Below are positions 1 to 64,000 of a stretch of 64,000 nt of DNA, in pieces (the first letter of the stretch is position 1; the number at the start of each line of letters is the position of its first letter). The notes beneath the pieces are model-generated. The model did not search any database and had not been told where the DNA came from. It worked only from the letters and a program-made list of their open reading frames with translations. The stretch is from NCBI RefSeq assembly GCF_032027425.1, contig NZ_JAVSJA010000001.1, positions 186,001 to 250,000 on the forward strand, written 5' to 3'. The translations under genes were made by a program, and so were the position numbers. Origin of the DNA: Microcystis wesenbergii NRERC-220. Lineage in GTDB: Bacteria > Cyanobacteriota > Cyanobacteriia > Cyanobacteriales > Microcystaceae.

Positions 1-939
1 AGAGTAAATCCGAAGTTAATTATTCATGGGGGAGCGAGTTCCCTAGAGGACAAAGGTGGTTTAGAATCAGTCCGCGATTCTCTCCGGGGGATTGTTAAGA
101 ATATTTACAATCTCCTTGACAATGGTGCTAGTGCTGTGGAAGCGGTGACAAAAGGATGTATGTTACTGGAGGATGAACCGCGATTTAATGCCGGGACCGG
201 TTCAGTGGTGCAATCGGACGGTCAGGTGCGAATGAGTGCAGCCTTGATGGATGGTCGTCACCAGCGTTTAAGCGGTGTCATTAACGTCTCGCGGGTACAG
301 AATCCCATTAGCCTCGCCCAATTTCTCCAAAGTCAAGAGGATCGCATTCTCTCGGAAATTGGGGCCGCGGATCTGGCCAGAGAATTACAAATTCCCCTCT
401 ATGATCCCCTCACCGATTATCGGATTCAAGAATGGATGGAGGAAAGAAAGACGAATTTTAATCGCAAAATGGCCCGTTTATTCGCCGATTCGTCAGCACA
501 ACGGGGAACTATCGGGGTAGTGGCCCTTGATCAACAAGGAGACATCGCCGCCGGAACTTCTACCGGAGGGAAGGGATTAGAAAGAATCGGTCGCGTTAGT
601 GACAGTGCCATGCCGGCCGGCAATTATGCGAATCCATGGGCGGGAGTAAGCTGTACGGGGGTCGGGGAAGATATTATCGATGAGTGTTTAGCCGCTAAGG
701 TGGTCATTCGCGTCACCGATGGTTTTTCCCTCGCCGCTGCCGTGGAGAAATCCATGCGCGAATCCCAAACTAATGGTCGGGATCTGGGCATGATTTCCCT
801 TGATCGTCAGGGGAATATTGTTTGGGGGAAAACGGCGGAAATTCTCTTGGCTGCCTATCACGACGGTCAGGCGATCGGTGATACCCTAGAATGGCACGGT
901 GAAAATGTCGGTTTAATCGGTCATGTAGCCGTCGGATAG
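1..939 (+). CDS. Isoaspartyl peptidase/L-asparaginase (5' end cut by window)
   Basis: The frame is open from base 1 and begins a few codons inside the gene, with the HGGA motif at residues 9-12. This motif opens plant-type asparaginases and isoaspartyl dipeptidases of the N-terminal nucleophile hydrolase family. The precursor of this family cleaves itself just before a threonine that becomes the nucleophile; the matching site here is RGTIGVVALD with Thr about residue 170 of the visible protein, followed by the TSTGG substrate-loop motif. It would hydrolyse beta-aspartyl dipeptides and asparagine in the cytoplasm. About 313 residues are visible, close to the usual full length, so little is missing. 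An internal ATG at 136 is not the start, because conserved sequence lies upstream of it. Confidence 0.9.
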   Translation, partial: RVNPKLIIHGGASSLEDKGGLESVRDSLRGIVKNIYNLLDNGASAVEAVTKGCMLLEDEPRFNAGTGSVVQSDGQVRMSAALMDGRHQRLSGVINVSRVQNPISLAQFLQSQEDRILSEIGAADLARELQIPLYDPLTDYRIQEWMEERKTNFNRKMARLFADSSAQRGTIGVVALDQQGDIAAGTSTGGKGLERIGRVSDSAMPAGNYANPWAGVSCTGVGEDIIDECLAAKVVIRVTDGFSLAAAVEKSMRESQTNGRDLGMISLDRQGNIVWGKTAEILLAAYHDGQAIGDTLEWHGENVGLIGHVAVG

Positions 940-1010
940 TGGAACAAACCGCGATCGAGCCTAGTCTTTTCGGTTAATCTGTACAAGATACTTCTTCTCG
1001 AAAAATCTCC

Positions 1011-2216
1011 GTGTGGCAATATATTATTCCTATTTTTGACCCCGATGTGAAAAACTGGTCAGCCGAAGCGCGATTATTGCGCTGGATGACTTTTTTGTGG
1101 CTGTCAGTCGGGTTAGTCGTGCTTTTTTCGGCTTCCTACGCTCTGGCTGACAGTCGCTTTGATAACGGACTATACTATTTTATCCGCCAATTAATCTGGC
1201 TTTGGATTGGCTTAATTGGCTTTAATTTCCTGGTGCGATTGCCGATCGAGAATCTGCTCAAAATCGCACCCTGGATGATTTTATTAGTTTTAGGATTAAT
1301 TTTGATCACTCTCATCCCTGGTTTGGGAGCGAATATCAACGGAGCCACCCGTTGGATTAAAATCGGGCCGATTCTCTTGCAACCGTCGGAATTTATGAAA
1401 CCGTTTCTCGTCCTGCAAGGGGCGGCGGTTTTCGGTGGTTGGCCGCGTTTAAATGTCAATCAACGGTTAACTTGGATCGCTATTTTCGGGCTAATTCTAG
1501 CGGGCATCCTCTTACAACCTAACTTGAGTACCACTGCTCTGTGTGGTATAACTCTCTGGCTGATCGCTCTTGCCTCTGGTCTGCCTTTATCCTACATGAC
1601 CAGCAGCGCTTTACTGGGTGTAACTATGGCCGTGGTTAGTGTTACTTTCCGCGAATACCAGAGAAAACGGATTTTATCTTTCTTAGACCCCTGGCAGGAT
1701 CCCCGGGGTGATGGTTATCAATTAGTGCAGAGTTTACTGGCGATCGGTTCTGGCGGAACCACCGGCAGCGGTTACGGTTTATCCCAACAAAAATTATTTT
1801 ATCTACCCTTCCCGGATACGGATTTTATTTTCGCTGTCTTTGGCGAGGAATTTGGTTTTATTGGCGGTATTTTACTGTTAATCATGCTATTTATCTACGC
1901 TACTCTCGCTCTGATTGTGGCGGTTAAATGTCGTCATCGCATCAAAAAATTAGTGGCGATCGGGGCGATGGTAATTTTAATCGGTCAATCCCTGTTAAAT
2001 ATCGGTGTGGCCACTGGTTCTTTACCCACTACCGGCTTACCTTTCCCTCTCTTTAGTTATGGCGGCAGTTCCAGTTTAGCTAGTCTCTTTTTAGCAGCCC
2101 TCTTAATCCGGGTGGCTAGGGAAGAAAATGACCCCGATCTAGTTCCCACTAGCAGAAAAAGTCCTCAGAAAACTGTCTCTTTGAAGTCTCCATCTTTTTC
2201 AAAAGATGGATTCTAA
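1011..2216 (+). CDS. ftsW: FtsW/RodA/SpoVE (SEDS) family protein, probably FtsW
   Basis: A 401-residue polytopic membrane protein with about ten hydrophobic segments. SEDS proteins polymerise lipid II glycan strands for septal or side-wall peptidoglycan together with a class B PBP. Family signatures visible are NGATRWI followed by QPSEFMK in the N-terminal half, and the TTGLPFPLFSYGGSS block near the C-terminus. The start is GTG at 1011; no better ATG lies upstream in frame. The N-terminal sequence and length resemble cyanobacterial FtsW rather than RodA, and the presumed coccoid host fits, but assignment between the two is by resemblance only. It is followed by ycf33 and rbfA on the same strand. 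Confidence 0.8.
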   Translation: MWQYIIPIFDPDVKNWSAEARLLRWMTFLWLSVGLVVLFSASYALADSRFDNGLYYFIRQLIWLWIGLIGFNFLVRLPIENLLKIAPWMILLVLGLILITLIPGLGANINGATRWIKIGPILLQPSEFMKPFLVLQGAAVFGGWPRLNVNQRLTWIAIFGLILAGILLQPNLSTTALCGITLWLIALASGLPLSYMTSSALLGVTMAVVSVTFREYQRKRILSFLDPWQDPRGDGYQLVQSLLAIGSGGTTGSGYGLSQQKLFYLPFPDTDFIFAVFGEEFGFIGGILLLIMLFIYATLALIVAVKCRHRIKKLVAIGAMVILIGQSLLNIGVATGSLPTTGLPFPLFSYGGSSSLASLFLAALLIRVAREENDPDLVPTSRKSPQKTVSLKSPSFSKDGF

Positions 2217-2358
2217 TCGTTGAATCTCTGCACAATGAATTGACGCTTTTGCTTAGGTAATTAAAGAAAAATGGGATAAGTCCCGTTAATCGGGGGGCGT
2301 GGCAGCATCGGAGCTTACTGCTATAATTGCTTACGGACAAAGATAATAAACAAAATTT

Positions 2359-2556
2359 ATGGGCGACTTTTTTGATAACGTGAGCCGTTACCCCCGCTAT
2401 CTGATTAGCTTTAGTTTAGGGATTTTCTTCGCCTTTTTCGGCTGGTTAGCCCCTTTATTAAAAAATCCCCTCACAGCGATCGCACTTGTGGGCTTTCTGG
2501 GGGGAACTTTCGCCTTTCTTTATTTCACCCTCAAAGCCATGCTCGGATTAGCTTGA
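2359..2556 (+). CDS. ycf33: DUF751/Ycf33 family small membrane protein
   Basis: A 65-residue protein with two hydrophobic helices (about residues 13-32 and 38-62) separated by a short PLLKNP turn. The sequence MGDFFDNVSRYPRYLISF is typical of the DUF751/Ycf33 family found in cyanobacteria and some algal plastids. The function is unknown; a thylakoid or plasma-membrane location is inferred. It lies 41 bp upstream of rbfA in the same direction and probably shares its transcript. Confidence 0.75.
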   Translation: MGDFFDNVSRYPRYLISFSLGIFFAFFGWLAPLLKNPLTAIALVGFLGGTFAFLYFTLKAMLGLA

Positions 2557-2597
2557 TACAATGGTAAGGGTTTCGCTGTTTTTAGGGGACAAAAATT

Positions 2598-2990
2598 ATG
2601 GCTAACGACCGTCGAGTATCTCGCGTGTCCTCGCTAATTAAGCGCGAGGTCAGCCAAATGTTATTAATGGAAATTAAAGATGATCGCGTCGGTGCTGGTA
2701 TGGTTAGCGTTACCGATGTGGATCTCTCCCACGACCTGCAACACGCTAGAATTTTTGTGTCTATCTACGGCAACAAAGATGCAAAGGCCGAAACTATGGC
2801 CGGGTTAAAAGCGGCCGCGGGATTCGTCCGGCGTGAACTGGGTCAACGCATCCGTCTCAGACGTACCCCCGAAGTGGTCTTCCTAGAAGATTCTTCCCTC
2901 GAACGCGGCGATCGAATGTTACACCTTCTTGATCATATTAAAAGCGATCGACCCCCAGAAGATGACGATTCCGCTATCAGTGACCAGTGA
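2598..2990 (+). CDS. rbfA: 30S ribosome-binding factor A
   Basis: A 130-residue KH-fold protein that binds the 16S rRNA 5' helix region and assists late maturation of the 30S subunit, notably in the cold. The N-terminus ([20 protein letters not shown]) and the block [20 protein letters not shown] are characteristic, as is the C-terminal [18 protein letters not shown] segment. Length is normal for cyanobacterial RbfA, with a short acidic tail. A run of GGGGAC precedes the ATG. It is the last gene before a repeat-rich gap. Confidence 0.95.
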
Positions 2991-3121
2991 ACAGTAGAGG
3001 ATAACTAAATTTAGGCAAAACTGGCAACTTAAAACTTAAACCTGATAAATTTCCAGAAACTAAAACCTAATTGGTTAGGCTAAAATCTCTGATGTGCTTA
3101 GTTTCTAACTTTCTTTTTAGC

Positions 3122-3220
3122 TAGGAGAATTGCCAGATTCTGCCTTTTGCCTCTTGTCTGTTGCCTCTTGCCTTCAGAAACTGATAACTGATAACTGATA
3201 ACTGATAACTGATAACTGAA
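3122..3220 (+). repeat. Dispersed repeat ending in tandem TGATAAC heptamers
   Basis: A roughly 99-bp stretch begins TAGGAGAATTGCCAGATTCT, continues through GCCTCTTG-type units, and ends with five tandem copies of a TGATAAC heptamer. A nearly identical copy in inverted orientation lies at 47583-47676. The array stops 2 bp before the GTG start codon of the next gene, so it forms that gene's entire immediate leader. Confidence 0.85.
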
Positions 3221-3222
3221 TA

Positions 3223-4803
3223 GTGAGCGATCGCATTTTATCCCTAAAAGAACGTATTGGTCAGATGATAGTAGTCCGCGCTTCCGGCTATCTCTTTGAC
3301 CAACAAATCCGCTATCCTGCTTGGGAACCCGTCAACGCCACCCTGAAACATTGGTTAGAAACCCTCCACCTCGGTGGGGTGATTCTATTAGGAGGCAGCG
3401 CCGCCGAAATCGCTTTCCGCAGCCAACAATTACAAAGTTGGTCCAGCGATAATCCTCTCCTCATCGCCGCCGATATCGAGGAGGGGGTCGGCCAAAGGTT
3501 TTCCGGCGCCACTTGGTTTCCCCCCCCAATGGCTTTAGGAAAAATAGCCGAAAAAAGCTTGACAAAAGCCACAGAATATGCTAGGGAAATGGGAGCAATT
3601 ACCGCTAAGGAGGCCCTAGCGATCGGGATTAACTGGATTTTAGCCCCAATTGTCGATGTGAACAATAATCCCGACAATCCCGTTATCAATATTCGTTCCT
3701 TCGCTGAAACTCCCGAAATCGTCGCTAATCTAGCTCAAGCTTTTATTTTAGGGGCCGATTCCTATCCAGTTTTGACCACGGCCAAACATTTTCCCGGCCA
3801 CGGTGACACCAGCAATGACTCCCATCTTGATCTTCCTATCATCAACCACGATCATCATCGCCTAGAAGCGATCGAATTGCCGCCCTTTCAAGCGGCGATC
3901 GAGTCGGGGGTTGATAGTATTATGTCAGGCCATCTGTTAATTCCCGCTTGGGATGCCGAGTTTCCCGCCACTCTTTCCTCGAAAATTCTCGGGGAAAAAC
4001 TGCGCCAAAATCTCGGTTTTCAGGGTTTAATCGTCACCGATGCCCTGATTATGGGAGGAGTGACCAAAATTGCCAGCGCTGCCGCCCTAGCAGTGAGGGC
4101 GGTACAGGCGGGGGCCGATATACTGTTAATGCCTCCCGATCCGATCGAAGCGATCGAAGCGGTGTATAGTGCCGTGCAAGCGGGTACAATTAGCGAAGCC
4201 AGAATTAATGATTCTTGGCAGCGTATTCAACGAGCAAAAGAGAAATTAGGGCAAAGACAGCCATCCTTAGAATCCTTAAGCAGTTTAGCGGCACCGCAAG
4301 CTCTAGAGATTGTCAGGGATATTTTAAAAGATTCCCAAACAGTTAGCGCTAATTTACCGATTAAAGCCACTCAAGGCCGCAATTTAATCATTATCGATGA
4401 TTTACTCAACTGTGACTTTCTTGATCGCTCTTGTCCGGCGGTGACAATTCCCCGACAATGGGGTTATCAAACCCAAATAATCGACCGTAGCACCTTTAAT
4501 CAGTCCCTCGTCTCCCCAGAAACGACTCTCCTACAAGTATTTATCCGTGGTAATCCTTTTCGGGGTAGTGCCGGATTAGGGGAGGAAACAAAAGCTATCT
4601 ATCAAGCTTTGCTGAAAACCGGACAAATTCAAGCATTGATTATTTATGGTAGTCCCTACGTTTTCCAGTGGTTTCGTCAACAAAGCGGAGAAATTCCCTA
4701 TCTTTTCAGCTACGGACAACAACCAAGCGCCCAAAAAATCGCCCTAGAAACTATTTTTGAGGGGCCCACTAGCGGCGAAAATCAGACCGATACTTTCGTT
4801 TAA
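3223..4803 (+). CDS. nagZ: Glycoside hydrolase family 3, beta-N-acetylhexosaminidase type
   Basis: A 526-residue protein whose first ~350 residues form the GH3 TIM barrel. The signature KHFPGHGDT starts at residue 188, with the following SHLDLP; in NagZ the His/Asp of this loop act as acid-base, and the nucleophile Asp lies in the IVTDALIM segment. It removes N-acetylglucosamine from muropeptides or related glycans during wall recycling. A C-terminal extension of about 170 residues beyond the minimal enzyme resembles the second domain of longer GH3 proteins. The start is GTG at 3223, immediately after the heptamer array, with no recognisable ribosome-binding site. Its stop overlaps the convergent gene by 4 bp. 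Confidence 0.88.
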   Translation: MSDRILSLKERIGQMIVVRASGYLFDQQIRYPAWEPVNATLKHWLETLHLGGVILLGGSAAEIAFRSQQLQSWSSDNPLLIAADIEEGVGQRFSGATWFPPPMALGKIAEKSLTKATEYAREMGAITAKEALAIGINWILAPIVDVNNNPDNPVINIRSFAETPEIVANLAQAFILGADSYPVLTTAKHFPGHGDTSNDSHLDLPIINHDHHRLEAIELPPFQAAIESGVDSIMSGHLLIPAWDAEFPATLSSKILGEKLRQNLGFQGLIVTDALIMGGVTKIASAAALAVRAVQAGADILLMPPDPIEAIEAVYSAVQAGTISEARINDSWQRIQRAKEKLGQRQPSLESLSSLAAPQALEIVRDILKDSQTVSANLPIKATQGRNLIIIDDLLNCDFLDRSCPAVTIPRQWGYQTQIIDRSTFNQSLVSPETTLLQVFIRGNPFRGSAGLGEETKAIYQALLKTGQIQALIIYGSPYVFQWFRQQSGEIPYLFSYGQQPSAQKIALETIFEGPTSGENQTDTFV

Positions 4804-5999
4804 GGGCAAAAATTGCCTAGTAACCATTGGGCAATGCGATCGGATGCACCGGCCGATCCCATTCTCTGACGACCATTAACGGCGATTTCTTGCCACTTTG
4901 GGGGATTTTGTAATAAATATTCTAACTTGTCTGGCACTGACTCGGCACTATCGCCTAAGAGAATTGAACAGCCTAATAAACGCTGTTGCAGTTTGGCAAA
5001 ATGGGGAGTAAATTGTGGTCCAGATCCCGCAATTGTGATCGCCGGTTTACCCAAACCGACGAACTGTTCCGTGGCAGTTCCTGCCATGGCGATCGCTAGA
5101 TGGCAACGGCCTAAATATTCGGCGTAATCCCTTTGAGAAATAGTTATAAATACTTCTTGACAAATAAACTTATTTATGCTTTGTTCTCGCCAACCCTGGG
5201 AAGTTAAAGCAGCCGTAAAAGATTCCGGGGGGAGAGAAGGAGCGATCGCTGCCAAAAATTCCAGCTTGTAATCGGGAAAACGGCCGATCATGGCCGCCAC
5301 AGCTGCGAGAATTTGCTGCCAATTGTGGAGAGATTCGGGAAAGCGCGAACCGGGTAGTAGCAGAATATTTAGGCAATCTTGGGGAAAATCGCCCGTTATC
5401 GAGGGTAAAAGGTCATCCATCATCGGATTACCCCCATCGACAACAGCAATTGACCACTGTTGTAAAATTTTGCTAGTTAAACTATCCCGGGGAAAAACCC
5501 CCCGACAGCGAGGATGAGCCATTAACCAGCGTTCCCAGGGATAATAATAGGAACCCCAGAGGCGATCGATCATCGAGCTACTATCTAACCATCCCTGCTC
5601 ATCCCGGAGATAGTATTCTGATTTAGCCGTTCCCACAAAAGCATAATCTGTCCCGCTCAACCAAGCAAGGGCAAGGGGTAAGATATCTCCCACCGCGACA
5701 ATTTTTCCCCTTTCTTGGCCCCAATTTCTGACCAGACGGTATTGACGGGAGGTTAATCCCAATAATCCCTCCCGCAGATCTCGCCATAATTGTTTGGGAT
5801 CGCTAGTGATAAAACCCCCAGAGGGCATTTTTTGACCTCGATCGAGAAGGGGAATCCCCAGACGAGTATAAGCATAACCGTTACCCACTAGGGGTAAAGC
5901 AGTAATATCCGGACAGTGGGGAGATGATTGCAGTCTTTTAATAATCCGGATTGCGATCTCATCTTCACCGTGGCCATTACTCAAAAATAATAATTTCAC
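4800..5999 (-). CDS. Lipid-A-disaccharide synthase-related glycosyltransferase-like protein
   Basis: I choose the GTG at 5999 (399 residues), because family members open with a KLLFLSNGHGEDEIA-type motif right at the N-terminus; an upstream ATG at 6086 would add 29 unconserved residues. The protein resembles LpxB and GT-B fold enzymes: N-terminal GHGED loop, then a C-terminal half with LLPGSRFPE and MAGTATEQFVGLGKPAI, matching nucleotide-sugar-binding motifs. It is the cyanobacterial LpxB-related paralogue, not certain to make lipid A; the substrate is unknown. It is convergent with nagZ, with overlapping stop codons. Confidence 0.75.
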   Translation of the reverse strand: MKLLFLSNGHGEDEIAIRIIKRLQSSPHCPDITALPLVGNGYAYTRLGIPLLDRGQKMPSGGFITSDPKQLWRDLREGLLGLTSRQYRLVRNWGQERGKIVAVGDILPLALAWLSGTDYAFVGTAKSEYYLRDEQGWLDSSSMIDRLWGSYYYPWERWLMAHPRCRGVFPRDSLTSKILQQWSIAVVDGGNPMMDDLLPSITGDFPQDCLNILLLPGSRFPESLHNWQQILAAVAAMIGRFPDYKLEFLAAIAPSLPPESFTAALTSQGWREQSINKFICQEVFITISQRDYAEYLGRCHLAIAMAGTATEQFVGLGKPAITIAGSGPQFTPHFAKLQQRLLGCSILLGDSAESVPDKLEYLLQNPPKWQEIAVNGRQRMGSAGASDRIAQWLLGNFCP

Positions 6000-6295
6000 T
6001 GTTTTTCTTAACTTCTGGCTTAAAGTCCTAAACTTCGGTTGTTTTATTCCCTTCGACCCTAGACAATGCTGATGGTTAGGGAACAATCAATTTTATAAAA
6101 GCAGTTAACCAACTCCCATTTAGTCTAATCTACCGGAAGGTTTCGCCGATCGCTTATCTCTGTCTTGATGGCGACCATTTGACCAAAGGCAAGACTAAGA
6201 GATAAGAGATGAGTTTAACTGCTTCTATTTTTCTCGCTCAAAAGACCAGATTTAGCCCACCAGGGCCAAGAAGGTCAGAAACCTGCTCTGATCGC

Positions 6296-6435
6296 TAAGT
6301 AGCTGGTTATAATTAAATTAAAAATGGATTTTAGGTTCGATCCCCCCTGCCCCCCTTGATAAGGGGGGTGCCGATCCCCCCTTAGTCCCCCCTTGATAAG
6401 GGGGGCATCTGATAACTTTTAACGCCTACCTACTC
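6296..6435. mobile_element. MITE family 1, copy 1
   Basis: A non-coding element about 140 bp long with ends TAAGTAGCTGGTTATAA and its counterpart CGCCTACCTACT, around a C-run/G-run core (CCCCCCTTGATAAGGGGGG) that can fold on itself. Related copies lie at 10433-10552, 16452-16595, 22107-22236 and 22682-22803. It occupies most of the 6087-6475 gap between divergent genes; nothing else is visible in that gap. Confidence 0.85.
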
Positions 6436-6475
6436 ATATTAAAATCAGTGATTAATTGGCATCCTAGCGGAAAAA

Positions 6476-6946
6476 ATGATTATCGACTTACCCGATCGAG
6501 AAGCTACTGTCAATTTAGGGGAAAAACTGGGGCAAACCTTGGCCTCTGGCAGTGTAATTTTATTAAAAGGCGATTTGGGAGCGGGAAAAACCACCTTAGT
6601 ACAGGGAATTGGCTTAGGATTGGGCATTCAAGAGCCTATAGCTAGTCCTACCTTCACCCTCGTTAACGAGTATAGCGAAGGCCGCCTTCCTTTGTATCAT
6701 TTGGATTTGTATCGTTTGCAGGGTCAAGATATCGAGGCCCTGTACCTAGAAAATTATTGGCAGGGAATCGAGGTAGATTTAGGGATAGTGGCGATCGAAT
6801 GGTCGGAACGTTTAACTTTTTTACCGGAAAATTATCTAGAGATTACTTTACTCGATCGAGGTGAGCAGGGACGACGAGCGCTGCTCAATTTTGTCGGTGG
6901 GGACGAAAAAAATAGCGACCCCGCAGGAATCGCTATCAGCACTTGA
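6476..6946 (+). CDS. tsaE: tRNA threonylcarbamoyladenosine biosynthesis ATPase TsaE
   Basis: A 156-residue P-loop ATPase that works with TsaB and TsaD to form N6-threonylcarbamoyladenosine at position 37 of ANN-decoding tRNAs. The Walker A motif GDLGAGKTT is at residues 32-40, followed by the family block SPTFTLVNEY and the YHLDLYRL segment; VAIEWSERL matches the conserved Glu-Trp motif. Length is typical. The partners are not in this window. It is flanked by a MITE upstream and a convergent aquaporin gene downstream. Confidence 0.93.
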   Translation: MIIDLPDREATVNLGEKLGQTLASGSVILLKGDLGAGKTTLVQGIGLGLGIQEPIASPTFTLVNEYSEGRLPLYHLDLYRLQGQDIEALYLENYWQGIEVDLGIVAIEWSERLTFLPENYLEITLLDRGEQGRRALLNFVGGDEKNSDPAGIAIST

Positions 6947-6983
6947 CTTTTGAAGCAATCAAACTTTAGCGGTAACTTTCCAC

Positions 6984-7745
6984 TTATTCTCTAACTCGTC
7001 TTTCTTCTAAAGTTTCTTCAAAGAAACTATTGTAGAGGAAACCCGCCGCCACGGCCCCCACAATGGGAGCAATCCAGAATAACCATAATTGACCAACGAG
7101 AGCCATATTACCGCATAAAAGAGCGACACCAGTACTACGAGCGGGGTTAACGGAGGTATTGGTCACGGGAATGCTAATTAAGTGAATTAAGGTCAATCCT
7201 AAACCAATGGCGATGGGAGCAAAACCGGCCGGAGCGCGTCGATCGGTAGAACCTAAAATGATAATTAAGAACATGAAGGTCAAGACCACTTCCGTGACCA
7301 AAGCGGCGAATAAACTGTAACCACCGGGAGAATGTTCTCCGTAACCATTGGTGGCCAGAGGATTGCTGCCTCCCAAAGCGAAACTCGGTTGACCACTGGC
7401 AATAATGTAGATAATTACCGCCGCTAAAATCGCCCCTAAAACCTGAGCGATGATGTAGGGAAGTAGTTCCGAACCGGGGAAGCGTTTACCTGCCCAGAGA
7501 CCGAAGGAAACGGCGGGATTAAAATGTCCCCCCGAAATATGCCCGAAAGCGTAGGCAAGAGTGAGGACGGTTAAACCGAAGGCAAGGGACACACCCACAA
7601 AAGAAATCCCCAGATGGATATTAAAATCAGCACCATCTACGACACTCTTGGCTTTACCCACAAATACTGCCGCTAAAACGGCACTACCGCAACCACCGAG
7701 AACGAGCCAAAACGTCCCGATGAACTCTGCTAGATACTTTTTCAT
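6984..7745 (-). CDS. aqpZ: Aquaporin Z-type water channel
   Basis: An MIP-family channel of about 253 residues when started at the ATG at 7745 ([15 protein letters not shown]); the frame extends 16 codons further upstream but those residues are unlike the family. Six membrane segments and the two pore-lining NPA boxes are present: HFNPAVS in the first half and SVNPARS in the second. The Arg after the second NPA and the [10 protein letters not shown] first helix fit AqpZ (water-selective) rather than a glycerol facilitator. It probably mediates osmotic water flux across the plasma membrane. Confidence 0.93.
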
Positions 7746-8014
7746 CTCTATATCAAGGTTGAATGATTTTGCTTTTAGGTTATCTCCCATCAAACCGGAT
7801 TAAACTGTTATAGGATATTAAAAAATAGTTATTTTTTTATCTTCAATTTGCCGTTCTTATGGGGAAAATATCAGCTTTTTAGGGATATAATAGTAAAAAA
7901 ATCGGGAATTTTTGATAATTTCACACTTTCTTTAGATTTATCTTCTATCTTGATGTCTGATGGATTTTGGCAGTGGTTGACCCTTTCCGCCGAGGGCTAA
8001 TTATGAGATGAGCG

Positions 8015-9100
8015 ATGCAGGAAGAAAAAGCGATATTTAATATCAACAATACTTTCTATAGACTGGAGAGTAAAATCGTCCGAGATTTAGGAGTTTTAGC
8101 GGCGGCAATTGCCCAAAAAGAGCGGGGCAGTTTGCGCGTTTTAGAAGTAATGAGCGGCTCTGGTGTGCGAGCGCTCAGGTATTGGTTAGAAAGTGGTGCG
8201 GATTGGCTGTGGGTTAATGATGGTAATCCAGAAATTAAGCCAACTTTAGCAGCTAATTTAGAGAATTTATTACAACAGAAAAAAGGCAAAATAACCTATA
8301 AATCTGCTCAAGAAGTTCTCCTAGAATGTTATCTTGAAAAAGACCATTACGATCTAGTTGATATTGATGCTTTTGGTTCTCCTGCATCTCTGTTTAGTGC
8401 CATTCCTTTAGCCACTAAAATCGGTGGTTTAATTTATCTAACTAATACCGATGGACGGACGCTGACGGGTCATAATCTAGAAAATAGTTTAGCTGATTAT
8501 GGAGCATCTGCTCGCAATCATCCGGCTGCCCACGAACAGGGATTAAGATTAATTATCGCCGGTTTGCAATTAGAATCGGCCCGGTTAGGTTTAGGAATTA
8601 CGCCGATTTTTTCCTTTTTTTTCGGTCAAAGTTATCGGGTGATGGTGCGGTTAACGGCTAATAGACAATTAAATAGTCATAACTACGGTTTTCTCGGTTA
8701 TTGTCATAGCTGCGGGGAATATCAATCAGTGCCTTGGCCGAAGTTAGGCAAGATAGTTTGTTCTGGGGACGGGCAACCTTTAACCTTAACTGGACCCTTG
8801 TGGTTAGGCAGTTTACACGATCGCTTTTATCTAGAAAAAATGGCAGATTTAGCCGAGCAATGGCAGTGGAAAAAGGTAGTTAAATTGCTAGAAATAATGA
8901 GGGAAGAAAACGATTTTCCTCCCTACTTTTATAGCTTTCGGGAAATTGGGAGAAGGGGCAAATTAGATCTACCCAAAAGGGAAGATTTAATTGCAGCTCT
9001 CTTAAAACAAGGTTATCGAGCCGCTGCCACCCATATTAACCCGCAAGCGGTGAAAACTAACGCTTCTTTAGCCCAATGTATCGCAATACTCAAGGGCTAA
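8015..9100 (+). CDS. trm1: tRNA (guanine-N2-)-dimethyltransferase, Trm1 family
   Basis: A 361-residue class I SAM-dependent methyltransferase. It has a motif I-like EVMSGSGVRALRY segment near residue 45, the DIDAFGSP catalytic-type motif, and a C-terminal Cys-rich stretch YCHSCGEYQSV that corresponds to the Trm1 zinc region. Trm1 methylates N2 of G26 (and G27 in some bacteria) of tRNA; it is general in archaea and eukaryotes but patchy in bacteria, including cyanobacteria. The ATG at 8015 has only a weak ribosome-binding site. The neighbours on both sides are on the opposite strand. Confidence 0.88.
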   Translation: MQEEKAIFNINNTFYRLESKIVRDLGVLAAAIAQKERGSLRVLEVMSGSGVRALRYWLESGADWLWVNDGNPEIKPTLAANLENLLQQKKGKITYKSAQEVLLECYLEKDHYDLVDIDAFGSPASLFSAIPLATKIGGLIYLTNTDGRTLTGHNLENSLADYGASARNHPAAHEQGLRLIIAGLQLESARLGLGITPIFSFFFGQSYRVMVRLTANRQLNSHNYGFLGYCHSCGEYQSVPWPKLGKIVCSGDGQPLTLTGPLWLGSLHDRFYLEKMADLAEQWQWKKVVKLLEIMREENDFPPYFYSFREIGRRGKLDLPKREDLIAALLKQGYRAAATHINPQAVKTNASLAQCIAILKG

Positions 9101-9104
9101 TTAG

Positions 9105-10388
9105 TTAATACCAATAACTAGAACTTTGTTGAGGTTCAGGGGCAAAAGCTAACCAGTAGGGGAATTGTAAAAGAGCGAAATTCAGTCGTTCTTCGGTATC
9201 ATCGATGATAATGAGCGGTGAATACTTATCGTCGATTAAACGTTCCGCTTTTTGGATTAAAGCTTCGGGAGACTCAAAGAGAACGATGCCGCGGTCTGGT
9301 CCAAAATCGGCGCGGGAAATGCCGAGACAATCTTGGAGACCGCGCCGCCATTCGCCTAAACGTTCGGGACTATTCGCCAGAACGAGAGAACGGAAGCGAT
9401 CGCCCTGTAATTCCGCCATAATCGAGATAATTGCCGAAGCCACCAGAATATTCTGGAGACGGCTGCCCATACCGCGAACAGTACCCCGTCCCCCCTGTTT
9501 AAAGAACCACTGTTGCACCCGTTCGGCGTGAATTGGTTCAAAAGTGCGCCGTAGTTGCCAAGGGGGACCGTAATAATCAGGACGACTGCGATAACGGTCT
9601 AAAAGAGCTTGGATGCGCTGATTTTGGTCAGAAAAGCCCTGTCTAGGGGTGGATTGCCCCACCGGTTCCGATTCATAACCCGAACGGTTAGAACGACGGG
9701 GTTCTTGCCAATTATCCCGGCCCTGGTTACTGGTACGGGGGGGACGGGGACTTTCTTCGCGATCATCCCGGCCTTGACTGCCACGGGATCGGCGCGGGTT
9801 TTCCTCCCGTTCGGTCCGCAGGGGAGGTTCCACGGGTCGGGGGGATTTTTCGGGGGTTTCAAAACGGGGTAATTCCAACTGTTCGGCAGCCGCGGCCAAA
9901 TCCTGTAAACTGCCCACCAGATAGTCTTTAAATCCCTGAACCCGCACGGCTAGATCCTGGGAGACTCCGGCGAAATTACTCCGCATTTCCTGCCGAATGC
10001 GCTCACGACGGCGTTCTAACTGTTCGATCGCCAATTCTAAAGCCTGTTTGCGTTGTTCTAGGTCTTTTACGCCTTCCTTGAGCATTCTTTCGATTTGAGC
10101 TTTGATATCCCCGAGTTCTTCGGCGATCAAGCGTTCTCTTTCCGCTTTTAATGCCGAGATTTCTGCCGCTAGGCTCTGTTTTTGCCGTTCTAGAGCCTCG
10201 ATTTCTGCCCGCAGGGGTTGCGCCTGCGCTGGGGGAACTAATTCGCCTTCGGGGGCGATTGCCGATGGCAGGGGATTCTCTACTGGGCGATCGTTCCAGA
10301 GATCATCAAAACTAAATTCTTCGACAGATTCATTGGGTAAGTCTGTCATTTTGTCAAGGGGTAAAACATTAAAATCTTCTGAATTCAT
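9105..10388 (-). CDS. DUF3086 domain protein with coiled coil and Arg-rich linker
   Basis: A 427-residue protein in three parts. A long coiled coil (about residues 55-165, rich in Leu, Glu, Arg and Gln heptads) is followed by a disordered Arg/Ser/Asn/Gly/Pro linker (about 170-250). The C-terminal globular domain (about 255-425) matches the cyanobacterial DUF3086 family, e.g. YYGPPWQLRRTFEPIHAERV. The function is not established. The basic, RGG-like linker would suit nucleic-acid binding, but that is inference. Its convergent neighbour trm1 ends 4 bp away, and the DUF3119 gene lies upstream across a MITE. Confidence 0.75.
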   Translation of the reverse strand: MNSEDFNVLPLDKMTDLPNESVEEFSFDDLWNDRPVENPLPSAIAPEGELVPPAQAQPLRAEIEALERQKQSLAAEISALKAERERLIAEELGDIKAQIERMLKEGVKDLEQRKQALELAIEQLERRRERIRQEMRSNFAGVSQDLAVRVQGFKDYLVGSLQDLAAAAEQLELPRFETPEKSPRPVEPPLRTEREENPRRSRGSQGRDDREESPRPPRTSNQGRDNWQEPRRSNRSGYESEPVGQSTPRQGFSDQNQRIQALLDRYRSRPDYYGPPWQLRRTFEPIHAERVQQWFFKQGGRGTVRGMGSRLQNILVASAIISIMAELQGDRFRSLVLANSPERLGEWRRGLQDCLGISRADFGPDRGIVLFESPEALIQKAERLIDDKYSPLIIIDDTEERLNFALLQFPYWLAFAPEPQQSSSYWY

Positions 10389-10432
10389 CGGCTTTAGAAA
10401 TGCAGAGCGAACAGAGGGCCAAGGCAGGCAAT

Positions 10433-10552
10433 TAAGTAAGTGGTTCTGATTAATAGAAGATAGATTTTGCCTTTGATCCCCCCTTACCCCCTTATTAAGG
10501 GGGGTGCCGATAGGCGGGGGGATCTGACAATTTTTAACACCTACCTACTTAA
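10433..10552. mobile_element. MITE family 1, copy 2
   Basis: A 120-bp copy bounded by TAAGTAAGTGGTT and CCTACCTACTTAA, with the core GGTGCCGATAGGCGGGGGG shared with copy 5. It sits between two same-strand genes (DUF3119 and DUF3086), so their joint transcript would read through it. Confidence 0.85.
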
Positions 10553-10589
10553 GACGCTATTAATTGCCAGATTTTATTTTATCTCAATC

Positions 10590-11006
10590 TTAGTTCGCTT
10601 CTGAGTCGATCGCTTGCGATGCTGCTAAAGGATAGTATTTTTCCAGGCAGAGTCTCAGGGTTGCGCTGTCAAAGATAATGGGCAAAAAATGAATGCTGTT
10701 AATTTCTTTGAAATAAAATAGTATCGGGACTTTATTCCAGAAAATCCGCCAATTTTGCCATTCTTGGTAGGGAAAGGAGCGAATTTGTTGCCCGGACAGA
10801 TAGACATCTAAGGAGGTAGGGGTAAACTGGAGACGAATGCGGGTAGTCTGGAACATCAAGAATAGGCCTAACAGGGAGAAAATTATTCCGAGCCAGACCT
10901 GTAAAAAGAGCAATGGCAGCGATAAAATTACCAAAAACAGGGGAATTCGATAGTTAGGAGCCAGTTCGATCGTTCCTGTTACTTCTTGCGGGGAAATAGT
11001 TGTCAT
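10590..11006 (-). CDS. DUF3119 family membrane protein
   Basis: A 138-residue protein with two closely spaced membrane helices (about residues 18-55) and a C-terminal PH-like soluble part containing SFPYQEWQNWRIFW and YFKEINSIHFLPIIFD. This matches the DUF3119 family of cyanobacteria and plant plastids. The role is unknown. It lies upstream of and on the same strand as the DUF3086 gene; a MITE now separates them. Confidence 0.72.
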   Translation of the reverse strand: MTTISPQEVTGTIELAPNYRIPLFLVILSLPLLFLQVWLGIIFSLLGLFLMFQTTRIRLQFTPTSLDVYLSGQQIRSFPYQEWQNWRIFWNKVPILFYFKEINSIHFLPIIFDSATLRLCLEKYYPLAASQAIDSEAN

Positions 11007-11045
11007 TGGTGTCCCTATCGGCGGTCAGCCAAAATATCTTCGCTT

Positions 11046-11846
11046 CTAGTTTATCGCATTGTTTTTCGATAGGCGATCGAGATAATCGAGACTCGATCGG
11101 CGATGATCTGGTGGTGTCATGGCATCGTAGAAGGAGACTTTACCCCCGTATGCACGCCGGAGATTAAAATCAGTTAAGACCTTAGATCGTTGATCGGCGA
11201 GGATCAATTCTTTATTTAAGAGGATTAAATCAGCAAAATGGGTGATAGATTCGCCTAAATCATGGTTAACCACCATGACAATTTTATTTTCTTGGGCTAA
11301 CTCACCAAAGATATTAAAAAGAATCCCCTCGGTTTTTTGATCTACCCCAACGAAAGGTTCATCAAAACAGAAAATCTCCGCTTCTTGGGCCAAAGATCTG
11401 GCTAAAAAGACTCTTTGCTGTTGTCCCCCCGACAACTGACCGAGGGGACGATGGCGTAAATCAGCCATTTCCACCCTTTCTAGGGCATTTAAAGCCTGTT
11501 GACGACTAATATGGGAAAAAGGACGAAACCAACCCGTTTTTCTGACTCTCCCCATCATCACCACATCCCAAGCGGTGACGGGATAGGTCCAGTCGATTTG
11601 AGATCTTTGGGGAACATAAGCGACTTTATCCAGTTGTTGCTGTAGAGATTGCCCTTGATAGTTAACGCTTCCCTGTTGTACGGGAATTAATCCTAGCATG
11701 GCTTTGATCAGGGTACTTTTGCCCGCACCGTTGGGACCGATAATACCGGTTAATCGTCCTGGATAAATTTTCAGGGTGATATCCCGTAGGGCTTCCACGC
11801 CGCGATAATATACTCCTAGATGACTAACTGTAATTGTCCTTTGCAT
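11046..11846 (-). CDS. Metal-type ABC transporter ATP-binding protein (Mn/Zn family)
   Basis: A 266-residue ABC ATPase: Walker A GPNGAGKST at residues 37-45, Q-loop within VAYVPQRSQIDW, signature LSGGQQQR, Walker B IFCFDEPF, and switch His in VVNHD. The VPQRSQIDWTYPVTAWDVVMMGR stretch is typical of manganese/zinc/iron chelate uptake systems (MntA/ZnuC/SitB), and its resemblance to cyanobacterial MntA makes manganese likely. No permease or binding-protein gene lies beside it; the genes on both sides are unrelated. It would therefore need partners encoded elsewhere. Confidence 0.85.
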   Translation of the reverse strand: MQRTITVSHLGVYYRGVEALRDITLKIYPGRLTGIIGPNGAGKSTLIKAMLGLIPVQQGSVNYQGQSLQQQLDKVAYVPQRSQIDWTYPVTAWDVVMMGRVRKTGWFRPFSHISRQQALNALERVEMADLRHRPLGQLSGGQQQRVFLARSLAQEAEIFCFDEPFVGVDQKTEGILFNIFGELAQENKIVMVVNHDLGESITHFADLILLNKELILADQRSKVLTDFNLRRAYGGKVSFYDAMTPPDHRRSSLDYLDRLSKNNAIN

Positions 11847-11940
11847 AGTTGTTATCCCGAGTCTCCATTTCTAGCATAGCTAAAAATGAGACAATTATGA
11901 AGCAACCATGAAAAGATTATGAAAGATAGCTAGGGTGAGA

Positions 11941-13296
11941 TTAATCGCCACTCAGTAAAGCTTCCACGAATTCGTAACTGGAAAAAGGCCGCAGATCCTC
12001 GATTCCTTCCCCAGCGCCAACAAAGCGAATCGGTAGGTTAAGCTGACGCGCCACGGCAAGGGCAACACCCCCTTTAGCTGTACCATCGATTTTAGTCAGG
12101 ATCACGCCGCTTAATTGGGCAGCTTCCGAGAAAACCTCTGCTTGTCGCAGCCCGTTTTGTCCTAAAGTGGCATCGAGAACTAGAAGGGATTCCACCACGG
12201 CACTCTCGGCTTTTTTGTCGATAATGCGGCGAATTTTGCTTAATTCTGCCATTAAGTTCTTTTTATTCTGCAATCTTCCCGCCGTATCCACTAAGAGTAA
12301 TTCTACCTCCCTGGATTTAGCGGCTTCGATGCCATCGTACACCACGGCGGCCGGGTCGGTATTTTTGCCCGGGTTGGCAATTACTTCGACTTGCGATCGC
12401 TCTCCCCAAACTTTCACCTGTTCCACGGCAGCAGCGCGAAAGGTGTCGGCAGCGGCGATCATACAGCTATAGCCAGATTGTTTAGATAAATGGGCTAATT
12501 TGCCGATAGTCGTCGTTTTACCGACTCCGTTAACTCCTGTGAGCATCCAGATATTTAATTTACCTTTTTCTGGCTCAAAACCGGGGTTGCTATAATTTGC
12601 TAAAGGTGCATCTAAAATCTCGCGGATAATTTCTTTGAGATATTCGATCGCTTTTTCGGGGGGTAAAGATTCCTGTTTTAGCTTATTTTGGAGGGTAGTG
12701 ATAATATAATCGGTGGCACCTACCCCCACATCAGCCTGAAGCAATAAAGCTTCGATTTCCTCCACCGCATCTTGATTGAGGGGACCCTGACCGACCACGG
12801 CCTTAAGCTGATTGACCAAGCTGCGGCGCGTTTTGCCTAAACCCTGACGCAATTTTTTTAACCAGGTGATTTCTTCTTCCGAAACGTCCTCTGCTTGTCG
12901 TCCCTGATTGGCTAAAACTTTGGCTGACCAGATAAAGTCCTCATCCGGTTCTGTGGGGGTTTCGATGGCGGTTTCTTTGAGAATTTCGAGGCGATCGGAT
13001 TTTTTCAGCCATGCGGGGGTATTATACTCGGTTTCTTCTTCTTTAACTGGTTCTTCCTCTTGCGGAGGTTCTGTTTCAGCAATAGATGTTTCAGGGGTTT
13101 CGCTCACGACGGCCTCGGCCGTGGCTTTTTTCTCTTGAATATTTTTAAAGGCTTTTTTGGCCCAATCTAAATACTCTTCCTGACTGGTTGCCTCGCTAGT
13201 CGTCGGGGTTGCCTCGCTGGGGGTCTCCTCTACGGGTGCGGGGGGTGCTTGTTCTTGTTCGGGTTGGAGTTTCTGACGACGGAACCAGTTAAACAT
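11941..13296 (-). CDS. ftsY: Signal recognition particle receptor FtsY
   Basis: A 451-residue SRP receptor GTPase. The first ~135 residues are an acidic Glu/Thr/Pro-rich A domain, as in other bacterial FtsY proteins. The NG domain follows, with helical N region (about 140-235), G1 GVNGVGKTTT, DTFRAAAVEQ, DTAGR, and TKIDGTAKGG motifs, ending FVEALLSGD. It docks SRP-ribosome complexes at the membrane for co-translational insertion, including thylakoid proteins. A clear ATG start is present. It is transcribed towards the ABC ATPase gene but is probably an independent unit. Confidence 0.96.
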   Translation of the reverse strand: MFNWFRRQKLQPEQEQAPPAPVEETPSEATPTTSEATSQEEYLDWAKKAFKNIQEKKATAEAVVSETPETSIAETEPPQEEEPVKEEETEYNTPAWLKKSDRLEILKETAIETPTEPDEDFIWSAKVLANQGRQAEDVSEEEITWLKKLRQGLGKTRRSLVNQLKAVVGQGPLNQDAVEEIEALLLQADVGVGATDYIITTLQNKLKQESLPPEKAIEYLKEIIREILDAPLANYSNPGFEPEKGKLNIWMLTGVNGVGKTTTIGKLAHLSKQSGYSCMIAAADTFRAAAVEQVKVWGERSQVEVIANPGKNTDPAAVVYDGIEAAKSREVELLLVDTAGRLQNKKNLMAELSKIRRIIDKKAESAVVESLLVLDATLGQNGLRQAEVFSEAAQLSGVILTKIDGTAKGGVALAVARQLNLPIRFVGAGEGIEDLRPFSSYEFVEALLSGD

Positions 13297-13521
13297 AGGA
13301 GAAACTAAACATAAAACTATTTATCTAGTTTATTTTAACCCTTGGCGTGAGCAATTTTGATAGTTAGATTTTTAATTATGGATTTCTCAGCATTTTTTGC
13401 CAGAGATTACGGGAAAAATATGATGCGAGTAACTCAATTGATAGCCTTGCTCAAGCATAACTTTATCTATTTTTAGAGAAATGCTGTATCCTAGAAAATA
13501 GAATAGGAAGGAGAGTCAAAA

Positions 13522-14109
13522 ATGTTAACCGCTACTGAAACCAAATATTATACTCCCGAAGAATATCTCGCCCTAGAGGAAACGTCCGAAGATAAAAATG
13601 AATATCGTCAAGGAGAAATTATCCCAATGGTAGGAGCCACCACTAATCACAATCAGATTTGTCTAAATTTTTGCCGTAATTTTCCCTTAAATATCAATAA
13701 TAAAGATTATTATACCTATATGGAAACGGTGCGTTTATGGCTGTCAGATTATAGTATTTACACCTATCCTGATGTGATGGTGATTCAAGGTCAACCTCTC
13801 TATCAAGGTAATAGTCAATCTAACGTGATCAATCCTTTAATTATTGTCGAAGTTCTCTCTAATTCCACCCAAGCTTATGATCGAGGGGATAAGTTTAAAT
13901 TCTATCGTTCCTTGCCAACTTTTCAGGAATATATTCTGATTGAACAATCTAGTTATAGTGTGGAACGTTACTCTAAACAAAAGGATGATCAATGGTTAAT
14001 TGATTTCGTCACGGGGGAAAATGCGGTTTTACAATTGGTGTCGGTAGATTGGCAGATTTCTTTTCAAGATTTATATCAAAGAGTAAATTTTTACCTAGCA
14101 GAAACCTAA
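13522..14109 (+). CDS. Uma2 family (DUF820) putative restriction-like nuclease, copy 1
   Basis: A 195-residue PD-(D/E)XK-fold protein of the Uma2/DUF820 family, hugely expanded in cyanobacteria. The opening YTPEEYLALEE, the PDVMVI segment (active-site Asp) and IIVEVLSNST (Glu of the E-x-K-like pair) are visible. The cellular function of Uma2 proteins is unresolved; a mobile or housekeeping nuclease role is only inferred from the fold. The AGGAAGGAGAG ribosome-binding site precedes ATG. It is 93-95% identical to copy 2, differing mainly around residues 51-65. Confidence 0.88.
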   Translation: MLTATETKYYTPEEYLALEETSEDKNEYRQGEIIPMVGATTNHNQICLNFCRNFPLNINNKDYYTYMETVRLWLSDYSIYTYPDVMVIQGQPLYQGNSQSNVINPLIIVEVLSNSTQAYDRGDKFKFYRSLPTFQEYILIEQSSYSVERYSKQKDDQWLIDFVTGENAVLQLVSVDWQISFQDLYQRVNFYLAET

Positions 14110-14184
14110 AATTAAGAGAAAGGTCAAAAAGAGTCGCTATCAAGAAACTCATTATCTCAAAACGGACTACTATATGTTAAATCT

Positions 14185-14293
14185 ATGGAAGCTCTAGATT
14201 TTTCCGATCAACTACAATGGACCGCAGAAGCCAAGGCAAAACTGAAAAATATTCCCTACTTTGTTCGTTCCCAAGCGCGTCAGCGGATTACTG
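14185..14293 (+). pseudogene. Truncated PCP-reductase-domain gene fragment
   Basis: Thirty-six codons from ATG match the start of the intact gene at 15101 ([12 protein letters not shown] to ARQRI) and then run into unrelated sequence where the first duplication unit ends. Compared with the intact copy, 26 bp containing the TATAAT box upstream are missing, so this copy has lost both its promoter and its C-terminal half. Confidence 0.85.
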
Positions 14294-14411
14294 AGATATT
14301 TAAGATACACTTTTCCGAGCCACTCAATTGATAACCTTCCTCAAGGATAACTTTGTCTCTTTTTAGGGAAATGCTGTATCCTAGAAAATAGAATAGGAAG
14401 GAGAGTCAAAA

Positions 14412-14999
14412 ATGTTAAGCGCTACCGAAACTAAATATTATACTCCCGAAGAATATCTCGCCCTAGAGGAAACGTCCGAAGATAAAAATGAATATCGTCA
14501 AGGAGAAATTATCCCAATGGTAGGAGCTACCACTAATCACAATCAGATTGCTGGAAACTTCTATCGAAGATTTCCTCTGACTATCAATAATCAAGATTAT
14601 TATACCTACATGGAAACGGTGCGTTTATGGCTGTCAGATTATAGCATTTACACCTATCCTGATGTGATGGTGATTCAAGGTCAACCTCTCTATCAAGGTA
14701 ATAGTCAATCTAACGTGATCAATCCTTTAATTATTGTCGAAGTTCTCTCTAATTCCACCCAAGCTTATGACCGAGGGGATAAGTTTAAATTCTATCGTTC
14801 CTTGCCAACTTTTCAGGAATATATTCTGATCGAACAATCTAGTTATAGTGTGGAACGTTACTCTAAACAAAAGGATGATCAATGGTTAATTGATTTCGTC
14901 ACGGGGGAAAATGCGGTTTTACAATTGCTGTCGGTAGATTGGCAGATTTCTTTTCAAGATTTATATCAAAGAGTAAATTTCGACCTAGCAGAAACCTAA
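14412..14999 (+). CDS. Uma2 family (DUF820) putative restriction-like nuclease, copy 2
   Basis: A second 195-residue Uma2 protein produced by the tandem duplication. All the motifs of copy 1 are kept (YTPEEYLALEE, PDVMVI, IIVEVLSNST), so both may be functional. The differences are clustered: AGNFYRRFPLTINNQ replaces CLNFCRNFPLNINNK, while the last 130 codons are almost unchanged. Such clustering suggests recombination with another family member rather than steady drift. The leader and ribosome-binding site are duplicated with it. Confidence 0.88.
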   Translation: MLSATETKYYTPEEYLALEETSEDKNEYRQGEIIPMVGATTNHNQIAGNFYRRFPLTINNQDYYTYMETVRLWLSDYSIYTYPDVMVIQGQPLYQGNSQSNVINPLIIVEVLSNSTQAYDRGDKFKFYRSLPTFQEYILIEQSSYSVERYSKQKDDQWLIDFVTGENAVLQLLSVDWQISFQDLYQRVNFDLAET

Positions 15000-15069
15000 A
15001 ATTAAGAGAAAGGTCAAAAAGAGTCGCTATCAAGAAACTCATTATCTCAAAATAGCTAATCTTTTTTGG

Positions 15070-15075
15070 TATAAT
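15070..15075 (+). promoter_or_regulatory. Candidate -10 box for the PCP-reductase-domain gene
   Basis: TATAAT lies 25 bp upstream of the ATG at 15101 within TTTTTTGGTATAATAGA. The same box is part of the 26 bp absent from the degenerate upstream copy, which supports a role in expression. No convincing -35 hexamer is seen. Confidence 0.5.
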
Positions 15076-15100
15076 AGACGGACTACTATATGTTAAATCT

Positions 15101-15286
15101 ATGGAAGCTCTAGATTTTTCCGATCAACTACAATGGACCGCAGAAGCCAAGGCAAAACTGAAAAATATTCCCTACTTTGTTCGTTCCCAAGCGCGTCAAA
15201 GGATAGAAGAATTAGCTCGTCATGCTGGTTCCGATCGAGTTACCGTGGAAATGGTAGAACAGGCGAGAGTAGAATTCGGACAGTAG
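15101..15286 (+). CDS. Small PCP-reductase (ChlB C-terminal-like) domain protein
   Basis: A 61-residue protein with the pattern [29 protein letters not shown] and [14 protein letters not shown]. This matches the PCP_red domain, which forms the C-terminus of the light-independent protochlorophyllide reductase subunit ChlB and also occurs as free-standing small proteins in cyanobacteria. The free-standing form has no proven function. It ends 4 bp before the convergent moaA. A truncated duplicate lies at 14185. Confidence 0.75.
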
Positions 15287-15290
15287 ATTT

Positions 15291-16286
15291 TTAGCCGCCA
15301 ATTTGGGACATAGTACGGGTATAAATGCCACTTGATGTGCCGGAATCACGCAGTTTAAAGTTTATTTCTGCCTTCAGTTCTATTAATTCCCGCACTCTTT
15401 CCCTGATTTCTGCCGGCGAAATTCCCTGACGGAGGGCAGTTTTTAGGTCAATTTGTCCGGTTTCGTTGAGGAGACAGGGACGCAACCAACCATCGGCCGA
15501 GAGACGTAGGCGGTTACAGCGATCGCAAAAACACTCCGACATCTGACTGATAAAGCCGATTGTACCCTTAGCCCCCGGAATTTGAAAAACATCGGCCGGA
15601 CCATTTCCCCGCACTTGACCCTCATTTAAGCCCCATTTTGCCCGAATTCGCCCCCTTAATTCCTCGTTCGCAATCCAAGCTTTTTCTTGAAATAAATCAC
15701 CGTTACCGATGGGCATAAACTCGATAAAACGGACGTGCCAACGCTTATCGATGGTCAAAGCCGCTAAATCTTCCACTTCTGCCTCATTTATCCCCGGAAT
15801 CACCACCACATTCAATTTTAAGGGGTCAAAACCCACCCTCTGGGCTGCTTGAATACCTGCCCAAGTTTTTTGCCAACGACTCCGGCCGCGATTACCGATA
15901 ATTTTATCGAAAGTGTCGGGGTCGAGGGAGTCTAAACTGATATTAATCCGTCTTAGTCCGGCTTCATACAACATTTCGGCTAAATTGTCAAGTAAATAGC
16001 CGTTAGTGGTCAAGGCTAAATCGCTAGTAGCAGATAAAGAGGCGATATCGCGCACAATCTCCACTACTTCGGGATGTAAGAGAGGTTCCCCACCAGTAAG
16101 GCGAAATTTGCGGAAACCGAGGGGAATAAAGACATTTTTGACTAAAGTAAGAATTTCCTCCCGGGTGAGTAAGTCTTGCGGTCGAACAGATGCCAATTCT
16201 GCATCTTCAGGCAGACAATACTGACAGCGAAAGTTACAGCGATCGATTAAACTAATCCTGAGATAGTCAATTTGGTTCATGTTCAC
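15291..16286 (-). CDS. moaA: GTP 3',8-cyclase MoaA (molybdenum cofactor synthesis)
   Basis: A 331-residue radical SAM enzyme that, with MoaC, converts GTP to cyclic pyranopterin monophosphate. The SAM-binding cluster Cys17-x3-Cys21-x2-Cys24 is in [10 protein letters not shown]. The second, substrate-binding cluster is visible near the C-terminus as [12 protein letters not shown] and, 14 residues on, [13 protein letters not shown] is the GGEP motif. Length is normal. An alternative ATG two codons downstream is equally plausible. No other moa gene lies nearby. Confidence 0.95.
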
Positions 16287-16451
16287 GGGGAAATACTGTT
16301 ATAAAACTTCATGAATTTATCATAACAATTCCGGCTCGATCGATATCTAGACATCGGCTACATCTAGATTTTAGTCTATGATGACAATAGATTTGCTCAA
16401 TGGCAAGAGCCAATAACGATTGGGAAATTTGATAATTTTTCTTGATTGTAC

Positions 16452-16595
16452 TTAAGTAGGTAGGCGTTAAAAGTTGTCAGATGCCCCCCTTATTAAGGGT
16501 AGGGTTGATTCATGAATCAACCCTACCTTATCAAGGGGGGCAGGGGGGATCGAACCTAAAATCGATTTTTAATTTAATTATAACCAACTACTTAA
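16452..16595. mobile_element. MITE family 1, copy 3, with nested 30-bp palindrome
   Basis: An inverted copy bounded by TTAAGTAGGTAGGCGTTA and TATAACCAACTACTTAA. Its hairpin core is split by a perfect 30-bp palindrome at 16498-16527 (half-site GGTAGGGTTGATTCA). It fills the middle of the 16287-16715 gap; the rest of the gap shows no gene. Confidence 0.85.
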
Positions 16596-16715
16596 CTAAA
16601 AAGGTCAGCTAACACCCAAAAGAAATATTAACCAATCCTCTAGATATGGACAAACAGGATACTATCTAAATTGAGCGAGCCAGTAATGCTATGATCAAAA
16701 ATTAATTATCTTGAG

Positions 16716-18059
16716 ATGGTAATTTGTGTGATCTTGCCTGTTTTGCTACCCATTGCCCAAACTCCCCCTAGTGTAGAAATAATTCGACCGGTGCAGGTGC
16801 GTCCTTTACCGAATCAACTAGATCAAGTTCCCGTTTTTAATAGCAATAGTCCCGAATTATTGCTAGGAGAAGGGATTTTACTTTCGACTTTTCCCCCCCA
16901 AGAGAAAAGTTTCCCCTCGGCCCATTTAAATTATGCTTTTCAGGGACGCTTTGATATTTTTGCCCACCATATAGCCAGGGGGAATTTTCCCGATAATTTA
17001 CGCACCCTTTATCTGGGTATATTACTCCACAATCCTAGTTCTAATCCCGTGACCGTTAAAATTCTGCAAGGGGCCAGTTATTTGAGTCAACCGGATGCAG
17101 CTTTTATCGATTTACCTGCACAAGTGGAAAATAATCAGGGGACGGTTTTTGCCGGGCCGGGAAGTCGGGTAATGGGGGATATTTTAATCGGGCAGCGTCA
17201 GGATATTTTTCCCGATAGGATTATTATTCCGGCGGGGGAGAGTTTTATGGTCTTAAATGCGGCGATTCCCGTGCGCGATTTGACTCCACCCTTAAACGGG
17301 AGATCCAGTTATCTCCGTCTGGAAAGTGACGGTCTTCTCTACGCTGCTAGTTTAGCTCTTTATGCACCCCTAGACGAAAATGGGCAGGAAAGACCCCCAA
17401 ATCTGACAGAGTGGCAAAATTTGCTAGAAAAAGGCGATTTATCGACTCCGCGCGATCGAGCGCCCACTCCTCCCCATAGTCAAGGACAGATAATTTATGG
17501 ACGGGTAGCGGGGGTGTCCCAAGGTTCAGCTTGGCCAGCCCGATTGGTCGATCGAGCTTCTTTATGGTTAAATATTCCTGATTCTGGTCAATCTATAGCC
17601 TATGGGATTAGCACCCTACCCGGGGGCAAACTGGGAACGGAACAAAATCAAAGTGCTAGTATGTTAGTTCGCTATCCCGATACGGCCTATCAAGCTCATG
17701 GTAATTACGGTGTGGAATATAGGTTAAGTTTACCTCTATTTAATCGAAGTGATGAGGCGAAAACGGTGACTATTGCGCTAGAAACACCGATTAAAGAGAA
17801 TATTATCGGTCAGGGTTTGCGTTTTCTCGATCCGGCTGCCCCACAAGTGTTTTTTCGGGGAACAGTAGCCGTCAATTATAGCGATGACCAAGGACAGGCA
17901 CAAAGCAGATTTTTCCATCTCGTCCAAAGACGCGGACAAGAGGGGCAATCTTTAGTGACTCTGACTATTCCTCCCGGGGATTGGCATATAGTACAGGTAA
18001 ATTTTTTATATCCACCAGATGCAACTCCTCCGCAAGTTTTAACGATTAAGACCGAGTAG
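16716..18059 (+). CDS. DUF3370 family probable exported protein
   Basis: A 447-residue protein that opens with a short hydrophobic segment ending ...LLPIAQTPPS, a likely signal peptide, so an exported or envelope location is inferred. The body is beta-rich, with segments such as RPVQVRPLPNQLDQVPVFNSN and HNPSSNPVTVKILQGASYL that match the cyanobacterial DUF3370 family. No catalytic motif is apparent. The function is unknown. It is convergent with the lipoprotein gene at 18067. Confidence 0.72.
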   Translation: MVICVILPVLLPIAQTPPSVEIIRPVQVRPLPNQLDQVPVFNSNSPELLLGEGILLSTFPPQEKSFPSAHLNYAFQGRFDIFAHHIARGNFPDNLRTLYLGILLHNPSSNPVTVKILQGASYLSQPDAAFIDLPAQVENNQGTVFAGPGSRVMGDILIGQRQDIFPDRIIIPAGESFMVLNAAIPVRDLTPPLNGRSSYLRLESDGLLYAASLALYAPLDENGQERPPNLTEWQNLLEKGDLSTPRDRAPTPPHSQGQIIYGRVAGVSQGSAWPARLVDRASLWLNIPDSGQSIAYGISTLPGGKLGTEQNQSASMLVRYPDTAYQAHGNYGVEYRLSLPLFNRSDEAKTVTIALETPIKENIIGQGLRFLDPAAPQVFFRGTVAVNYSDDQGQAQSRFFHLVQRRGQEGQSLVTLTIPPGDWHIVQVNFLYPPDATPPQVLTIKTE

Positions 18060-18066
18060 AACAAGT

Positions 18067-18579
18067 TTAAAATTGGCCGTTAACGATCGCAATATTCCAT
18101 TGACCGTCTTGGTTGGTTTCAAAGGCAATTTGGCGACCATCACCGCTAATGGTGGGATTGCGGACGCTTCCCCGCAGGTTAGCGGTTAACAGGGTTGCAC
18201 GGGACTGGGAACGATCATAAACCATGACATCACTTTTACCGCGTTCGCTGGAGATATAGGCAATTAAACGACCGTCAGCATTTAGAGATGGCTGATCTTG
18301 GCTAGAATCGCCACGATTTAGGTTAGGGAGATTAACTAAGCGCTTTTCTTGCAGATCGAATAAATATATACTACGACGACCGGAGCGATCGGAAGCGAAG
18401 GCTAAATAGCGACCATCAGCACTATAACTGGGAAATTGATCGGGAGCAAAACTATTTAAACCACCGGCGGGAACTTGAGGAGTGATCAAAAGAGGGGAAT
18501 TACAGCCACTTATCCCCGATAACAGCCCAAAAGAGGCCAAAAATCGCCCCAGCCAGACAAAAAAATTTTTTTCTTTCAT
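18067..18579 (-). CDS. TolB-like beta-propeller lipoprotein
   Basis: About 170 residues from the ATG at 18579; the frame also allows a TTG at 18597. A signal sequence ends in LSGISGC, a lipobox with Cys as the lipidation site, so this is probably an outer- or plasma-membrane lipoprotein. The rest contains WD40-like/TolB-type repeats: PSYSADGRYLAFASDRSGR, PSLNADGRLIAYIS and PTISGDGRQIAFETNQDG. Three blades are too few for a closed propeller, so it may pair with another chain. It is probably co-transcribed with the 71-residue gene upstream. Confidence 0.72.
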   Translation of the reverse strand: MKEKNFFVWLGRFLASFGLLSGISGCNSPLLITPQVPAGGLNSFAPDQFPSYSADGRYLAFASDRSGRRSIYLFDLQEKRLVNLPNLNRGDSSQDQPSLNADGRLIAYISSERGKSDVMVYDRSQSRATLLTANLRGSVRNPTISGDGRQIAFETNQDGQWNIAIVNGQF

Positions 18580-18602
18580 CTTGACTTTTGACCCCAAATG
18601 TG

Positions 18603-18818
18603 CTAGTAACTTTCTTCCTTGCCGACGGTTTTGAGGGTAAGTAGTTGATTGCCTTGACTGAGACTATCGGCGATCGCTTCTCGAATCGGCAGGTCAATAG
18701 TGGTTTCAGCGAGGATTTCTTGGGCTTTTTGGCGCAAATCTGCCCCAGTATCGGCATCTACTTGGTCTAGATCGAGTAATTCCTGCGATAGCTGTTCGAT
18801 CGAATTCGGGTTAGTCAT
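18603..18818 (-). CDS. Small conserved hypothetical protein
   Basis: A 71-residue acidic, helical protein (MTNPNSIEQLSQELLDLDQ...). I do not recognise a family. It sits 23 bp upstream of the lipoprotein gene on the same strand, with an ATG start and no membrane segment. A longer frame at 18500-18757 overlaps it in another phase but shows no such regularity and is treated as a shadow. Confidence 0.55.
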   Translation of the reverse strand: MTNPNSIEQLSQELLDLDQVDADTGADLRQKAQEILAETTIDLPIREAIADSLSQGNQLLTLKTVGKEESY

Positions 18819-19036
18819 AGCTCAGGCTCCCAACAAGCTTAATTACAATCCCATTGTAAAGAGGGTCTATCCCTAATTGGGGATTTTTTGGCTTTAATTC
18901 AGTATTGATACCAATCCAACTTTAAAAACCCAGTTATGAATTGTTTCCCACTTCCCCACTTCCCTCAAAAAAATTTTCCCAGAGGTGCTTGACATAACCC
19001 TAATGATGAAGTTACAATCAGAAATGTGGCAAAAAT

Positions 19037-19110
19037 GGGATTGTAGTTCAATTGGTTAGAGCACCGCCCTGTCACGGCGGAAGTTGCGGGTTCGAGCCCC
19101 GTCAATCCCG
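19037..19110 (+). tRNA. tRNA-Asp (GTC)
   Basis: Seventy-four bases folding as a complete cloverleaf: acceptor arms GGGATTG and CAATCCC, anticodon loop CTGTCAC with anticodon GTC, and T-loop GGTTCGAGCC. CCA is not encoded. It lies alone between two genes of the opposite strand. Confidence 0.95.
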
Positions 19111-19195
19111 TAAAAATCTAGATTAGAGTCGCCCATGACTCGTTATCCTGTGGGCAGTAGGACAAATAAACAGGATCCTACTGCCTAGATTTGTT

Positions 19196-21730
19196 CTAAT
19201 TTACCGATAAACCAGCATTAGCTTGAATATAATCGGGTAATTCAATTTTTACCGGTTGTATCCGCCAGATTTCCTCGCAGTATTCCCGAATCGAGCGATC
19301 GCTAGAGAATTTACCCATGCGGGCCACATTAAGAATTGCTAAACGACTCCAATGTTCTTGATCTTTATAGGCCCAACCGACTCCTTCCTGACAATCGATA
19401 TAGGACTGATAATCGGCCAGTAACATATAGGGATCATTGTAGATAAGATTATCCACAAGCGGGCGGAATAAACTACTATCACCCCGGCTAAAAAATCCCG
19501 AACCAATGAGGTCTAATACTGCCCGCAATTCTTCGTTATGGTAATAGTATTCTTGGGGATTATAACCGGCGGCTTTCTTAGCATAAACCTCCTCGGTTGT
19601 CAAGCCAAAAAGAAAGAAATTTTCCGCCCCCACCTCTTCACGAATTTCGATATTTGCCCCATCGAGAGTGCCGATAGTTAAGGACCCATTCATAGAGAAT
19701 TTCATATTACCAGTTCCCGAAGCTTCTTTCCCGGCGGTGGAAATTTGTTCAGACAAGTCGGCAGCTGGATAAACCCGTTGACCGAAGGTGACATTATAAT
19801 CAGGTAGGAAAACCACTTTTAAACGTCCTCCAATCGTCGGATCATTATCGATCACTTCCGCCACAGAATTAATCAATTTAATGATTAATTTTGCCATAAA
19901 ATAACCCGGGGCTGCCTTCCCACCAAAAATAAAGGTACGGGGGGTAATATCGAGATTGGGGTTATTTTTGAGACGATGATAGAGAGTGACGATATGTAAA
20001 ACGTTGAGATGTTGCCGTTTATATTCGTGAATGCGTTTTACCTGCACATCAAAGAGGGTACTAGGATCAACTTTAATGCCGACTTTTTTATCGATATAAT
20101 TCGCTAAATCTGCCTTAATATCGTATTTAATTCGTCGCCAAGAGTCCCGAAATCCCCCATCATCCACATAGTTTTCTAAACCGCGTAAATCCTCCAGATG
20201 CTTAATCCAATTTTCGCCGATTTTTTCGGTAATCGCAAAAGTCAAGCGGGGATTACTAGAAACCATCCAGCGCCGGGGAGTAACTCCATTGGTTTTGTTG
20301 CTAAACTTTTCGGGAAAGAGTTCATAGAAATCGCGCAGAACATCTTTTTTCAGTAATTCTGTATGGAGGGCTGCCACCCCATTAATTGCCTGGGAACCCA
20401 CACAGGCGAGATGAGCCATACGGACGTATTTTTCGCCGCTTTCATCGATTATAGACAAACGGGACATTTTGCCGTCATCATGGGGATAAATAATGCGAAT
20501 TTTATCCAAGAAACGATAGTTAATTTCATAGATAATTTCCATTAATCGGGGGAAAAGACGACCAAAAATACTCAAAGGCCATTTTTCTAAAGCTTCTGGC
20601 AAAAGAGTATGATTAGTATAGGCGAAGGTATTTTGAGTAATAAACCAAGCTTTATCCCAATCGAAATGATGCACATCAATTAACAAGCGCATTAACTCAG
20701 CCACCCCGACGGAAGGGTGAGTATCATTCAATTGTACTGACCATTTTTGATGAAAATTATCGAGACTAGGGTTCTCATATAAGTGAATACGAATCAGATC
20801 CTGTAGGGAACAGGAAACAAAGAAATATTGCTGTTCTAAACGCAGTTCTTTGCCTTGAATTGGTTCATCGTTAGGATAGAGAACTTTACTGATATTTTCC
20901 GAGTGAACTTTATTATCCACCGCACCATAATAATCGCCGCGATTAAAGCGACCAAAATCAAAAGATTCACAAGCTTCTGATTTCCAGAGACGCATGGTAT
21001 TAGCGGTGTTAACTCGATAGCCGAGAATTGGGGTATCGTAGGGAATTCCTTTGACTACATAATCGGGAATCCAACGACTGCGATAATTACCATTTTCGTC
21101 GGTATAGGATTCGGTATAACCGCCAAATTTTACCTCTACCGATGATTCCGGTCGGGCAATTTCCCAGGGATTTCCATACTGTAACCACTTATCGGTTATT
21201 TCTACCTGCCAACCGTCGTGGATTTCTTGATCAAAGATACCAAATTCGTAGCGAATACCGTAACCAATAGCTGGAATTTCTAGGGTAGAAAGGGAATCGA
21301 GATAACAGGCAGCTAAACGACCTAAACCACCATTTCCTAACCCCGGTTCTTCTTCTTGGGCAATTAATTCTTCTAGTTTTAATCCCGATTCGCTGACAGC
21401 TTTCTGGACCTGTTCGTAGATACCGAGATTAATTAAATTATTGGCCAAATGGGGACCGACTAAAAATTCTGCCGAGAGATAACAAACGGTTCTGACATCT
21501 TTTTTTAGATAGGTTTGTTGGGTGGTTAACCAACGCTGCAATAAACGATCGCGTATGGTATAGGCCAGGGCCATGTAAAGATCGTTTTTGCTGGCTAATT
21601 CCGGTAATTTACCTTGAATATAGAGTAAATTATCCCTTAAAGCCCGTCGGATAGTTTCTGTGTCTAATCCTGTTCTGTCGTCTTCGATGATAATCGGACA
21701 AACAAAACTCGTGTCTGGAGATGTATCCAT
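19196..21730 (-). CDS. glgP: Glycogen phosphorylase
   Basis: An 844-residue GT35 enzyme that releases glucose-1-phosphate from glycogen, using pyridoxal phosphate held by the Lys in EASGTGNMKFSMNGS. Other family blocks are GLGNGGLGRLAACYLDSL, QLNDTHPSVGVAELMR and VKRIHEYKRQ. Length is standard. The gene starts with ATG at 21730. A second phosphorylase begins at 63825, so this strain carries at least two paralogues, as is common in cyanobacteria. Confidence 0.96.
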   Translation of the reverse strand: MDTSPDTSFVCPIIIEDDRTGLDTETIRRALRDNLLYIQGKLPELASKNDLYMALAYTIRDRLLQRWLTTQQTYLKKDVRTVCYLSAEFLVGPHLANNLINLGIYEQVQKAVSESGLKLEELIAQEEEPGLGNGGLGRLAACYLDSLSTLEIPAIGYGIRYEFGIFDQEIHDGWQVEITDKWLQYGNPWEIARPESSVEVKFGGYTESYTDENGNYRSRWIPDYVVKGIPYDTPILGYRVNTANTMRLWKSEACESFDFGRFNRGDYYGAVDNKVHSENISKVLYPNDEPIQGKELRLEQQYFFVSCSLQDLIRIHLYENPSLDNFHQKWSVQLNDTHPSVGVAELMRLLIDVHHFDWDKAWFITQNTFAYTNHTLLPEALEKWPLSIFGRLFPRLMEIIYEINYRFLDKIRIIYPHDDGKMSRLSIIDESGEKYVRMAHLACVGSQAINGVAALHTELLKKDVLRDFYELFPEKFSNKTNGVTPRRWMVSSNPRLTFAITEKIGENWIKHLEDLRGLENYVDDGGFRDSWRRIKYDIKADLANYIDKKVGIKVDPSTLFDVQVKRIHEYKRQHLNVLHIVTLYHRLKNNPNLDITPRTFIFGGKAAPGYFMAKLIIKLINSVAEVIDNDPTIGGRLKVVFLPDYNVTFGQRVYPAADLSEQISTAGKEASGTGNMKFSMNGSLTIGTLDGANIEIREEVGAENFFLFGLTTEEVYAKKAAGYNPQEYYYHNEELRAVLDLIGSGFFSRGDSSLFRPLVDNLIYNDPYMLLADYQSYIDCQEGVGWAYKDQEHWSRLAILNVARMGKFSSDRSIREYCEEIWRIQPVKIELPDYIQANAGLSVN

Positions 21731-21899
21731 AGGAGTGTTTTTACTGAAGATTGGCTGCTCTTAGTTTAAGATAACCAGACCCAAAATTATATCAAGAAAA
21801 GCTTAAATCTTGACTAAGATTAAGGTATAGTAATAATAAAGTTAAGGTGATTAAATTTCAGTTACCGATAGGAAGTGAAAATAGGGGAAAGTCTGAGCA

Positions 21900-22010
21900 G
21901 TGCGTGCTTTTGTGACGGGTGGAGCGGGTTTTATCGGGGCGATAATCTTGGGAAAATCGCCCTCTATACCCCTTGATGGCGTGAAAATGTCAAAACAGTC
22001 CATATACTAA
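21900..22010 (+). pseudogene. N-terminal remnant of an NAD-dependent epimerase/dehydratase
   Basis: From GTG at 21900 the frame reads VRAFVTGGAGFIGA, the nucleotide-binding first strand and glycine loop of extended SDR enzymes such as sugar epimerases, and then departs at once into unrelated sequence and a stop at 22010. A GGAAGTGAAAATAGGGG stretch upstream could be its old leader. The rest of the gene appears to have been lost by deletion or replaced by mobile DNA. Confidence 0.6.
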
Positions 22011-22106
22011 GATTACTCGAAGGCAGTTGGTTTCAAACCAATCGAGACATCACTTGTTAAGACTGAGTAGGAAAGGAAAAAGATAGTCTCAATTGTGCTG
22101 AGATGC

Positions 22107-22236
22107 TTAAGTAGTTAGGTGTTAAAAGTTGTCAGACACCCCCCTGATCAAGGTAGTAGGGTTGATTCATGAATCAACCCTACTATGAATCAACCCTAGG
22201 GGCAGGGGGGATCAGACGCAAAATCTATTTAATAAC
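22107..22236. mobile_element. MITE family 1, copy 4, truncated, with nested palindrome
   Basis: It starts TTAAGTAGTTAGGTGTTA and carries a perfect 30-bp palindrome at 22155-22184 plus a partial second copy of it. The far end degenerates within AAAATCTATTTAATAACT, immediately before the crcB stop codon at 22237. Confidence 0.75.
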
Positions 22237-22641
22237 TCATCTAGGAAAACCTGTTCTTGCTAAAATAACTCCAATTTTAAGCGCCATCATCCCCCCAAGA
22301 ACACTGCCCAACCAGTAAATTAAACCGAAAGTCACGTTTCCCTGCTCTAAAAACTTGTTAGACTCCAAACTATAGGCGGAAAAAGTTGTATAGGAACCAC
22401 AAAAACCCGTGGCAATCATCAATCCTAATTCTGGGGCAATTATGCGAATATTTTCCCTAATCATAGTAAAGATATAGGCAATAATTAAACAGCCAGAAAC
22501 ATTAACAAAAAATGTCCCCAAAAATTGCCATTCTTGACCGAAAAGACTTTCAACTAATTTCGCAATATAAAAACGACTCAAAGCCCCAAAAATAGCCCCA
22601 ATCGCCACGGATAGACCATAACGTCCTCTGAAACAATCCAT
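22237..22641 (-). CDS. crcB: Fluoride channel CrcB/Fluc, subunit 1
   Basis: I start at the ATG at 22641 (134 residues), which has AGGAGA seven bases upstream; a TTG at 22662 is possible but less likely. Four membrane segments are present with the Fluc signatures GALSRFYI, FVNVSG (pore Asn) and GSYTTFSAYSLE. Fluc proteins act as antiparallel dimers that export fluoride; where two genes occur together they may form a heterodimer. The partner gene lies upstream across a MITE. Confidence 0.9.
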   Translation of the reverse strand: MDCFRGRYGLSVAIGAIFGALSRFYIAKLVESLFGQEWQFLGTFFVNVSGCLIIAYIFTMIRENIRIIAPELGLMIATGFCGSYTTFSAYSLESNKFLEQGNVTFGLIYWLGSVLGGMMALKIGVILARTGFPR

Positions 22642-22681
22642 GCTGTCTCTCCTGCCCTTCAATAGTCAATAAATTGGAGAA

Positions 22682-22803
22682 TTAAGTAGCTGGTTATAAT
22701 TAAATTAAAAATGGATTTTAGGTTCGATCCCCCCTGCCCCCCTTAATAAGGGGGGTGCCGATAGGCGGGGGGATCTGATAGTTTTTAACGCCTACCTACT
22801 TAA
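22682..22803. mobile_element. MITE family 1, copy 5, between the two crcB genes
   Basis: A complete 122-bp copy from TTAAGTAGCTGGTTATAA to GCCTACCTACTTAA. Its right terminus overlaps the stop codon of the upstream crcB (22800-22802). It probably inserted inside a crcB pair that was once closer together. Confidence 0.88.
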
Positions 22804-23189
22804 CCTAGAAAAACTTGGGCAATAGCTGCCCCAATTCTCACGGCAATCAATCCGAAAATGATACTAGCAACGGCAAAAAAAAGACTGAGAAAATTTTGTT
22901 GATTGCGCCAGAGGATCAGGATATCTAAACTATAGGTAGAAAAGGTCGTATAAGCTCCTAAAAATCCCGTTCTCACCATTAAATCTAGTTCGTGGGAATA
23001 AAAGGGAAAACTGGGTAAAATAGCCCAAAAAAAGCCGATAGCTAGACAGCCAGTTAAGTTAATAATAAAAGTTCCAGATGGAAAGCGTAAGCCGAATTTC
23101 GCTTTTGTCCATTCGGTAATATGATAACGAGATAACGCCCCCGGAACCGCTCCGGCTACAATTGCGAAAACATCGTTCAAATCTGACAT
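22800..23189 (-). CDS. crcB: Fluoride channel CrcB/Fluc, subunit 2
   Basis: A 129-residue four-helix protein with GALSRYHI, FIINLTG (pore Asn) and GAYTTFSTYSLD, the same set of Fluc signatures as its neighbour. Divergence between the two is large, consistent with complementary subunits of a heterodimer rather than a recent duplication. Its TAA stop codon is supplied by the end of the MITE, so the final residues may differ from the ancestral protein. No fluoride riboswitch is evident upstream. Confidence 0.9.
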   Translation of the reverse strand: MSDLNDVFAIVAGAVPGALSRYHITEWTKAKFGLRFPSGTFIINLTGCLAIGFFWAILPSFPFYSHELDLMVRTGFLGAYTTFSTYSLDILILWRNQQNFLSLFFAVASIIFGLIAVRIGAAIAQVFLG

Positions 23190-23313
23190 TGTCTCTAATT
23201 TTTTTGCTATCTTTGTCTAGGCTCTATGATAATTGATGCGGTTATCGATCGCATGGCCCATATTTTCAGGGGTGTTATTGTTGAGGACAACCCTCTGACT
23301 TTAAAATAAAGGG

Positions 23314-24120
23314 ATGAAAATTCAACCGCGTAAACGTTTTGGACAACATTGGTTAAAAGATGAATCGATACTCGATCGCATCATCGGCGCTGCTAATTTA
23401 CAATCAGAGGATCGGGTATTAGAAATCGGCCCGGGTACAGGCATTTTAACCCGTCATCTTCTCGATGGCGCTCGATTGGTTGTCGCTGTAGAAATCGATC
23501 GAGATCTATGGACAATTTTAAACAAAAAATTTGGCCAACAAGATAACTTTCATCTCATCCCGGGGGACTTTCTTACCCTTAAACCGGAGCAACTGCCGCC
23601 GGTTAATAAAGTAGTGGCTAATATTCCCTATAATATCACCGGTCCGATTCTCGAAAAGCTGCTCGGTTCGATCGCCCATCCCTTCACCCCCCCTTACCAG
23701 AGTATTACCCTCTTAGTCCAGAAAGAAGTCGCCGAAAGATTAGTCGCTGTCCCCTCCACCAAAGCTTACAGCGCTCTCAGCGTCCGCATTCAATACCTTG
23801 CCGATTGTCAATGGATTTGTGACGTACCCCGGCGGGCCTTTTCTCCCTCTCCCCGGGTGGATTCGGCGGTAATTCAGCTTTTACCCCGTGTTTTGCCGAA
23901 TAATGTCAGCAATCCAGCCTTTTTGTCCACTTTAATTAGCTGGGGTTTTGCCAACCGGCGCAAAATGTTACGCAATAATCTAAAAAATTGTCTGGATAGC
24001 GATCGATTAAGCCAAATCCTGACACAATTAGAAATTAATCCCCTCGCTCGCGCCGAAGATCTCAGTTTATCGCAATGGATTGACTTGGCGGAAAAATTAG
24101 ATCAATTGCCAAAATTTTAG
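23314..24120 (+). CDS. rsmA: 16S rRNA (adenine1518/1519-N6)-dimethyltransferase RsmA/KsgA
   Basis: A 268-residue SAM methylase that dimethylates the two adjacent adenines in the 16S 3'-terminal hairpin late in 30S assembly. Visible motifs are RKRFGQHWL at the N-terminus, the SAM site VLEIGPGTGILT, and the catalytic NIPYNITGPI (NLPY-type). The C-terminal FANRRKMLRNNL block is typical. It is followed after 17 bp by ispE, an arrangement common in cyanobacteria, so the two are probably an operon. Confidence 0.96.
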   Translation: MKIQPRKRFGQHWLKDESILDRIIGAANLQSEDRVLEIGPGTGILTRHLLDGARLVVAVEIDRDLWTILNKKFGQQDNFHLIPGDFLTLKPEQLPPVNKVVANIPYNITGPILEKLLGSIAHPFTPPYQSITLLVQKEVAERLVAVPSTKAYSALSVRIQYLADCQWICDVPRRAFSPSPRVDSAVIQLLPRVLPNNVSNPAFLSTLISWGFANRRKMLRNNLKNCLDSDRLSQILTQLEINPLARAEDLSLSQWIDLAEKLDQLPKF

Positions 24121-24137
24121 ATTTTTTTTCTTGACAA

Positions 24138-25079
24138 ATGCACAGTTATACCCTTCTAGCCCCCGCTAAAATTAATTTATATCTAGAAATCGTTGGCGAT
24201 CGTCCTGATGGTTTCCACGAGTTAGTGATGGTGATGCAGACGGTGGCATTATGCGATCGCATCACTCTCCGGCCGAACGGATTGCAGGAATTCCGTCTCT
24301 TTTGCCATCATCCCCTCGTCCCCCAAGATAGCAGTAATCTCGCCCATCGCGCCGCCACTTTGATGGCGAGGGAATTCCCCCGCATCTTTGCCAATTACGG
24401 CGGCATCGATATCAGCATCGAGAAATATATTCCCGTGGCTGCCGGTTTAGCGGGGGGGTCCACCAATGCGGCGGCGGTGTTAGTCGGCATCGATTTAATC
24501 TGGGAATTAGGGTTAACCCGTCCGGAATTAGAAACTTTAGCGGCAAGATTGGGCTCCGATACTTCCTTTTGTGTGACAGGAGGAACGGTTATCTGTACGG
24601 GAAGGGGAGAAATTCTCGATCCGATCGCTCCTCTGACCGGATTATGGGTGATTTTAGCTAAATACGATCATTTATCCGTTTCTACACCCTGGGCCTACCA
24701 AAGCTATCGGCAAAAATTTCAAGATACCTATCTGTCTTCTCCAGAGGAATTTCATCACCGTCGTCAGCAGGTGAGTTCCGGGGCTTTGGTACAAGCGATT
24801 GCCCAGAAAAAACCAGCCGCTATCGGCAAATTTATCCATAATGACCTCGAAAAGGTGGTTTTACCCGAATTTCCCCTCGTAGCCGAGTTAAGACAGGTTA
24901 TGGGCGATTTAGGCGGCTTGGGAACGATGATGTCAGGCTCTGGCCCGACGGTTTTTACTCTCTGTTCATCTCAGGAAGTGGCGGAAACTATCGTTAAAGA
25001 GGCCCGGGAAATTCTCGTCGCTCCCGATCTACAATTTTGGATAGCCCCAATCACCGATACAGGCATTCAAGTGACTTGA
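24138..25079 (+). CDS. ispE: 4-diphosphocytidyl-2-C-methyl-D-erythritol kinase
   Basis: A 313-residue GHMP kinase of the MEP isoprenoid pathway, phosphorylating CDP-methylerythritol and so feeding carotenoid, phytol and quinone synthesis. The opening APAKINLYLEIVGDRPDGFHEL is diagnostic. The ATP loop PVAAGLAGGSTNAA is at residues 100-113, and MMSGSGPTVF is the third GHMP motif. It is likely translated from the same mRNA as rsmA. Confidence 0.96.
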   Translation: MHSYTLLAPAKINLYLEIVGDRPDGFHELVMVMQTVALCDRITLRPNGLQEFRLFCHHPLVPQDSSNLAHRAATLMAREFPRIFANYGGIDISIEKYIPVAAGLAGGSTNAAAVLVGIDLIWELGLTRPELETLAARLGSDTSFCVTGGTVICTGRGEILDPIAPLTGLWVILAKYDHLSVSTPWAYQSYRQKFQDTYLSSPEEFHHRRQQVSSGALVQAIAQKKPAAIGKFIHNDLEKVVLPEFPLVAELRQVMGDLGGLGTMMSGSGPTVFTLCSSQEVAETIVKEAREILVAPDLQFWIAPITDTGIQVT

Positions 25080-25088
25080 AAAAATGAC

Positions 25089-25276
25089 AATTAACCTCTT
25101 GTAAAAATCAAAAATTGTTGTTAGGGTTAGGAGTCAGTAGCCAGTAGTCAGTAGTCAGGAGAATTAAGAATGAATGATAATCAGTTAAATGGTCTATTTA
25201 CAGATTTTATGCGATTTAATCCCTATTTTTGACGTTTTTGAACCCTCAAAAATTAATTATGCAAGAGGTTTAATTG
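25089..25276. mobile_element. MITE-like element with CAATTAA-CCTCTTG termini
   Basis: The ends CAATTAACCTCTTG and CAAGAGGTTTAATTG form imperfect inverted repeats around 188 bp without a gene. The interior includes short tandem CAGTAGTCAGTAGTCAG units. No transposase is encoded. Confidence 0.6.
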
Positions 25277-25283
25277 ACCGCCT

Positions 25284-26096
25284 TTACCAAGATAACCAAA
25301 CTCGCGGAATAATTGCCTCTCGATCGCTCATTTCTCGCCTTAAAATTTGCCAAACCTGCTGAAACCATTGTCGCACTTCACCGCTAGAATTACCCCGATA
25401 ACGACATAAAAGACCATCTCCTAAAGTGCTAGTAACTCCCATCTCTCCTTCTAGGGAAAAATCTCTCACTTTCTCAATTAAATTTCTGTCCACCGGTTGA
25501 CCGATATAAACTAAAGTACCGATCAGGGCGCTATCATTTAAACCAGAAAATCCCTCGATCATTTTACCACCTAACAGGCAGGATCGATCGAGCCATAAAG
25601 GTTGTCCAGATCGCCAAATTTCCCAATTAGAATGCCATTCTCCCGCTAAAAATTTCTCCCCTCGCGCACTGCGGCCAAAACGGGTAATTTCCCATCCCAG
25701 CCAACTGCTATTTTCCCCTAAATCCACTCGTAAATGTTGGCGAAATACCGCACCATTAAAGATAATTGTTTCTTGGGGTAGCCATTCTAAACCGGCATTG
25801 TCATCAATTTTAATCTCGATTAATTGCTGTGCCATCTGACCATTACTCTGGTAAACTTTTCCGGCAGAAGCAGTGGTAATCAGGGCATTAGTAGCGGCTT
25901 GGAGATGAATTTTTTGTTGCAGAACATCACCCCCAACTATTCCCCCCGCCGTGTGTAAAATCACCGTATGACAAAGATTTTTTCCCTCGGGATAAAAAGG
26001 TCTTTGTACTTTTAAAGGGGCGGTAGCATAGACGTGATTAATCTCGGTTGCGAGATTTTTTTGCGTGTAAATTAGTTCTAGGTTTCCCTGCCACAT
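25284..26096 (-). CDS. ureD: Urease accessory protein UreD
   Basis: A 270-residue protein of the UreD/UreH family, which acts with UreF and UreG to load nickel into apo-urease. The family block LHTAGGIVGGDVL lies near residue 50, and TASAGKVYQSNG and LEWLPQETIIFNGA follow. The ATG overlaps the upstream stop by one base (TAATG), suggesting translational coupling to the preceding 174-residue gene. No other ure genes are in the window, so urease genes must be scattered or elsewhere. Confidence 0.94.
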   Translation of the reverse strand: MWQGNLELIYTQKNLATEINHVYATAPLKVQRPFYPEGKNLCHTVILHTAGGIVGGDVLQQKIHLQAATNALITTASAGKVYQSNGQMAQQLIEIKIDDNAGLEWLPQETIIFNGAVFRQHLRVDLGENSSWLGWEITRFGRSARGEKFLAGEWHSNWEIWRSGQPLWLDRSCLLGGKMIEGFSGLNDSALIGTLVYIGQPVDRNLIEKVRDFSLEGEMGVTSTLGDGLLCRYRGNSSGEVRQWFQQVWQILRREMSDREAIIPRVWLSW

Positions 26097-26620
26097 TATT
26101 GATCCTCGGTCATGGTTTCTAGAAATTGCCGATAATTTTCAGGACTGAGATTAATTTTAACTTCTATTTGCTGTTCTTTATCCCTGAACAGTAAAATATA
26201 TTCACTTTCTGCTTTTTTGCCGACCAGGAGAGGATTTTTTAGCTCGAATTTTTGATAAACCAGATGGGGTTTCGTCACCCGAATAACTAAACTAGCTTGG
26301 GATTGGGGATAAATGTCTAATTGCTCCCGTTCCCGATCTAAAATTAATTGTTTAGGTGTCATGCTTCTTTCGTCAGCAAAAGTAGATTTATGCCAATAGA
26401 GGGTAATCCCCCGAATTTGGGGCAGTTGAATGATAAATTTTTCATCAAAACCTTGCTGCTCCCAATTAATATCTTCCAGAGAGCCAGGAGCGGGAATTAA
26501 ACGCTGTTGCCAGAAGACTTCCTTAAGATTTAAATCTTGCCACCATTGGCTAATAATTTGGAAATTCTCCAGATTATCGGGGTGGGGATTGGCACTTTGC
26601 CAGAGGAGAGGAGTAAGCAT
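26096..26620 (-). CDS. Conserved hypothetical protein coupled to ureD
   Basis: A 174-residue protein I cannot assign to a named family. It is rich in aromatic residues (LWQSANPHPDNLENFQIISQ near the start) with alternating beta-like strands and no membrane span. Its stop codon overlaps the ureD start, so it is co-translated with ureD. A role linked to urease maturation is possible but rests only on this coupling. Confidence 0.6.
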   Translation of the reverse strand: MLTPLLWQSANPHPDNLENFQIISQWWQDLNLKEVFWQQRLIPAPGSLEDINWEQQGFDEKFIIQLPQIRGITLYWHKSTFADERSMTPKQLILDREREQLDIYPQSQASLVIRVTKPHLVYQKFELKNPLLVGKKAESEYILLFRDKEQQIEVKINLSPENYRQFLETMTEDQ

Positions 26621-26852
26621 TTTGGGGGAATTTTTGCGCTGGGAAAATCAGGTTAATAGTCTTCGCTGGAGTTAAGGGATCATTAAGCTCAATCATCATC
26701 GATTCTTGAGCTGCTGATCGGGCCATAATATTAACTCTCGATCGCATTTTTATTTTATCCTAATTATCGAGGGAAAAACTGCTAAAAGTGGTCTTCATCG
26801 GCGATCGTCAGCCACCAGCCCAGAAAACTGAGGGAAGATCAGATAGATTGGA

Positions 26853-26858
26853 TATAAT
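26853..26858 (+). promoter_or_regulatory. Candidate -10 box for ATPase/TOPRIM cassette A
   Basis: TATAAT within GGATATAATTAACT lies about 48 bp upstream of the ATG at 26906. No strong -35 box is seen, so this is a weak call. Confidence 0.3.
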
Positions 26859-26905
26859 TAACTAATAAAGCCCTGTATGGTCCCAAAAACTAGAATTGTT
26901 TTAAT

Positions 26906-28120
26906 ATGAACCAGCCTAGACTATTATCTTTTACCCTCGATGGTTGGGGTGTGCTAGGTGGTCCAGTTTCCCTATCCCTAGTTAACCAAGTTGGGGTATT
27001 AGTGGGGAGAAACGGTGCGGGGAAATCCGCTATCCTAGAAGGATTTGAAGCCATCTCATCCTGTGCTATCGGTAGATCGATCGGCTCTTGGATGATTGAT
27101 AGTGATAGCATTCCCTCAATTTTGCAGGTTGAAATTCTAACACCGACTAACCGGCGCTTAGGATACAGGTATGAGCTAATCATCCCCTTTTCTATGGACG
27201 ATCTAGATACAGACATAGATGATACCACTAACGATAATTCCTTGGAAAATTCCTTTTCTTGGAATGATTCTTGTCAGTATATTGATGGAGATCAAGAACT
27301 TCTCTGGAAAACCGAATTTGGACTAACAAGCTTTAATAATAATGGTGAGCCAATATTTGCTATTCTTGGCAATACTACCTCGCTGCGACAGTCAAATATA
27401 CCTGGAAATTCATCGCTAAATTTACCTCCAGAAATGCAGTGGGTTTATGCTATTTTAAAAGGGATTCGTCTTCTTGGCAAAGCTCCTATCCGTCGCACAT
27501 CAAGACGACAGCCTTCCTTATTAAAGGTGGCAAGTAAGAAGATTTCTGCCAGTCGATTTGATCTAGCAGATACTCTAGCTCGGAGAATATTTCGTTGGGT
27601 GGGTACGGATGATTTTGATGAACTAGAAAATGTTTGTCAACGAATAAGACTTGCCAAGAAAATCACTGTGCAGAAGTTCGTTTTGAGTGAGCATTCTGGA
27701 CAGACAGGCCAAGATAAAGACGAAGAGTACATCGCTTCAGTATTATTAGATGGAGTCAATATTGGATTACTCTCCGATGGCACCTTGCGAGTTTTATCAA
27801 TTCTGATCGAAATAATTGCTCACCATCCTAATGCAACAACCATAATTGAGGAGCCAGAAACACAAATACATCCCGCAATGTTAGCAAAATTATTAAATGA
27901 AATTAAATCCTATACTTGGGCTGAACATTTAATTATATCAACTCATTCACCACAAGTAGTAGCTTGGACAAAGCCAGAAAATATTAGCTTAGTTTATCGT
28001 AACCAGGGACGGACAAGTGTTAGGAAACTAGAAGAAGGAGAGATTGAAAAAGTTGTCGAGTACCTCTGTGAAGAAGGAGATTTAGGAGACTGGATTTACA
28101 GTGGTATTCTCGATGAGTAG
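26906..28120 (+). CDS. AAA/SMC-like ATPase of a two-gene cassette (A)
   Basis: A 404-residue OLD/SMC-like ATPase. The N-terminal strands lead into Walker A GRNGAGKS at residues 34-41. The ABC-type signature appears as LLSDGTLRVLSIL, Walker B as IIEEPETQIHP with catalytic Glu about 315-316, and the switch His in ISTHS at 347. Between Walker A and the signature is a variable ~230-residue insertion with an acidic patch, where substrate-sensing elements of such ATPases usually lie. There is no TOPRIM domain in this chain; the next gene supplies one, overlapping by 8 bp. By family logic the pair resembles split OLD-like defence systems. The partner identity and target are unknown. Confidence 0.85.
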   Translation: MNQPRLLSFTLDGWGVLGGPVSLSLVNQVGVLVGRNGAGKSAILEGFEAISSCAIGRSIGSWMIDSDSIPSILQVEILTPTNRRLGYRYELIIPFSMDDLDTDIDDTTNDNSLENSFSWNDSCQYIDGDQELLWKTEFGLTSFNNNGEPIFAILGNTTSLRQSNIPGNSSLNLPPEMQWVYAILKGIRLLGKAPIRRTSRRQPSLLKVASKKISASRFDLADTLARRIFRWVGTDDFDELENVCQRIRLAKKITVQKFVLSEHSGQTGQDKDEEYIASVLLDGVNIGLLSDGTLRVLSILIEIIAHHPNATTIIEEPETQIHPAMLAKLLNEIKSYTWAEHLIISTHSPQVVAWTKPENISLVYRNQGRTSVRKLEEGEIEKVVEYLCEEGDLGDWIYSGILDE

Positions 28121-28697
28121 TAACTTGATCGCCATAATTGCCGAAGATGAGACGGACTGCGATGTGTTTCGTCAAATTATCCATCGCGTGCTGGGGACAA
28201 ATACTAGGACAAAATCTTGGGCATCTAAATCCTCTAGTACATTAAAGAGAAAACTGTCAGCAAAACTTAAAGTGATGACAAGGGAAGGATGTGATGCTTT
28301 TATCATTGTTCATGATTTAGATCGTAATCCCAAGAATAACTCTCTTAACGATGAAAAACAATTGCGAGATCACTTAGAATTAAGCTGTTCTAATATTAAT
28401 GGTATCAGGAAATATATCTGCATCCCAATAGAAGAATTAGAGGCTTGGTTTTGGTCTGATCCAGAAGTTGTTAAATATGTGGGACGAGGCAAGGGAAAAG
28501 CTCACCCAAACCCTCACCTAATTATCAAACCGAAAGAAGAATTGATCAAATTGTCAATCGGTGAAAATAGAAAACCCCGTTATAGTACCAACATGAATCT
28601 TGAACTAGCCCAAAAGCTAAATTTAGAACTTTGTGCCACTTGTTGTCCTTCTTTTAAAGATCTTCTCGACTTTCTGCAATCTCTGTCAAGAGGATAG
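28113..28697 (+). CDS. TOPRIM-like (DUF4276/RloB-type) partner of cassette A ATPase
   Basis: A 194-residue protein from the ATG at 28113, which overlaps the ATPase stop as ATGAGTAG; an ATG four codons upstream is also possible. The TOPRIM pattern is visible: strand plus acidic motif IIAEDETD (Glu11/Glu13) near the N-terminus and IIVHDLDRN (Asp68, Asp70) in the middle. IPIEELEAWFWSD (about 105-117) matches the helix typical of DUF4276/RloB-type proteins. TOPRIM domains of OLD-type systems are metal-dependent nucleases. Nuclease activity here is inferred from fold and pairing. Confidence 0.75.
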   Translation: MSSNLIAIIAEDETDCDVFRQIIHRVLGTNTRTKSWASKSSSTLKRKLSAKLKVMTREGCDAFIIVHDLDRNPKNNSLNDEKQLRDHLELSCSNINGIRKYICIPIEELEAWFWSDPEVVKYVGRGKGKAHPNPHLIIKPKEELIKLSIGENRKPRYSTNMNLELAQKLNLELCATCCPSFKDLLDFLQSLSRG

Positions 28698-28903
28698 CAA
28701 ACCATTAACCTGTCCATCCCAGCCAAGGTATCTGCGATCGCTGCTAACTTGACACTATTCTAAACCCCAAAAAAGAGGGATTTTATGGTAAAATAGTCGT
28801 ACAAATGGGCATATTCTGCACATCAAAAGGGTAAAAACCCGACTTTTAGCGAATTTAATCACAAAAACGCTTTTTTTGCCTTGTTATTGGAGTTAACCCC
28901 CCT

Positions 28904-31456
28904 ATGACCGCCGCCCAGGATCATATCGTCCCCACAGACTTAAGCAATGAAATGTCCCGTTCCTACCTAGAATACGCCATGAGCGTCATCGTCGGGCGAG
29001 CCTTGCCCGACGCTAGGGACGGACTGAAACCCGTACACCGGCGCATTCTTTATGCGATGTACGAACTAGGATTAACCCCCGATCGCCCCTTCCGGAAATG
29101 CGCTAGAGTCGTCGGGGAAGTATTAGGAAAATACCACCCCCACGGGGATACTGCTGTTTACGATGCCCTCGTCCGCATGGCCCAGGATTTCTCCATGCGC
29201 GATCCCCTAATTAACGGTCATGGTAACTTCGGATCGATCGATAACGATCCCCCGGCAGCCATGCGTTATACCGAGTGTCGTCTGCACACCCTGGCCACCA
29301 ACGCCCTACTACAGGATATCGAGTCAGAAACGGTCGATTTTGCCGATAACTTCGATGGTTCCCAACAGGAACCCGTGGTTTTACCCTCTAGAGTCCCGCA
29401 ACTGCTAATTAATGGCTCATCCGGCATCGCCGTCGGTATGGCCACCAATATCCCCCCCCACAACCTGGCCGAGATTATCGATGGAACCGTTGCCCTCATC
29501 CATAACCCCGATCTCACCGATACGGAATTACAGCGTTATATCCCAGGGCCGGACTTTCCCACCGGGGGGCATATCCTTGGCAGAGACGGCATTCAGGAAG
29601 CTTACACCACCGGCCGGGGTTCCATTACCCTGCGGGGAGTCGCCACCATTGAAACCATCGAACAAAGGGGAAGACCTGATCGAGATGCGATTATTATCAC
29701 CGAACTACCCTATCAAACCAATAAAGCGGCATTAATCGAAAAAATCGCCGATTTGGTCAATGATCGCAAAATAGACGGTATTTCTGATGTGCGGGACGAA
29801 AGCGATCGCGACGGCATCCGGGTGGTGATCGAACTGAAACGAGATGCCTATCCCCGCGTGGTCCTCAACAATCTTTATAAACAAACGCCCCTCCAGTCCA
29901 ATTTTGGGGCGAATATGTTGGCATTAGTCGATAACGAACCGAGATTACTGACTTTAAGGGAGTTTCTCCGCGTTTTCCTCGATTTTCGCCTAGAAGTTAT
30001 CACCCGTCGTACCCGTTATGAACTCCGCAAGGCCGAGGAAAGAGATCATCTCCTTCAGGGTTTACTAATTGCCCTCGCTAGTCTCGATGCAGTCATTGCC
30101 CTGATTCGCAGTGCTGCCGACACAGCTAGTGCAAAAGAGGGATTAGTGCAGAATTTTGGTCTTTCAGAGGTGCAAGCGGACGCAATCCTACAAATGCAGC
30201 TGCGACGGTTAACCGCCCTAGAATCGGAGAAAATTCAGCAAGAACACGGGGAATTACTGACAAAAATCGGCGATCTTCAGGATATTCTAGCCAAAAAAGA
30301 ACGGATCGACAGCATTATCGAGGAAGAACTGCAACAGATCAAAACGATTCACGCTACCCCCCGTCGCAGTCATATTGAACAACGGGAAGGAGAAATCGCC
30401 GAAACTGACCTGATTGCCAACGAACAGGCCTTAATTCTCGTCACCGAACAGGGTTACATCAAAAGAATGCCCGTTAATACCTTTGAGTCCCAAAATCGGG
30501 CAACAAGGGGCAAAGCTGGCGCGAAAATGAAAGAAGACGACGGCATCGATCACTTTATCACCTGCCGCGATCACGATAGCGTTCTCTTTTTCACCGATCG
30601 CGGGGTTGTCTATAGTCTCAATGCCTATCATATCCCCACCGGTTCCCGTACCGCTCGCGGGGTTCCCATCGTGCAACTGTTAGAGATTCCCAAAGGGGAG
30701 AAAATTACCTCGGTGGTGGCAGTCAGCGAGTTCAGCGAGGATAATTACCTGATTATGCTCACACAAAAGGGATTTATCAAGAAAACCGCCCTCGCTGCCT
30801 TTAGTAATATTCGATCGAACGGTTTAATCGCCATTTCTCTCGAAGACGGTGATCAACTACGTTGGGTTCGCTTGGCCAAAGAGGAAGATAGCGTCATTAT
30901 CGGTTCTCGTCAGGGGATGGCAATTCATTTTAAGGCCGATAGTCAACAATTGCGCTCCCTGGGAAGGGCAACTAAAGGCGTAAAATCGATGAAATTGCGC
31001 TCAGGTGACGAATTAATCAGTATGGACATTCTGCCTAGTCAAATTGTCGCCCAAATCGCTGAATCTAACCAAGAAGAAACCGAGGACGAAAGCGAAGAAA
31101 TTAACCCCGAAGTGGCTAATAATGGCCCCTGGGTGTTAGCAATTACCATGGCAGGACTAGGAAAACGGGTTCCCGTTACCCTCCTACGTCTGCAAAATCG
31201 GGCGGGATTAGGAGTCAGAGTGATTAAATTCCGCAAAAAGAACGATAAATTAGCGGCTCTGCACGTTGTTAACCCCAACGAGGAATTTATGATTATCACC
31301 GAACGGGGCATTATCATCCGTCAATCCGTCGATGCTATTACTCCCCAATCGCGATCGGCCGGAGGCATCCGGGTGCAAAAACTCGATGAGGACGATGCGA
31401 TCGCTGCGGTGGCCCTAGTTCCCCCTAGTGATGCGGAGGAATCTGAAGACATTTAG
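28904..31456 (+). CDS. gyrA: DNA gyrase subunit A
   Basis: An 850-residue type IIA topoisomerase subunit. The winged-helix region contains [12 protein letters not shown], and the catalytic Tyr122 lies in AAMRYTE, the residue that forms the covalent link to DNA. The C-terminal half carries six beta-pinwheel blades, including the GyrA-box-like [14 protein letters not shown], and ends in an acidic tail. No intein is present. It is a stand-alone gene; gyrB is not nearby, as is usual in cyanobacteria. Confidence 0.97.
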
Positions 31457-31547
31457 ATTTGCTGGGAAGTGGGAAGTGGGAAGTGGGGAGAATAAATAAA
31501 AATAATCTTCTGACTCCTATCTCCTGTCTCCTATCTCCTATCTCCTG

Positions 31548-31666
31548 ATACTAAATCCGTTGAGTAACGCACAGAAAACGGGTTTCTCGGAGAAACCCGT
31601 TTTCTACTCATGCACTCATGCAAAAAGGGGAATAAATAATCAATCTTTAATAACCAGATTTAGTAT
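31548..31666. mobile_element. Small inverted-repeat element with strong internal hairpin
   Basis: The ends ATACTAAATCCG and CAGATTTAGTAT are inverted repeats 119 bp apart. Inside is a near-perfect 15-bp hairpin (GAAAACGGGTTTCTC paired with GAGAAACCCGTTTTC). It lies within CTCCTATCTC-type tandem repeats downstream of gyrA, and the hairpin could end gyrA transcription. Confidence 0.65.
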
Positions 31667-31746
31667 GACTCCTGACTCCTATCTCCTGACTCCTATCTCC
31701 TGACTCCTATCTCCTATCTGCTGTCTCCTTTCCTGAGGATTTGGGA

Positions 31747-32277
31747 TTAAAACTGGAAAAAGTGCATTAATTGGGAGATTTCCTGAGCGCCTAGGGATAA
31801 ACGCCCTTTAAAATCCACAATATTCTTAAATAATCCCTGTTCTTCTCTATTTTTAATAATGGCAGCTGCCAAATTATCACTGATCAGGGGCAGGGTAGTT
31901 AACTGCTCGATCGAGGCAGTGTTAGGATTGATTTTAGGGGGTGCGAGGTGACTTTCGGGACTATAATAGGCAAATTCTAGAATCGGTTCCCAAGCTTTCA
32001 ATCTAGCCACAGGAACACTCAAAGCAGCCGCTAGATCTTCAAGACAAAGCAATTCTACCCCCATCCCCAGCAATTCCACCAACATTCGCGCTTGATGGAT
32101 GGATATCCCTGGCAATCGCAGCCAATCATCCACACCCGCTTGACTGACATTAATTTTAATGCCCAATTGCGCCGCCATAGCGATCTCATCGAGGGAACGA
32201 AAGCGATAATAGGGATCATTGCTAATTTTGGCTTTTAAAGGGTTAAAAGTGCGCCCTAACCAGTTTTGCGGTGTCAT
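31747..32277 (-). CDS. Helix-hairpin-helix (ComEA-like) domain protein
   Basis: A 176-residue protein with two HhH units. The second, INPNTASIEQLTTLPLISDN followed by LAAAIIKNREEQGLFKN, is the classic ComEA-type non-specific DNA-binding motif. An earlier one (VDDWLRLPGISIHQARMLVEL) is more divergent. Unlike true ComEA it lacks an N-terminal membrane anchor, so it is probably cytoplasmic. Its start overlaps the TM2-protein stop by 4 bp, implying an operon. Confidence 0.78.
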   Translation of the reverse strand: MTPQNWLGRTFNPLKAKISNDPYYRFRSLDEIAMAAQLGIKINVSQAGVDDWLRLPGISIHQARMLVELLGMGVELLCLEDLAAALSVPVARLKAWEPILEFAYYSPESHLAPPKINPNTASIEQLTTLPLISDNLAAAIIKNREEQGLFKNIVDFKGRLSLGAQEISQLMHFFQF

Positions 32278-32672
32278 TGTAGTAATTGTCGCCGTTTTTC
32301 TTCAAATTCGTACTCAGAAATTAATCCTTCTTGCCGGAGGCGCTCTAATTCCCTTAAAGCTGCCCCGATCGCCTCTACTTGTTTAGGCTCTAAACTGGGG
32401 ACAGTGGCAGCAGCGGTGGCAGTGGGAAAATAGTTAGCCAAAAATTGGTTATCTTGGATTAAATACCACACTGCATCGATCGCGCAAGCCACCCGGGGAA
32501 TCGGAGTTTGCCAGAGGAGAAGATAAATAATTCCCCAGAGAGGTTGACCGAGATAGAATTTATGAATACCGGCGATAGGAAAGGGTAAAGCGAGAATGCT
32601 GCCGATAAAAGCCAAAAAAATCGCTAATTTACGGCTTTTGGGCTTACTTAATAATTTTTCCACCAGAAGCAT
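32274..32672 (-). CDS. TM2 and SHOCT domain membrane protein
   Basis: A 132-residue protein. Residues ~14-75 form a TM2 domain, two membrane helices with PIAGIHKFYLGQPLWGIIYL between them. The C-terminal 30 residues (ELERLRQEGLISEYEFEEKR) are a SHOCT motif, a short helical module often found at the ends of membrane or secreted proteins. The function is unknown. It is the upstream gene of the pair with the HhH protein. Confidence 0.8.
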   Translation of the reverse strand: MLLVEKLLSKPKSRKLAIFLAFIGSILALPFPIAGIHKFYLGQPLWGIIYLLLWQTPIPRVACAIDAVWYLIQDNQFLANYFPTATAAATVPSLEPKQVEAIGAALRELERLRQEGLISEYEFEEKRRQLLQ

Positions 32673-32748
32673 GAGACCTGTTCGAGATTGATTTTAGCCT
32701 GATCTGAACTTTCTATCGTGAACTACTCTCAAGGTCTTTGAGAGCTTC

Positions 32749-33972
32749 CTATTTCACAGGGGATTGCCTCAAGACGGACTTACGCCCAGCTTTTGGTCTT
32801 ATATCCCCTCTATAGGCAGTATCGCTAGTTCCTAACGACAATACTTCGGCTTTGCTCAGTACAAGTATCCGTAAGCTTTCATCTCGAATATTTATCGCCG
32901 CATTTATGTCCCGGTCATGGATTGTTTTGCAATGTTCACAAGTCCATATTCTAACATCAAGGGATAAACTACCCACTTGATTCAGACAGACATGACAAGT
33001 TTTAGAACTAGGGAAAAACCTATCAACTTCGATATAAGTTTTTCCTTCCCATTCTGCCTTGTATTTAAGCATTGTACAAAACACTCCCCAACTACAATCA
33101 CTAATAGCCTTAGCTAAATTATGATTGCGTACGATGCCTTTGACATTGAGATTTTCTACCGCAATAACTTGGTTTTCGTTAACTATCTTACGGGATAGCT
33201 TGTGGAGAAAATCCTCACGACATCTTGAGATTTTAGAGTGAACTTTAGCTACTTTACCTCTAGCTTTTTGACGGTTGTTACTGCCTTTCTTTTTACGCGA
33301 TAACTTTTGTTGTTTCCTTTTTAGATTACGTTGATGTTTGGCTAAATGTCTAGGATTATCATATTTACTACCATTACTGGTAATACAAAAATGAGTTAAT
33401 CCTAAATCAATTCCTATGGCTTTTCCATCTATCCCCCCGCCTTCGTCACCCCCCTGCTCCCCTTGATCAGGGGGAGATTGCCCGTCATCAACTAAAATAG
33501 AAGCGTAGTATTTACCGTCTGGGTTTTTTGAGATAGTAACGGTTTTAATTGTTCCTGCAAATTCCCGATGACGAACACAATAAACTAATCCAACTTTACC
33601 CGGTAATTTGAGGTAGTCACCTTCAAATTTGACATTAGCTGGATAGCTAATTGATTGTTTACCATGTTTAGATTTGAATCTTGGTAATCTCGCCCGTTTC
33701 TCAAAGAAATTTTGATAAGCTTGGGATAAGTTCAAAGCGACAACCTGTAAGCACTGGGAATAAGCATCTGTCAACCACTCATATTCTTTTTTGAGACTAG
33801 GCAATAGTCCCTGAATATAGTTTCGTGTCAGTCCTTTTCCTGTGGTTTTATAGGTTTCTTGGCATAAATTCAGGGAATAATTCCAAAACCAACGACAACA
33901 ACCAAAGCTTTTTGCTAAGGCTATTTCTTGCTCGGTATTAGGCTTAAGTCTGAATTTGTACGCTTTGTACAT
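32749..33972 (-). CDS. tnpB: RNA-guided TnpB nuclease, IS200/IS605-type, without tnpA
   Basis: I start at ATG 33972 (MYKAYKFRLKPNTEQE), the family's usual N-terminus, giving 407 residues; the frame extends 34 codons further upstream. The RuvC triad is complete: Asp in AIGIDLGLTHF, Glu in AVENLNVKGI, Asp in HDRDINAAINI. The Cys4 zinc finger (CHVC...CEHC) is intact. No TnpA transposase is present, so this is a TnpB-only element. An unusual Gly/Gln/Pro-rich stretch GQSPPDQGEQGGDEGGG sits just before the first RuvC motif and is encoded by a MITE core. Guide RNA would be expected from the 3' end near 32690-32760; a CTCTCAA/TTGAGAG hairpin is seen there. Confidence 0.85.
   Translation of the reverse strand: MYKAYKFRLKPNTEQEIALAKSFGCCRWFWNYSLNLCQETYKTTGKGLTRNYIQGLLPSLKKEYEWLTDAYSQCLQVVALNLSQAYQNFFEKRARLPRFKSKHGKQSISYPANVKFEGDYLKLPGKVGLVYCVRHREFAGTIKTVTISKNPDGKYYASILVDDGQSPPDQGEQGGDEGGGIDGKAIGIDLGLTHFCITSNGSKYDNPRHLAKHQRNLKRKQQKLSRKKKGSNNRQKARGKVAKVHSKISRCREDFLHKLSRKIVNENQVIAVENLNVKGIVRNHNLAKAISDCSWGVFCTMLKYKAEWEGKTYIEVDRFFPSSKTCHVCLNQVGSLSLDVRIWTCEHCKTIHDRDINAAINIRDESLRILVLSKAEVLSLGTSDTAYRGDIRPKAGRKSVLRQSPVK
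33429..33484. repeat. MITE family 1 core fragment inside tnpB
   Basis: On the minus strand the bases GGGGGGTGACGAAGGCGGGG closely match GGGGGGTGCCGATAGGCGGG of MITE copy 5, preceded by a C-run/G-run hairpin like that of the MITE core. It is read in frame as the Gly-rich insert of the TnpB protein. Confidence 0.7.
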
Positions 33973-34033
33973 AAGAGTTATCAAGAAACTATAACTATGA
34001 TAACATGGTTTTCGAGAATTGTCTATATACAAA

Positions 34034-34072
34034 GTCAGCAGAAGTCCATAAAAGCGAGGGACTTTTGCTGAC
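34034..34072. repeat. Hairpin between tnpB and asnS
   Basis: GTCAGCA-G-AAGTCC pairs with GGGACTT-T-TGCTGAC across a 10-nt loop. It may be the left-end structure of the IS or a regulatory hairpin in the asnS leader; there is no terminal T-run on the plus strand. Confidence 0.6.
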
Positions 34073-34114
34073 ATTCAGTTAAAATACTCTTTGGTTCTAA
34101 CATAGGGATACGCG

Positions 34115-35479
34115 ATGACTACCAGAATCAAGGAAATCTTTCAAACAGGACAACCGGATCAATCCGTCACCGTGCAGGGTTGGGTGAGAACAAAACGAGA
34201 ATTAAAAGAATTTACTTTCCTGGAAGTTAATGATGGCTCATCCCTGGCCAACTTACAAGTTATCCTCGAACCGACTTTACCCGACTATGAAAGTGTACTA
34301 AAGACAATTGGTACAGGAGCGGCGATCGCTGTTTCGGGAAATTTGGTTCCTTCCCCGGGTAAAGGGCAAAATATCGAGTTAAAAGCGGCCGAAATCACCC
34401 TTTATGGTGACTGTCCCCCGGATTATCCCCTACAAAAGAAACGTCATTCCTTTGAATTTCTGAGAACTATTGCCCATCTGCGAGCAAGAACCAACACCCT
34501 AGGAGCAGTAATGCGGGTTAGAAACGCTTGCGCTACCGCTATCCACACTTTTTTCCAAGAAAAGGGCTTTATTTGGGTACATACTCCTATTATTACCGCC
34601 AACGACTGCGAAGGTGCGGGAGAATTATTTACTGTCACCAGTTTAGATTTAAAAAAACCCGCCAATTTTGCCGAGGATTTCTTTGGTAAACGGGCCTATT
34701 TAACCGTCAGTGGACAATTACAAGCGGAAGTAATGGCCATGGCTTTATCTAATGTTTACACTTTTGGCCCGACTTTTCGCGCCGAAAATTCTAATACTTC
34801 CCGTCATCTGGCCGAGTTTTGGATGGTGGAACCGGAAATGGCTTTTTGTGATCTGGAAGGGGATCAGGATTTAGCGGAAGCTTTTCTGAAATATATCTTT
34901 AAATTCGTCCTAGAAAATTGTCCCGAAGATTTGCAGTTTTTTAACGAACGTATCGATAAAACGGTGTTAAGTACGGCCGAGAATATCGTTAATAGTGAGT
35001 TTGGCCGGATTACCTATAGCGAAGCGATCGAGTTATTGGAAAAAGCCGATCGTCAGTTCGAGTTTCCCGTAGAATGGGGCGTAGATTTACAGTCAGAACA
35101 CGAACGTTATCTAGCGGAAGAACTATTTAAAAAACCCGTGATTGTCACCAATTATCCCAAGACAATCAAAGCTTTTTATATGCGTCTAGATGACAATAAT
35201 AAAACTGTTTCCGCTATGGATATTTTAGCGCCCAAGATCGGCGAAATTATCGGCGGTTCCCAACGGGAAGAACGATTAGATGTATTAATCCAAAGAATGC
35301 AGGAACAGGGAATGAATCCCGATGATTTGTGGTGGTATTTGGATCTGCGTCGCTACGGTTCCGTTCCCCACGCCGGTTTTGGTTTAGGATTCGAGCGTCT
35401 GGTACAATTCATGACGGGAATGACCAATATTCGCGATGTGATTCCTTTCCCCCGTACCCCTTTAAGTGCCGACTTTTAG
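34115..35479 (+). CDS. asnS: Asparaginyl-tRNA synthetase
   Basis: A 454-residue class II synthetase that charges tRNA-Asn directly. The N-terminal OB fold binds the anticodon ([25 protein letters not shown]). Class II motif 2 is visible as [25 protein letters not shown] and motif 3 as [15 protein letters not shown]. Length is typical. gatA, at 40813, belongs to the amidotransferase that in organisms with AsnRS mainly serves Gln-tRNA formation. Confidence 0.97.
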
Positions 35480-35552
35480 AATGATGTCTAGGATCGACAG
35501 GAGAAAGGTTGTAATCCTTAAGCTTTCAGCGCTAATTTGCTTGGTCTTTGGA

Positions 35553-35579
35553 GACTTGTACAACTTTATTGTACAAGTC
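35553..35579. repeat. Perfect 11-bp inverted repeat in the asnS-35821 gap
   Basis: GACTTGTACAA and TTGTACAAGTC flank a 5-nt loop. No T-run follows, so it is not a standard terminator; an operator or small repeat is possible. The rest of the 35480-35820 gap shows no gene. Confidence 0.6.
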
Positions 35580-35820
35580 CAAGCTCTTGAACTCCCCAAA
35601 AACCCCAAAATCTGAAGGGAGGAGAATGTAAAGATTTATAAAATTGTATCTTTTAATACAGTTGTGGGGGTGAATGTGTATTGTTTTGCTATCCGCCTTT
35701 GGCGTTGGGTTGGGCTGTTGCTTGACCTGGGTGCTAGAGGGCGATCACACAGTTAGGCCTTTATGGGGCGGACTTTCGCTTTCGCCACAGCCCTTTTTTC
35801 AAAGATAGTGAGGTCATCAA

Positions 35821-36405
35821 ATGTACATTCGACTCCCTTTAATTGCTTTAGATTCTAGTGAAGACGGCGTTAGTGTGGATTCCTACGGCCAAGGACAACT
35901 TACCGGTGTTACCTACACTGTTCCCGCACATGGTGATATCAACGTGGATTTTGAGCTTCACCTGCTATGCGTTACGCCAGCCGATATCATAAATCTCGAT
36001 AATTTGGTGAAGTCACTTCTGGATGCATCAAAACAGCATTTATATAGTGATTTAGCCAAAACAGACGTTAGTGGTGGTCTGAGTTTTTTTGATTTTCTTT
36101 CGGGTGGTGTTAAAGCTTCATACAGCGACACCAAACGCAATATGGAAAAGTGGGAGCTTAGCCCTGAAAACCAGGGTGTTATCATTCAGAAGATGATGAA
36201 AATTGCCATGGAAACGAATGACTTTTCCTACAAGGGTGAAATAAAAAATACCGACTATGATTATTCTGTAACTGGTAATCTTTTTGGTATTGTCATGGAT
36301 TGCACAATTAAACAAGGCTCCACAACGCATCAAATTCGCGCTTTGGCCCCTAAACCTCATCTACAAGATCCGAGGCTCTTCGGTAATTGTTATGCAAATA
36401 ATTAA
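35821..36405 (+). CDS. Unrecognised 194-residue protein
   Basis: I do not recognise this family. The protein starts MYIRLPLIALDSSEDGVSV, has no signal peptide, and shows beta-strand-like alternation in the first 55 residues (LTGVTYTVPAHGDINVDFEL). A helix-prone middle follows, with a glycine-rich turn GGLSFFDFLSGGVKASYSD, then NQGVIIQKMMKIAM. A VTGNLFGIVMDCTI strand lies near the C-terminus. The middle could be amphipathic and membrane-active, but that is a guess. It lies alone next to an IS-rich block and so may be an accessory gene. Confidence 0.6.
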   Translation: MYIRLPLIALDSSEDGVSVDSYGQGQLTGVTYTVPAHGDINVDFELHLLCVTPADIINLDNLVKSLLDASKQHLYSDLAKTDVSGGLSFFDFLSGGVKASYSDTKRNMEKWELSPENQGVIIQKMMKIAMETNDFSYKGEIKNTDYDYSVTGNLFGIVMDCTIKQGSTTHQIRALAPKPHLQDPRLFGNCYANN

Positions 36406-36554
36406 CTTAAAATAAAATTCGATGATAGTGCCTACGCTCAAAAATAGCTGAAATTTATACAGGGAGAGATTTTAGACACAAACAGGTTAATACCAAAAGA
36501 TAGACAATCGAGTTAAGATTTGATATAATAGCCAAAAACCAGAGTATTTTACTT

Positions 36555-37769
36555 ATGATACTTGACAAATTTTTGAACCTAGAAGGAACCTCTATTCAAG
36601 GCTATCGACACCTAGAAAATGTCGGTATAGTTTGACCAGTCGAATCGAAAAAGAAAAAAGCAATCTGTCCTCGTTGTGGGTTAGAGAGCGATAAACTACA
36701 CCAAAATCATCGATATTTAGTCAAAGATTTACCAATCTCAGGACAACCAGTGTACCTACAAGTTAATCGTCGTCAATTTAAGTGCGATAATTGTCGAAAA
36801 CCCTTGAGCGAAGAGTTAGATTTTGTCGCCAGTAAACGAACCTATACGAAAAGACTAGCCGAAAATATACTCGAACAATTAAAATCAGGAGATATTTTAA
36901 ATGTTAGTCGAAGAAATGACGTAACGGAAGAAGAGATTCAAAGAATGCTAGAGGACATTGCTGAAGAAATTACCGAGCCAGACCTATCGGAATTAAAAAG
37001 ACTAGGAATTGATGAAATCGCTCTAGTCAAAGGACAAAAAAATTACTGTGCGGTTTTAGTAAATTTAGATACGGGAAAACTAATAGCTATTCTAGAGAAG
37101 CGAACACAAGAGGAGTTGAGAAAAACGCTTACAGGCTGGGGAAAAGAGGTGTTAGAGCCAATTGAAGAAGTGAGCATAGACCTTTGGTTGCCCTATAAAA
37201 ATTTGGTGAAAGAATTGATGTCATCGGTTGAATTAGTCGCCGATAGATTCCATGTAATGAAACAAATTAATCAAGAGTTAGACGAACAGAGAAGAGCAGA
37301 AAAAAGAGCCGTAGAAGCGCAGAAAAATAAAAAACAGAAAGCGGAAAAAGAAGCGAAGCTAGAAGTTTTAAAGCGAAGTAAATATAGCCTATTAAAAAAT
37401 GAAGAAGATTGAACGGAACCCCAAAAAATTAAACGAGAAGCTATCAAAGAAAATTGGCCAAATTTGAAAAAGATGCAGGAATTAAAGGAAGAATTCAGAA
37501 AGATTTATGAAACCTCAGAGAATCCGACAGAAGGACTGCTATCTATCTCGGAATGGTTGGCAAAATCCTCCAGTGTTTTTACCAAGAGTTGTCAAACAAT
37601 CCGAAACTGGTTTGGAGAAATCATTAGTTATTTCGAGCGAAGAACAACGAATGGGGTAGTCGAGGGGATCAACAATAAACTTAAACTAATAAAACGGCGA
37701 GGCTATGGCTTTAGAAACTTTCGGAATTTTTGGGTTAGAAGTATGTTATCTTGGCATCTTGTCTGTTGA
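36555..37769 (+). pseudogene. ISL3-family transposase with two in-frame TGA codons
   Basis: One continuous frame from ATG 36555 encodes an ISL3-type DDE transposase: the N-terminal zinc ribbon (CPRCG, CDNC), the helix-turn-helix region, the catalytic block KRLGIDEIALVKGQ with ADRFHVMKQ, and the C-terminal VVEGINNKLKLIKRRGYGFRN. It is broken by TGA at 36633-36635 (codon 27) and TGA at 37410-37412. Both lie in otherwise conserved alignment, so the protein is inactive. The element has truncated the gene to its right. Confidence 0.88.
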
Positions 37770-38253
37770 TTTAGCATAAAGAGTAACGAAGAGCCGCATC
37801 GGCTAACTTTTCTAGAGAGCTAACCACAACGGTAATGTGGCTAAACGATCGAGATTTGGATATCCGTTGTGTTCGGCTACAACCCTATAAGCTTGGGGAA
37901 GAGCTTCTGCTTGACATTGAACAAATTATCCCATTGCCAGAAGCAGAAGAGTACCAAGTGAAGGTGAGAGAGCAAGCATCGGCTCAGAGAACGGCTGCCA
38001 GTTTTAGTAAAGATAAGACGCAATATCAGTTCCTTGGAAATATTTACAATAAGCGCCAGCTCGTACTAGCTATCGTTACTCATCACCTCCAAACAAATCC
38101 GGACACAACTTTCGACCAATTACGCCAGATATTCCCTGATGAAATTCATCGTAGCTTTGGTGTTGTTGCCCTACTAGAAAAAGCGACGGAAAAGGGAGGG
38201 GCTAAACGCTACTTCTTAAACGAGGAGCAGTTACTCCAAACCGGAGATGGTCA

Positions 38254-39400
38254 TACCAATTCTCTAAATACCGACTACAGATAAAGCCTCAAGAATATAA
38301 GCACGTCCTGTAATCGAAGCAATTACCTTCTGGGTCATAACTTTCAGTCTCTCGGTAATTAATTCTCTTAATTCATCTAAAGAAGCTGGTAATTTCCATC
38401 TCAATCCCTTCTTTAAGTATTGCCAAATCTGTTCAATTGGATTGGATTCAGGGCAATAGGGCGGTTGAAATATCAGTATAATGTTGTCGGGAATTTTTAA
38501 CTTTTTCGCCTTATGAAATCGAGCATTATCTAACTGGATGATTAAAATACTATCGGCAAAATGTTCAGCAACTAACTCTAAAAATATCTGAAAACATTGA
38601 CTGTTTAAATGAGTGAATTCGTAAAAAAAATGCTCTCCTGTCTTCGGCTCTACCACTCCATATATATAAGTTGCTTGAAATTTCCACTGCACCTTCCCAT
38701 AAGGTTTTATCCCTTTTGCTGTGATTTTTCTGCCACTGATAGTCTTCAGTCCTATTCGAGTTTCATCTTCACATAAAAAGCGAATTTTTCCCTCTAATCC
38801 CATCATTATCATTGCCACCCAACTCAGCATTGCCAGGTTTTCTAAGAAGTTTTTTTAAAATACTCTAACCTTTCTTCTGACTGCTCTAGGCTTTTTGGTC
38901 TCGCTATTTTTGGTGACGCTTTTAGTCTATAATATACTAATTTATGAACGGTTTTATACTTTGCTTTTATCCCTATTTTTTTCTCTAACCATTCACAAAT
39001 CTCGACCTGACTATCAAACCCTTGGTTTTCTTTTAATCTTTTTTCTAAGGCTTTTTCTGCCCATTGGGGAACTTTTCTTGGTCTTCCTGTACCCACTTTT
39101 TTCGACAATAATTTTTCTAATCCCCCTTGACGGTATTTTCCTACCCAATCTTGTACGGTGACTCTGTTTCTCCCGATCATTTCGGCGGCTTCTGTCACCG
39201 TTTTTGCCTTTTTTGTCTTTAATAAGTACAATACTTGTATTCTTTCTTTTCCTGAACCAGTTTTTTCTTGTCTGAGCAGTTCCTTGAGTTCTGCTTCGCT
39301 TTCTCTGATTTCTATCTTAGAAACTCCTGCCATATTTTTCCTTTAACTCTACTAAGATGATATTCTACACTATTTGTAGTCAGATTTTGGAGAATTGGTA
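38254..39400 (-). mobile_element. IS630-type insertion sequence, 1147 bp
   Basis: The ends TACCAATTCTCTAAATACCG and (reverse strand) TACCAATTCTCCAAAATCTG are imperfect inverted repeats of about 26 bp. Flanks are TCA at 38251-38253 and 39401-39403. If instead the outermost TA pairs are read as target duplication, as usual for IS630, the element is 1143 bp, but the host frame would not be restored. It carries one transposase split into two frames. Confidence 0.85.
38264..39333 (-). CDS. IS630-family transposase, probably made by -1 frameshifting
   Basis: Frame A (39333-38842, 163 residues) holds the helix-turn-helix domain: VTEAAEMIGRNRVTVQDWV and the LLSKKVGTGRPRK linker. Frame B (to 38264) holds the DDE catalytic core: CEDETRIG (Asp), IIQLDNARFHKAK (Asp) and PPYCPESNPIEQIW (Glu). 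The two meet at a run of seven A on the coding strand (38850-38856). A -1 slip there joins EYFKK to NFLENLAMLSWV without a gap. All catalytic residues are present, so the element may be active. Confidence 0.82.
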
Positions 39401-39559
39401 TCAGACAATTGCCGTTTGTAATCAGTGGGGGATTGATAACATCAACCCAATCCTTGAAATTGCCAAGAGACAGGGATATCAAGTAGAAGAACTCTAAAAA
39501 ATGGGTCACATCTACCAGCAGATAATCCGGTCAAGTTGGCAGTTGCGTTATTGCCAGAC

Positions 39560-39646
39560 AGCTAACACTGCGTTGGTGCGGACGGAACAGAGGTTATTGA
39601 CGAGAGTTCAAGCTTGTCTGCCGCCGCACAACTTCACCCTTAGAGT
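39560..39646. other. attC-like recombination site, upstream of toxin-antitoxin pair
   Basis: AGCTAACACTGCGTTGGTGC and GCCGCCGCACAACTTCACCC with terminal CTTAGAG form the imperfect inverted arms expected of an integron attC: TAAC and TTAG outer boxes, an unpaired spacer, and an inner arm GTTG-G-TGCGG against GTTG-TGCGG that leaves one extra-helical G. Similarity to the second copy continues to 39690. A coding-remnant explanation is not excluded. Confidence 0.45.
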
Positions 39647-39692
39647 GAGATGACAAAGTGAAAGCTTTTTTGGCAAATTGTCCCCAATTAAA

Positions 39693-39804
39693 ATATAGCG
39701 TTTCCTAAGCTAGTGAGGTACACCTATTTTTCTTCCCTTTTGCCTCTTGCCTTTTGCCTAAAACCCATAACTTTTGTACCTCAGCAGACTGAAAAACGCT
39801 ATAT
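39693..39804. mobile_element. MITE with ATATAGCGTTT termini
   Basis: A 112-bp element from ATATAGCGTTTCCTAAG to AAAAACGCTATAT; the inverted ends extend inward to TGAGGTAC/GTACCTCA. The inside contains GCCTCTTGCCTTTTGCC units. It is inserted within the sequence following the first attC-like site. Confidence 0.75.
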
Positions 39805-39929
39805 CAACTTTAGAGCATTGCTGGGCCACAGAGAAGACTTGAGGGGTGCGTTAATTAACTGTAACAGGTTCCATATTTAGGTTTACGGAGGTTATAATGT
39901 TAAATATTTAGACTATTGAGAGGTTTTTG

Positions 39930-40127
39930 ATGGCTTCCATTACTGTTAATATCTCAGATGAGCAGTTTCGACGATTACAACAGTTAGCTCAGAACAGCCA
40001 AGTTTCCCCTGAAGACTTACTCAGTGCCAGCATAGAAGATTGGTTGGTTGGTCCTAAAAACGAATTTACTCAAGCATCAAGCTATGTACTCAAGAAAAAC
40101 GCTGAACTTTATCGTCGTTTAGCATGA
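39930..40127 (+). CDS. Antitoxin of a Doc-type toxin-antitoxin pair
   Basis: A 65-residue protein from the ATG at 39930 (a TTG lies one codon upstream). ITVNISDEQFRRLQQLAQ followed by VSPEDLLSASIEDWL is a ribbon-helix-helix-like layout, as in CopG/Phd-type DNA-binding antitoxins. It should bind and neutralise the toxin and repress the operon. The stop overlaps the toxin ATG by 4 bp (ATGA). A TATAAT box at 39893-39898 probably drives both genes. Confidence 0.78.
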   Translation: MASITVNISDEQFRRLQQLAQNSQVSPEDLLSASIEDWLVGPKNEFTQASSYVLKKNAELYRRLA

Positions 40128-40510
40128 TACGCTATCTAACATTAGTGGAAGTCCTCGATTTACATCATCAAATTATTCAACAGTCCCAAGGAGCTATGGG
40201 TATTCGTGACCTAGGTTCTTTAGAGTCTGCTATTGCTCAACCACGCATGACATTTGGCGGGCAGTATCTTTATCCGACAATTGTTGATAAAGCTTCAGCT
40301 TTGGGATTTTCAATTGTGATGAATCACCCATTTCTTGATGGCAACAAGCGCACTGGTCATGGGGCAATGGAAACATTTCTGGTGTTGAATGGACTGGAGA
40401 TTAATGCTTTTGTAGATGAGCAAGAACGAGTCATTTTAGCTTTAGCCTCTGGTGAATTAGAACGTGTTGCCTTTACCAATTGGTTACGGCAAAACGTTGG
40501 AGCAAGCTAA
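40124..40510 (+). CDS. Fic/Doc family (death-on-curing) toxin
   Basis: A 128-residue Doc-type protein with the full Fic core HPFLDGNKRT at residues 68-77, the catalytic His and phosphate-binding loop. Doc proteins phosphorylate elongation factor Tu and stop translation; related Fic enzymes transfer AMP. The motif is intact, so the toxin is probably active. Its TAA stop is also the TAAC of the attC-like site that follows, as in gene cassettes where the attC abuts the coding end. Confidence 0.88.
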   Translation: MIRYLTLVEVLDLHHQIIQQSQGAMGIRDLGSLESAIAQPRMTFGGQYLYPTIVDKASALGFSIVMNHPFLDGNKRTGHGAMETFLVLNGLEINAFVDEQERVILALASGELERVAFTNWLRQNVGAS

Positions 40511-40629
40511 CACCGTGTTGGATTCGACCTTACCAAAGTGATTTATAAAAGCCAAAGTTTGGCGGCTGCCGCTCAACTTAGAATGGGATGATGAGGTAAA
40601 CGCTTTTTTGGCAAATTGTCCCCAATTAA
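40505..40629. other. attC-like repeat, second (degenerate) copy
   Basis: It begins AGCTAACACCGTGTTGGATT at the doc stop and returns with GGCTGCCGCTCAACTTAGA. Alignment to the first copy shows a 7-bp loss in the outer arm and divergence of the inner left arm, after which the sequence GCTTTTTTGGCAAATTGTCC is shared exactly. Together the two copies bracket the toxin-antitoxin pair. Confidence 0.4.
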
Positions 40630-40812
40630 GAGAAGACTTGAGACATTTTCAGTGTTGCTGATTTTTACTTGATGGCTAAGTACCTAAGCAAAATTAATTA
40701 CACATATCTAAACACCTCTTGCCTCTTGCAAGAGTGCATGAGTGCCTATCTTCACTAGGAAATTAATTTTGCACGACTACTTACCAGCAAAAGATAGCCA
40801 CCAGCAATTGTA

Positions 40813-42264
40813 TCAATTTGTAAAAGATGGTTGACGTTTGTGCCAATCGGTGGCCTGTTCGTAGGCGTGGGCGACGTGAAATAATTGATCTTCGCGCAGC
40901 ACATTACCCACTAATTGTAAACCAATCGGCAAACCTTGCCCATCAAAACCGCAGGGAAGACTTAACCCGGGTAAACCGGCTAAATTGACGGGAATAGTCA
41001 TTAAATCCGATAAATACATACTCAGAGGGTCCGCCGTTTTTTCCCCAGCTTTAAAAGCTGTGGTCGGTGAAGTGGGAGAAACTAACACATCTACCGATTG
41101 AAAAGCTCGATCGAAATCCTCTTTGATCAAAGTCCTCACCTTTTGCGCTTTCAGGTAATAAGCATCATAATAACCCGCCGAGAGGGTATAGGTTCCCAAC
41201 ATAATCCGGCGCTTGACTTCCGCACCAAAACCCTTGGCGCGAGTCTTGGTGTACATATCAATCAAACTATCGGCATCTTCCCGAATACCGTATTTAACCC
41301 CATCGTAACGGGCTAAATTCGCTGATGCTTCCGAGGGGGCGATAATGTAGTAGGTGGGCAATCCGTAACGGAAACGGGGACAGGAAATCTCTTTAATCGT
41401 GGCACCCAGGGCCTTTAACTGCGCTAAAGCTTGATTAACTGCCTCGGCAACGACCTGATCCAAACCTTCCCCGAAAGTTTCCTTAATTACGCCAATTTTT
41501 AGCCCTTTTAAACTGGTTTTCAGGAATTGGCTATAGTCGGGAATCGGCAGATTGAGACTGGTAGAATCTTGGGGATCGTAACCTGCGATCGCTTGTAATA
41601 AAATCGCCGCATCTTCCACAGTACGACCAAAGGGACCGATCTGATCGAGAGAAGAAGCGTAAGCCACCAAACCAAAGCGAGAAACCAAGCCATAGGTCGG
41701 TTTTAGCCCGACCACGCCACAAAATGAAGCCGGTTGACGAATTGACCCCCCGGTATCCGATCCTAGGGCCACCACGCATTCTTGAGCGGCCACAGCCGCA
41801 GCCGAACCCCCCGAAGATCCCCCCGGCACCCGGGATAAGTCCCAAGGATTAGCAGTAACGTGATAACCGGAGTTTTCGGTGGAACTCCCCATGGCAAACT
41901 CGTCTAAATTGGTTTTACCGACGATAACTGCCCCTAAATCTCGTAATTTTTGGGTAACGGTGGACTCGTAGGGGGGGACAAAATTCTCTAAAATCCGGGA
42001 AGCGCAGGTGGTGGGGATACCCTTGGTGCAGAGATTATCTTTTAATGCGATGGGAATACCTGCTAACAGATGCAGAGACTCACCCCTGGCGATTTTATCG
42101 TCCACTTTTTGGGCTTGTGCGAGGGCTAAATCCGGGGTTAAATGGAGAAAGCTTTTTACTTGTGGTTCGATCGCTTGAATACGAGCGAGAAATTCTGTGG
42201 CGATTTCGACGGCTGTTTTTTCTTTATTAACGAGTTGTTGATGCAGTTGACGAATCGAAGTCAT
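40813..42264 (-). CDS. gatA: Glutamyl-tRNA(Gln) amidotransferase subunit A
   Basis: A 483-residue amidase-signature protein, the glutaminase subunit of GatCAB, which converts Glu-tRNA(Gln) (and Asp-tRNA(Asn) where needed) to the cognate amide. The Ser-cisSer-Lys triad is visible: Lys in [12 protein letters not shown], the serines in [14 protein letters not shown] and [17 protein letters not shown]. Length is normal. gatB and gatC are not adjacent. The presence of asnS in the same window suggests it works mainly on tRNA-Gln. Confidence 0.96.
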
Positions 42265-42399
42265 GTTCAGTTACCGGTTACAACCACCGTCAGGAGCAAG
42301 CAACAACCCCGGACAGCAAAGACCATTTTAGCGTCAGTTTGGCCGTCGGTCAGCTAATCCCCTAAAATTAAAGGAAAGCCTCGCAGGAAAACTAGAGTT

Positions 42400-42556
42400 A
42401 TGACTTTTAATATCCGACAATTAGATAATTTAGACTACACACCTTGATCGAGTTGGCTATCTCTATCAAGGTTATGCCCTTAGTACCATGACTAAGGCAG
42501 ATGTGCAAATCTTAATGGAGAAGATTTTACCGCTCTCGATCGAGTTTGCCGACTAG
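42400..42556 (+). pseudogene. Possible frameshifted small hypothetical gene
   Basis: ATG at 42400 gives MTFNIRQLDNLDYT, then a stop. One extra base in ACACACC would join it to a clean frame DRVGYLYQGYALS...PLSIEFAD ending TAG at 42556. I recognise no family. The rest of the 42265-42659 gap shows nothing. Confidence 0.3.
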
Positions 42557-42659
42557 ACTCTAGTGACCTCTCCAGTTAAACTATAGTAGTCAATAGTTAT
42601 AAAGTTTTAAACGATCACCTATTGTCAGCCTTTTTAACCGGTCACTTTATTACCCACCT

Positions 42660-43022
42660 ATGTTAGACAGTTTCTCCCCCCAAACCTCTAGCCTCGTCCT
42701 CGCTTCGGTGGCGGACTATTTCAAAGTCCTGTCGGAAGTCAGTCGCCTACAGATTCTCAGTTGCTTGCAATTAGGCGCGATGAATGGTAAAGAAATCGCC
42801 GAAGCTACCGGACTAGGTCAGGCCAATCTCTCCAAACACCTGAAAGCTTTAACCCAAGCGGGAATTATCTCGCGGCAACCCCAAGGAGTCAGCGTTTACT
42901 ATCAAATTACCGACCCCGTGATCTATGATCTCTGTCAGGTGGTTTGCGATCGCATTAGTCAGCAAATGCGTCAACGGGCCCGAGAATTCGAGAGTCTGCC
43001 AGCTTTCCATCTCCCCAAATAA
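42660..43022 (+). CDS. ArsR/SmtB-family winged-helix transcriptional regulator
   Basis: A 120-residue protein with the ArsR fold: FKVLSEVSRLQILSCLQLGA, then the helix-turn-helix GKEIAEATGLGQANLSKHLKAL, then the wing ISRQPQGVSVYYQI. The usual metal-binding CVCDL motif of the recognition helix is absent, so it may sense something other than a thiophilic metal, or sense it through other residues. It stands alone with no obvious target operon beyond the pentapeptide gene 55 bp downstream. Confidence 0.88.
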   Translation: MLDSFSPQTSSLVLASVADYFKVLSEVSRLQILSCLQLGAMNGKEIAEATGLGQANLSKHLKALTQAGIISRQPQGVSVYYQITDPVIYDLCQVVCDRISQQMRQRAREFESLPAFHLPK

Positions 43023-43077
43023 AAATTACCAAACCCTTGACATTTTGCCTCAATTATGATAAAGAAAAAAAAATTCC

Positions 43078-43740
43078 ATGCTCCTAGAAGAACTTTGTCA
43101 ACGCTATCGGGAGGGAGAAAGAGATTTTCGGGGGATTAATTTGCGGGAAGGCGACTTAACTAATATTGTCCTCCCAGGAGTCGATTTTTGCCGTGCAGAT
43201 CTGCGACAGGCCCGGTTAGGAAAGATACGCCTTTCGCGATCGCTGCTGAGAGAAGCGGATTTAAGTGAGGCGATTCTCTGGGGAGCAGATTTAAGTCAAG
43301 TGGACTTTTATCGAGCTTGTTTACGCGATGCAGACCTAAGCGGAGCTAATCTGATCGAAGCCAATTTAGAAGCCGCTTATTTAACCAAAGCCGTCTTAAA
43401 CGGGGTTAATCTCAACAGTGCTAATCTCCAGCAGGCCGTGTTAATCGATGCGGATTTTCGCTCCACTTCCGACCAACGCACGGACTTGGGCAAAACTAAC
43501 TTTTGCGGAGCCGATCTCAACTATGCCAATCTGAGCGGCTCCCTGTTATATCGAGCTAATTTCGCCGATTGCCGACTTTGCCGGGTTAATTTTCGTGCTA
43601 GTCCCGAAAGAGATGGATTTATTACCGATCTCACCGGGGCCAGTTTCCGGGGTGCGGATCTCAGTTATGCCGATTTGCGCGGGGCAGTTTTAGAAGATGT
43701 GGACTTGACTGATGCGGATTTAACTGGGACTTTGTTTTAA
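43078..43740 (+). CDS. Pentapeptide-repeat protein
   Basis: A 220-residue protein built almost entirely of A(D/N)LxX pentapeptides (for example ADLSEAILWGADLSQ, ANLIEANLEAAYLT), predicted to form a right-handed quadrilateral beta helix. A short helical lead (LLEELCQRYREGERDF) caps the N-terminus. Cyanobacteria carry many such proteins with unknown roles. It may be co-transcribed with the ArsR gene. There is no signal peptide, so it is cytoplasmic. Confidence 0.88.
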   Translation: MLLEELCQRYREGERDFRGINLREGDLTNIVLPGVDFCRADLRQARLGKIRLSRSLLREADLSEAILWGADLSQVDFYRACLRDADLSGANLIEANLEAAYLTKAVLNGVNLNSANLQQAVLIDADFRSTSDQRTDLGKTNFCGADLNYANLSGSLLYRANFADCRLCRVNFRASPERDGFITDLTGASFRGADLSYADLRGAVLEDVDLTDADLTGTLF

Positions 43741-44017
43741 CTTAGGCAATGAATAACGGGAAAAAGTTCTCATTTTCCACCTCAGGAAAATATCTTAATC
43801 GATCGGAGATTCAATTATTCCCAAAAACTTGCCGGTTGGGCTTGATAACTCAATCAGCCAGAGCTTTTGGCTGTAAATTAAATGGTGCTATAATTCAATT
43901 ATACTGATTCTCGCCTCTGTCAGGCACAATTAAACCTTTGCTAGTCGGCTTTTCAGAATCGAGAATTTGACTGATGTTAACGGGAAACTCTAGACTGTAA
44001 CCAAAGATTAAACAAAA

Positions 44018-45418
44018 ATGCTCACTAAAGAAAGTATCCAGGAATTAAAAATAACTAATCCCGACTTTCTCGGCGAAATATTATCCCAAACGGAGGATAG
44101 TAAAAATCTGGTATTTATCTTAGAAAATCTCGGACAAATCCCCGATAATTTTAATCAAAATATCCTCATGAATCTCGCTCAACACTCCCAAGAGCAGATC
44201 AGATTTTTGGCAATTAAAAATCTGGCTAAACTAGCGGATATAAATTTACTTAATTTTTTCTTTGAGCTTGCGGTTAATGATCCAGAATCTTTAGTAAGAA
44301 GAGAAGCGGTATCGGCAATTGGTCGTCTGAGGAATGGGGAAACTATTCCCTTTTTACTCCAATTTTTAACCGACAAAGACCCGAAAATTATCTTACAGGC
44401 AATTCGAGGTTTATTGGTTTTTAAAAACAATGATATAGTCAAACAATCTCTAATTAAATTAGCAGATCATCCCAATGAAATTATTCAATCAGTTATCAGA
44501 AAAGCTTTCACCAATAAAAAATCTTCTCCCGATCAACTACCCCATCCCTTATCCCCAGAATTTATGAAAAATGTCGTGGTTAATAGCGATGTGCGAGAAG
44601 TATTTCCCTATATTCCTGATCAATCTATTCATCTAACTTTTACTTCCCCCCCCTACTACAACGCTCGCGACTACTCCATTTATACCAGTTATCAAGCTTA
44701 CCTAGATTTTCTCTGTCAAGTCTTCCAAGAAACCCATCGAATTACTAAAGAAGGTCGCTTTTTAGTTGTCAATACTTCCCCGATTATTATCCCTCGTACC
44801 AGTCGCGCCCATGCTAGTAAACGGTATCCAATATCTTTTGATCTACACTATTATTTAGTTAATCATGGTTGGGAATTTATCGATGATATTATCTGGTTAA
44901 AGCCAGAAAGTAGTGTCAAAAACCGCAATGGAGGCTTTTTACAACAGCGTAAACCATTAGCTTATAAACCTAATGCTGTCACCGAATATTTAATAATTTA
45001 TCGGAAAGAAACCGATAAACTGCTTGATTGGAATATGAAACAATACGATCAAGATATTATAGAGGAAAGCAAGGTTTGTGGAGATTATGAAAGTTCTAAC
45101 GTTTGGCGAATTGATCCGACTTTTGATAAAATTCATACAGCAGTATTTCCTATAGAATTATGTAATCGGGTGATTAAATTCTATTCCTATAAAGGCGATT
45201 TAGTCTTCGATCCCTTTGGTGGTAGTGGCACTGTAGGAAGGGCCGCTAGAAATTTAGGTAGATATTTTTTCTTAACAGAACAGGAATCTACCTATGTGGA
45301 TAGAATGAAGATAGATTTGGGTCAGCCAATGCTTTTTGAACCCAAACTAACCAAATTTTTATCTTTAGCAGAATTCTCACAATTGAGTCAGGAACAAGAA
45401 GATGATAACAATCACTGA
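44018..45418 (+). CDS. HEAT-repeat and site-specific DNA methyltransferase fusion
   Basis: A 466-residue two-part protein. Residues ~10-165 are HEAT-like helical repeats (e.g. IRFLAIKNLAKLADINLLNFFFELA, SLVRREAVSAIGRL, DPKIILQAIRGLL). Residues ~180-440 are a beta-class amino methyltransferase: motif IV TSPPYYN starts at 209 and motif I-like DPFGGSGT is at 398-405. The SPPY form favours N4-cytosine methylation, though N6-adenine is possible. No restriction enzyme is adjacent, so it is an orphan. The HEAT domain may replace the normal target-recognition or oligomerisation part. Confidence 0.85.
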   Translation: MLTKESIQELKITNPDFLGEILSQTEDSKNLVFILENLGQIPDNFNQNILMNLAQHSQEQIRFLAIKNLAKLADINLLNFFFELAVNDPESLVRREAVSAIGRLRNGETIPFLLQFLTDKDPKIILQAIRGLLVFKNNDIVKQSLIKLADHPNEIIQSVIRKAFTNKKSSPDQLPHPLSPEFMKNVVVNSDVREVFPYIPDQSIHLTFTSPPYYNARDYSIYTSYQAYLDFLCQVFQETHRITKEGRFLVVNTSPIIIPRTSRAHASKRYPISFDLHYYLVNHGWEFIDDIIWLKPESSVKNRNGGFLQQRKPLAYKPNAVTEYLIIYRKETDKLLDWNMKQYDQDIIEESKVCGDYESSNVWRIDPTFDKIHTAVFPIELCNRVIKFYSYKGDLVFDPFGGSGTVGRAARNLGRYFFLTEQESTYVDRMKIDLGQPMLFEPKLTKFLSLAEFSQLSQEQEDDNNH

Positions 45419-45555
45419 TAGTGTAATTCAGCGAATTATTCGTAAGTTCATTTTGTTAAGGATTATTAAGATGCGCTTACCCTGCGAAAATTCCTTGACT
45501 ATCGCCCCCATCTAAGGTACTGTGCAATAGTCCTATGGTTAGATAATAAATCGGA

Positions 45556-46176
45556 ATGATCAACTTCAAATACTCATTAACTCTAATAACAGCTACTGCC
45601 ATTGGTTTAAGCTTGGGAGTTGTTGAAACCGCACAAGCGAGTTTGCTCGTCAATGTAACGGGAACTGCCGGCAGTGGACAGACGATTTGGGTGTTTTCTG
45701 GATCTTCTACAGCTTCTTCTAATGGTGTATTTGGCCTTACTCCAGGCGATTCCCCCGAGGAGTGGCGTAATGTTGGCGACTACGTTGCCGATACTTTACT
45801 TAATGCAATATCCATCTCCCCTAGTTCTGGAAGTGCCAGCATCACCAATAGTCAGGAGACTCGATCTATCAGTTTGATCGGGATAGATTATGATGGCAAT
45901 AGTAGTAGTAGTAATAATGATGATTTTGGAATCGGGGTTGCCAACCAGCCCCTTAATATCATTACTGGAGATCTGGTTAGTTGGACAGGGACTTTGCTCC
46001 TTCCTCTCGACATTACCCAATTTAAGTTGGGGACCTATGGTCCAGCACAAGGTGGTGCGATCGGTGGTTTGACTGATATACAGCTAACCTTCAAATCTGT
46101 TCCTGAATCGACCGGTATTATTGGGTTATTGGTTGCAGGTACATTTGGTCTGGCTTTGTGTCGCCGTAAAGTTTAA
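45556..46176 (+). CDS. PEP-CTERM sorting-domain exported protein
   Basis: A 206-residue exported protein. The N-terminus (MINFKYSLTLITATAIGLSL ... AQA) is a signal peptide. The last 25 residues, from VPESTGIIGLLVAGTFGLAL to CRRKV, form a PEP-CTERM module: short motif, membrane helix, basic tail; the motif is VPES rather than VPEP. The Ser/Asn/Gly-rich body is beta-like. Such proteins are processed by exosortase and attached to the surface or released into extracellular polysaccharide. A bidirectional terminator follows. Confidence 0.85.
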   Translation: MINFKYSLTLITATAIGLSLGVVETAQASLLVNVTGTAGSGQTIWVFSGSSTASSNGVFGLTPGDSPEEWRNVGDYVADTLLNAISISPSSGSASITNSQETRSISLIGIDYDGNSSSSNNDDFGIGVANQPLNIITGDLVSWTGTLLLPLDITQFKLGTYGPAQGGAIGGLTDIQLTFKSVPESTGIIGLLVAGTFGLALCRRKV

Positions 46177-46212
46177 TCGGGTGTTGCCTCTTTTTGATGG
46201 CAGTTGCAATTG

Positions 46213-46244
46213 AAAAAGAGACGCTCTAAAAAACGTCTCTTTTT
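46213..46244. terminator. Bidirectional intrinsic terminator
   Basis: AAAAAGAGACG and CGTCTCTTTTT form a perfect 11-bp stem with a 10-nt loop. T-runs are present on both strands, so it can end the PEP-CTERM transcript (plus) and the tgt-psbK transcript (minus). Confidence 0.85.
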
Positions 46245-46266
46245 AATCAGATAATTGAGAGTCGAT

Positions 46267-46404
46267 TTATTTAAAACCGACGGATGCTTGCCAAACAAAG
46301 GCCAGCAAGAGGAAAAATAGGGGAATCAGGGGCAACACATCGACTAGGGGGTCGAAAATTTGGTATGCTTCCGGCAATTTGGCGAACAAAAGTGCAGTTT
46401 CCAT
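46267..46404 (-). CDS. psbK: Photosystem II reaction centre protein K
   Basis: I start at the ATG at 46404 ([20 protein letters not shown]), giving a 45-residue precursor like other cyanobacterial PsbK; the frame continues upstream but those residues are not part of the family. The mature part from KLPEAY is 37 residues, with one membrane helix ending [10 protein letters not shown]. PsbK sits beside CP43 in photosystem II and helps bind plastoquinone and carotenoid. It follows tgt after 50 bp, as in many cyanobacteria. Confidence 0.95.
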
Positions 46405-46454
46405 CTCTCTATCTACCTTGACAAGAAAATTTTTCAACGTTTCCTGAAATTTTA

Positions 46455-47579
46455 TCACGTTGGGGTAACATCTACGGCATCCTCAAGCCAAGGGGCAAAA
46501 TCTTGGGCAAAAGTCCCCCCTAGGATAGATTGACGAATTTCGCGGGTAAATCTGATTAATTCGGCGATATTGTGCAGAGATAAGAGAATATAACCCAACA
46601 TTTCCCCCGATTTAATTAAATGATTCAGATAGGCACGGCTAAACTGTTGACAGGTGTAGCAGGGACAAGTATCGTCTAAAGGGGCGAAATCCTGCTTAAA
46701 ACGGGCATTTTTTAGGTTCCAACGCTCTCCCCGCACCAAAGCCGTGCCATGGCGACCAAAACGGGTGGGAATGACGCAATCAAAGAGATCTATGCCACTA
46801 GCGATCGCCTTGGCCATTTCTCGATAGGTTCCCACTCCCATCAGGTAACGGGGTTTATTTTCGGGGAGTAAAGGGGCAGTTATCTGGACAATGCGATGAA
46901 TTAGGCTCGTTTCTTCCCCCACACTCACGCCCCCGATAGCATAACCGGGTAAATCGAGTTTTACTAAAGATTCCGCCGCCGCTGCCCGTAAATCCTCATA
47001 AATTCCCCCTTGGACTATGGCGAATAAAGCCTGTTGTTGGGGTCGTTGATGGGCCCTCAGACAGCGCTCTAACCAGCGATAGGTGCGTTCTATGGATGCT
47101 TTCATGGTCTCATGACTGACTCCCGTGGGGGGACATTCATCGAAGGCCATAATCACATCGGCACCGAGGGCATTTTGAATCTGAATCGATTTTTCCGGCG
47201 TAATTTCGATTATTCTACCGTCCCGGGGCGATCGAAAGGTGACTCCCGATTCTTTAATTTGCCGGAGTTGACTAAGGCTAAACACCTGAAATCCACCCGA
47301 ATCTGTTAATATTGGCTGATTCCATGCCATAAACTCGTGTAAACCTCCCGCTTTCTCGATAATACTTTCTCCTGGCTGCAGATGCAGGTGATAGGTATTA
47401 GCGAGAATCATTTGCGCCCCCGTGCTGGCAATTTGAGCAGGGGTCAAACCTTTCACCGTGGCCAAAGTTCCCACGGGCATAAAACGGGGCGTTTCTACCG
47501 GTCCGTGGGGAGTATGCCAAACCCCAACCCGCGCACCAGTTCGGGGACACTGGGCGATTAATTCAAAGGAAAATCCCAC
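46455..47579 (-). CDS. tgt: tRNA-guanine transglycosylase (queuosine synthesis)
   Basis: A 374-residue TIM-barrel enzyme that exchanges guanine-34 for preQ1 in GUN-anticodon tRNAs. Visible are [11 protein letters not shown] (general base Asp), [12 protein letters not shown] (nucleophile Asp), and the zinc site [17 protein letters not shown]. The start is GTG at 47579, right after a tandem heptamer array that forms the leader; the usual Shine-Dalgarno is absent. It is probably transcribed together with psbK. Confidence 0.95.
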
Positions 47580-47582
47580 TGT

Positions 47583-47676
47583 TTCAGTTATCAGTTATCA
47601 GTTATCAGTTATCAGCTTCTGAAGGCAAGAGGCAAGAGGCAAGAGGCAAAAGACAGAATCTGGCAATTCTCCTACC
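47583..47676 (-). repeat. Dispersed repeat with tandem TGATAAC heptamers, second copy
   Basis: Read on the minus strand it begins GTAGGAGAATTGCCAGATTC and ends in four TGATAAC-type heptamers, nearly identical to 3122-3220. Its end lies 3 bp from the GTG of tgt. Confidence 0.85.
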
Positions 47677-47722
47677 GAAAAATCGTCCCTTGTTATCAGT
47701 AACCAGTATTTTTTCTCGCTGC

Positions 47723-48184
47723 CTAAAAGGGGCAATCGTTGTCGTCTTCGTCTTCAAACTGCACATCCCACTTAGCAGAAAGTACCTGAGTAACCATGGC
47801 TTCGAGGGTATCAGCATTGAGACGGGCTTTCATATCCGGGTCTTGCAGTGGATTACTCAGGGGAATCAGCCGTAATTGGCGATTGTCTTGGATCAGATCA
47901 AAATAGGTTTCACCGTCGGGAGAGCGAGTTAAACGCAGATAATCGAAGCTATAGGTATTGAGATAAAGACTGTAGTTAGCAACTAGGGTGCTTTGCTGAT
48001 AATCGGCGAAAACTTCCACTATCCATCCCTCCCCTTCACTCTGAATCACCCCTTCGAGGCTGTGGATGTAGCGAACTCGTCCGAGATCATAGAGGAGACG
48101 ACGCATATCTTCTTTAGCGATGACCACGCCAGAATCAATAATACAGGGGGCGGGCAGGGGCTGTGAGGGTGGATGATAGTTCAT
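47723..48184 (-). CDS. Conserved hypothetical protein
   Basis: A 153-residue soluble protein that I do not assign to a named family. It contains GVVIAKEDMRRLLYDLGRVRYIHS near the start, a beta-rich middle (WIVEVFADYQQSTLVANYSLYL) and a strongly acidic tail (FEDEDDNDCPF). The even composition, ATG start and normal codon use suggest a real cyanobacterial gene. It lies upstream of tgt on the same strand, separated by the heptamer repeat. Confidence 0.6.
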   Translation of the reverse strand: MNYHPPSQPLPAPCIIDSGVVIAKEDMRRLLYDLGRVRYIHSLEGVIQSEGEGWIVEVFADYQQSTLVANYSLYLNTYSFDYLRLTRSPDGETYFDLIQDNRQLRLIPLSNPLQDPDMKARLNADTLEAMVTQVLSAKWDVQFEDEDDNDCPF

Positions 48185-48348
48185 AGGGATTGCCAGTAAA
48201 AAAATTTCCGTTAATAACCCACCGGGGGGGGGTCCACCGATTCCTGTTGCAATTTTTTTCGGGTTACGTCTCGATCTTAACCCAATCCGTTAGAACTTTT
48301 CACTGTTACTTAAGATTAATAACGATGAGCGATGATTAATTTCTGCTT

Positions 48349-48461
48349 AACGCGATGTGCAACTATATTTTTAGTCTTGATTTACAAGGCTTTCAGAAAT
48401 TAGCAGAGATAAAGTATCCTCTGGAACCCTGATTCTGTCGTTTTTAGTTGCACATCGCGTT
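48349..48461. mobile_element. MITE with perfect 17-bp inverted ends
   Basis: AACGCGATGTGCAACTA at 48349-48365 is repeated inverted at 48445-48461, with 79 bp between and no coding capacity. No second copy is in this window. Confidence 0.8.
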
Positions 48462-48485
48462 GCTTACTAAATATTTACCTAAAAT

Positions 48486-48530
48486 GTCGGCCTTTCATCC
48501 CTCGGTTTTACCGAGGGATGAAAGGCCGAC
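48486..48530. repeat. Perfect 21-bp hairpin
   Basis: GTCGGCCTTTCATCCCTCGG continues by one more base and is matched by its exact complement across a 3-nt TTT loop. It lies 105 bp upstream of the degenerate tnpB and could be the left-end palindrome of that element or an independent palindromic repeat. The flanks of the 48185-48635 gap hold no gene. Confidence 0.85.
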
Positions 48531-48635
48531 CAGTATAGAACAGCAAAGCACAGCTAAAAACAAGTCTGATCTATAGTTGACAATTTAATTTTAGTATGCT
48601 AGGGTGGTTTGCGATCGTTGAGTCGATAACGCAAA

Positions 48636-49910
48636 ATGTTTATTTTAGAGTACAAGCTTAGAGGAAAACCATCTCAATATCAAGCCATTGATGAGGCTAT
48701 TCGGACAGTTCAGTTTGTTCGGAATAAATGTCTTAGATATTGACAAGAAAATAGGAGTGTAGGACAAAAAGATATTTATCGATATACAACTCAATTAAGA
48801 GATGAATATTCTTTCGTCAAAGAGCTTAACTCTACGGCTTGTCAACAGGCTTGCGAACGGACTTGGACTGCTATTCTTCGGTTTTATAACAACTGTAAGA
48901 ACAAAATTGCTGGTAAGAAAGGTTATCCTAAATACTCTAAACGTACTCATTCTGTTGAGTTGAAAAAGTCAGGTGGGAAACTTAATCGAGATACTAAGAG
49001 AATAACTTTCACCGATGGGAAAAACATTGGAGAGTTAAAACTAATTGGTAGTCGAGACTTATTCTATTTCCAAGAATGGCAAATTCAACGGGTGAGAATA
49101 GTTAAACGGGCTGATGGATATTATTGCCAGCTAATGCTAAAACTCGATATTAGAGATATAACCCCACCATTAGAACCGACAAAACAATGTGTAGGGCTAG
49201 ATATGGGATTAAAATATCTTTATGCTGACAGTAACGGTAATACAATAGAGCCTCCTAAGTATTATCGAAAAGCAGAGAAGCGTCTTAATAAACTGAATAG
49301 AAGAAAGTCTAAAAAGTTTAAGAGAGGACAAAAGCAGTCTAATAACTACAAAAAAGCTAGACAAAAGTACGCTAAGGGACATTTAAAAGTAAGTAGGCAA
49401 CGAGAAGAGTTTGCTAAAAAATTGGCACTCCGTTTAATTCAGTCAAACGACTTGATAGCCCAGGTCGATTTAAAAGTCAAGAACCTTGTGCAGAATCAAA
49501 AACTAGCCAAGAGTATAAATGATGCTGGTTGGTCACAATTGAGAAAATGGATTGAGTATTTTGGCATTAAATACGGCAGATTAACTATTGCAGTTAATCC
49601 AGCTTATACAAGTCAAGAATGCTTTAATTGTGGTCGGTTAATCCAAAAGTCTCTATCAGTTAGAACTCATGTTTGTTTATGTGGGTATGTAGAAGATAGA
49701 GACAAGATGGCGGCATTGAATATACTCAAAAAAGCTACGATAGGGCATATCGGAAGCTGGCACCTCGACTTGCGCTCGGTGAGCCTAGTCGAACCGAACG
49801 CTTGGGGAGATTTAAGCTCTATCTTGGTTGGTAGTAATACGGATCGAGTGAGCCTCGCCGAACTCCTGCCAAGACAACTTAAGTTAATGAACCAAGAATC
49901 CCTCGCATGA
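48636..49910 (+). pseudogene. Inactivated TnpB (IS200/IS605 type)
   Basis: One frame from ATG 48636 encodes a TnpB of 424 codons, broken by TGA at 48744-48746 (in RY*QENR, where a Trp TGG would fit). RuvC Asp is kept in GLDMGLKYL and EDRDKMAALNIL, but the second acidic residue is missing: AQVDLKVKNL stands where relatives have A-Y-E-D-L-K-V. The zinc finger has CFNCG and CLCG. The end runs into a typical right-end hairpin (CCCTCGC and GCGACGGG at about 49895-49920). tnpA is absent. Confidence 0.85.
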
Positions 49911-49967
49911 GCGCGACGGGAGTGTCCAAAAAATCTGGGTAGACAGGGCCTACCCAATCATAATTAT

Positions 49968-50567
49968 TTACTGGGGAGGGTTGGAAGCGGAAGGACTGCG
50001 ATCGATCACCTGATCGATTAAGCCATAGTCTAGAGCCTCTTCCGCGGACATAAAGAAATCCCTCTCCGTATCCTCGGCGATGAGGTCGAGAGGTTTACCC
50101 GTATGACTAGCTAGGTGTTGATTGAGTAATTGTTTGAGATAGAGAATTTCTTTGGCCTGAATTTCAATATCGGTGGCCTGACCTTGGGCACCGCCGAGGG
50201 GTTGGTGAATCATGATCCGCGAGTTGGGTAGGCTCATTCTTTTGCCCGGTTTGCCGGCACTGAGGAGAAAAGCCCCCATACTGGCAGCTAAACCAATACA
50301 AATGGTGCTGACATCGGGACGGATTTGATTCATGGTGTCAAAAATCCCTAATCCGGCCGAAACGGAACCCCCGGGGGAGTTGATATACAAGTAAATATCT
50401 TTTTCAGGGTCTTCTGCTTCTAGAAAGAGTAATTGGGCGACGATTAGGTTAGCTAGGTCGCTGGTTACTTCTTGTCCCAAAAAGACGATTCTTTCCCGGA
50501 GTAGTCGGGAGTAGATATCGAAGGCGCGTTCGCCCCGGCCTGTGGTTTCAATAACGGTAGGAATCAT
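49968..50567 (-). CDS. clpP: ATP-dependent Clp protease proteolytic subunit
   Basis: A 199-residue serine protease subunit with the full triad: Ser96 in GLAASMGAF, His121 in MIHQPLGG, Asp170 in TERDFFMS. Tetradecameric barrels of ClpP work with ClpC or ClpX to degrade unfolded or tagged proteins. Cyanobacteria have several paralogues; this one stands alone rather than next to clpX or clpR. Downstream it abuts the remnants of the TnpB element. Confidence 0.95.
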
Positions 50568-50640
50568 TGCGCTTTCTTGTCTTGCTGCTGCGGTTAGTTT
50601 TTTGATTGTAACCTAGGGAATGGGGGATAGGGATTAGGGG

Positions 50641-50680
50641 AATTATGAATTATGAATTATGAATTATGAATTATGAATTG
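50641..50680. repeat. Tandem ATTATGA heptamers
   Basis: Five tandem ATTATGA-type units (AATTATGAATTATGAATTAT and onward) lie between clpP and gmk. They are of the same 7-bp class as, but different in sequence from, the TGATAAC arrays. Confidence 0.9.
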
Positions 50681-50739
50681 GGGGGTGGGGAGAATAAATA
50701 AAAATAATCTCCCCACCCCTGGCTCCTGACCCTTGATGG

Positions 50740-51294
50740 CTAACGGCTAAAAATAATCTTCTCGATGGCATCTAGGGCGGTTTCTAGGTCATCGTTGACG
50801 ATTTGATCGGGGAATTCCCCGCTGGCGGCCAATTCTTCTCGGGCGCGTTCCAGACGACGGGCGATCGCAGTTTCGGCATCTTTGCCCCGGCCGCGCAAAC
50901 GACGTTCTAATTCCTCGAAACTGGGGGGTAGGATAAAGATTCTCCTCGCTTCGGGGAAGCTTTGACAGACCTGTCTGGCTCCCTCTAATTCGATTTCTAG
51001 AATTACGGTCTGGCCTGTTGCTAATTGAGCGGCGATCGCTGATTGGGGTGTCCCATAATAATTGCCCGCGTATTCGGCCGATTCTAGAAATTCTCCGGCT
51101 GCCATTTTCTCCTCGAAACTGGGACGGTCGAGAAAATAGTAGTCTTCCCCCTCAATTTCACCCGGTCGAGGTGGACGCGTAGTAGCGGATACGGACAGGT
51201 AGAGGTTAGGGAAACGAGTTAGTAAATGCCGGACTAGCGTACCCTTGCCCACACCGCTAGGGCCGGTAATGACGATTAATTGACCGGGTTGCAT
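50740..51294 (-). CDS. gmk: Guanylate kinase
   Basis: A 184-residue kinase converting GMP to GDP with ATP. The P-loop [12 protein letters not shown] is at the N-terminus, the GMP-binding segment [17 protein letters not shown] follows, and the lid region contains [17 protein letters not shown]. Length is typical. It starts 12 bp downstream of the RemA-like gene, an order conserved in many bacteria. Confidence 0.96.
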
Positions 51295-51306
51295 GGGGTT
51301 AATAAC

Positions 51307-51576
51307 TTAGTTGCTACTATTAACAGGGGCTTCTTTGTTGACCACGAAACGGTGAGCCACGGTTTCCGGTTGAATGGCCGACAGCACCACATGACTAGAA
51401 TCGGTGATGATCACCGCACGAGTCCGTCTTCCGTATGTAGCATCGATTAAACAGCCTTTATCCCGAGCATCACTGATGATGCGTTTGATAGGAGCCGATT
51501 CTGGGCTAACGATGGCGATAACCCGATTAGCGGAAACAATATTACCGAAGCCAATGTTGATCAGTTGTATATCCAT
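51307..51576 (-). CDS. RemA/DUF370 family DNA-binding regulator-like protein
   Basis: An 89-residue protein with the DUF370/RemA core [48 protein letters not shown]. In Bacillus RemA is an octameric DNA-binding activator of matrix genes; the cyanobacterial role is unknown. The pairing with gmk is widespread. It is probably the first gene of a gmk operon. Confidence 0.9.
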
Positions 51577-51787
51577 AAGTTAACAAAGCTGTAGTCCTTT
51601 GTACAAAAGAGTGTGGAGGTATGATTACAATGTTATCGAGAAAGATTTAGCCTTACAACGCTAAAAATAACATTCTTAATCACATTTTAGTATTTTTTCA
51701 GGTTTTTTGCGATTTTAATTAAATTTGTTTACACGGGTCTCTATCTTAAGGAGTAAATAGTCCAAAAGTCGGGAAAATTAGGGAATT

Positions 51788-51903
51788 AGGGGGTGTGGGG
51801 TGTGGGGTGATGGGGTGATGGGGGGGTGGGGTGATGGGGTGATGGGGTGATGGGGTGTGGGGTGTAGGGTGTGGGGTGTAGGGTGTAGGGTGTAGGGTGA
51901 TGG
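51788..51903. repeat. G-rich minisatellite (GGGGTGATG / GGGTGTA units)
   Basis: About 116 bp of tandem 7-9 bp units of type GGGGTGATG, GGGGTGTG and AGGGTGT. Regularly spaced G-runs on one strand could form quadruplexes. It is followed by CAGTGATCAGTTATCAG-type palindromic units to about 51990. The whole 51577-52059 gap otherwise holds no gene. Confidence 0.9.
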
Positions 51904-52071
51904 GAGCTTTTTTCAGTGATCAGTTATCAGTGATCAGATGTGAGTTTTCAGTTCACTGATTACTGTTTACTGTTTACTGATCACTGATCACTGTTAAGAA
52001 TGTCCCCAGCAATGGCATGATAATTATGGTAACTAATAAGTATTCTCTATCCTTGGTGGGTGCGTCAGACT

Positions 52072-52278
52072 ATGGGTTTTGCTGATCTATCGATCGCTGA
52101 TATTGCGGCAGAGTACGATCTGGCCGATGAATCTGTGTTGTCACTTTGCGACCAATTAGGCATCTCCTATAAAGATCGGCAGACTAATCTCGCCCTAGAA
52201 GATGCTAAAGCAATTATCTCACTGATTTTATCCCAACGCTCAGGAGTAACCGCCTCGAAAACGGAAACGTCCCCTTGA
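52072..52278 (+). CDS. Small conserved hypothetical protein upstream of psbV
   Basis: A 68-residue protein from ATG 52072 (GTG at 52060 also possible). MGFADLSIADIAAEYDLADE, then VLSLCDQLGISYKDRQTNLALEDAKAIIS, suggests a small helix-turn-helix or translation-factor-N-like helical bundle. I do not know its function. It is 129 bp upstream of psbV on the same strand. Confidence 0.6.
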   Translation: MGFADLSIADIAAEYDLADESVLSLCDQLGISYKDRQTNLALEDAKAIISLILSQRSGVTASKTETSP

Positions 52279-52406
52279 CTTTATTCCCCACTGCGATCTT
52301 CTCGGTGTCCGTGATCACTTAGAATCGATCGACACCCTCCCAGAGGAGAAAATTTTTTAGTCACCTTAAAATTCCCTTTCTTGGAACAATTGCGAGTAGG
52401 AGAACA

Positions 52407-52892
52407 ATGATCAAACGTTTGATTGTGGCAGCGATCGCTGTAGTCTTTTTTGTATTACAATTCAATCTTAACGGCGCTAGTGCCTTAGAACTCAATGAAA
52501 AAACCCTCACCATCACCCTCAATGACGCAGGGGAATCGGTGACTTTGACTTCTGAACAAGCGACGGAAGGACAGAAACTTTTTGTCGCCAATTGTACTAA
52601 GTGTCACCTGCAAGGTAAAACCAAAACTAATAATAACGTCAGTTTGGGTCTGGGTGATCTGGCAAAAGCGGAACCTCCCAGAGATAATCTGTTAGCATTG
52701 ATTGATTATCTAGAACATCCCACCAGTTACGATGGTGAAGATGATCTAAGCGAATTTCATCCCAATGTTAGCCGTCCCGATATCTTCCCAGAATTACGCA
52801 ATCTGACCGAAGATGATGTGTATAACGTCGCCGCTTATATGTTGGTTGCTCCCCGTCTAGACGAGCGCTGGGGTGGTACAATTTACTTCTAA
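52407..52892 (+). CDS. psbV: Photosystem II cytochrome c-550
   Basis: A 161-residue precursor. The signal peptide ends at SA-LELNE after residue 26, so the mature protein lies in the thylakoid lumen. The heme site is CTKCH (Cys63-Cys66-His67), and the second axial His is expected in the EFHPNVSRPD segment. It ends WGGTIYF, as in other PsbV. It is an extrinsic subunit stabilising the Mn4CaO5 cluster. An intrinsic terminator follows 23 bp after the stop. Confidence 0.96.
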   Translation: MIKRLIVAAIAVVFFVLQFNLNGASALELNEKTLTITLNDAGESVTLTSEQATEGQKLFVANCTKCHLQGKTKTNNNVSLGLGDLAKAEPPRDNLLALIDYLEHPTSYDGEDDLSEFHPNVSRPDIFPELRNLTEDDVYNVAAYMLVAPRLDERWGGTIYF

Positions 52893-52914
52893 ATTGCCCT
52901 CCATATATCCCTCG

Positions 52915-52942
52915 ATCCCTCTAGATTTCTAGGGGGATTTTT
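52915..52942 (+). terminator. Intrinsic terminator of psbV
   Basis: ATCCCTCTAG pairs with CTAGGGGGAT across ATTT, followed by TTTTT. It ends 3 bp before the convergent TOPRIM gene of cassette B. Confidence 0.8.
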
Positions 52943-52944
52943 GA

Positions 52945-53649
52945 TTAGACAGCAAATAGTTGTAAAAATTCTTTGAGTTCATTTAATACCTCATGCTCAA
53001 AGTTCCAAATGTCTTTTTTGGTTAAAGCATGGGATAAATTACAATATTTCTTAGCCGCTCTTTTTTCATTCTGTGATGGTGTATCTTCCCTGATATAGTT
53101 TTGAATCCACAATTTATCAATTTTTTTACGATTTATATCAATATTTTTTTGTGCAAGACAGGATCGCCAAGCTTCTACACAATCAGCATGGGGAGAATCT
53201 TGGGTTTTAATTTCTCTCAACACTGTCTCTAGTTCCCCCTGTTCATTAACATGAAGAAAATGACAACCTATTTGAGTATTCGTAGAAGCATTTAATTGAA
53301 ATAGCTTTTGGGTATCATCTATCCTGGCTGCTTCTCTAAAAACTCTTTGAATACATTGACTAACCACAGCAAGTCTTTCTTGTCTGGTTTGTTCGTCTAA
53401 ATCTAAAACAATACCTATCTTTTGAATATCATCTTTGAGCAGGGTGTTATTAAGTCGTTTCAGTCGTTGTTCAAGGCTACGATAATTTTCTCGTTCTATT
53501 CCGTCTAGAATATAAAATTCAACAATAGTTATCGTTAAATGATTCGATTCATTAATATGCTCAATAATAGCTCGTAAAAAAGCCGCATCATCTTGACTTT
53601 CAACAATTATTACATTAGCCACGATTCTACTCACCTCTGATTCGATCAT
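52945..53649 (-). CDS. DUF3226-type TOPRIM protein, partner of cassette B ATPase
   Basis: A 234-residue protein with a TOPRIM core: IIVESQDD (Glu17, Asp20/Asp21) at the N-terminus and IGIVLDLDEQ (Asp83, Asp85) in the middle, the pattern of the DUF3226 family. CHFLHVNEQGELETVL follows, and the C-terminal half is helical and Lys-rich. It overlaps the ATPase stop by 23 bp, so the two are co-translated. By analogy with OLD-type systems it would be a metal-dependent nuclease or effector. That function is inferred. Confidence 0.8.
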   Translation of the reverse strand: MIESEVSRIVANVIIVESQDDAAFLRAIIEHINESNHLTITIVEFYILDGIERENYRSLEQRLKRLNNTLLKDDIQKIGIVLDLDEQTRQERLAVVSQCIQRVFREAARIDDTQKLFQLNASTNTQIGCHFLHVNEQGELETVLREIKTQDSPHADCVEAWRSCLAQKNIDINRKKIDKLWIQNYIREDTPSQNEKRAAKKYCNLSHALTKKDIWNFEHEVLNELKEFLQLFAV

Positions 53650-54718
53650 TATGCTTGAGAGCGTAATCTAAGATATCTAATTCACTTTTAATACCGATAA
53701 TTTTATCAGTTCTGGGACTCCTTGCTAGTTCAAAATAGGCCCCCTGTTCTGGATAATATTCTAACCCCACATCGGCAAAAGCTTGGATCATCTCTAAACT
53801 ATGGGTTGTGGCAAAAATTTGGCTATCTAGTTCGATAGCTAATCGGAATAAAGTTTTCCAAAGGTCTCGGTAAGCAGTATAGTGAAGACCATTTTCTATT
53901 TCATCGACAAAAATAATTTTTTTAGGATTGAGTAGCAGAGTAATAATTATCTCTATCAGACGATTAATAGCTTCACCAAACAGAGATATGGGTAAGCGTT
54001 TTGTCTCTTTTCTTTTCAGATATAAATTTGGTTCGCCCAGAAAAAAACTTTCTATTTTTTTAATAGAAGGATCGAGAATTTGTAGAGCTTTTAGCACTTC
54101 TTCTTCCTGTTCATTAAAAACTATTTTGGTATAAGACTCGCTCAATTCTTCCAAAGATTTATTGACAGATGCGGCAATGATTACTGGTTGATCATCACCC
54201 GCATCAGGTAAAGCGAGTATTCCCTCAGAACTAGCAATTAAAAAATAGTTCAGTTGACTATCTTTTGAGTCATTCTCAGGGTCAAAACTTGTGTGAATAT
54301 TTAAGATAGAAATAACTGATTTATTTTTAGCGATAAAATCATATAATTTTTGCCAATCTTCAGAGATGCCTAGAACAGTATCTTTAAGAGAATCGGAAAT
54401 CGATATTTTTACCAATTTATCCCCTTGATTAGATTGGGAGCCTTTTAACTCAATAATATTTTCTCTATCAAGATTGAATAATAAATTATCCCAAGCATTT
54501 TTAGGAATAGCCCGAATAACTGCTAAAGATTCCTTGCGAATAATTCCTCTGATGTTATGAATAGTATTTGGATAGGGATAACTATACAAAAATATTGCCT
54601 CTAATAGGGCAGTTTTTCCTGAATTGTTTTTACCACCAATTAAATTAACTCGCTCAAAACCTTCAATTTTGGTATGCTCAAAACATCTAAAATTACTAAT
54701 TTCAATATCCTTAATCAT
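53627..54718 (-). CDS. AAA (OLD/SMC-like) ATPase of two-gene cassette B
   Basis: A 363-residue ATPase opening MIKDIEISNFRCFEHTKIEG, typical of RecF/OLD/AAA_15 proteins. Walker A is GGKNNSGKT (28-36), Walker B IIFVDEIENGLHY (catalytic Asp-Glu at 272-273), and the switch His is in ATTHS (306). It is unrelated in sequence to the ATPase of cassette A beyond these motifs. It lacks a TOPRIM domain, provided instead by the next gene. Codon use is AT-rich relative to psbV and ubiD on either side, as expected for an acquired defence-type module. Confidence 0.85.
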   Translation of the reverse strand: MIKDIEISNFRCFEHTKIEGFERVNLIGGKNNSGKTALLEAIFLYSYPYPNTIHNIRGIIRKESLAVIRAIPKNAWDNLLFNLDRENIIELKGSQSNQGDKLVKISISDSLKDTVLGISEDWQKLYDFIAKNKSVISILNIHTSFDPENDSKDSQLNYFLIASSEGILALPDAGDDQPVIIAASVNKSLEELSESYTKIVFNEQEEEVLKALQILDPSIKKIESFFLGEPNLYLKRKETKRLPISLFGEAINRLIEIIITLLLNPKKIIFVDEIENGLHYTAYRDLWKTLFRLAIELDSQIFATTHSLEMIQAFADVGLEYYPEQGAYFELARSPRTDKIIGIKSELDILDYALKHNDRIRGE

Positions 54719-54898
54719 GTTGACCTCCTGGCTGAATAAGCATAAATTTAGGGGTAGGAATGAAGCTGGCGAGATGGGGATTTTTTTACTTAATTCTAGA
54801 CGAGAATCGCCTCAAACTCTCAAAACGGTGACTATCCCCGACAGAAACTGCCGCCCTAAGAGATAATAGAGAGAGGGATTTATTTACATTTCTTCATC

Positions 54899-56404
54899 AT
54901 GGCTAGAGACTTACGAGGATTTATTAAGCTTTTAGAAGATCGTGGCCAATTACGCCGCATTAGTGCATCGGTCTCTGCCGATTTAGAAATTGCCGAGATC
55001 GCTAATCGGATGCTACAGGTGGGGGGACCAGCCCTACTGTTTGAAAACGTGCAAGGGGCCGAGTTTCCCGTCGCTATTAACCTGATGGGAACGGTAGAAC
55101 GCATCTGTTGGGCGATGAACCTGAATAAACCCGAAGAATTGGAAGATTTAGGCAAAAAACTCGCCCTCTTGCAACAACCGAAACCGCCGAAAAAACTCTC
55201 CCAAGCGATCGATTTTGGTAAAGTGTTGTTTGATGTCCTGAAAGCGAAACCCAACCGTAACTTTTTCCCTGCCTGTCAACAGGTGATTTTAGAAGGGGAT
55301 GAGGTAGATTTAAAGAAAATTCCGATGATTCGCCCCTATCGGGGGGATGCAGGCCAGATTATCACCCTAGGGCTAGTAATTACTAAAGATTGCGAAACGG
55401 GAACCCCTAACGTCGGTGTCTATCGCTTACAGCTACAGTCTCACAATACAATGACCGTCCACTGGTTATCCGTGCGCGGTGGGGCGCGTCACCTGCGAAA
55501 AGCGGCGCAAATGGGCAAAAAATTAGAAATAGCCATCGCTTTAGGGGTCGATCCTCTGATTATCATGGCCGCCGCCACTCCTATCCCCGTAGATCTCTCA
55601 GAATGGCTGTTTGCGGGATTGTACGGCGGTTCTGGGGTACAGTTAGCCAAATGTAAAACCCTCGATTTGGAAGTGCCGGCCGACGCGGAAATCGTCCTGG
55701 AAGGAACAATTACTCCCGGAGAGGTATTGCCAGATGGACCTTTTGGTGATCACATGGGTTACTATGGCGGTGTGGAAGATTCACCCCTGATTCATTTCCA
55801 CTGCATGACCCATCGTCGCGACCCCATTTATTTAACCACTTTTAGCGGTCGTCCTCCCAAGGAAGAAGCGATGATGGCGATCGCTCTTAATCGTATTTAT
55901 ACGCCGATTTTACGGCAACAGGTGTCGGAAATCAGGGATTTTTTCCTACCCATGGAAGCTTTAAGCTATAAAGCGGCGATTATCTCCATTGATAAAGCCT
56001 ATCCAGGGCAAGCGCGACGAGCGGCCTTAGCTTTTTGGAGTGCCTTACCCCAGTTCACCTATACTAAATTTGTCATCGTCGTCGATAAGGAGATTAATAT
56101 TCGCGACCCCCGGCAAGTGGTTTGGGCAATTAGTTCTAAAGTGGATCCGGTTCGCGATGTGTTTATTCTCCCGGAAACCCCCTTTGATAGCCTCGATTTT
56201 GCCAGCGAAAAGGTCGGTTTGGGGGGGAGAATGGGAATTGATGCCACCACTAAAATGTATCCCGAAACCGACCACGAATGGGGGGAACCGTTGGAGTCGG
56301 ATCCGGCCATGGCGGTCAAGGTTTCCCAACGCTGGTTAGAATACGGTTTAATCGATATTAATTTACAAGAAGTAGATGCCAATAAGTTTGGCTACGAAAT
56401 GTAG
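54899..56404 (+). CDS. ubiD: UbiD-family decarboxylase
   Basis: A 501-residue prenylated-FMN-dependent decarboxylase. Family blocks include MARDLRGFIKLLEDRGQL at the start, NVGVYRLQLQSHNTMTVHWL and EGTITPGEVLPDGPFGDHMGYYG. In cyanobacteria the likely substrate is a 4-hydroxybenzoate-type intermediate of plastoquinone synthesis, though UbiD enzymes vary in substrate. It is divergent from cassette B; the 180-bp gap between them should hold both promoters. Confidence 0.9.
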   Translation: MARDLRGFIKLLEDRGQLRRISASVSADLEIAEIANRMLQVGGPALLFENVQGAEFPVAINLMGTVERICWAMNLNKPEELEDLGKKLALLQQPKPPKKLSQAIDFGKVLFDVLKAKPNRNFFPACQQVILEGDEVDLKKIPMIRPYRGDAGQIITLGLVITKDCETGTPNVGVYRLQLQSHNTMTVHWLSVRGGARHLRKAAQMGKKLEIAIALGVDPLIIMAAATPIPVDLSEWLFAGLYGGSGVQLAKCKTLDLEVPADAEIVLEGTITPGEVLPDGPFGDHMGYYGGVEDSPLIHFHCMTHRRDPIYLTTFSGRPPKEEAMMAIALNRIYTPILRQQVSEIRDFFLPMEALSYKAAIISIDKAYPGQARRAALAFWSALPQFTYTKFVIVVDKEINIRDPRQVVWAISSKVDPVRDVFILPETPFDSLDFASEKVGLGGRMGIDATTKMYPETDHEWGEPLESDPAMAVKVSQRWLEYGLIDINLQEVDANKFGYEM

Positions 56405-56420
56405 ATTTAACCGACTAAAT

Positions 56421-56661
56421 AGGGTCTGCTGAAAAAGTTTGTTGGTGGGGGCAGGGTGTGGCCCCCCCAACCCCCCCGACATCGGGGGGGTTGGGTGTAG
56501 GGTGTGGGGTTTTACCGATTTTGAGGTAGTCAGTTACCTAATTTTCAGGGAAAAAGCACCTGAATTTTCCCCCCGATCACTCCAATGGTCGGCACTTTTT
56601 GAGGGAAAAAAAGTCTAAAAGCCTTATCCAACAAGGTTTTTAGATTTATTCAGCAAGCCCT
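56421..56661. mobile_element. MITE with AGGGYYTGCTGAA ends, 241 bp
   Basis: The ends AGGGTCTGCTGAAAAAG and (reverse) AGGGCTTGCTGAATAAA are inverted repeats extending inward to TTGTTGG/CCAACAA. AAAT flanks both sides as a likely 4-bp target duplication. Inside is a CCCAACCCCCCCGA hairpin. It accounts for most of the 56405-56751 gap. Confidence 0.82.
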
Positions 56662-56693
56662 AAATAGTCAATAGCTTATCTTGTCCCTAAATC

Positions 56694-56730
56694 TCAAAAA
56701 AATCGGGCTAGAAATATCTTCTAACCCGAT
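56694..56730 (-). terminator. Intrinsic terminator of the ndhCKJ operon
   Basis: On the minus strand ATCGGGTTAGAA pairs with TTCTAGCCCGAT across a 5-nt loop, followed by a T-run. It lies 22 bp after the ndhJ stop. Confidence 0.85.
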
Positions 56731-56751
56731 ATTAGTGATTAATTTCTCGAC

Positions 56752-57255
56752 TTAGTAAGCGTCCTGTAGTTCGTAGAATTCGGGAGAAACGTAATCTTTG
56801 CGTAGAGGCCAACCGACCCAATCTTCCGGCATTAAAATCCGTTTCAGGTGGGGATGTCCTTCATAAATAATGCCGAACATATCATAACTTTCTCGTTCTT
56901 GCCAGTCAGCTGCTTTCCAAATCCAGTAAACCGAGGCAACCCGGGGATTATCTCTGGGAAGAAAGACTTTTAAGCGCACTTCCACGGGACTATCGACATT
57001 ATCGGTTACTTTGACCAGATGATAGAAACTAACTAATTCTTTACCCGGTCCCAAATCGTAAGCGCCCTGACATTGGAGATAATTAAAGCCATAAGCGAAT
57101 AAAGCAGTGGCCAGAGGAATTAAAAATTCTGCTTCTACTTTAATCAATTCCACACCACTATGGTCAGCTTCTAAAGCTTGATGATCAAAACCATTTTCGC
57201 TTAACCAAATCGAAGTGGGGCCAGCTTGCACAATAGCTGTCGTTTCTTCAGTCAT
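56752..57255 (-). CDS. ndhJ: NAD(P)H-quinone oxidoreductase subunit J
   Basis: A 167-residue subunit of the hydrophilic arm of cyanobacterial NDH-1, corresponding to the 30-kDa NuoC subunit of complex [41 protein letters not shown] contains the family signature of Glu-Arg-Glu with the downstream HPxLxRILMP block. The ATG directly follows the ndhK stop (1 bp apart). The complex serves cyclic electron flow, respiration and CO2 uptake at the thylakoid. Confidence 0.96.
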
Positions 57256-57999
57256 TTAGATTTCTTCCTTTTGTTTCGTGGTCAAAAGAGCGGGGGGAAC
57301 AGGCATCCCGGGGGCTTCTAGTAACTCTTTCGGAGGGGCTTGACGGGTGGCCGATTGCAGATATTTACCCGTAAGAATCGGTTCCGTAGCCTGCATTTTA
57401 TGGGTGGTGCTGTAATAACGATTGGTTTGCTGGAGGACAGTCCCGCGTTCTTGAATAGATTCGTTAGCGACTTTTTTCCGCAGTTTAATAATCGCGTCGA
57501 TAATCGCTTCCGGACGGGGGGGACAACCGGGTATATAGACATCCACGGGGATAAGTTTATCTACCCCTCTAACTGCGGTGGTGGAGTCGCTGCTGAACAT
57601 TCCCCCCGTAATCGTACAGGCACCCATGGCGATAACGTATTTAGGTTCCGGCATTTCTTCATACAGACGCACCAAAGCGGGGGCCATTTTCATGGTGATT
57701 GTACCGGCAGTGATGATTAAATCGGCTTGCCGGGGACTAGAACGGGGAACTAAACCAAAGCGATCGAAATCGAAACGGGAACCAATCAAGGCTGCGAACT
57801 CGATAAAACAGCAAGCTGTACCGTATAGCATCGGCCAAAGACTTGACAAACGCGCCCAGTTATACAGGTCATCAACGGTAGTAAGGATGACATTTTCCGA
57901 TAAATCCTGGGTAACTTTCGTGCGTTCGATGGGATTAAGGATTTTTTCGCTTTGTTGTTCGATAATTTGCTTAAATTCGCTGGTAGGGTTGGGACTCAT
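57256..57999 (-). CDS. ndhK: NAD(P)H-quinone oxidoreductase subunit K
   Basis: A 247-residue homologue of NuoB that holds iron-sulphur cluster N2, the last before quinone. Tandem Cys63-Cys64 lie in [10 protein letters not shown], with further cysteines in GACTITGG and [10 protein letters not shown]. It is the middle gene of ndhC-ndhK-ndhJ, the same order as in plastid genomes. A ~45-residue tail after the cluster region is normal for cyanobacterial NdhK. Confidence 0.97.
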
Positions 58000-58046
58000 C
58001 GGGTTATCCTCTTATGAAAAGTCAAAAATAAGGAAAATTATGGCCG

Positions 58047-58409
58047 TTATGACCATTCTAAGGCTCCTTTCCGCCAAGCATAGACGAGAGCAACCACAAG
58101 GATAGCAATAAAGATCAGTGCTTCTACAAAAGCTAATAGGCCCAATTGATTGAAAGCTACTGCCCAAGGGTAGAGAAAGACGGTTTCCACGTCAAAAACC
58201 ACGAAAACGAGGGCAAACATATAATAACGAATGTTAAACTGAATCCAAGCACCGCCGATCGGTTCCATCCCCGATTCATAAGTGGTGCGTCTTTCCGGAC
58301 CACCACCACTAGGCCGCAGGACTTTGGAGGCAGTTAGGGATAGGATTGGTACTAAACTGCAAGCGAGCAGAAATCCTAGAAAATACTCGTAACCTTTGAG
58401 GACAAACAC
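58047..58409 (-). CDS. ndhC: NAD(P)H-quinone oxidoreductase subunit 3
   Basis: A 120-residue membrane subunit (NuoA homologue) with three helices; the loop [24 protein letters not shown] and [18 protein letters not shown] are diagnostic. It is the promoter-proximal gene of ndhCKJ, 47 bp before ndhK. The protein lines the quinone cavity at the junction between membrane and peripheral arms. Confidence 0.97.
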
Positions 58410-58618
58410 TGGGTTTTTTTTCTCCTTATTCGCTATCGACAGGGGAAGTTGTCGGCATCTCTATGGCTACTTATTATAGAGGCTTTAGCCACCCGTCTCC
58501 TTCTCAAAAGCAGCATTGAAGATGTTTATGCTTCGCTTCTGTCTGTGCTTTGCTCTTGCTCTGACGGGGTGACAAAGAAGCCTAAAATCCTGATGAGAAG
58601 CGAAGTGTAGCTAAATAT

Positions 58619-59137
58619 TTACTGGACTCTGGAAATATTACCCGCTTTAATCCAACCTTCGCGACCATCGGACAGACGTACGCGCTGCCATTGGCCATCG
58701 CTGCTGGTTCCCACCACGCTGACTTTAGTATTATAATCCAGACCGCCGAGACGAGTCGATTGACTGGTAGGTTCAGCCCTTAGACTTAAACCGCTTTGCC
58801 ATGTCACCCGCGCTTGATAACCCTCGGATGTGGTTTCTTTTTTTGTTGCCCCGGGACTGGGTTTCGGGGCAGCTTTTGGCGCTGGGGCACTGGGAGACTC
58901 TTTCACCGCAGCTTGGGATTGTTCTTGGACGGGAGTATTAGGGATGGGAGAAGGTTTGACGGCGGTTTTTTCCTCCTTAGTTTCCTCTTTTTTCTCCTCG
59001 GTAAAGACGGGTTTAGGAGGATTAGAATTCATGCCAGAGAGAAGCATATAGGCGACAGCAGTAGCCCCACCGACCAAAATCGCCACTCCCATGACAAAAC
59101 CGAGCATAAATTGCAATAAACCAGATAAACGCTTCAT
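58619..59137 (-). CDS. Membrane-anchored SH3 (SH3b) domain protein
   Basis: A 172-residue protein. One N-terminal membrane helix (about 7-33) is followed by a disordered Pro/Lys/Glu/Ala linker (about 36-105) and a C-terminal bacterial SH3 domain (about 108-172) with LSLRAEPTSQSTRLGGL and GREGWIKAGNI. Such domains often bind peptidoglycan stems, so a periplasmic wall-facing role is inferred. It follows ycf46 after 12 bp on the same strand. Confidence 0.85.
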   Translation of the reverse strand: MKRLSGLLQFMLGFVMGVAILVGGATAVAYMLLSGMNSNPPKPVFTEEKKEETKEEKTAVKPSPIPNTPVQEQSQAAVKESPSAPAPKAAPKPSPGATKKETTSEGYQARVTWQSGLSLRAEPTSQSTRLGGLDYNTKVSVVGTSSDGQWQRVRLSDGREGWIKAGNISRVQ

Positions 59138-59149
59138 ATTGGTGCTAAA

Positions 59150-60655
59150 TTAACTGTTAGGATTGACATTAAAACGATCATCGCGAGAGGCTAAACGAGC
59201 TTTACCGGACTTAGCCCAATCCTGTAGAAATTGAATCTGTTCTTGGGCAGTGCGGGCTAGGGGTATAATCTGACTAGCGGCCTCAAGCACATCATCGGTG
59301 CTAAAGTCGCGATTTTGACTAAACCCGATGTGCATCGCTTCCACGATGGTTTGTTCGATTTCTGCCCCCGAAAAATCGGGAGTTTCGTAGGCTAGTCGCT
59401 TTATATCATAACTTTTTAGATTATGGGGCCGGACTTTCCCCAAATGAACGCTAAAAATCTCCTCGCGGGACTTTTGGCTAGGTAGTCCGACAAAAAATAT
59501 CTCATCGAAGCGTCCTTTTCGCAACATTTCTGGGGGCAAAGATTGGATGTTATTAGCTGTAGCGACGACAAAAACCGGCGATTGTTTCTCGGCTAACCAA
59601 GTGATAAAAGTCCCGAAAACCCGCCCGGTGGTTCCCCCGTCGCCTTTTCCATCCACTCCGGCGAAAGCTTTATCGATTTCGTCTATCCACAGCACACAGG
59701 GGGCTAAAGCTTCGGCGAGATTAATCATCTGACGGGTGCGCGATTCCGATTCTCCCACCAATCCGCCAAATAAACGCCCCACGTCTAGACGCAGTAGGGG
59801 TAAGTGCCAATGATGGGAAATAGCTTTCGCTGTCAGGGATTTACCCGTCCCTTGAATTCCCACCAATAGTAAACCCCGGGGATTGGGTAAACCGTAGGCG
59901 CGGGCGCGTTCACTAAAGGCACCACCGCGACGAATCAGCCAATCTTTGAGATTATCTAGGCCGCCGATGTCAGAAATCTGCTCTGTGGCGGGATAAAAGT
60001 CCAATATCTGGGTTTGACGAATTGATTGGCGTTTTTCTGCCAAAATTAATTCCACGTCCTCTGGCTCAATTTTGCCGTGACTGGCTAAACATTTGGCTAA
60101 AACCCGACGAATTCTCTCTAGGGATAATCCTTGGGCAGAAAGCACTAATTCATCGAGGAGTGGTTCTTTGACGGGTTGTCCGGTGGCAGCGATTAATCGC
60201 TGGATTTCCTGTTTAATTTCTTCGCCACTGGGGAGGGGAAAATCGACGACGGTGATTACTTCGGTTAGATCCGAGGGGATAGACAGTTCGGGAGCGACGA
60301 TAATTAGGTTTTTGGGCTGAGATTTCAGAGAACGGGCGAGATTTCGCAATTTTCTGGCGATGGAAATATCTTCTAAAAAGCGCTGGAAATCGCGTAAAAT
60401 TATGATCGCGGCGATGTTAGTCGGCAGCTTTTCGACGAATTCAAGAGCTTGGAGGGGATTACGCCGAGCAAAGTTCTCATTATTGGGATTATCTTGATAA
60501 CCATCCACAAAATCCCAGACATAGACAGCACGGTTATGGCTCTGTTTGGCAATATCGGCGATCGCTTTTTCGAGACGTTCCTCTTCTAGGGTGGTAACAT
60601 AGATGAGAGGATAGCGGGCCCGCAGCAGTAATTCAAATTCTTCACCAAAGCTCAT
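59150..60655 (-). CDS. ycf46: AAA ATPase Ycf46
   Basis: A 501-residue AAA+ protein conserved in cyanobacteria and some red-algal plastids. The N-terminal half is a degenerate AAA-like module (YPLIYVTTLEEERLEKAI). The C-terminal half is an active module with Walker A GIQGTGKS, Walker B CVLWIDEIDKAF, sensor 1 ATAN and arginine-finger-type KGRFDEIF. In cyanobacteria it has been linked to inorganic-carbon-related regulation; here the function is by family only. The ATG at 60655 is preceded by no clear ribosome-binding site. Confidence 0.9.
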   Translation of the reverse strand: MSFGEEFELLLRARYPLIYVTTLEEERLEKAIADIAKQSHNRAVYVWDFVDGYQDNPNNENFARRNPLQALEFVEKLPTNIAAIIILRDFQRFLEDISIARKLRNLARSLKSQPKNLIIVAPELSIPSDLTEVITVVDFPLPSGEEIKQEIQRLIAATGQPVKEPLLDELVLSAQGLSLERIRRVLAKCLASHGKIEPEDVELILAEKRQSIRQTQILDFYPATEQISDIGGLDNLKDWLIRRGGAFSERARAYGLPNPRGLLLVGIQGTGKSLTAKAISHHWHLPLLRLDVGRLFGGLVGESESRTRQMINLAEALAPCVLWIDEIDKAFAGVDGKGDGGTTGRVFGTFITWLAEKQSPVFVVATANNIQSLPPEMLRKGRFDEIFFVGLPSQKSREEIFSVHLGKVRPHNLKSYDIKRLAYETPDFSGAEIEQTIVEAMHIGFSQNRDFSTDDVLEAASQIIPLARTAQEQIQFLQDWAKSGKARLASRDDRFNVNPNS

Positions 60656-60903
60656 AGCTATTCGTCTATAGTTTTTGCTATTTATATCGTCATCAGAAAA
60701 TATAGCAGTTAGCCGTCTATTAGATATTTTAGTACAAATGCTCGGACTTCTTCTCCGCAGCTCCCTGTTCTGGTGTAGTCTTAACGAGTAATTGACCGCC
60801 TTTCTCCTAAAGATGAAGTGTAACCTAATTTTGATATCGACGGCCGGCGACCGACTCCCCCAAAGGAAAACTTCCTACCTCACCATTAGGATAACTGCTA
60901 TGT

Positions 60904-61860
60904 ATGAATAATATTATTGACCATGATCGTTTATTTAAGGAATTAATTTCGACTTTTTTTGTTGAATTTATTCAGTTGTTTTTTTCCGAGATTATTAATT
61001 ATTTAGAGCCTAATCAGATCACATTTTTAGATAAAGAAGTCTTTACCGATGTCACGGAAGGAGAAAAGTATGAAAGTGATTTAGTCGCCCAAGTGCAATT
61101 TCGAGGATAATCATCATTTTTCTTAATTCATCTAGAAGCACAGTCTAGCTCTCAACCGGAATTTAATCGGCGAATGTTTACTTATTTCGCTCGTCTGCAT
61201 CAAAAATTTGCCTTACCAGTTTATCCCATTGTCATATTCTCCTATGAGCGTCCGCAAAAAGAAGCAATTCGTCAATACAAAATTGAGTTTCCTGACTTAA
61301 AAGTGTTAGAATTTAACTATCAAGTTGTCCAGTTAAATCGCTTGCATTGGCGAGATTTTCTCAATCAAGCTAATCCCGTCGCCGCCGCTTTGATGGCCAA
61401 GATGAAAATTGCTGCTCGCGATAGAGCAAAAGTTAAGGCACAATGTCTAAGATTATTGGTAACATTAAGATTAGATGCTGCTAGAATGCAATTGATTTCA
61501 GGCTTTGTCGATACCTATCTCAATCTCAACTCGTCCGAGGAGATAGAATTTCAACAGGAGATTAGCACATTTATTCAACCCGAACAGGAGGGAGTTATGC
61601 AGATTACCACCAGTTGGATGCGCCGCGGTTTAGAACAGGGTTTAGAACAGGGTTTAGAACAGGGTTTAGAACGGGGTTTAGCAAGAGAAAGAAATCTAAT
61701 TGTCCGTCTGATTAAACGTAAGTTAGGAGATATTGATGTGGATATAGAGAGTCGGATTATTACCTTGAATATTGATGATCTGGAACGAGTGGGGGAAGCT
61801 TTATTAGATTTTTCGACATGGGAGGATTTAACTAATTGGTTAAATGCTTTAGATGCTTAG
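60904..61860 (+). pseudogene. Rpn-family PD-(D/E)XK nuclease-like gene with one nonsense codon
   Basis: A single frame of 318 codons reads MNNIIDHDRLFKELISTF through QVQFRG, then TAA at 61108-61110, then directly SSFFLIHLEAQSSSQ and the rest. Relatives have Glu or Asp at the stop position, so GAA to TAA is likely. The tail carries the tandem EQGLEQGLEQGLERG repeat seen in Rpn/DUF4351-type proteins. The remaining reading frame is intact, indicating a recent mutation or a sequencing error. Confidence 0.82.
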
Positions 61861-61893
61861 TATTTTTCTCTTAAACTTCACAGAAGGCTATTT

Positions 61894-62403
61894 ATGGGTA
61901 TGAGTATAACTTTTGAAAATGCTATCGAACAAACTCAATATTTACTAAGTCAAATTGAGTTTTTAGATACCAATATAATCACTCAGAAATTTACTGAGTT
62001 AGTCTCGACAGAAAATGGAGCTAGGGGATTTTTTGTTACTTACTTAACCAGCGATTTATCCTATACGAAATATCCTAGTTTAGAAGTAATCACTGCTTTA
62101 AAAACTTCCCCGATATTGGTCAATGAATTATTAGTCAAAAATCTAGCTATGTCCACGGCAATGGTCATCTATCATCGCGGTCAAGGAGACGAAGAAAACG
62201 CCCAAGGTTCTGAGAAAGTCCAAGAAAAAACCTGTCAACTAATTAAACAGTTATTATCGCCGTCCTTAGGGGAAAAATTACAACAATTAGCCACCAGTTT
62301 AAACACAGGACAAGGAGAATATCAAGCCTTTCTAGAGCGCTGGGGATATGACGATTGCCAACGTCAGGCGATCGCAGAAATCATTCAACCTTTTCTCCAC
62401 TAA
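61894..62403 (+). CDS. Conserved hypothetical protein
   Basis: A 169-residue mostly helical protein (MSITFENAIEQTQYLLSQIE, VITALKTSPILVNELLVKNLAMSTAM). I do not recognise a family, but the pattern resembles small cyanobacterial proteins of unknown role. No membrane span or signal is seen. It lies 33 bp after the broken Rpn gene and may be transcribed with it; an internal ATG at 61900 is a possible alternative start. Confidence 0.6.
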   Translation: MGMSITFENAIEQTQYLLSQIEFLDTNIITQKFTELVSTENGARGFFVTYLTSDLSYTKYPSLEVITALKTSPILVNELLVKNLAMSTAMVIYHRGQGDEENAQGSEKVQEKTCQLIKQLLSPSLGEKLQQLATSLNTGQGEYQAFLERWGYDDCQRQAIAEIIQPFLH

Positions 62404-62578
62404 CTAGCTGATTTTTGGCCAAAGCCTTAGCCTGAAATAGGGACTGTTCAGCCCGATCAATTAACTCTTTTACCTCTTGTTTGGTGCTAAAATGGCCTAG
62501 TTTCAGCAAATCCCCAGCAAAGGCCTTAACCTGGGGGAGTTTTGGCATAGCTGGAACAAAATCAAGGCATTTAACCAC
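62381..62578 (-). CDS. Small hypothetical protein, convergent overlap
   Basis: A 65-residue helical protein (MPKLPQVKAFAGDLLKLGHF ... KELIDRAEQSLFQAKALAKN) whose 3' end overlaps the preceding gene by 23 bp on the other strand. An ATG 10 codons in (62548) may be the true start. The sequence looks coding, but it is short and unassigned. Confidence 0.45.
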   Translation of the reverse strand: MVKCLDFVPAMPKLPQVKAFAGDLLKLGHFSTKQEVKELIDRAEQSLFQAKALAKNQLVSGEKVE

Positions 62579-62621
62579 TGTACTGGTATTTCCTAGTCAA
62601 CTTTGGGCAGGAAAATCCCAA

Positions 62622-62692
62622 GCCGATGATGGGATTTGAACCCACGACCAATTGATTACGAATCAACTACTCTACCACTGAGCTACATCGGC
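62622..62692 (-). tRNA. tRNA-Thr (CGT)
   Basis: Seventy-one bases on the minus strand fold to a cloverleaf: acceptor GCCGATG with CATCGGC, anticodon loop TTCGTAA within GTTGA/TCAAT, and T-loop GGGTTCAAATCCC. The anticodon CGT reads ACG. CCA is not encoded. Confidence 0.93.
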
Positions 62693-62751
62693 ACATTGCC
62701 AATTCCCGATTATATCACGGACAATAGATACACAGCTAGAAAAATTTTTTT

Positions 62752-63006
62752 ATGAGCAAATCCCCTCGACTCGATCCCCAAAAATACGCCCGCTTGAAAG
62801 CGGAGGCGGCCAATCCCTACCGAGGACTGCGGCAGTTTATCTATCTCGGTTTAGGTGCTTCTGGTTTTATTGGTGCGGTGGTTTTTCTGGCCCAATTAGC
62901 GGCAGCAAGGGACGTAGCCACCGCCTTACCCAATTTTGCCCTACAAATCGGGGTGGTGGCCCTGATGATTTGGTTATTTCGTCGGGAAAAAAAAGCTGGC
63001 GGTTGA
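62752..63006 (+). CDS. DUF3493 family membrane protein
   Basis: An 84-residue protein with two membrane helices (about 28-48 and 60-76). The N-terminal LDPQKYARLKAEAANPYRGLRQFIY is characteristic of DUF3493, a cyanobacterial and plastid family related to low-PSII-accumulation factors. A role in photosystem II biogenesis is possible but not shown here. Confidence 0.75.
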   Translation: MSKSPRLDPQKYARLKAEAANPYRGLRQFIYLGLGASGFIGAVVFLAQLAAARDVATALPNFALQIGVVALMIWLFRREKKAGG

Positions 63007-63227
63007 GGTAGTAGCGGCTGATAGCCAAAACGGTCTCTTTCCCCAGAGAATAAAAGTTAACATTAACTCCAATATTTCTGTGTTATGATCGGAGGGAGAG
63101 TCAAGATTGGTGTTCAAGTTCGTTTTCAGTATTAATTCGGTAAGTCTTTTACTTTAGTATTGTTCGGCTTCTCCCTGAATTTTGTGTCTCCACACCGTTT
63201 CGAGTATTGATCGAGGATTCAAGTATT

Positions 63228-63521
63228 ATGTCTATTTTTGTTGGTAATCTCTCTTACGAGATTTCCCAAGAAGATCTGGTCGATGTCTTTGCAGAGTACG
63301 GCAAGGTTAAGAGGGTTCATATTCCCGTTGACAAAGAGACACAGCGCAAACGCGGTTTCGCCTTCGTGGAAATGGAAAGTAAAGCCCAGGAAGCCGCCGC
63401 AATTGAGGCACTAGATGGTGCTGACTGGATGGGGCGATCAATTAAAGTTAACGAAGCCCGCGAGCGTGAAGAGCGCGCACCCTTCAATGGTGGTGGTGGT
63501 GACAGAAAAAAACGCTATTAA
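63228..63521 (+). CDS. RRM-type RNA-binding protein (cyanobacterial Rbp)
   Basis: A 97-residue protein from ATG 63228. One RNA-recognition motif has RNP2 IFVGNL (3-8) and RNP1 RGFAFVEM (42-49), followed by a short Gly-rich, Arg/Lys-ending tail. Cyanobacterial Rbp proteins bind mRNA and many are cold-induced or guide thylakoid-localised transcripts. The ~220-bp leader (63007-63227) is long for this genome and may be regulatory, as in cold-inducible rbp genes. A terminator follows. Confidence 0.92.
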   Translation: MSIFVGNLSYEISQEDLVDVFAEYGKVKRVHIPVDKETQRKRGFAFVEMESKAQEAAAIEALDGADWMGRSIKVNEAREREERAPFNGGGGDRKKRY

Positions 63522-63545
63522 GCTTTTTTTGTGAATAATTGTGGG

Positions 63546-63572
63546 AGGGTGGACAGGGTTCACCCTTTTTTT
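63546..63572 (+). terminator. Intrinsic terminator of the rbp gene
   Basis: AGGGTG pairs with CACCCT across a 9-nt loop and is followed by a run of T. The remaining gap to 63824 shows GCCTCTTGCAAGAGTGCC-type repeat sequence and no gene. Confidence 0.75.
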
Positions 63573-63824
63573 GTCCATAAGCTAAGACGCATCTTAACCG
63601 CCTATCCTTAGATTAGCCCACCCCCCCTTGCCTCTTGCAAGAGTGCCTCATCTCAACAAGCAATTTAAATGTGCGGGCAGCTTAATTACGATCGCCGTTT
63701 CGCTCAAAACCAATAGAAATCTAAATGTCTGAGTCTCTCTAAAAGGTAACAAGTAAACTATAAAGGATATCGTCATCAGGTATGATCGGCGATCAACTCC
63801 CGAATATATGGACAACAAAAACCG

Positions 63825-64000
63825 ATGGAGACAACCTATATAGCTGATGGGCGCGAAGCGCTTCAATGCCCCACTTTAATTGAAGATGATCGCACGGGCA
63901 TGAGTCCCGAAACCCTAAAACGGGCTTTTCTGGACAATCTGTTTTATTTGCAAGGGGTTAACCGCACTAATGCTAGTCCCTACAATTACTATGTCGCCCT
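63825..64000 (+). CDS. glgP: Second glycogen phosphorylase, N-terminal part (cut by window)
   Basis: From ATG 63825 the frame reads METTYIADGREALQCPTLIE and DDRTGMSPETLKRAFLDN to the window end (58 codons). It aligns with the start of the full phosphorylase at 19196-21730, which has IEDDRTGLDTETIRRALRDN at the same place. Identity is moderate, so it is an old paralogue, not a recent copy. Confidence 0.85.
   Translation, partial: METTYIADGREALQCPTLIEDDRTGMSPETLKRAFLDNLFYLQGVNRTNASPYNYYVA

Follow-up and report, generated by a model that had tools for sequence, protein, structure and literature searches.

The presence of two overlapping genes, encoding an ATPase and a small partner protein, directly upstream of gyrA in Microcystis wesenbergii NRERC-220 raises the question of what such a pair does and whether it belongs to anti-phage defence. 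The locus was analysed computationally within its window, the whole 64,000-nucleotide stretch of DNA under study, together with related loci in other genomes. Combined, the results make it likely that these genes form a split-OLD module of two components that acts against phage, probably as a divergent representative of a defence type that has received little study. Coordinates are collected in Table 1.

Table 1. Features of the two-gene locus upstream of gyrA, in window coordinates.
Feature	Position	Strand	Description
ABC/OLD-type ATPase gene	26906..28120	+	404 aa; Pfam AAA_21, PADLOC HEC-01A
DUF4276 partner gene, probable TOPRIM-type nuclease	28113..28697	+	194 aa from ATG
Stop/start overlap of the ATPase and partner genes, ATGAGTAG	28113..28120	+	8 bp
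Accessory insert, approximate limits	26796..28732	.	segment absent from 3/12 Microcystis genomes

An ORF check recovered both reading frames, and the overlap between them, exactly as the first-pass annotation had drawn them. The ATG of the partner sits inside ATGAGTAG, sharing its 8 bp with the stop of the ATPase gene, and an alternative in-frame GTG start at 28101 (28101-28697) would add four residues to the partner. The pair had also been described as lying between housekeeping genes, a statement that stands on the right, where the neighbour is gyrA by an NCBIfam equivalog match, but is weaker on the left, where, on the opposite strand, a 174-aa ORF (26096-26620, without an NCBIfam match) is followed by a protein presumed to be UreD, which NCBIfam left unnamed. 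An imperfect inverted repeat (23 nt, 78%) brackets the pair at 26638-26660 and 28701-28723, with its left arm outside the insert; the remaining repeats found around the pair by the terminal-repeat search were short, and a promoter and terminator scan at the pair returned results at chance level. Low G+C content was considered as a sign of transfer and dropped: the value of 39.6% lies below the 43.6% of the whole window, yet equally low values occurred in 97 of 623 segments of that size.

The two genes form a conserved unit. Genome contigs were scanned with a five-sequence partner alignment (A1) and two short peptide patterns, a design that relatives without those peptides escape, and 24 loci were obtained (22 cyanobacterial, one from a Thermoleophilia MAG and one weak Deltaproteobacteria match), with one further locus from IMG/VR. 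Both genes were intact and overlapping in 23 of these 25 loci (22/24 on genome contigs and 1/1 viral), so that their adjacency is not due to chance. The exceptions were L095, which is cut short or broken where its contig ends, and L096, a weak and distant match in which an ATPase lies just upstream but blastp at 1e-8 recovered no partner. Measured from the start codon that aligns with the partner start in the window, the overlap was 8 bp in 21 of the 23 loci and 11 bp in the other two. Protein distances of the ATPase and the partner were correlated (r 0.81, 24 pairs), and still were over 17 pairs after removal of the Thermoleophilia locus (L094) and six close copies (r 0.66; 0/2000 permutations as high), a correlation that would also follow from shared descent. 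The four Microcystis copies had equal lengths and dN/dS values of 0.27-0.71. In L094, a partner 52% identical to that of the window stands beside an ATPase of only 28% identity, suggesting that partners may be exchanged between modules.

The spread of this subtype is patchy, with detection in 6 of 386 Cyanobacteriota sampled evenly across the phylum, the genome studied here included (E 1e-25). The partner had no match among plasmids or phages, and the ATPase had none among plasmids at 1e-20. DUF4276, the Pfam family of the partner, was found above its cut-off in 30 of 59 genomes of the same order, yet no paper containing the term was found by literature search. Within the genome studied here (G000), there were four ATPase matches and five DUF4276 matches, with every ATPase match adjoining a DUF4276 match: the window pair, C1:703569/703980, C1:2079725/2080108 (where the DUF4276 gene has one internal stop) and, on the minus strand, C1:779857/779205. 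The fifth DUF4276 match is a 244-aa protein.

The gyrA flank was compared across the 12 Microcystis genomes obtained by the search, the one studied here included, all of which contained the gyrA stretch and one of which (G059) belongs to the same species as the window. The slot holds the pair in four genomes (G000, G059, G001 and G006) and is empty in three (G003, G010 and G007), where the sequence passes from window base 26795 through about 20 bases to 28733. In four others (G009, G008, G005 and G004; loci L062, L064, L065 and L066) it is occupied by a type II restriction-modification (R-M) cassette, comprised of a restriction enzyme gene and a convergent C5 methyltransferase gene, over nearly the same interval as the pair (left edge 26787-26805, right edge 28759-28762). 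Protein families were scanned in the G008 copy, which encodes a type II restriction enzyme of 241 aa (PADLOC REase_II, 2.4e-114; no Pfam match) and a C5 DNA methyltransferase of 407 aa (5.7e-69); the other three inserts show 94-97% DNA identity. A 99-aa HTH regulator ORF was present in two of the four cassettes (G008 and G004) in a listing of ORFs of 90 aa or more. The twelfth genome (G002, locus L063) contains other sequence together with a cassette remnant: the match to the window ends at 26296 and resumes at 28762, and the insert holds a repeat-rich ORF, a 90-aa ORF that we take to be a transposase fragment and, by coordinate subtraction, about 140 bases of the right end of the R-M cassette.

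Because the pair occurs in only 4 of the 12 genomes at this slot, it is not a fixed core locus, which was one of the points that the first-pass annotation had left to comparison with sister genomes. On a gyrA tree, the slot states were scattered, with mostly low support (26-96) that is too weak for counting swaps. Two of the copies, G006 and G059 (L068 and L069), carry different sequence just to the left of window positions 26759-26764, both near contig ends; these left sequences have the motif CAGCAAGCCCTAATTA in common and are perhaps short transposable ends.

The alternation of the pair with a restriction system at one slot is the most interesting part of these results, and a rare, tightly conserved subtype with identical flanks around the pair, an R-M cassette or nothing provides a clean test case. 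The available passages on PARIS, a split ATPase/TOPRIM system, describe detection of a phage anti-restriction protein and cutting of host tRNAs (PMC12839542, PMC12409363). A tentative proposal, possible but more doubtful than not, is that the slot is a defence exchange site at which whole modules that carry no integrase take each other's place at almost identical positions, and that the pair represents a split-OLD subtype of cyanobacteria, separate from PARIS and Gabija and with a trigger and a nucleic-acid target of its own.

Neighbouring genes at other loci were judged by eye from their first 70 residues (up to 3.5 kb, 21 loci), and 17 hand-picked neighbour proteins (7 + 10) from nine loci were scanned with Pfam, giving a biased count with no background rate. 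A Planktothrix locus (L082) has an MmeI-type R-M gene, a Phd/YefM antitoxin and GmrSD nearby; a further locus, L091, has AbiEi (5.7e-104), AbiEii (1.7e-107) and a Gp49-like protein. PemK toxin genes occur at L076, together with a GNAT protein, and at L089, while PIN, ParE and DUF4365 proteins neighbour L077, L092 and L079, respectively, and an SNF2 helicase with DpdE/ZorD PADLOC matches neighbours L080. In the IMG/VR locus (L097), a terminase large subunit (3.8e-17) is encoded about 0.8 kb downstream, along with GIY-YIG and IS605-type proteins. Of the eight neighbours tested in PADLOC, five had no match, and several other loci lie among seemingly ordinary genes as judged by eye, which counts against the defence reading. 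Overall, the proposed defence-type setting gained support from those loci that have a phage terminase gene or genes of restriction, AbiE or toxin-antitoxin systems close by.

The toxin-antitoxin genes found near some homologues also fit a different reading, in which the pair would be a selfish module with the partner as a constitutive nuclease toxin and the ATPase as its antitoxin, retained by addiction and with no specific sensing of phage. The stop/start overlap of the two genes agrees with this, such overlaps being common to many toxin-antitoxin operons. The alternation of the slot with an R-M cassette speaks against it, although addiction is also possible with R-M systems. Some solved AriA chains were deposited under the label 'AriA antitoxin', but the system so labelled serves defence and responds to a phage protein that it detects, according to the part of PMC12839542 that was available, and the label therefore does not favour toxin-antitoxin function over defence. 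A selfish module of this type is considered unlikely.

Several other features in and near the window were recorded. A second split pair lies on the minus strand at 52945-54718, where an ATPase (AAA_15, 1.5e-22; PADLOC AbiLi, 2e-61, and PDC-M38A, 2.1e-53) overlaps a DUF3226 protein (1.4e-18; PDC-M38B, 7.6e-9); DUF3226 is also a weak match of the DUF4276 partner at 28113..28697. A protein combining HEAT repeats with an N6/N4 DNA methylase is encoded at 44018-45418 (PADLOC type II methyltransferase, 2.7e-79), and two adjacent Uma2 genes of equal length (PF05685, putative restriction endonuclease) are found at 13522-14109 and 14412-14999. About 4.4 kb past the right end of the window, an RloB gene (PF13707; G000:C1:254427-254981) was noted that, unlike the patchy pair, was matched in 11 of 11 Microcystis genomes searched, two of them with an internal stop.

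The ATPase contains every motif that had been read from it earlier, namely GRNGAGKS (34-41), IIEEPETQ (313-320) and ISTHS (344-348), which are taken here to be the Walker A, Walker B and switch motifs, along with a signature-like LLSDGTLR (288-295). The Walker B acids would be E315 and E316 and the switch histidine H347, and the conserved C-terminus reads GDLGDWIYSGILDE. Columns G34, N36, G37, G39, K40, S41, D291, G292, E315 and E316 were invariant in 24 sequences, window included. The protein matches Pfam AAA_21 (2.3e-19) and also AAA_15, and Pfam found no TOPRIM domain in it, as the first-pass annotation had stated. When the family profile of the 24 sequences was compared with solved structures, matches to AriA (8.2e-9), PtuA (8.3e-8) and an OLD-family protein (5.7e-6) were obtained. 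By these profile matches, the ATPase is related to AriA, PtuA and OLD, and its ATP-binding motifs are intact.

The partner, in which EDETD (11-15), HDLD (67-70) and EELEAWF (107-113) were likewise all found, belongs to Pfam DUF4276 (2.9e-9 over residues 11-188, above the family cut-off), with a sub-threshold match to DUF3226 (0.0078) and no Pfam TOPRIM match. Acids E11, D68, D70, E108 and E110 were invariant in 24 sequences, window included and reaching down to 50% identity to the window protein, and remained so in 27 sequences after the addition of three rows including the distant L005 and L006. The conserved E plus DxD acids characteristic of the TOPRIM superfamily are therefore present in the partner as E11, D68 and D70.

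Assignment to TOPRIM was examined by profile-profile comparison with scrambled controls, using as reference an alignment of 30 loci matching OLD-like_TOPRIM, of which 24 derive from ORFs of 312-369 aa and 6 from ORFs longer than 480 aa. A profile combining 52 DUF4276 sequences, headed by the window protein, matched this reference with Prob 92.6 and E 4.6e-7 and placed E11, D68 and D70 on the reference acids, and 0 of 40 controls (the reversed alignment and 39 column shuffles) reached that value, their Prob being at most 0.4. Against the two halves of the OLD-like alignment, the combined profile gave Prob 66.2 and 14.7. By subgroup, DUF4276b gave 24.5-90.7 and DUF4276a 0.4-3.7 against the OLD sets. 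The narrow subtype profile A5 failed against the reference (Prob 0.3), and neither A5 nor the single partner sequence found a credible solved structure. Additionally, three 244-aa Microcystis proteins (L100, L101 and L103) match OLD-like_TOPRIM above its cut-off and DUF4276 below its own, and by these matches appear to bridge the two families. The earlier description of the partner as TOPRIM-like thus holds for the broad DUF4276 profile with its controls but not for the narrow one, and a TOPRIM-type partner is probable for the broad profile only, short of proof.

The failure of the narrow profile could also be read to mean that the partner acids are structural or that nuclease activity has been lost, in which case the ATPase would be the effector, for example through ATP depletion or DNA clamping. 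The invariance of all five acids in 24 sequences is as expected of an active site, and three of them align with OLD acids in the broader profile; an inactive partner is accordingly held to be quite improbable.

The reading as a split OLD-type defence module is favoured because the genes are kept together, their spread is patchy, an R-M cassette occupies the same slot, defence genes lie near some of the other loci, the ATPase motifs are present and the partner acids are invariant. In the mechanism proposed here, the ATPase would act as sensor and lock and the DUF4276 protein as nuclease. The two proteins would be co-translated and form a complex, in which an ATPase assembly may keep the partner inactive while sensing infection, either through a phage protein or through a disturbance of replication. 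On binding or hydrolysing ATP, the ATPase would then activate or release the partner, which may cut nucleic acid. The substrate could be DNA of the phage or the host, the mode of OLD and Gabija, or else host tRNA, the target of PARIS AriB, and phage would be stopped directly or by abortive infection. A non-defence OLD-type ATPase serving DNA repair or the cell cycle with an accessory nuclease, for which an archaeal OLD-class ATPase reported to serve progression of the cell cycle and, apparently, no antiviral role provides a precedent in the available portion of PMC12796447, is very improbable in view of the patchy spread (4/12 in the genus, 6/386 in the phylum), the R-M cassette at the same slot and the copy near a phage terminase.

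The pair was compared with known systems. In PARIS, too, an OLD-type ATPase and a TOPRIM nuclease are encoded by separate genes (PMC10568477, available passages), and the window ATPase matches the AriA profile (2.2e-20), in line with the match of its family profile to solved AriA. In the portions of PMC12839542 and PMC12409363 that were available, detection of Ocr by AriA activates AriB, which leads to the cutting of host tRNAs. However, the window partner has no AriB or DUF4435 match in Pfam, PADLOC or NCBIfam (2 Pfam and 16 PADLOC families were matched at E up to 1), and HEC-01 ranks above AriA for the ATPase, both of which agree with the earlier view that the pair does not clearly match PARIS. 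OLD class 1 and Gabija share with the pair a related ATPase (GajA profile, 1.3e-11; OLD structure, 5.7e-6) and, for OLD, the E and DxD acids that align in the broad profile, but the TOPRIM-like domain of the window is on its own gene and not fused to the 404-aa ATPase, and the next gene to the right is gyrA and not a GajB helicase.

With AbiL and RloA-RloB, the likeness lies in the ATPase (AbiLi profile, 1.7e-19) and in the DUF4276b subgroup, which aligns with RloB (Prob 68.4), whereas the window partner has no AbiLii or RloB match in Pfam or PADLOC and A5 gives Prob 1.1 against RloB. MADS is matched by the partner (PADLOC mad4, 2.7e-4) and the ATPase (NCBIfam MAD3, 1.9e-15), but far under the NCBI cut-offs (57 vs 420 bits for mad3 and 18.7 vs 160 bits for mad4); a literature search for MAD4 returned unrelated papers only.

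The top PADLOC match for both window proteins is HEC-01 (Hma-embedded candidate 01, an ATPase with a DUF4276-type partner), with the ATPase matching HEC-01A at 7.3e-23 (best stretch 288-382) and the partner matching PDLC04143 at 5.2e-10 over residues 8-191. Models of HEC-01 match all 27 ATPases and all 27 partners, those of the window among them, but the window pair is matched weakly in comparison with the best among the 27 (4.7e-203 for the ATPase and 4.5e-66 for the partner), and its identity to Microcystis pairs of the L005/L006 type is no more than 20% for the ATPase and 25-26% for the partner. Passages of PMC12111858 describe HEC candidates as genes found embedded between Hma genes; the nearest neighbours in the window, gyrA and the 174-aa ORF, are not known Hma genes, and such embedding is probably no requirement for membership in HEC-01. 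In the passages retrieved, which name HEC-04, HEC-05 and HEC-06, no statement on HEC-01 itself was found, and a literature search for HEC-01 together with PADLOC returned no paper. Activity is reported for several HECs, including HEC-06, in the available text of PMC10855318 and PMC12988326, and HEC-04, a fusion of ATPase and TOPRIM with IbfA as a homologue, is said to protect against coliphages T4 and T5 and not against T7 or lambda (PMC12111858, in part). The first-pass suggestion of a distinct subtype is thus retained in that the pair is divergent and not PARIS, but tempered by precedent, both in HEC-01 and in the three further ATPase/DUF4276 sites of the same genome. From these profile comparisons, the pair appears as a divergent subtype within a kind of candidate system already described, with HEC-01 as its best, if weak, match.
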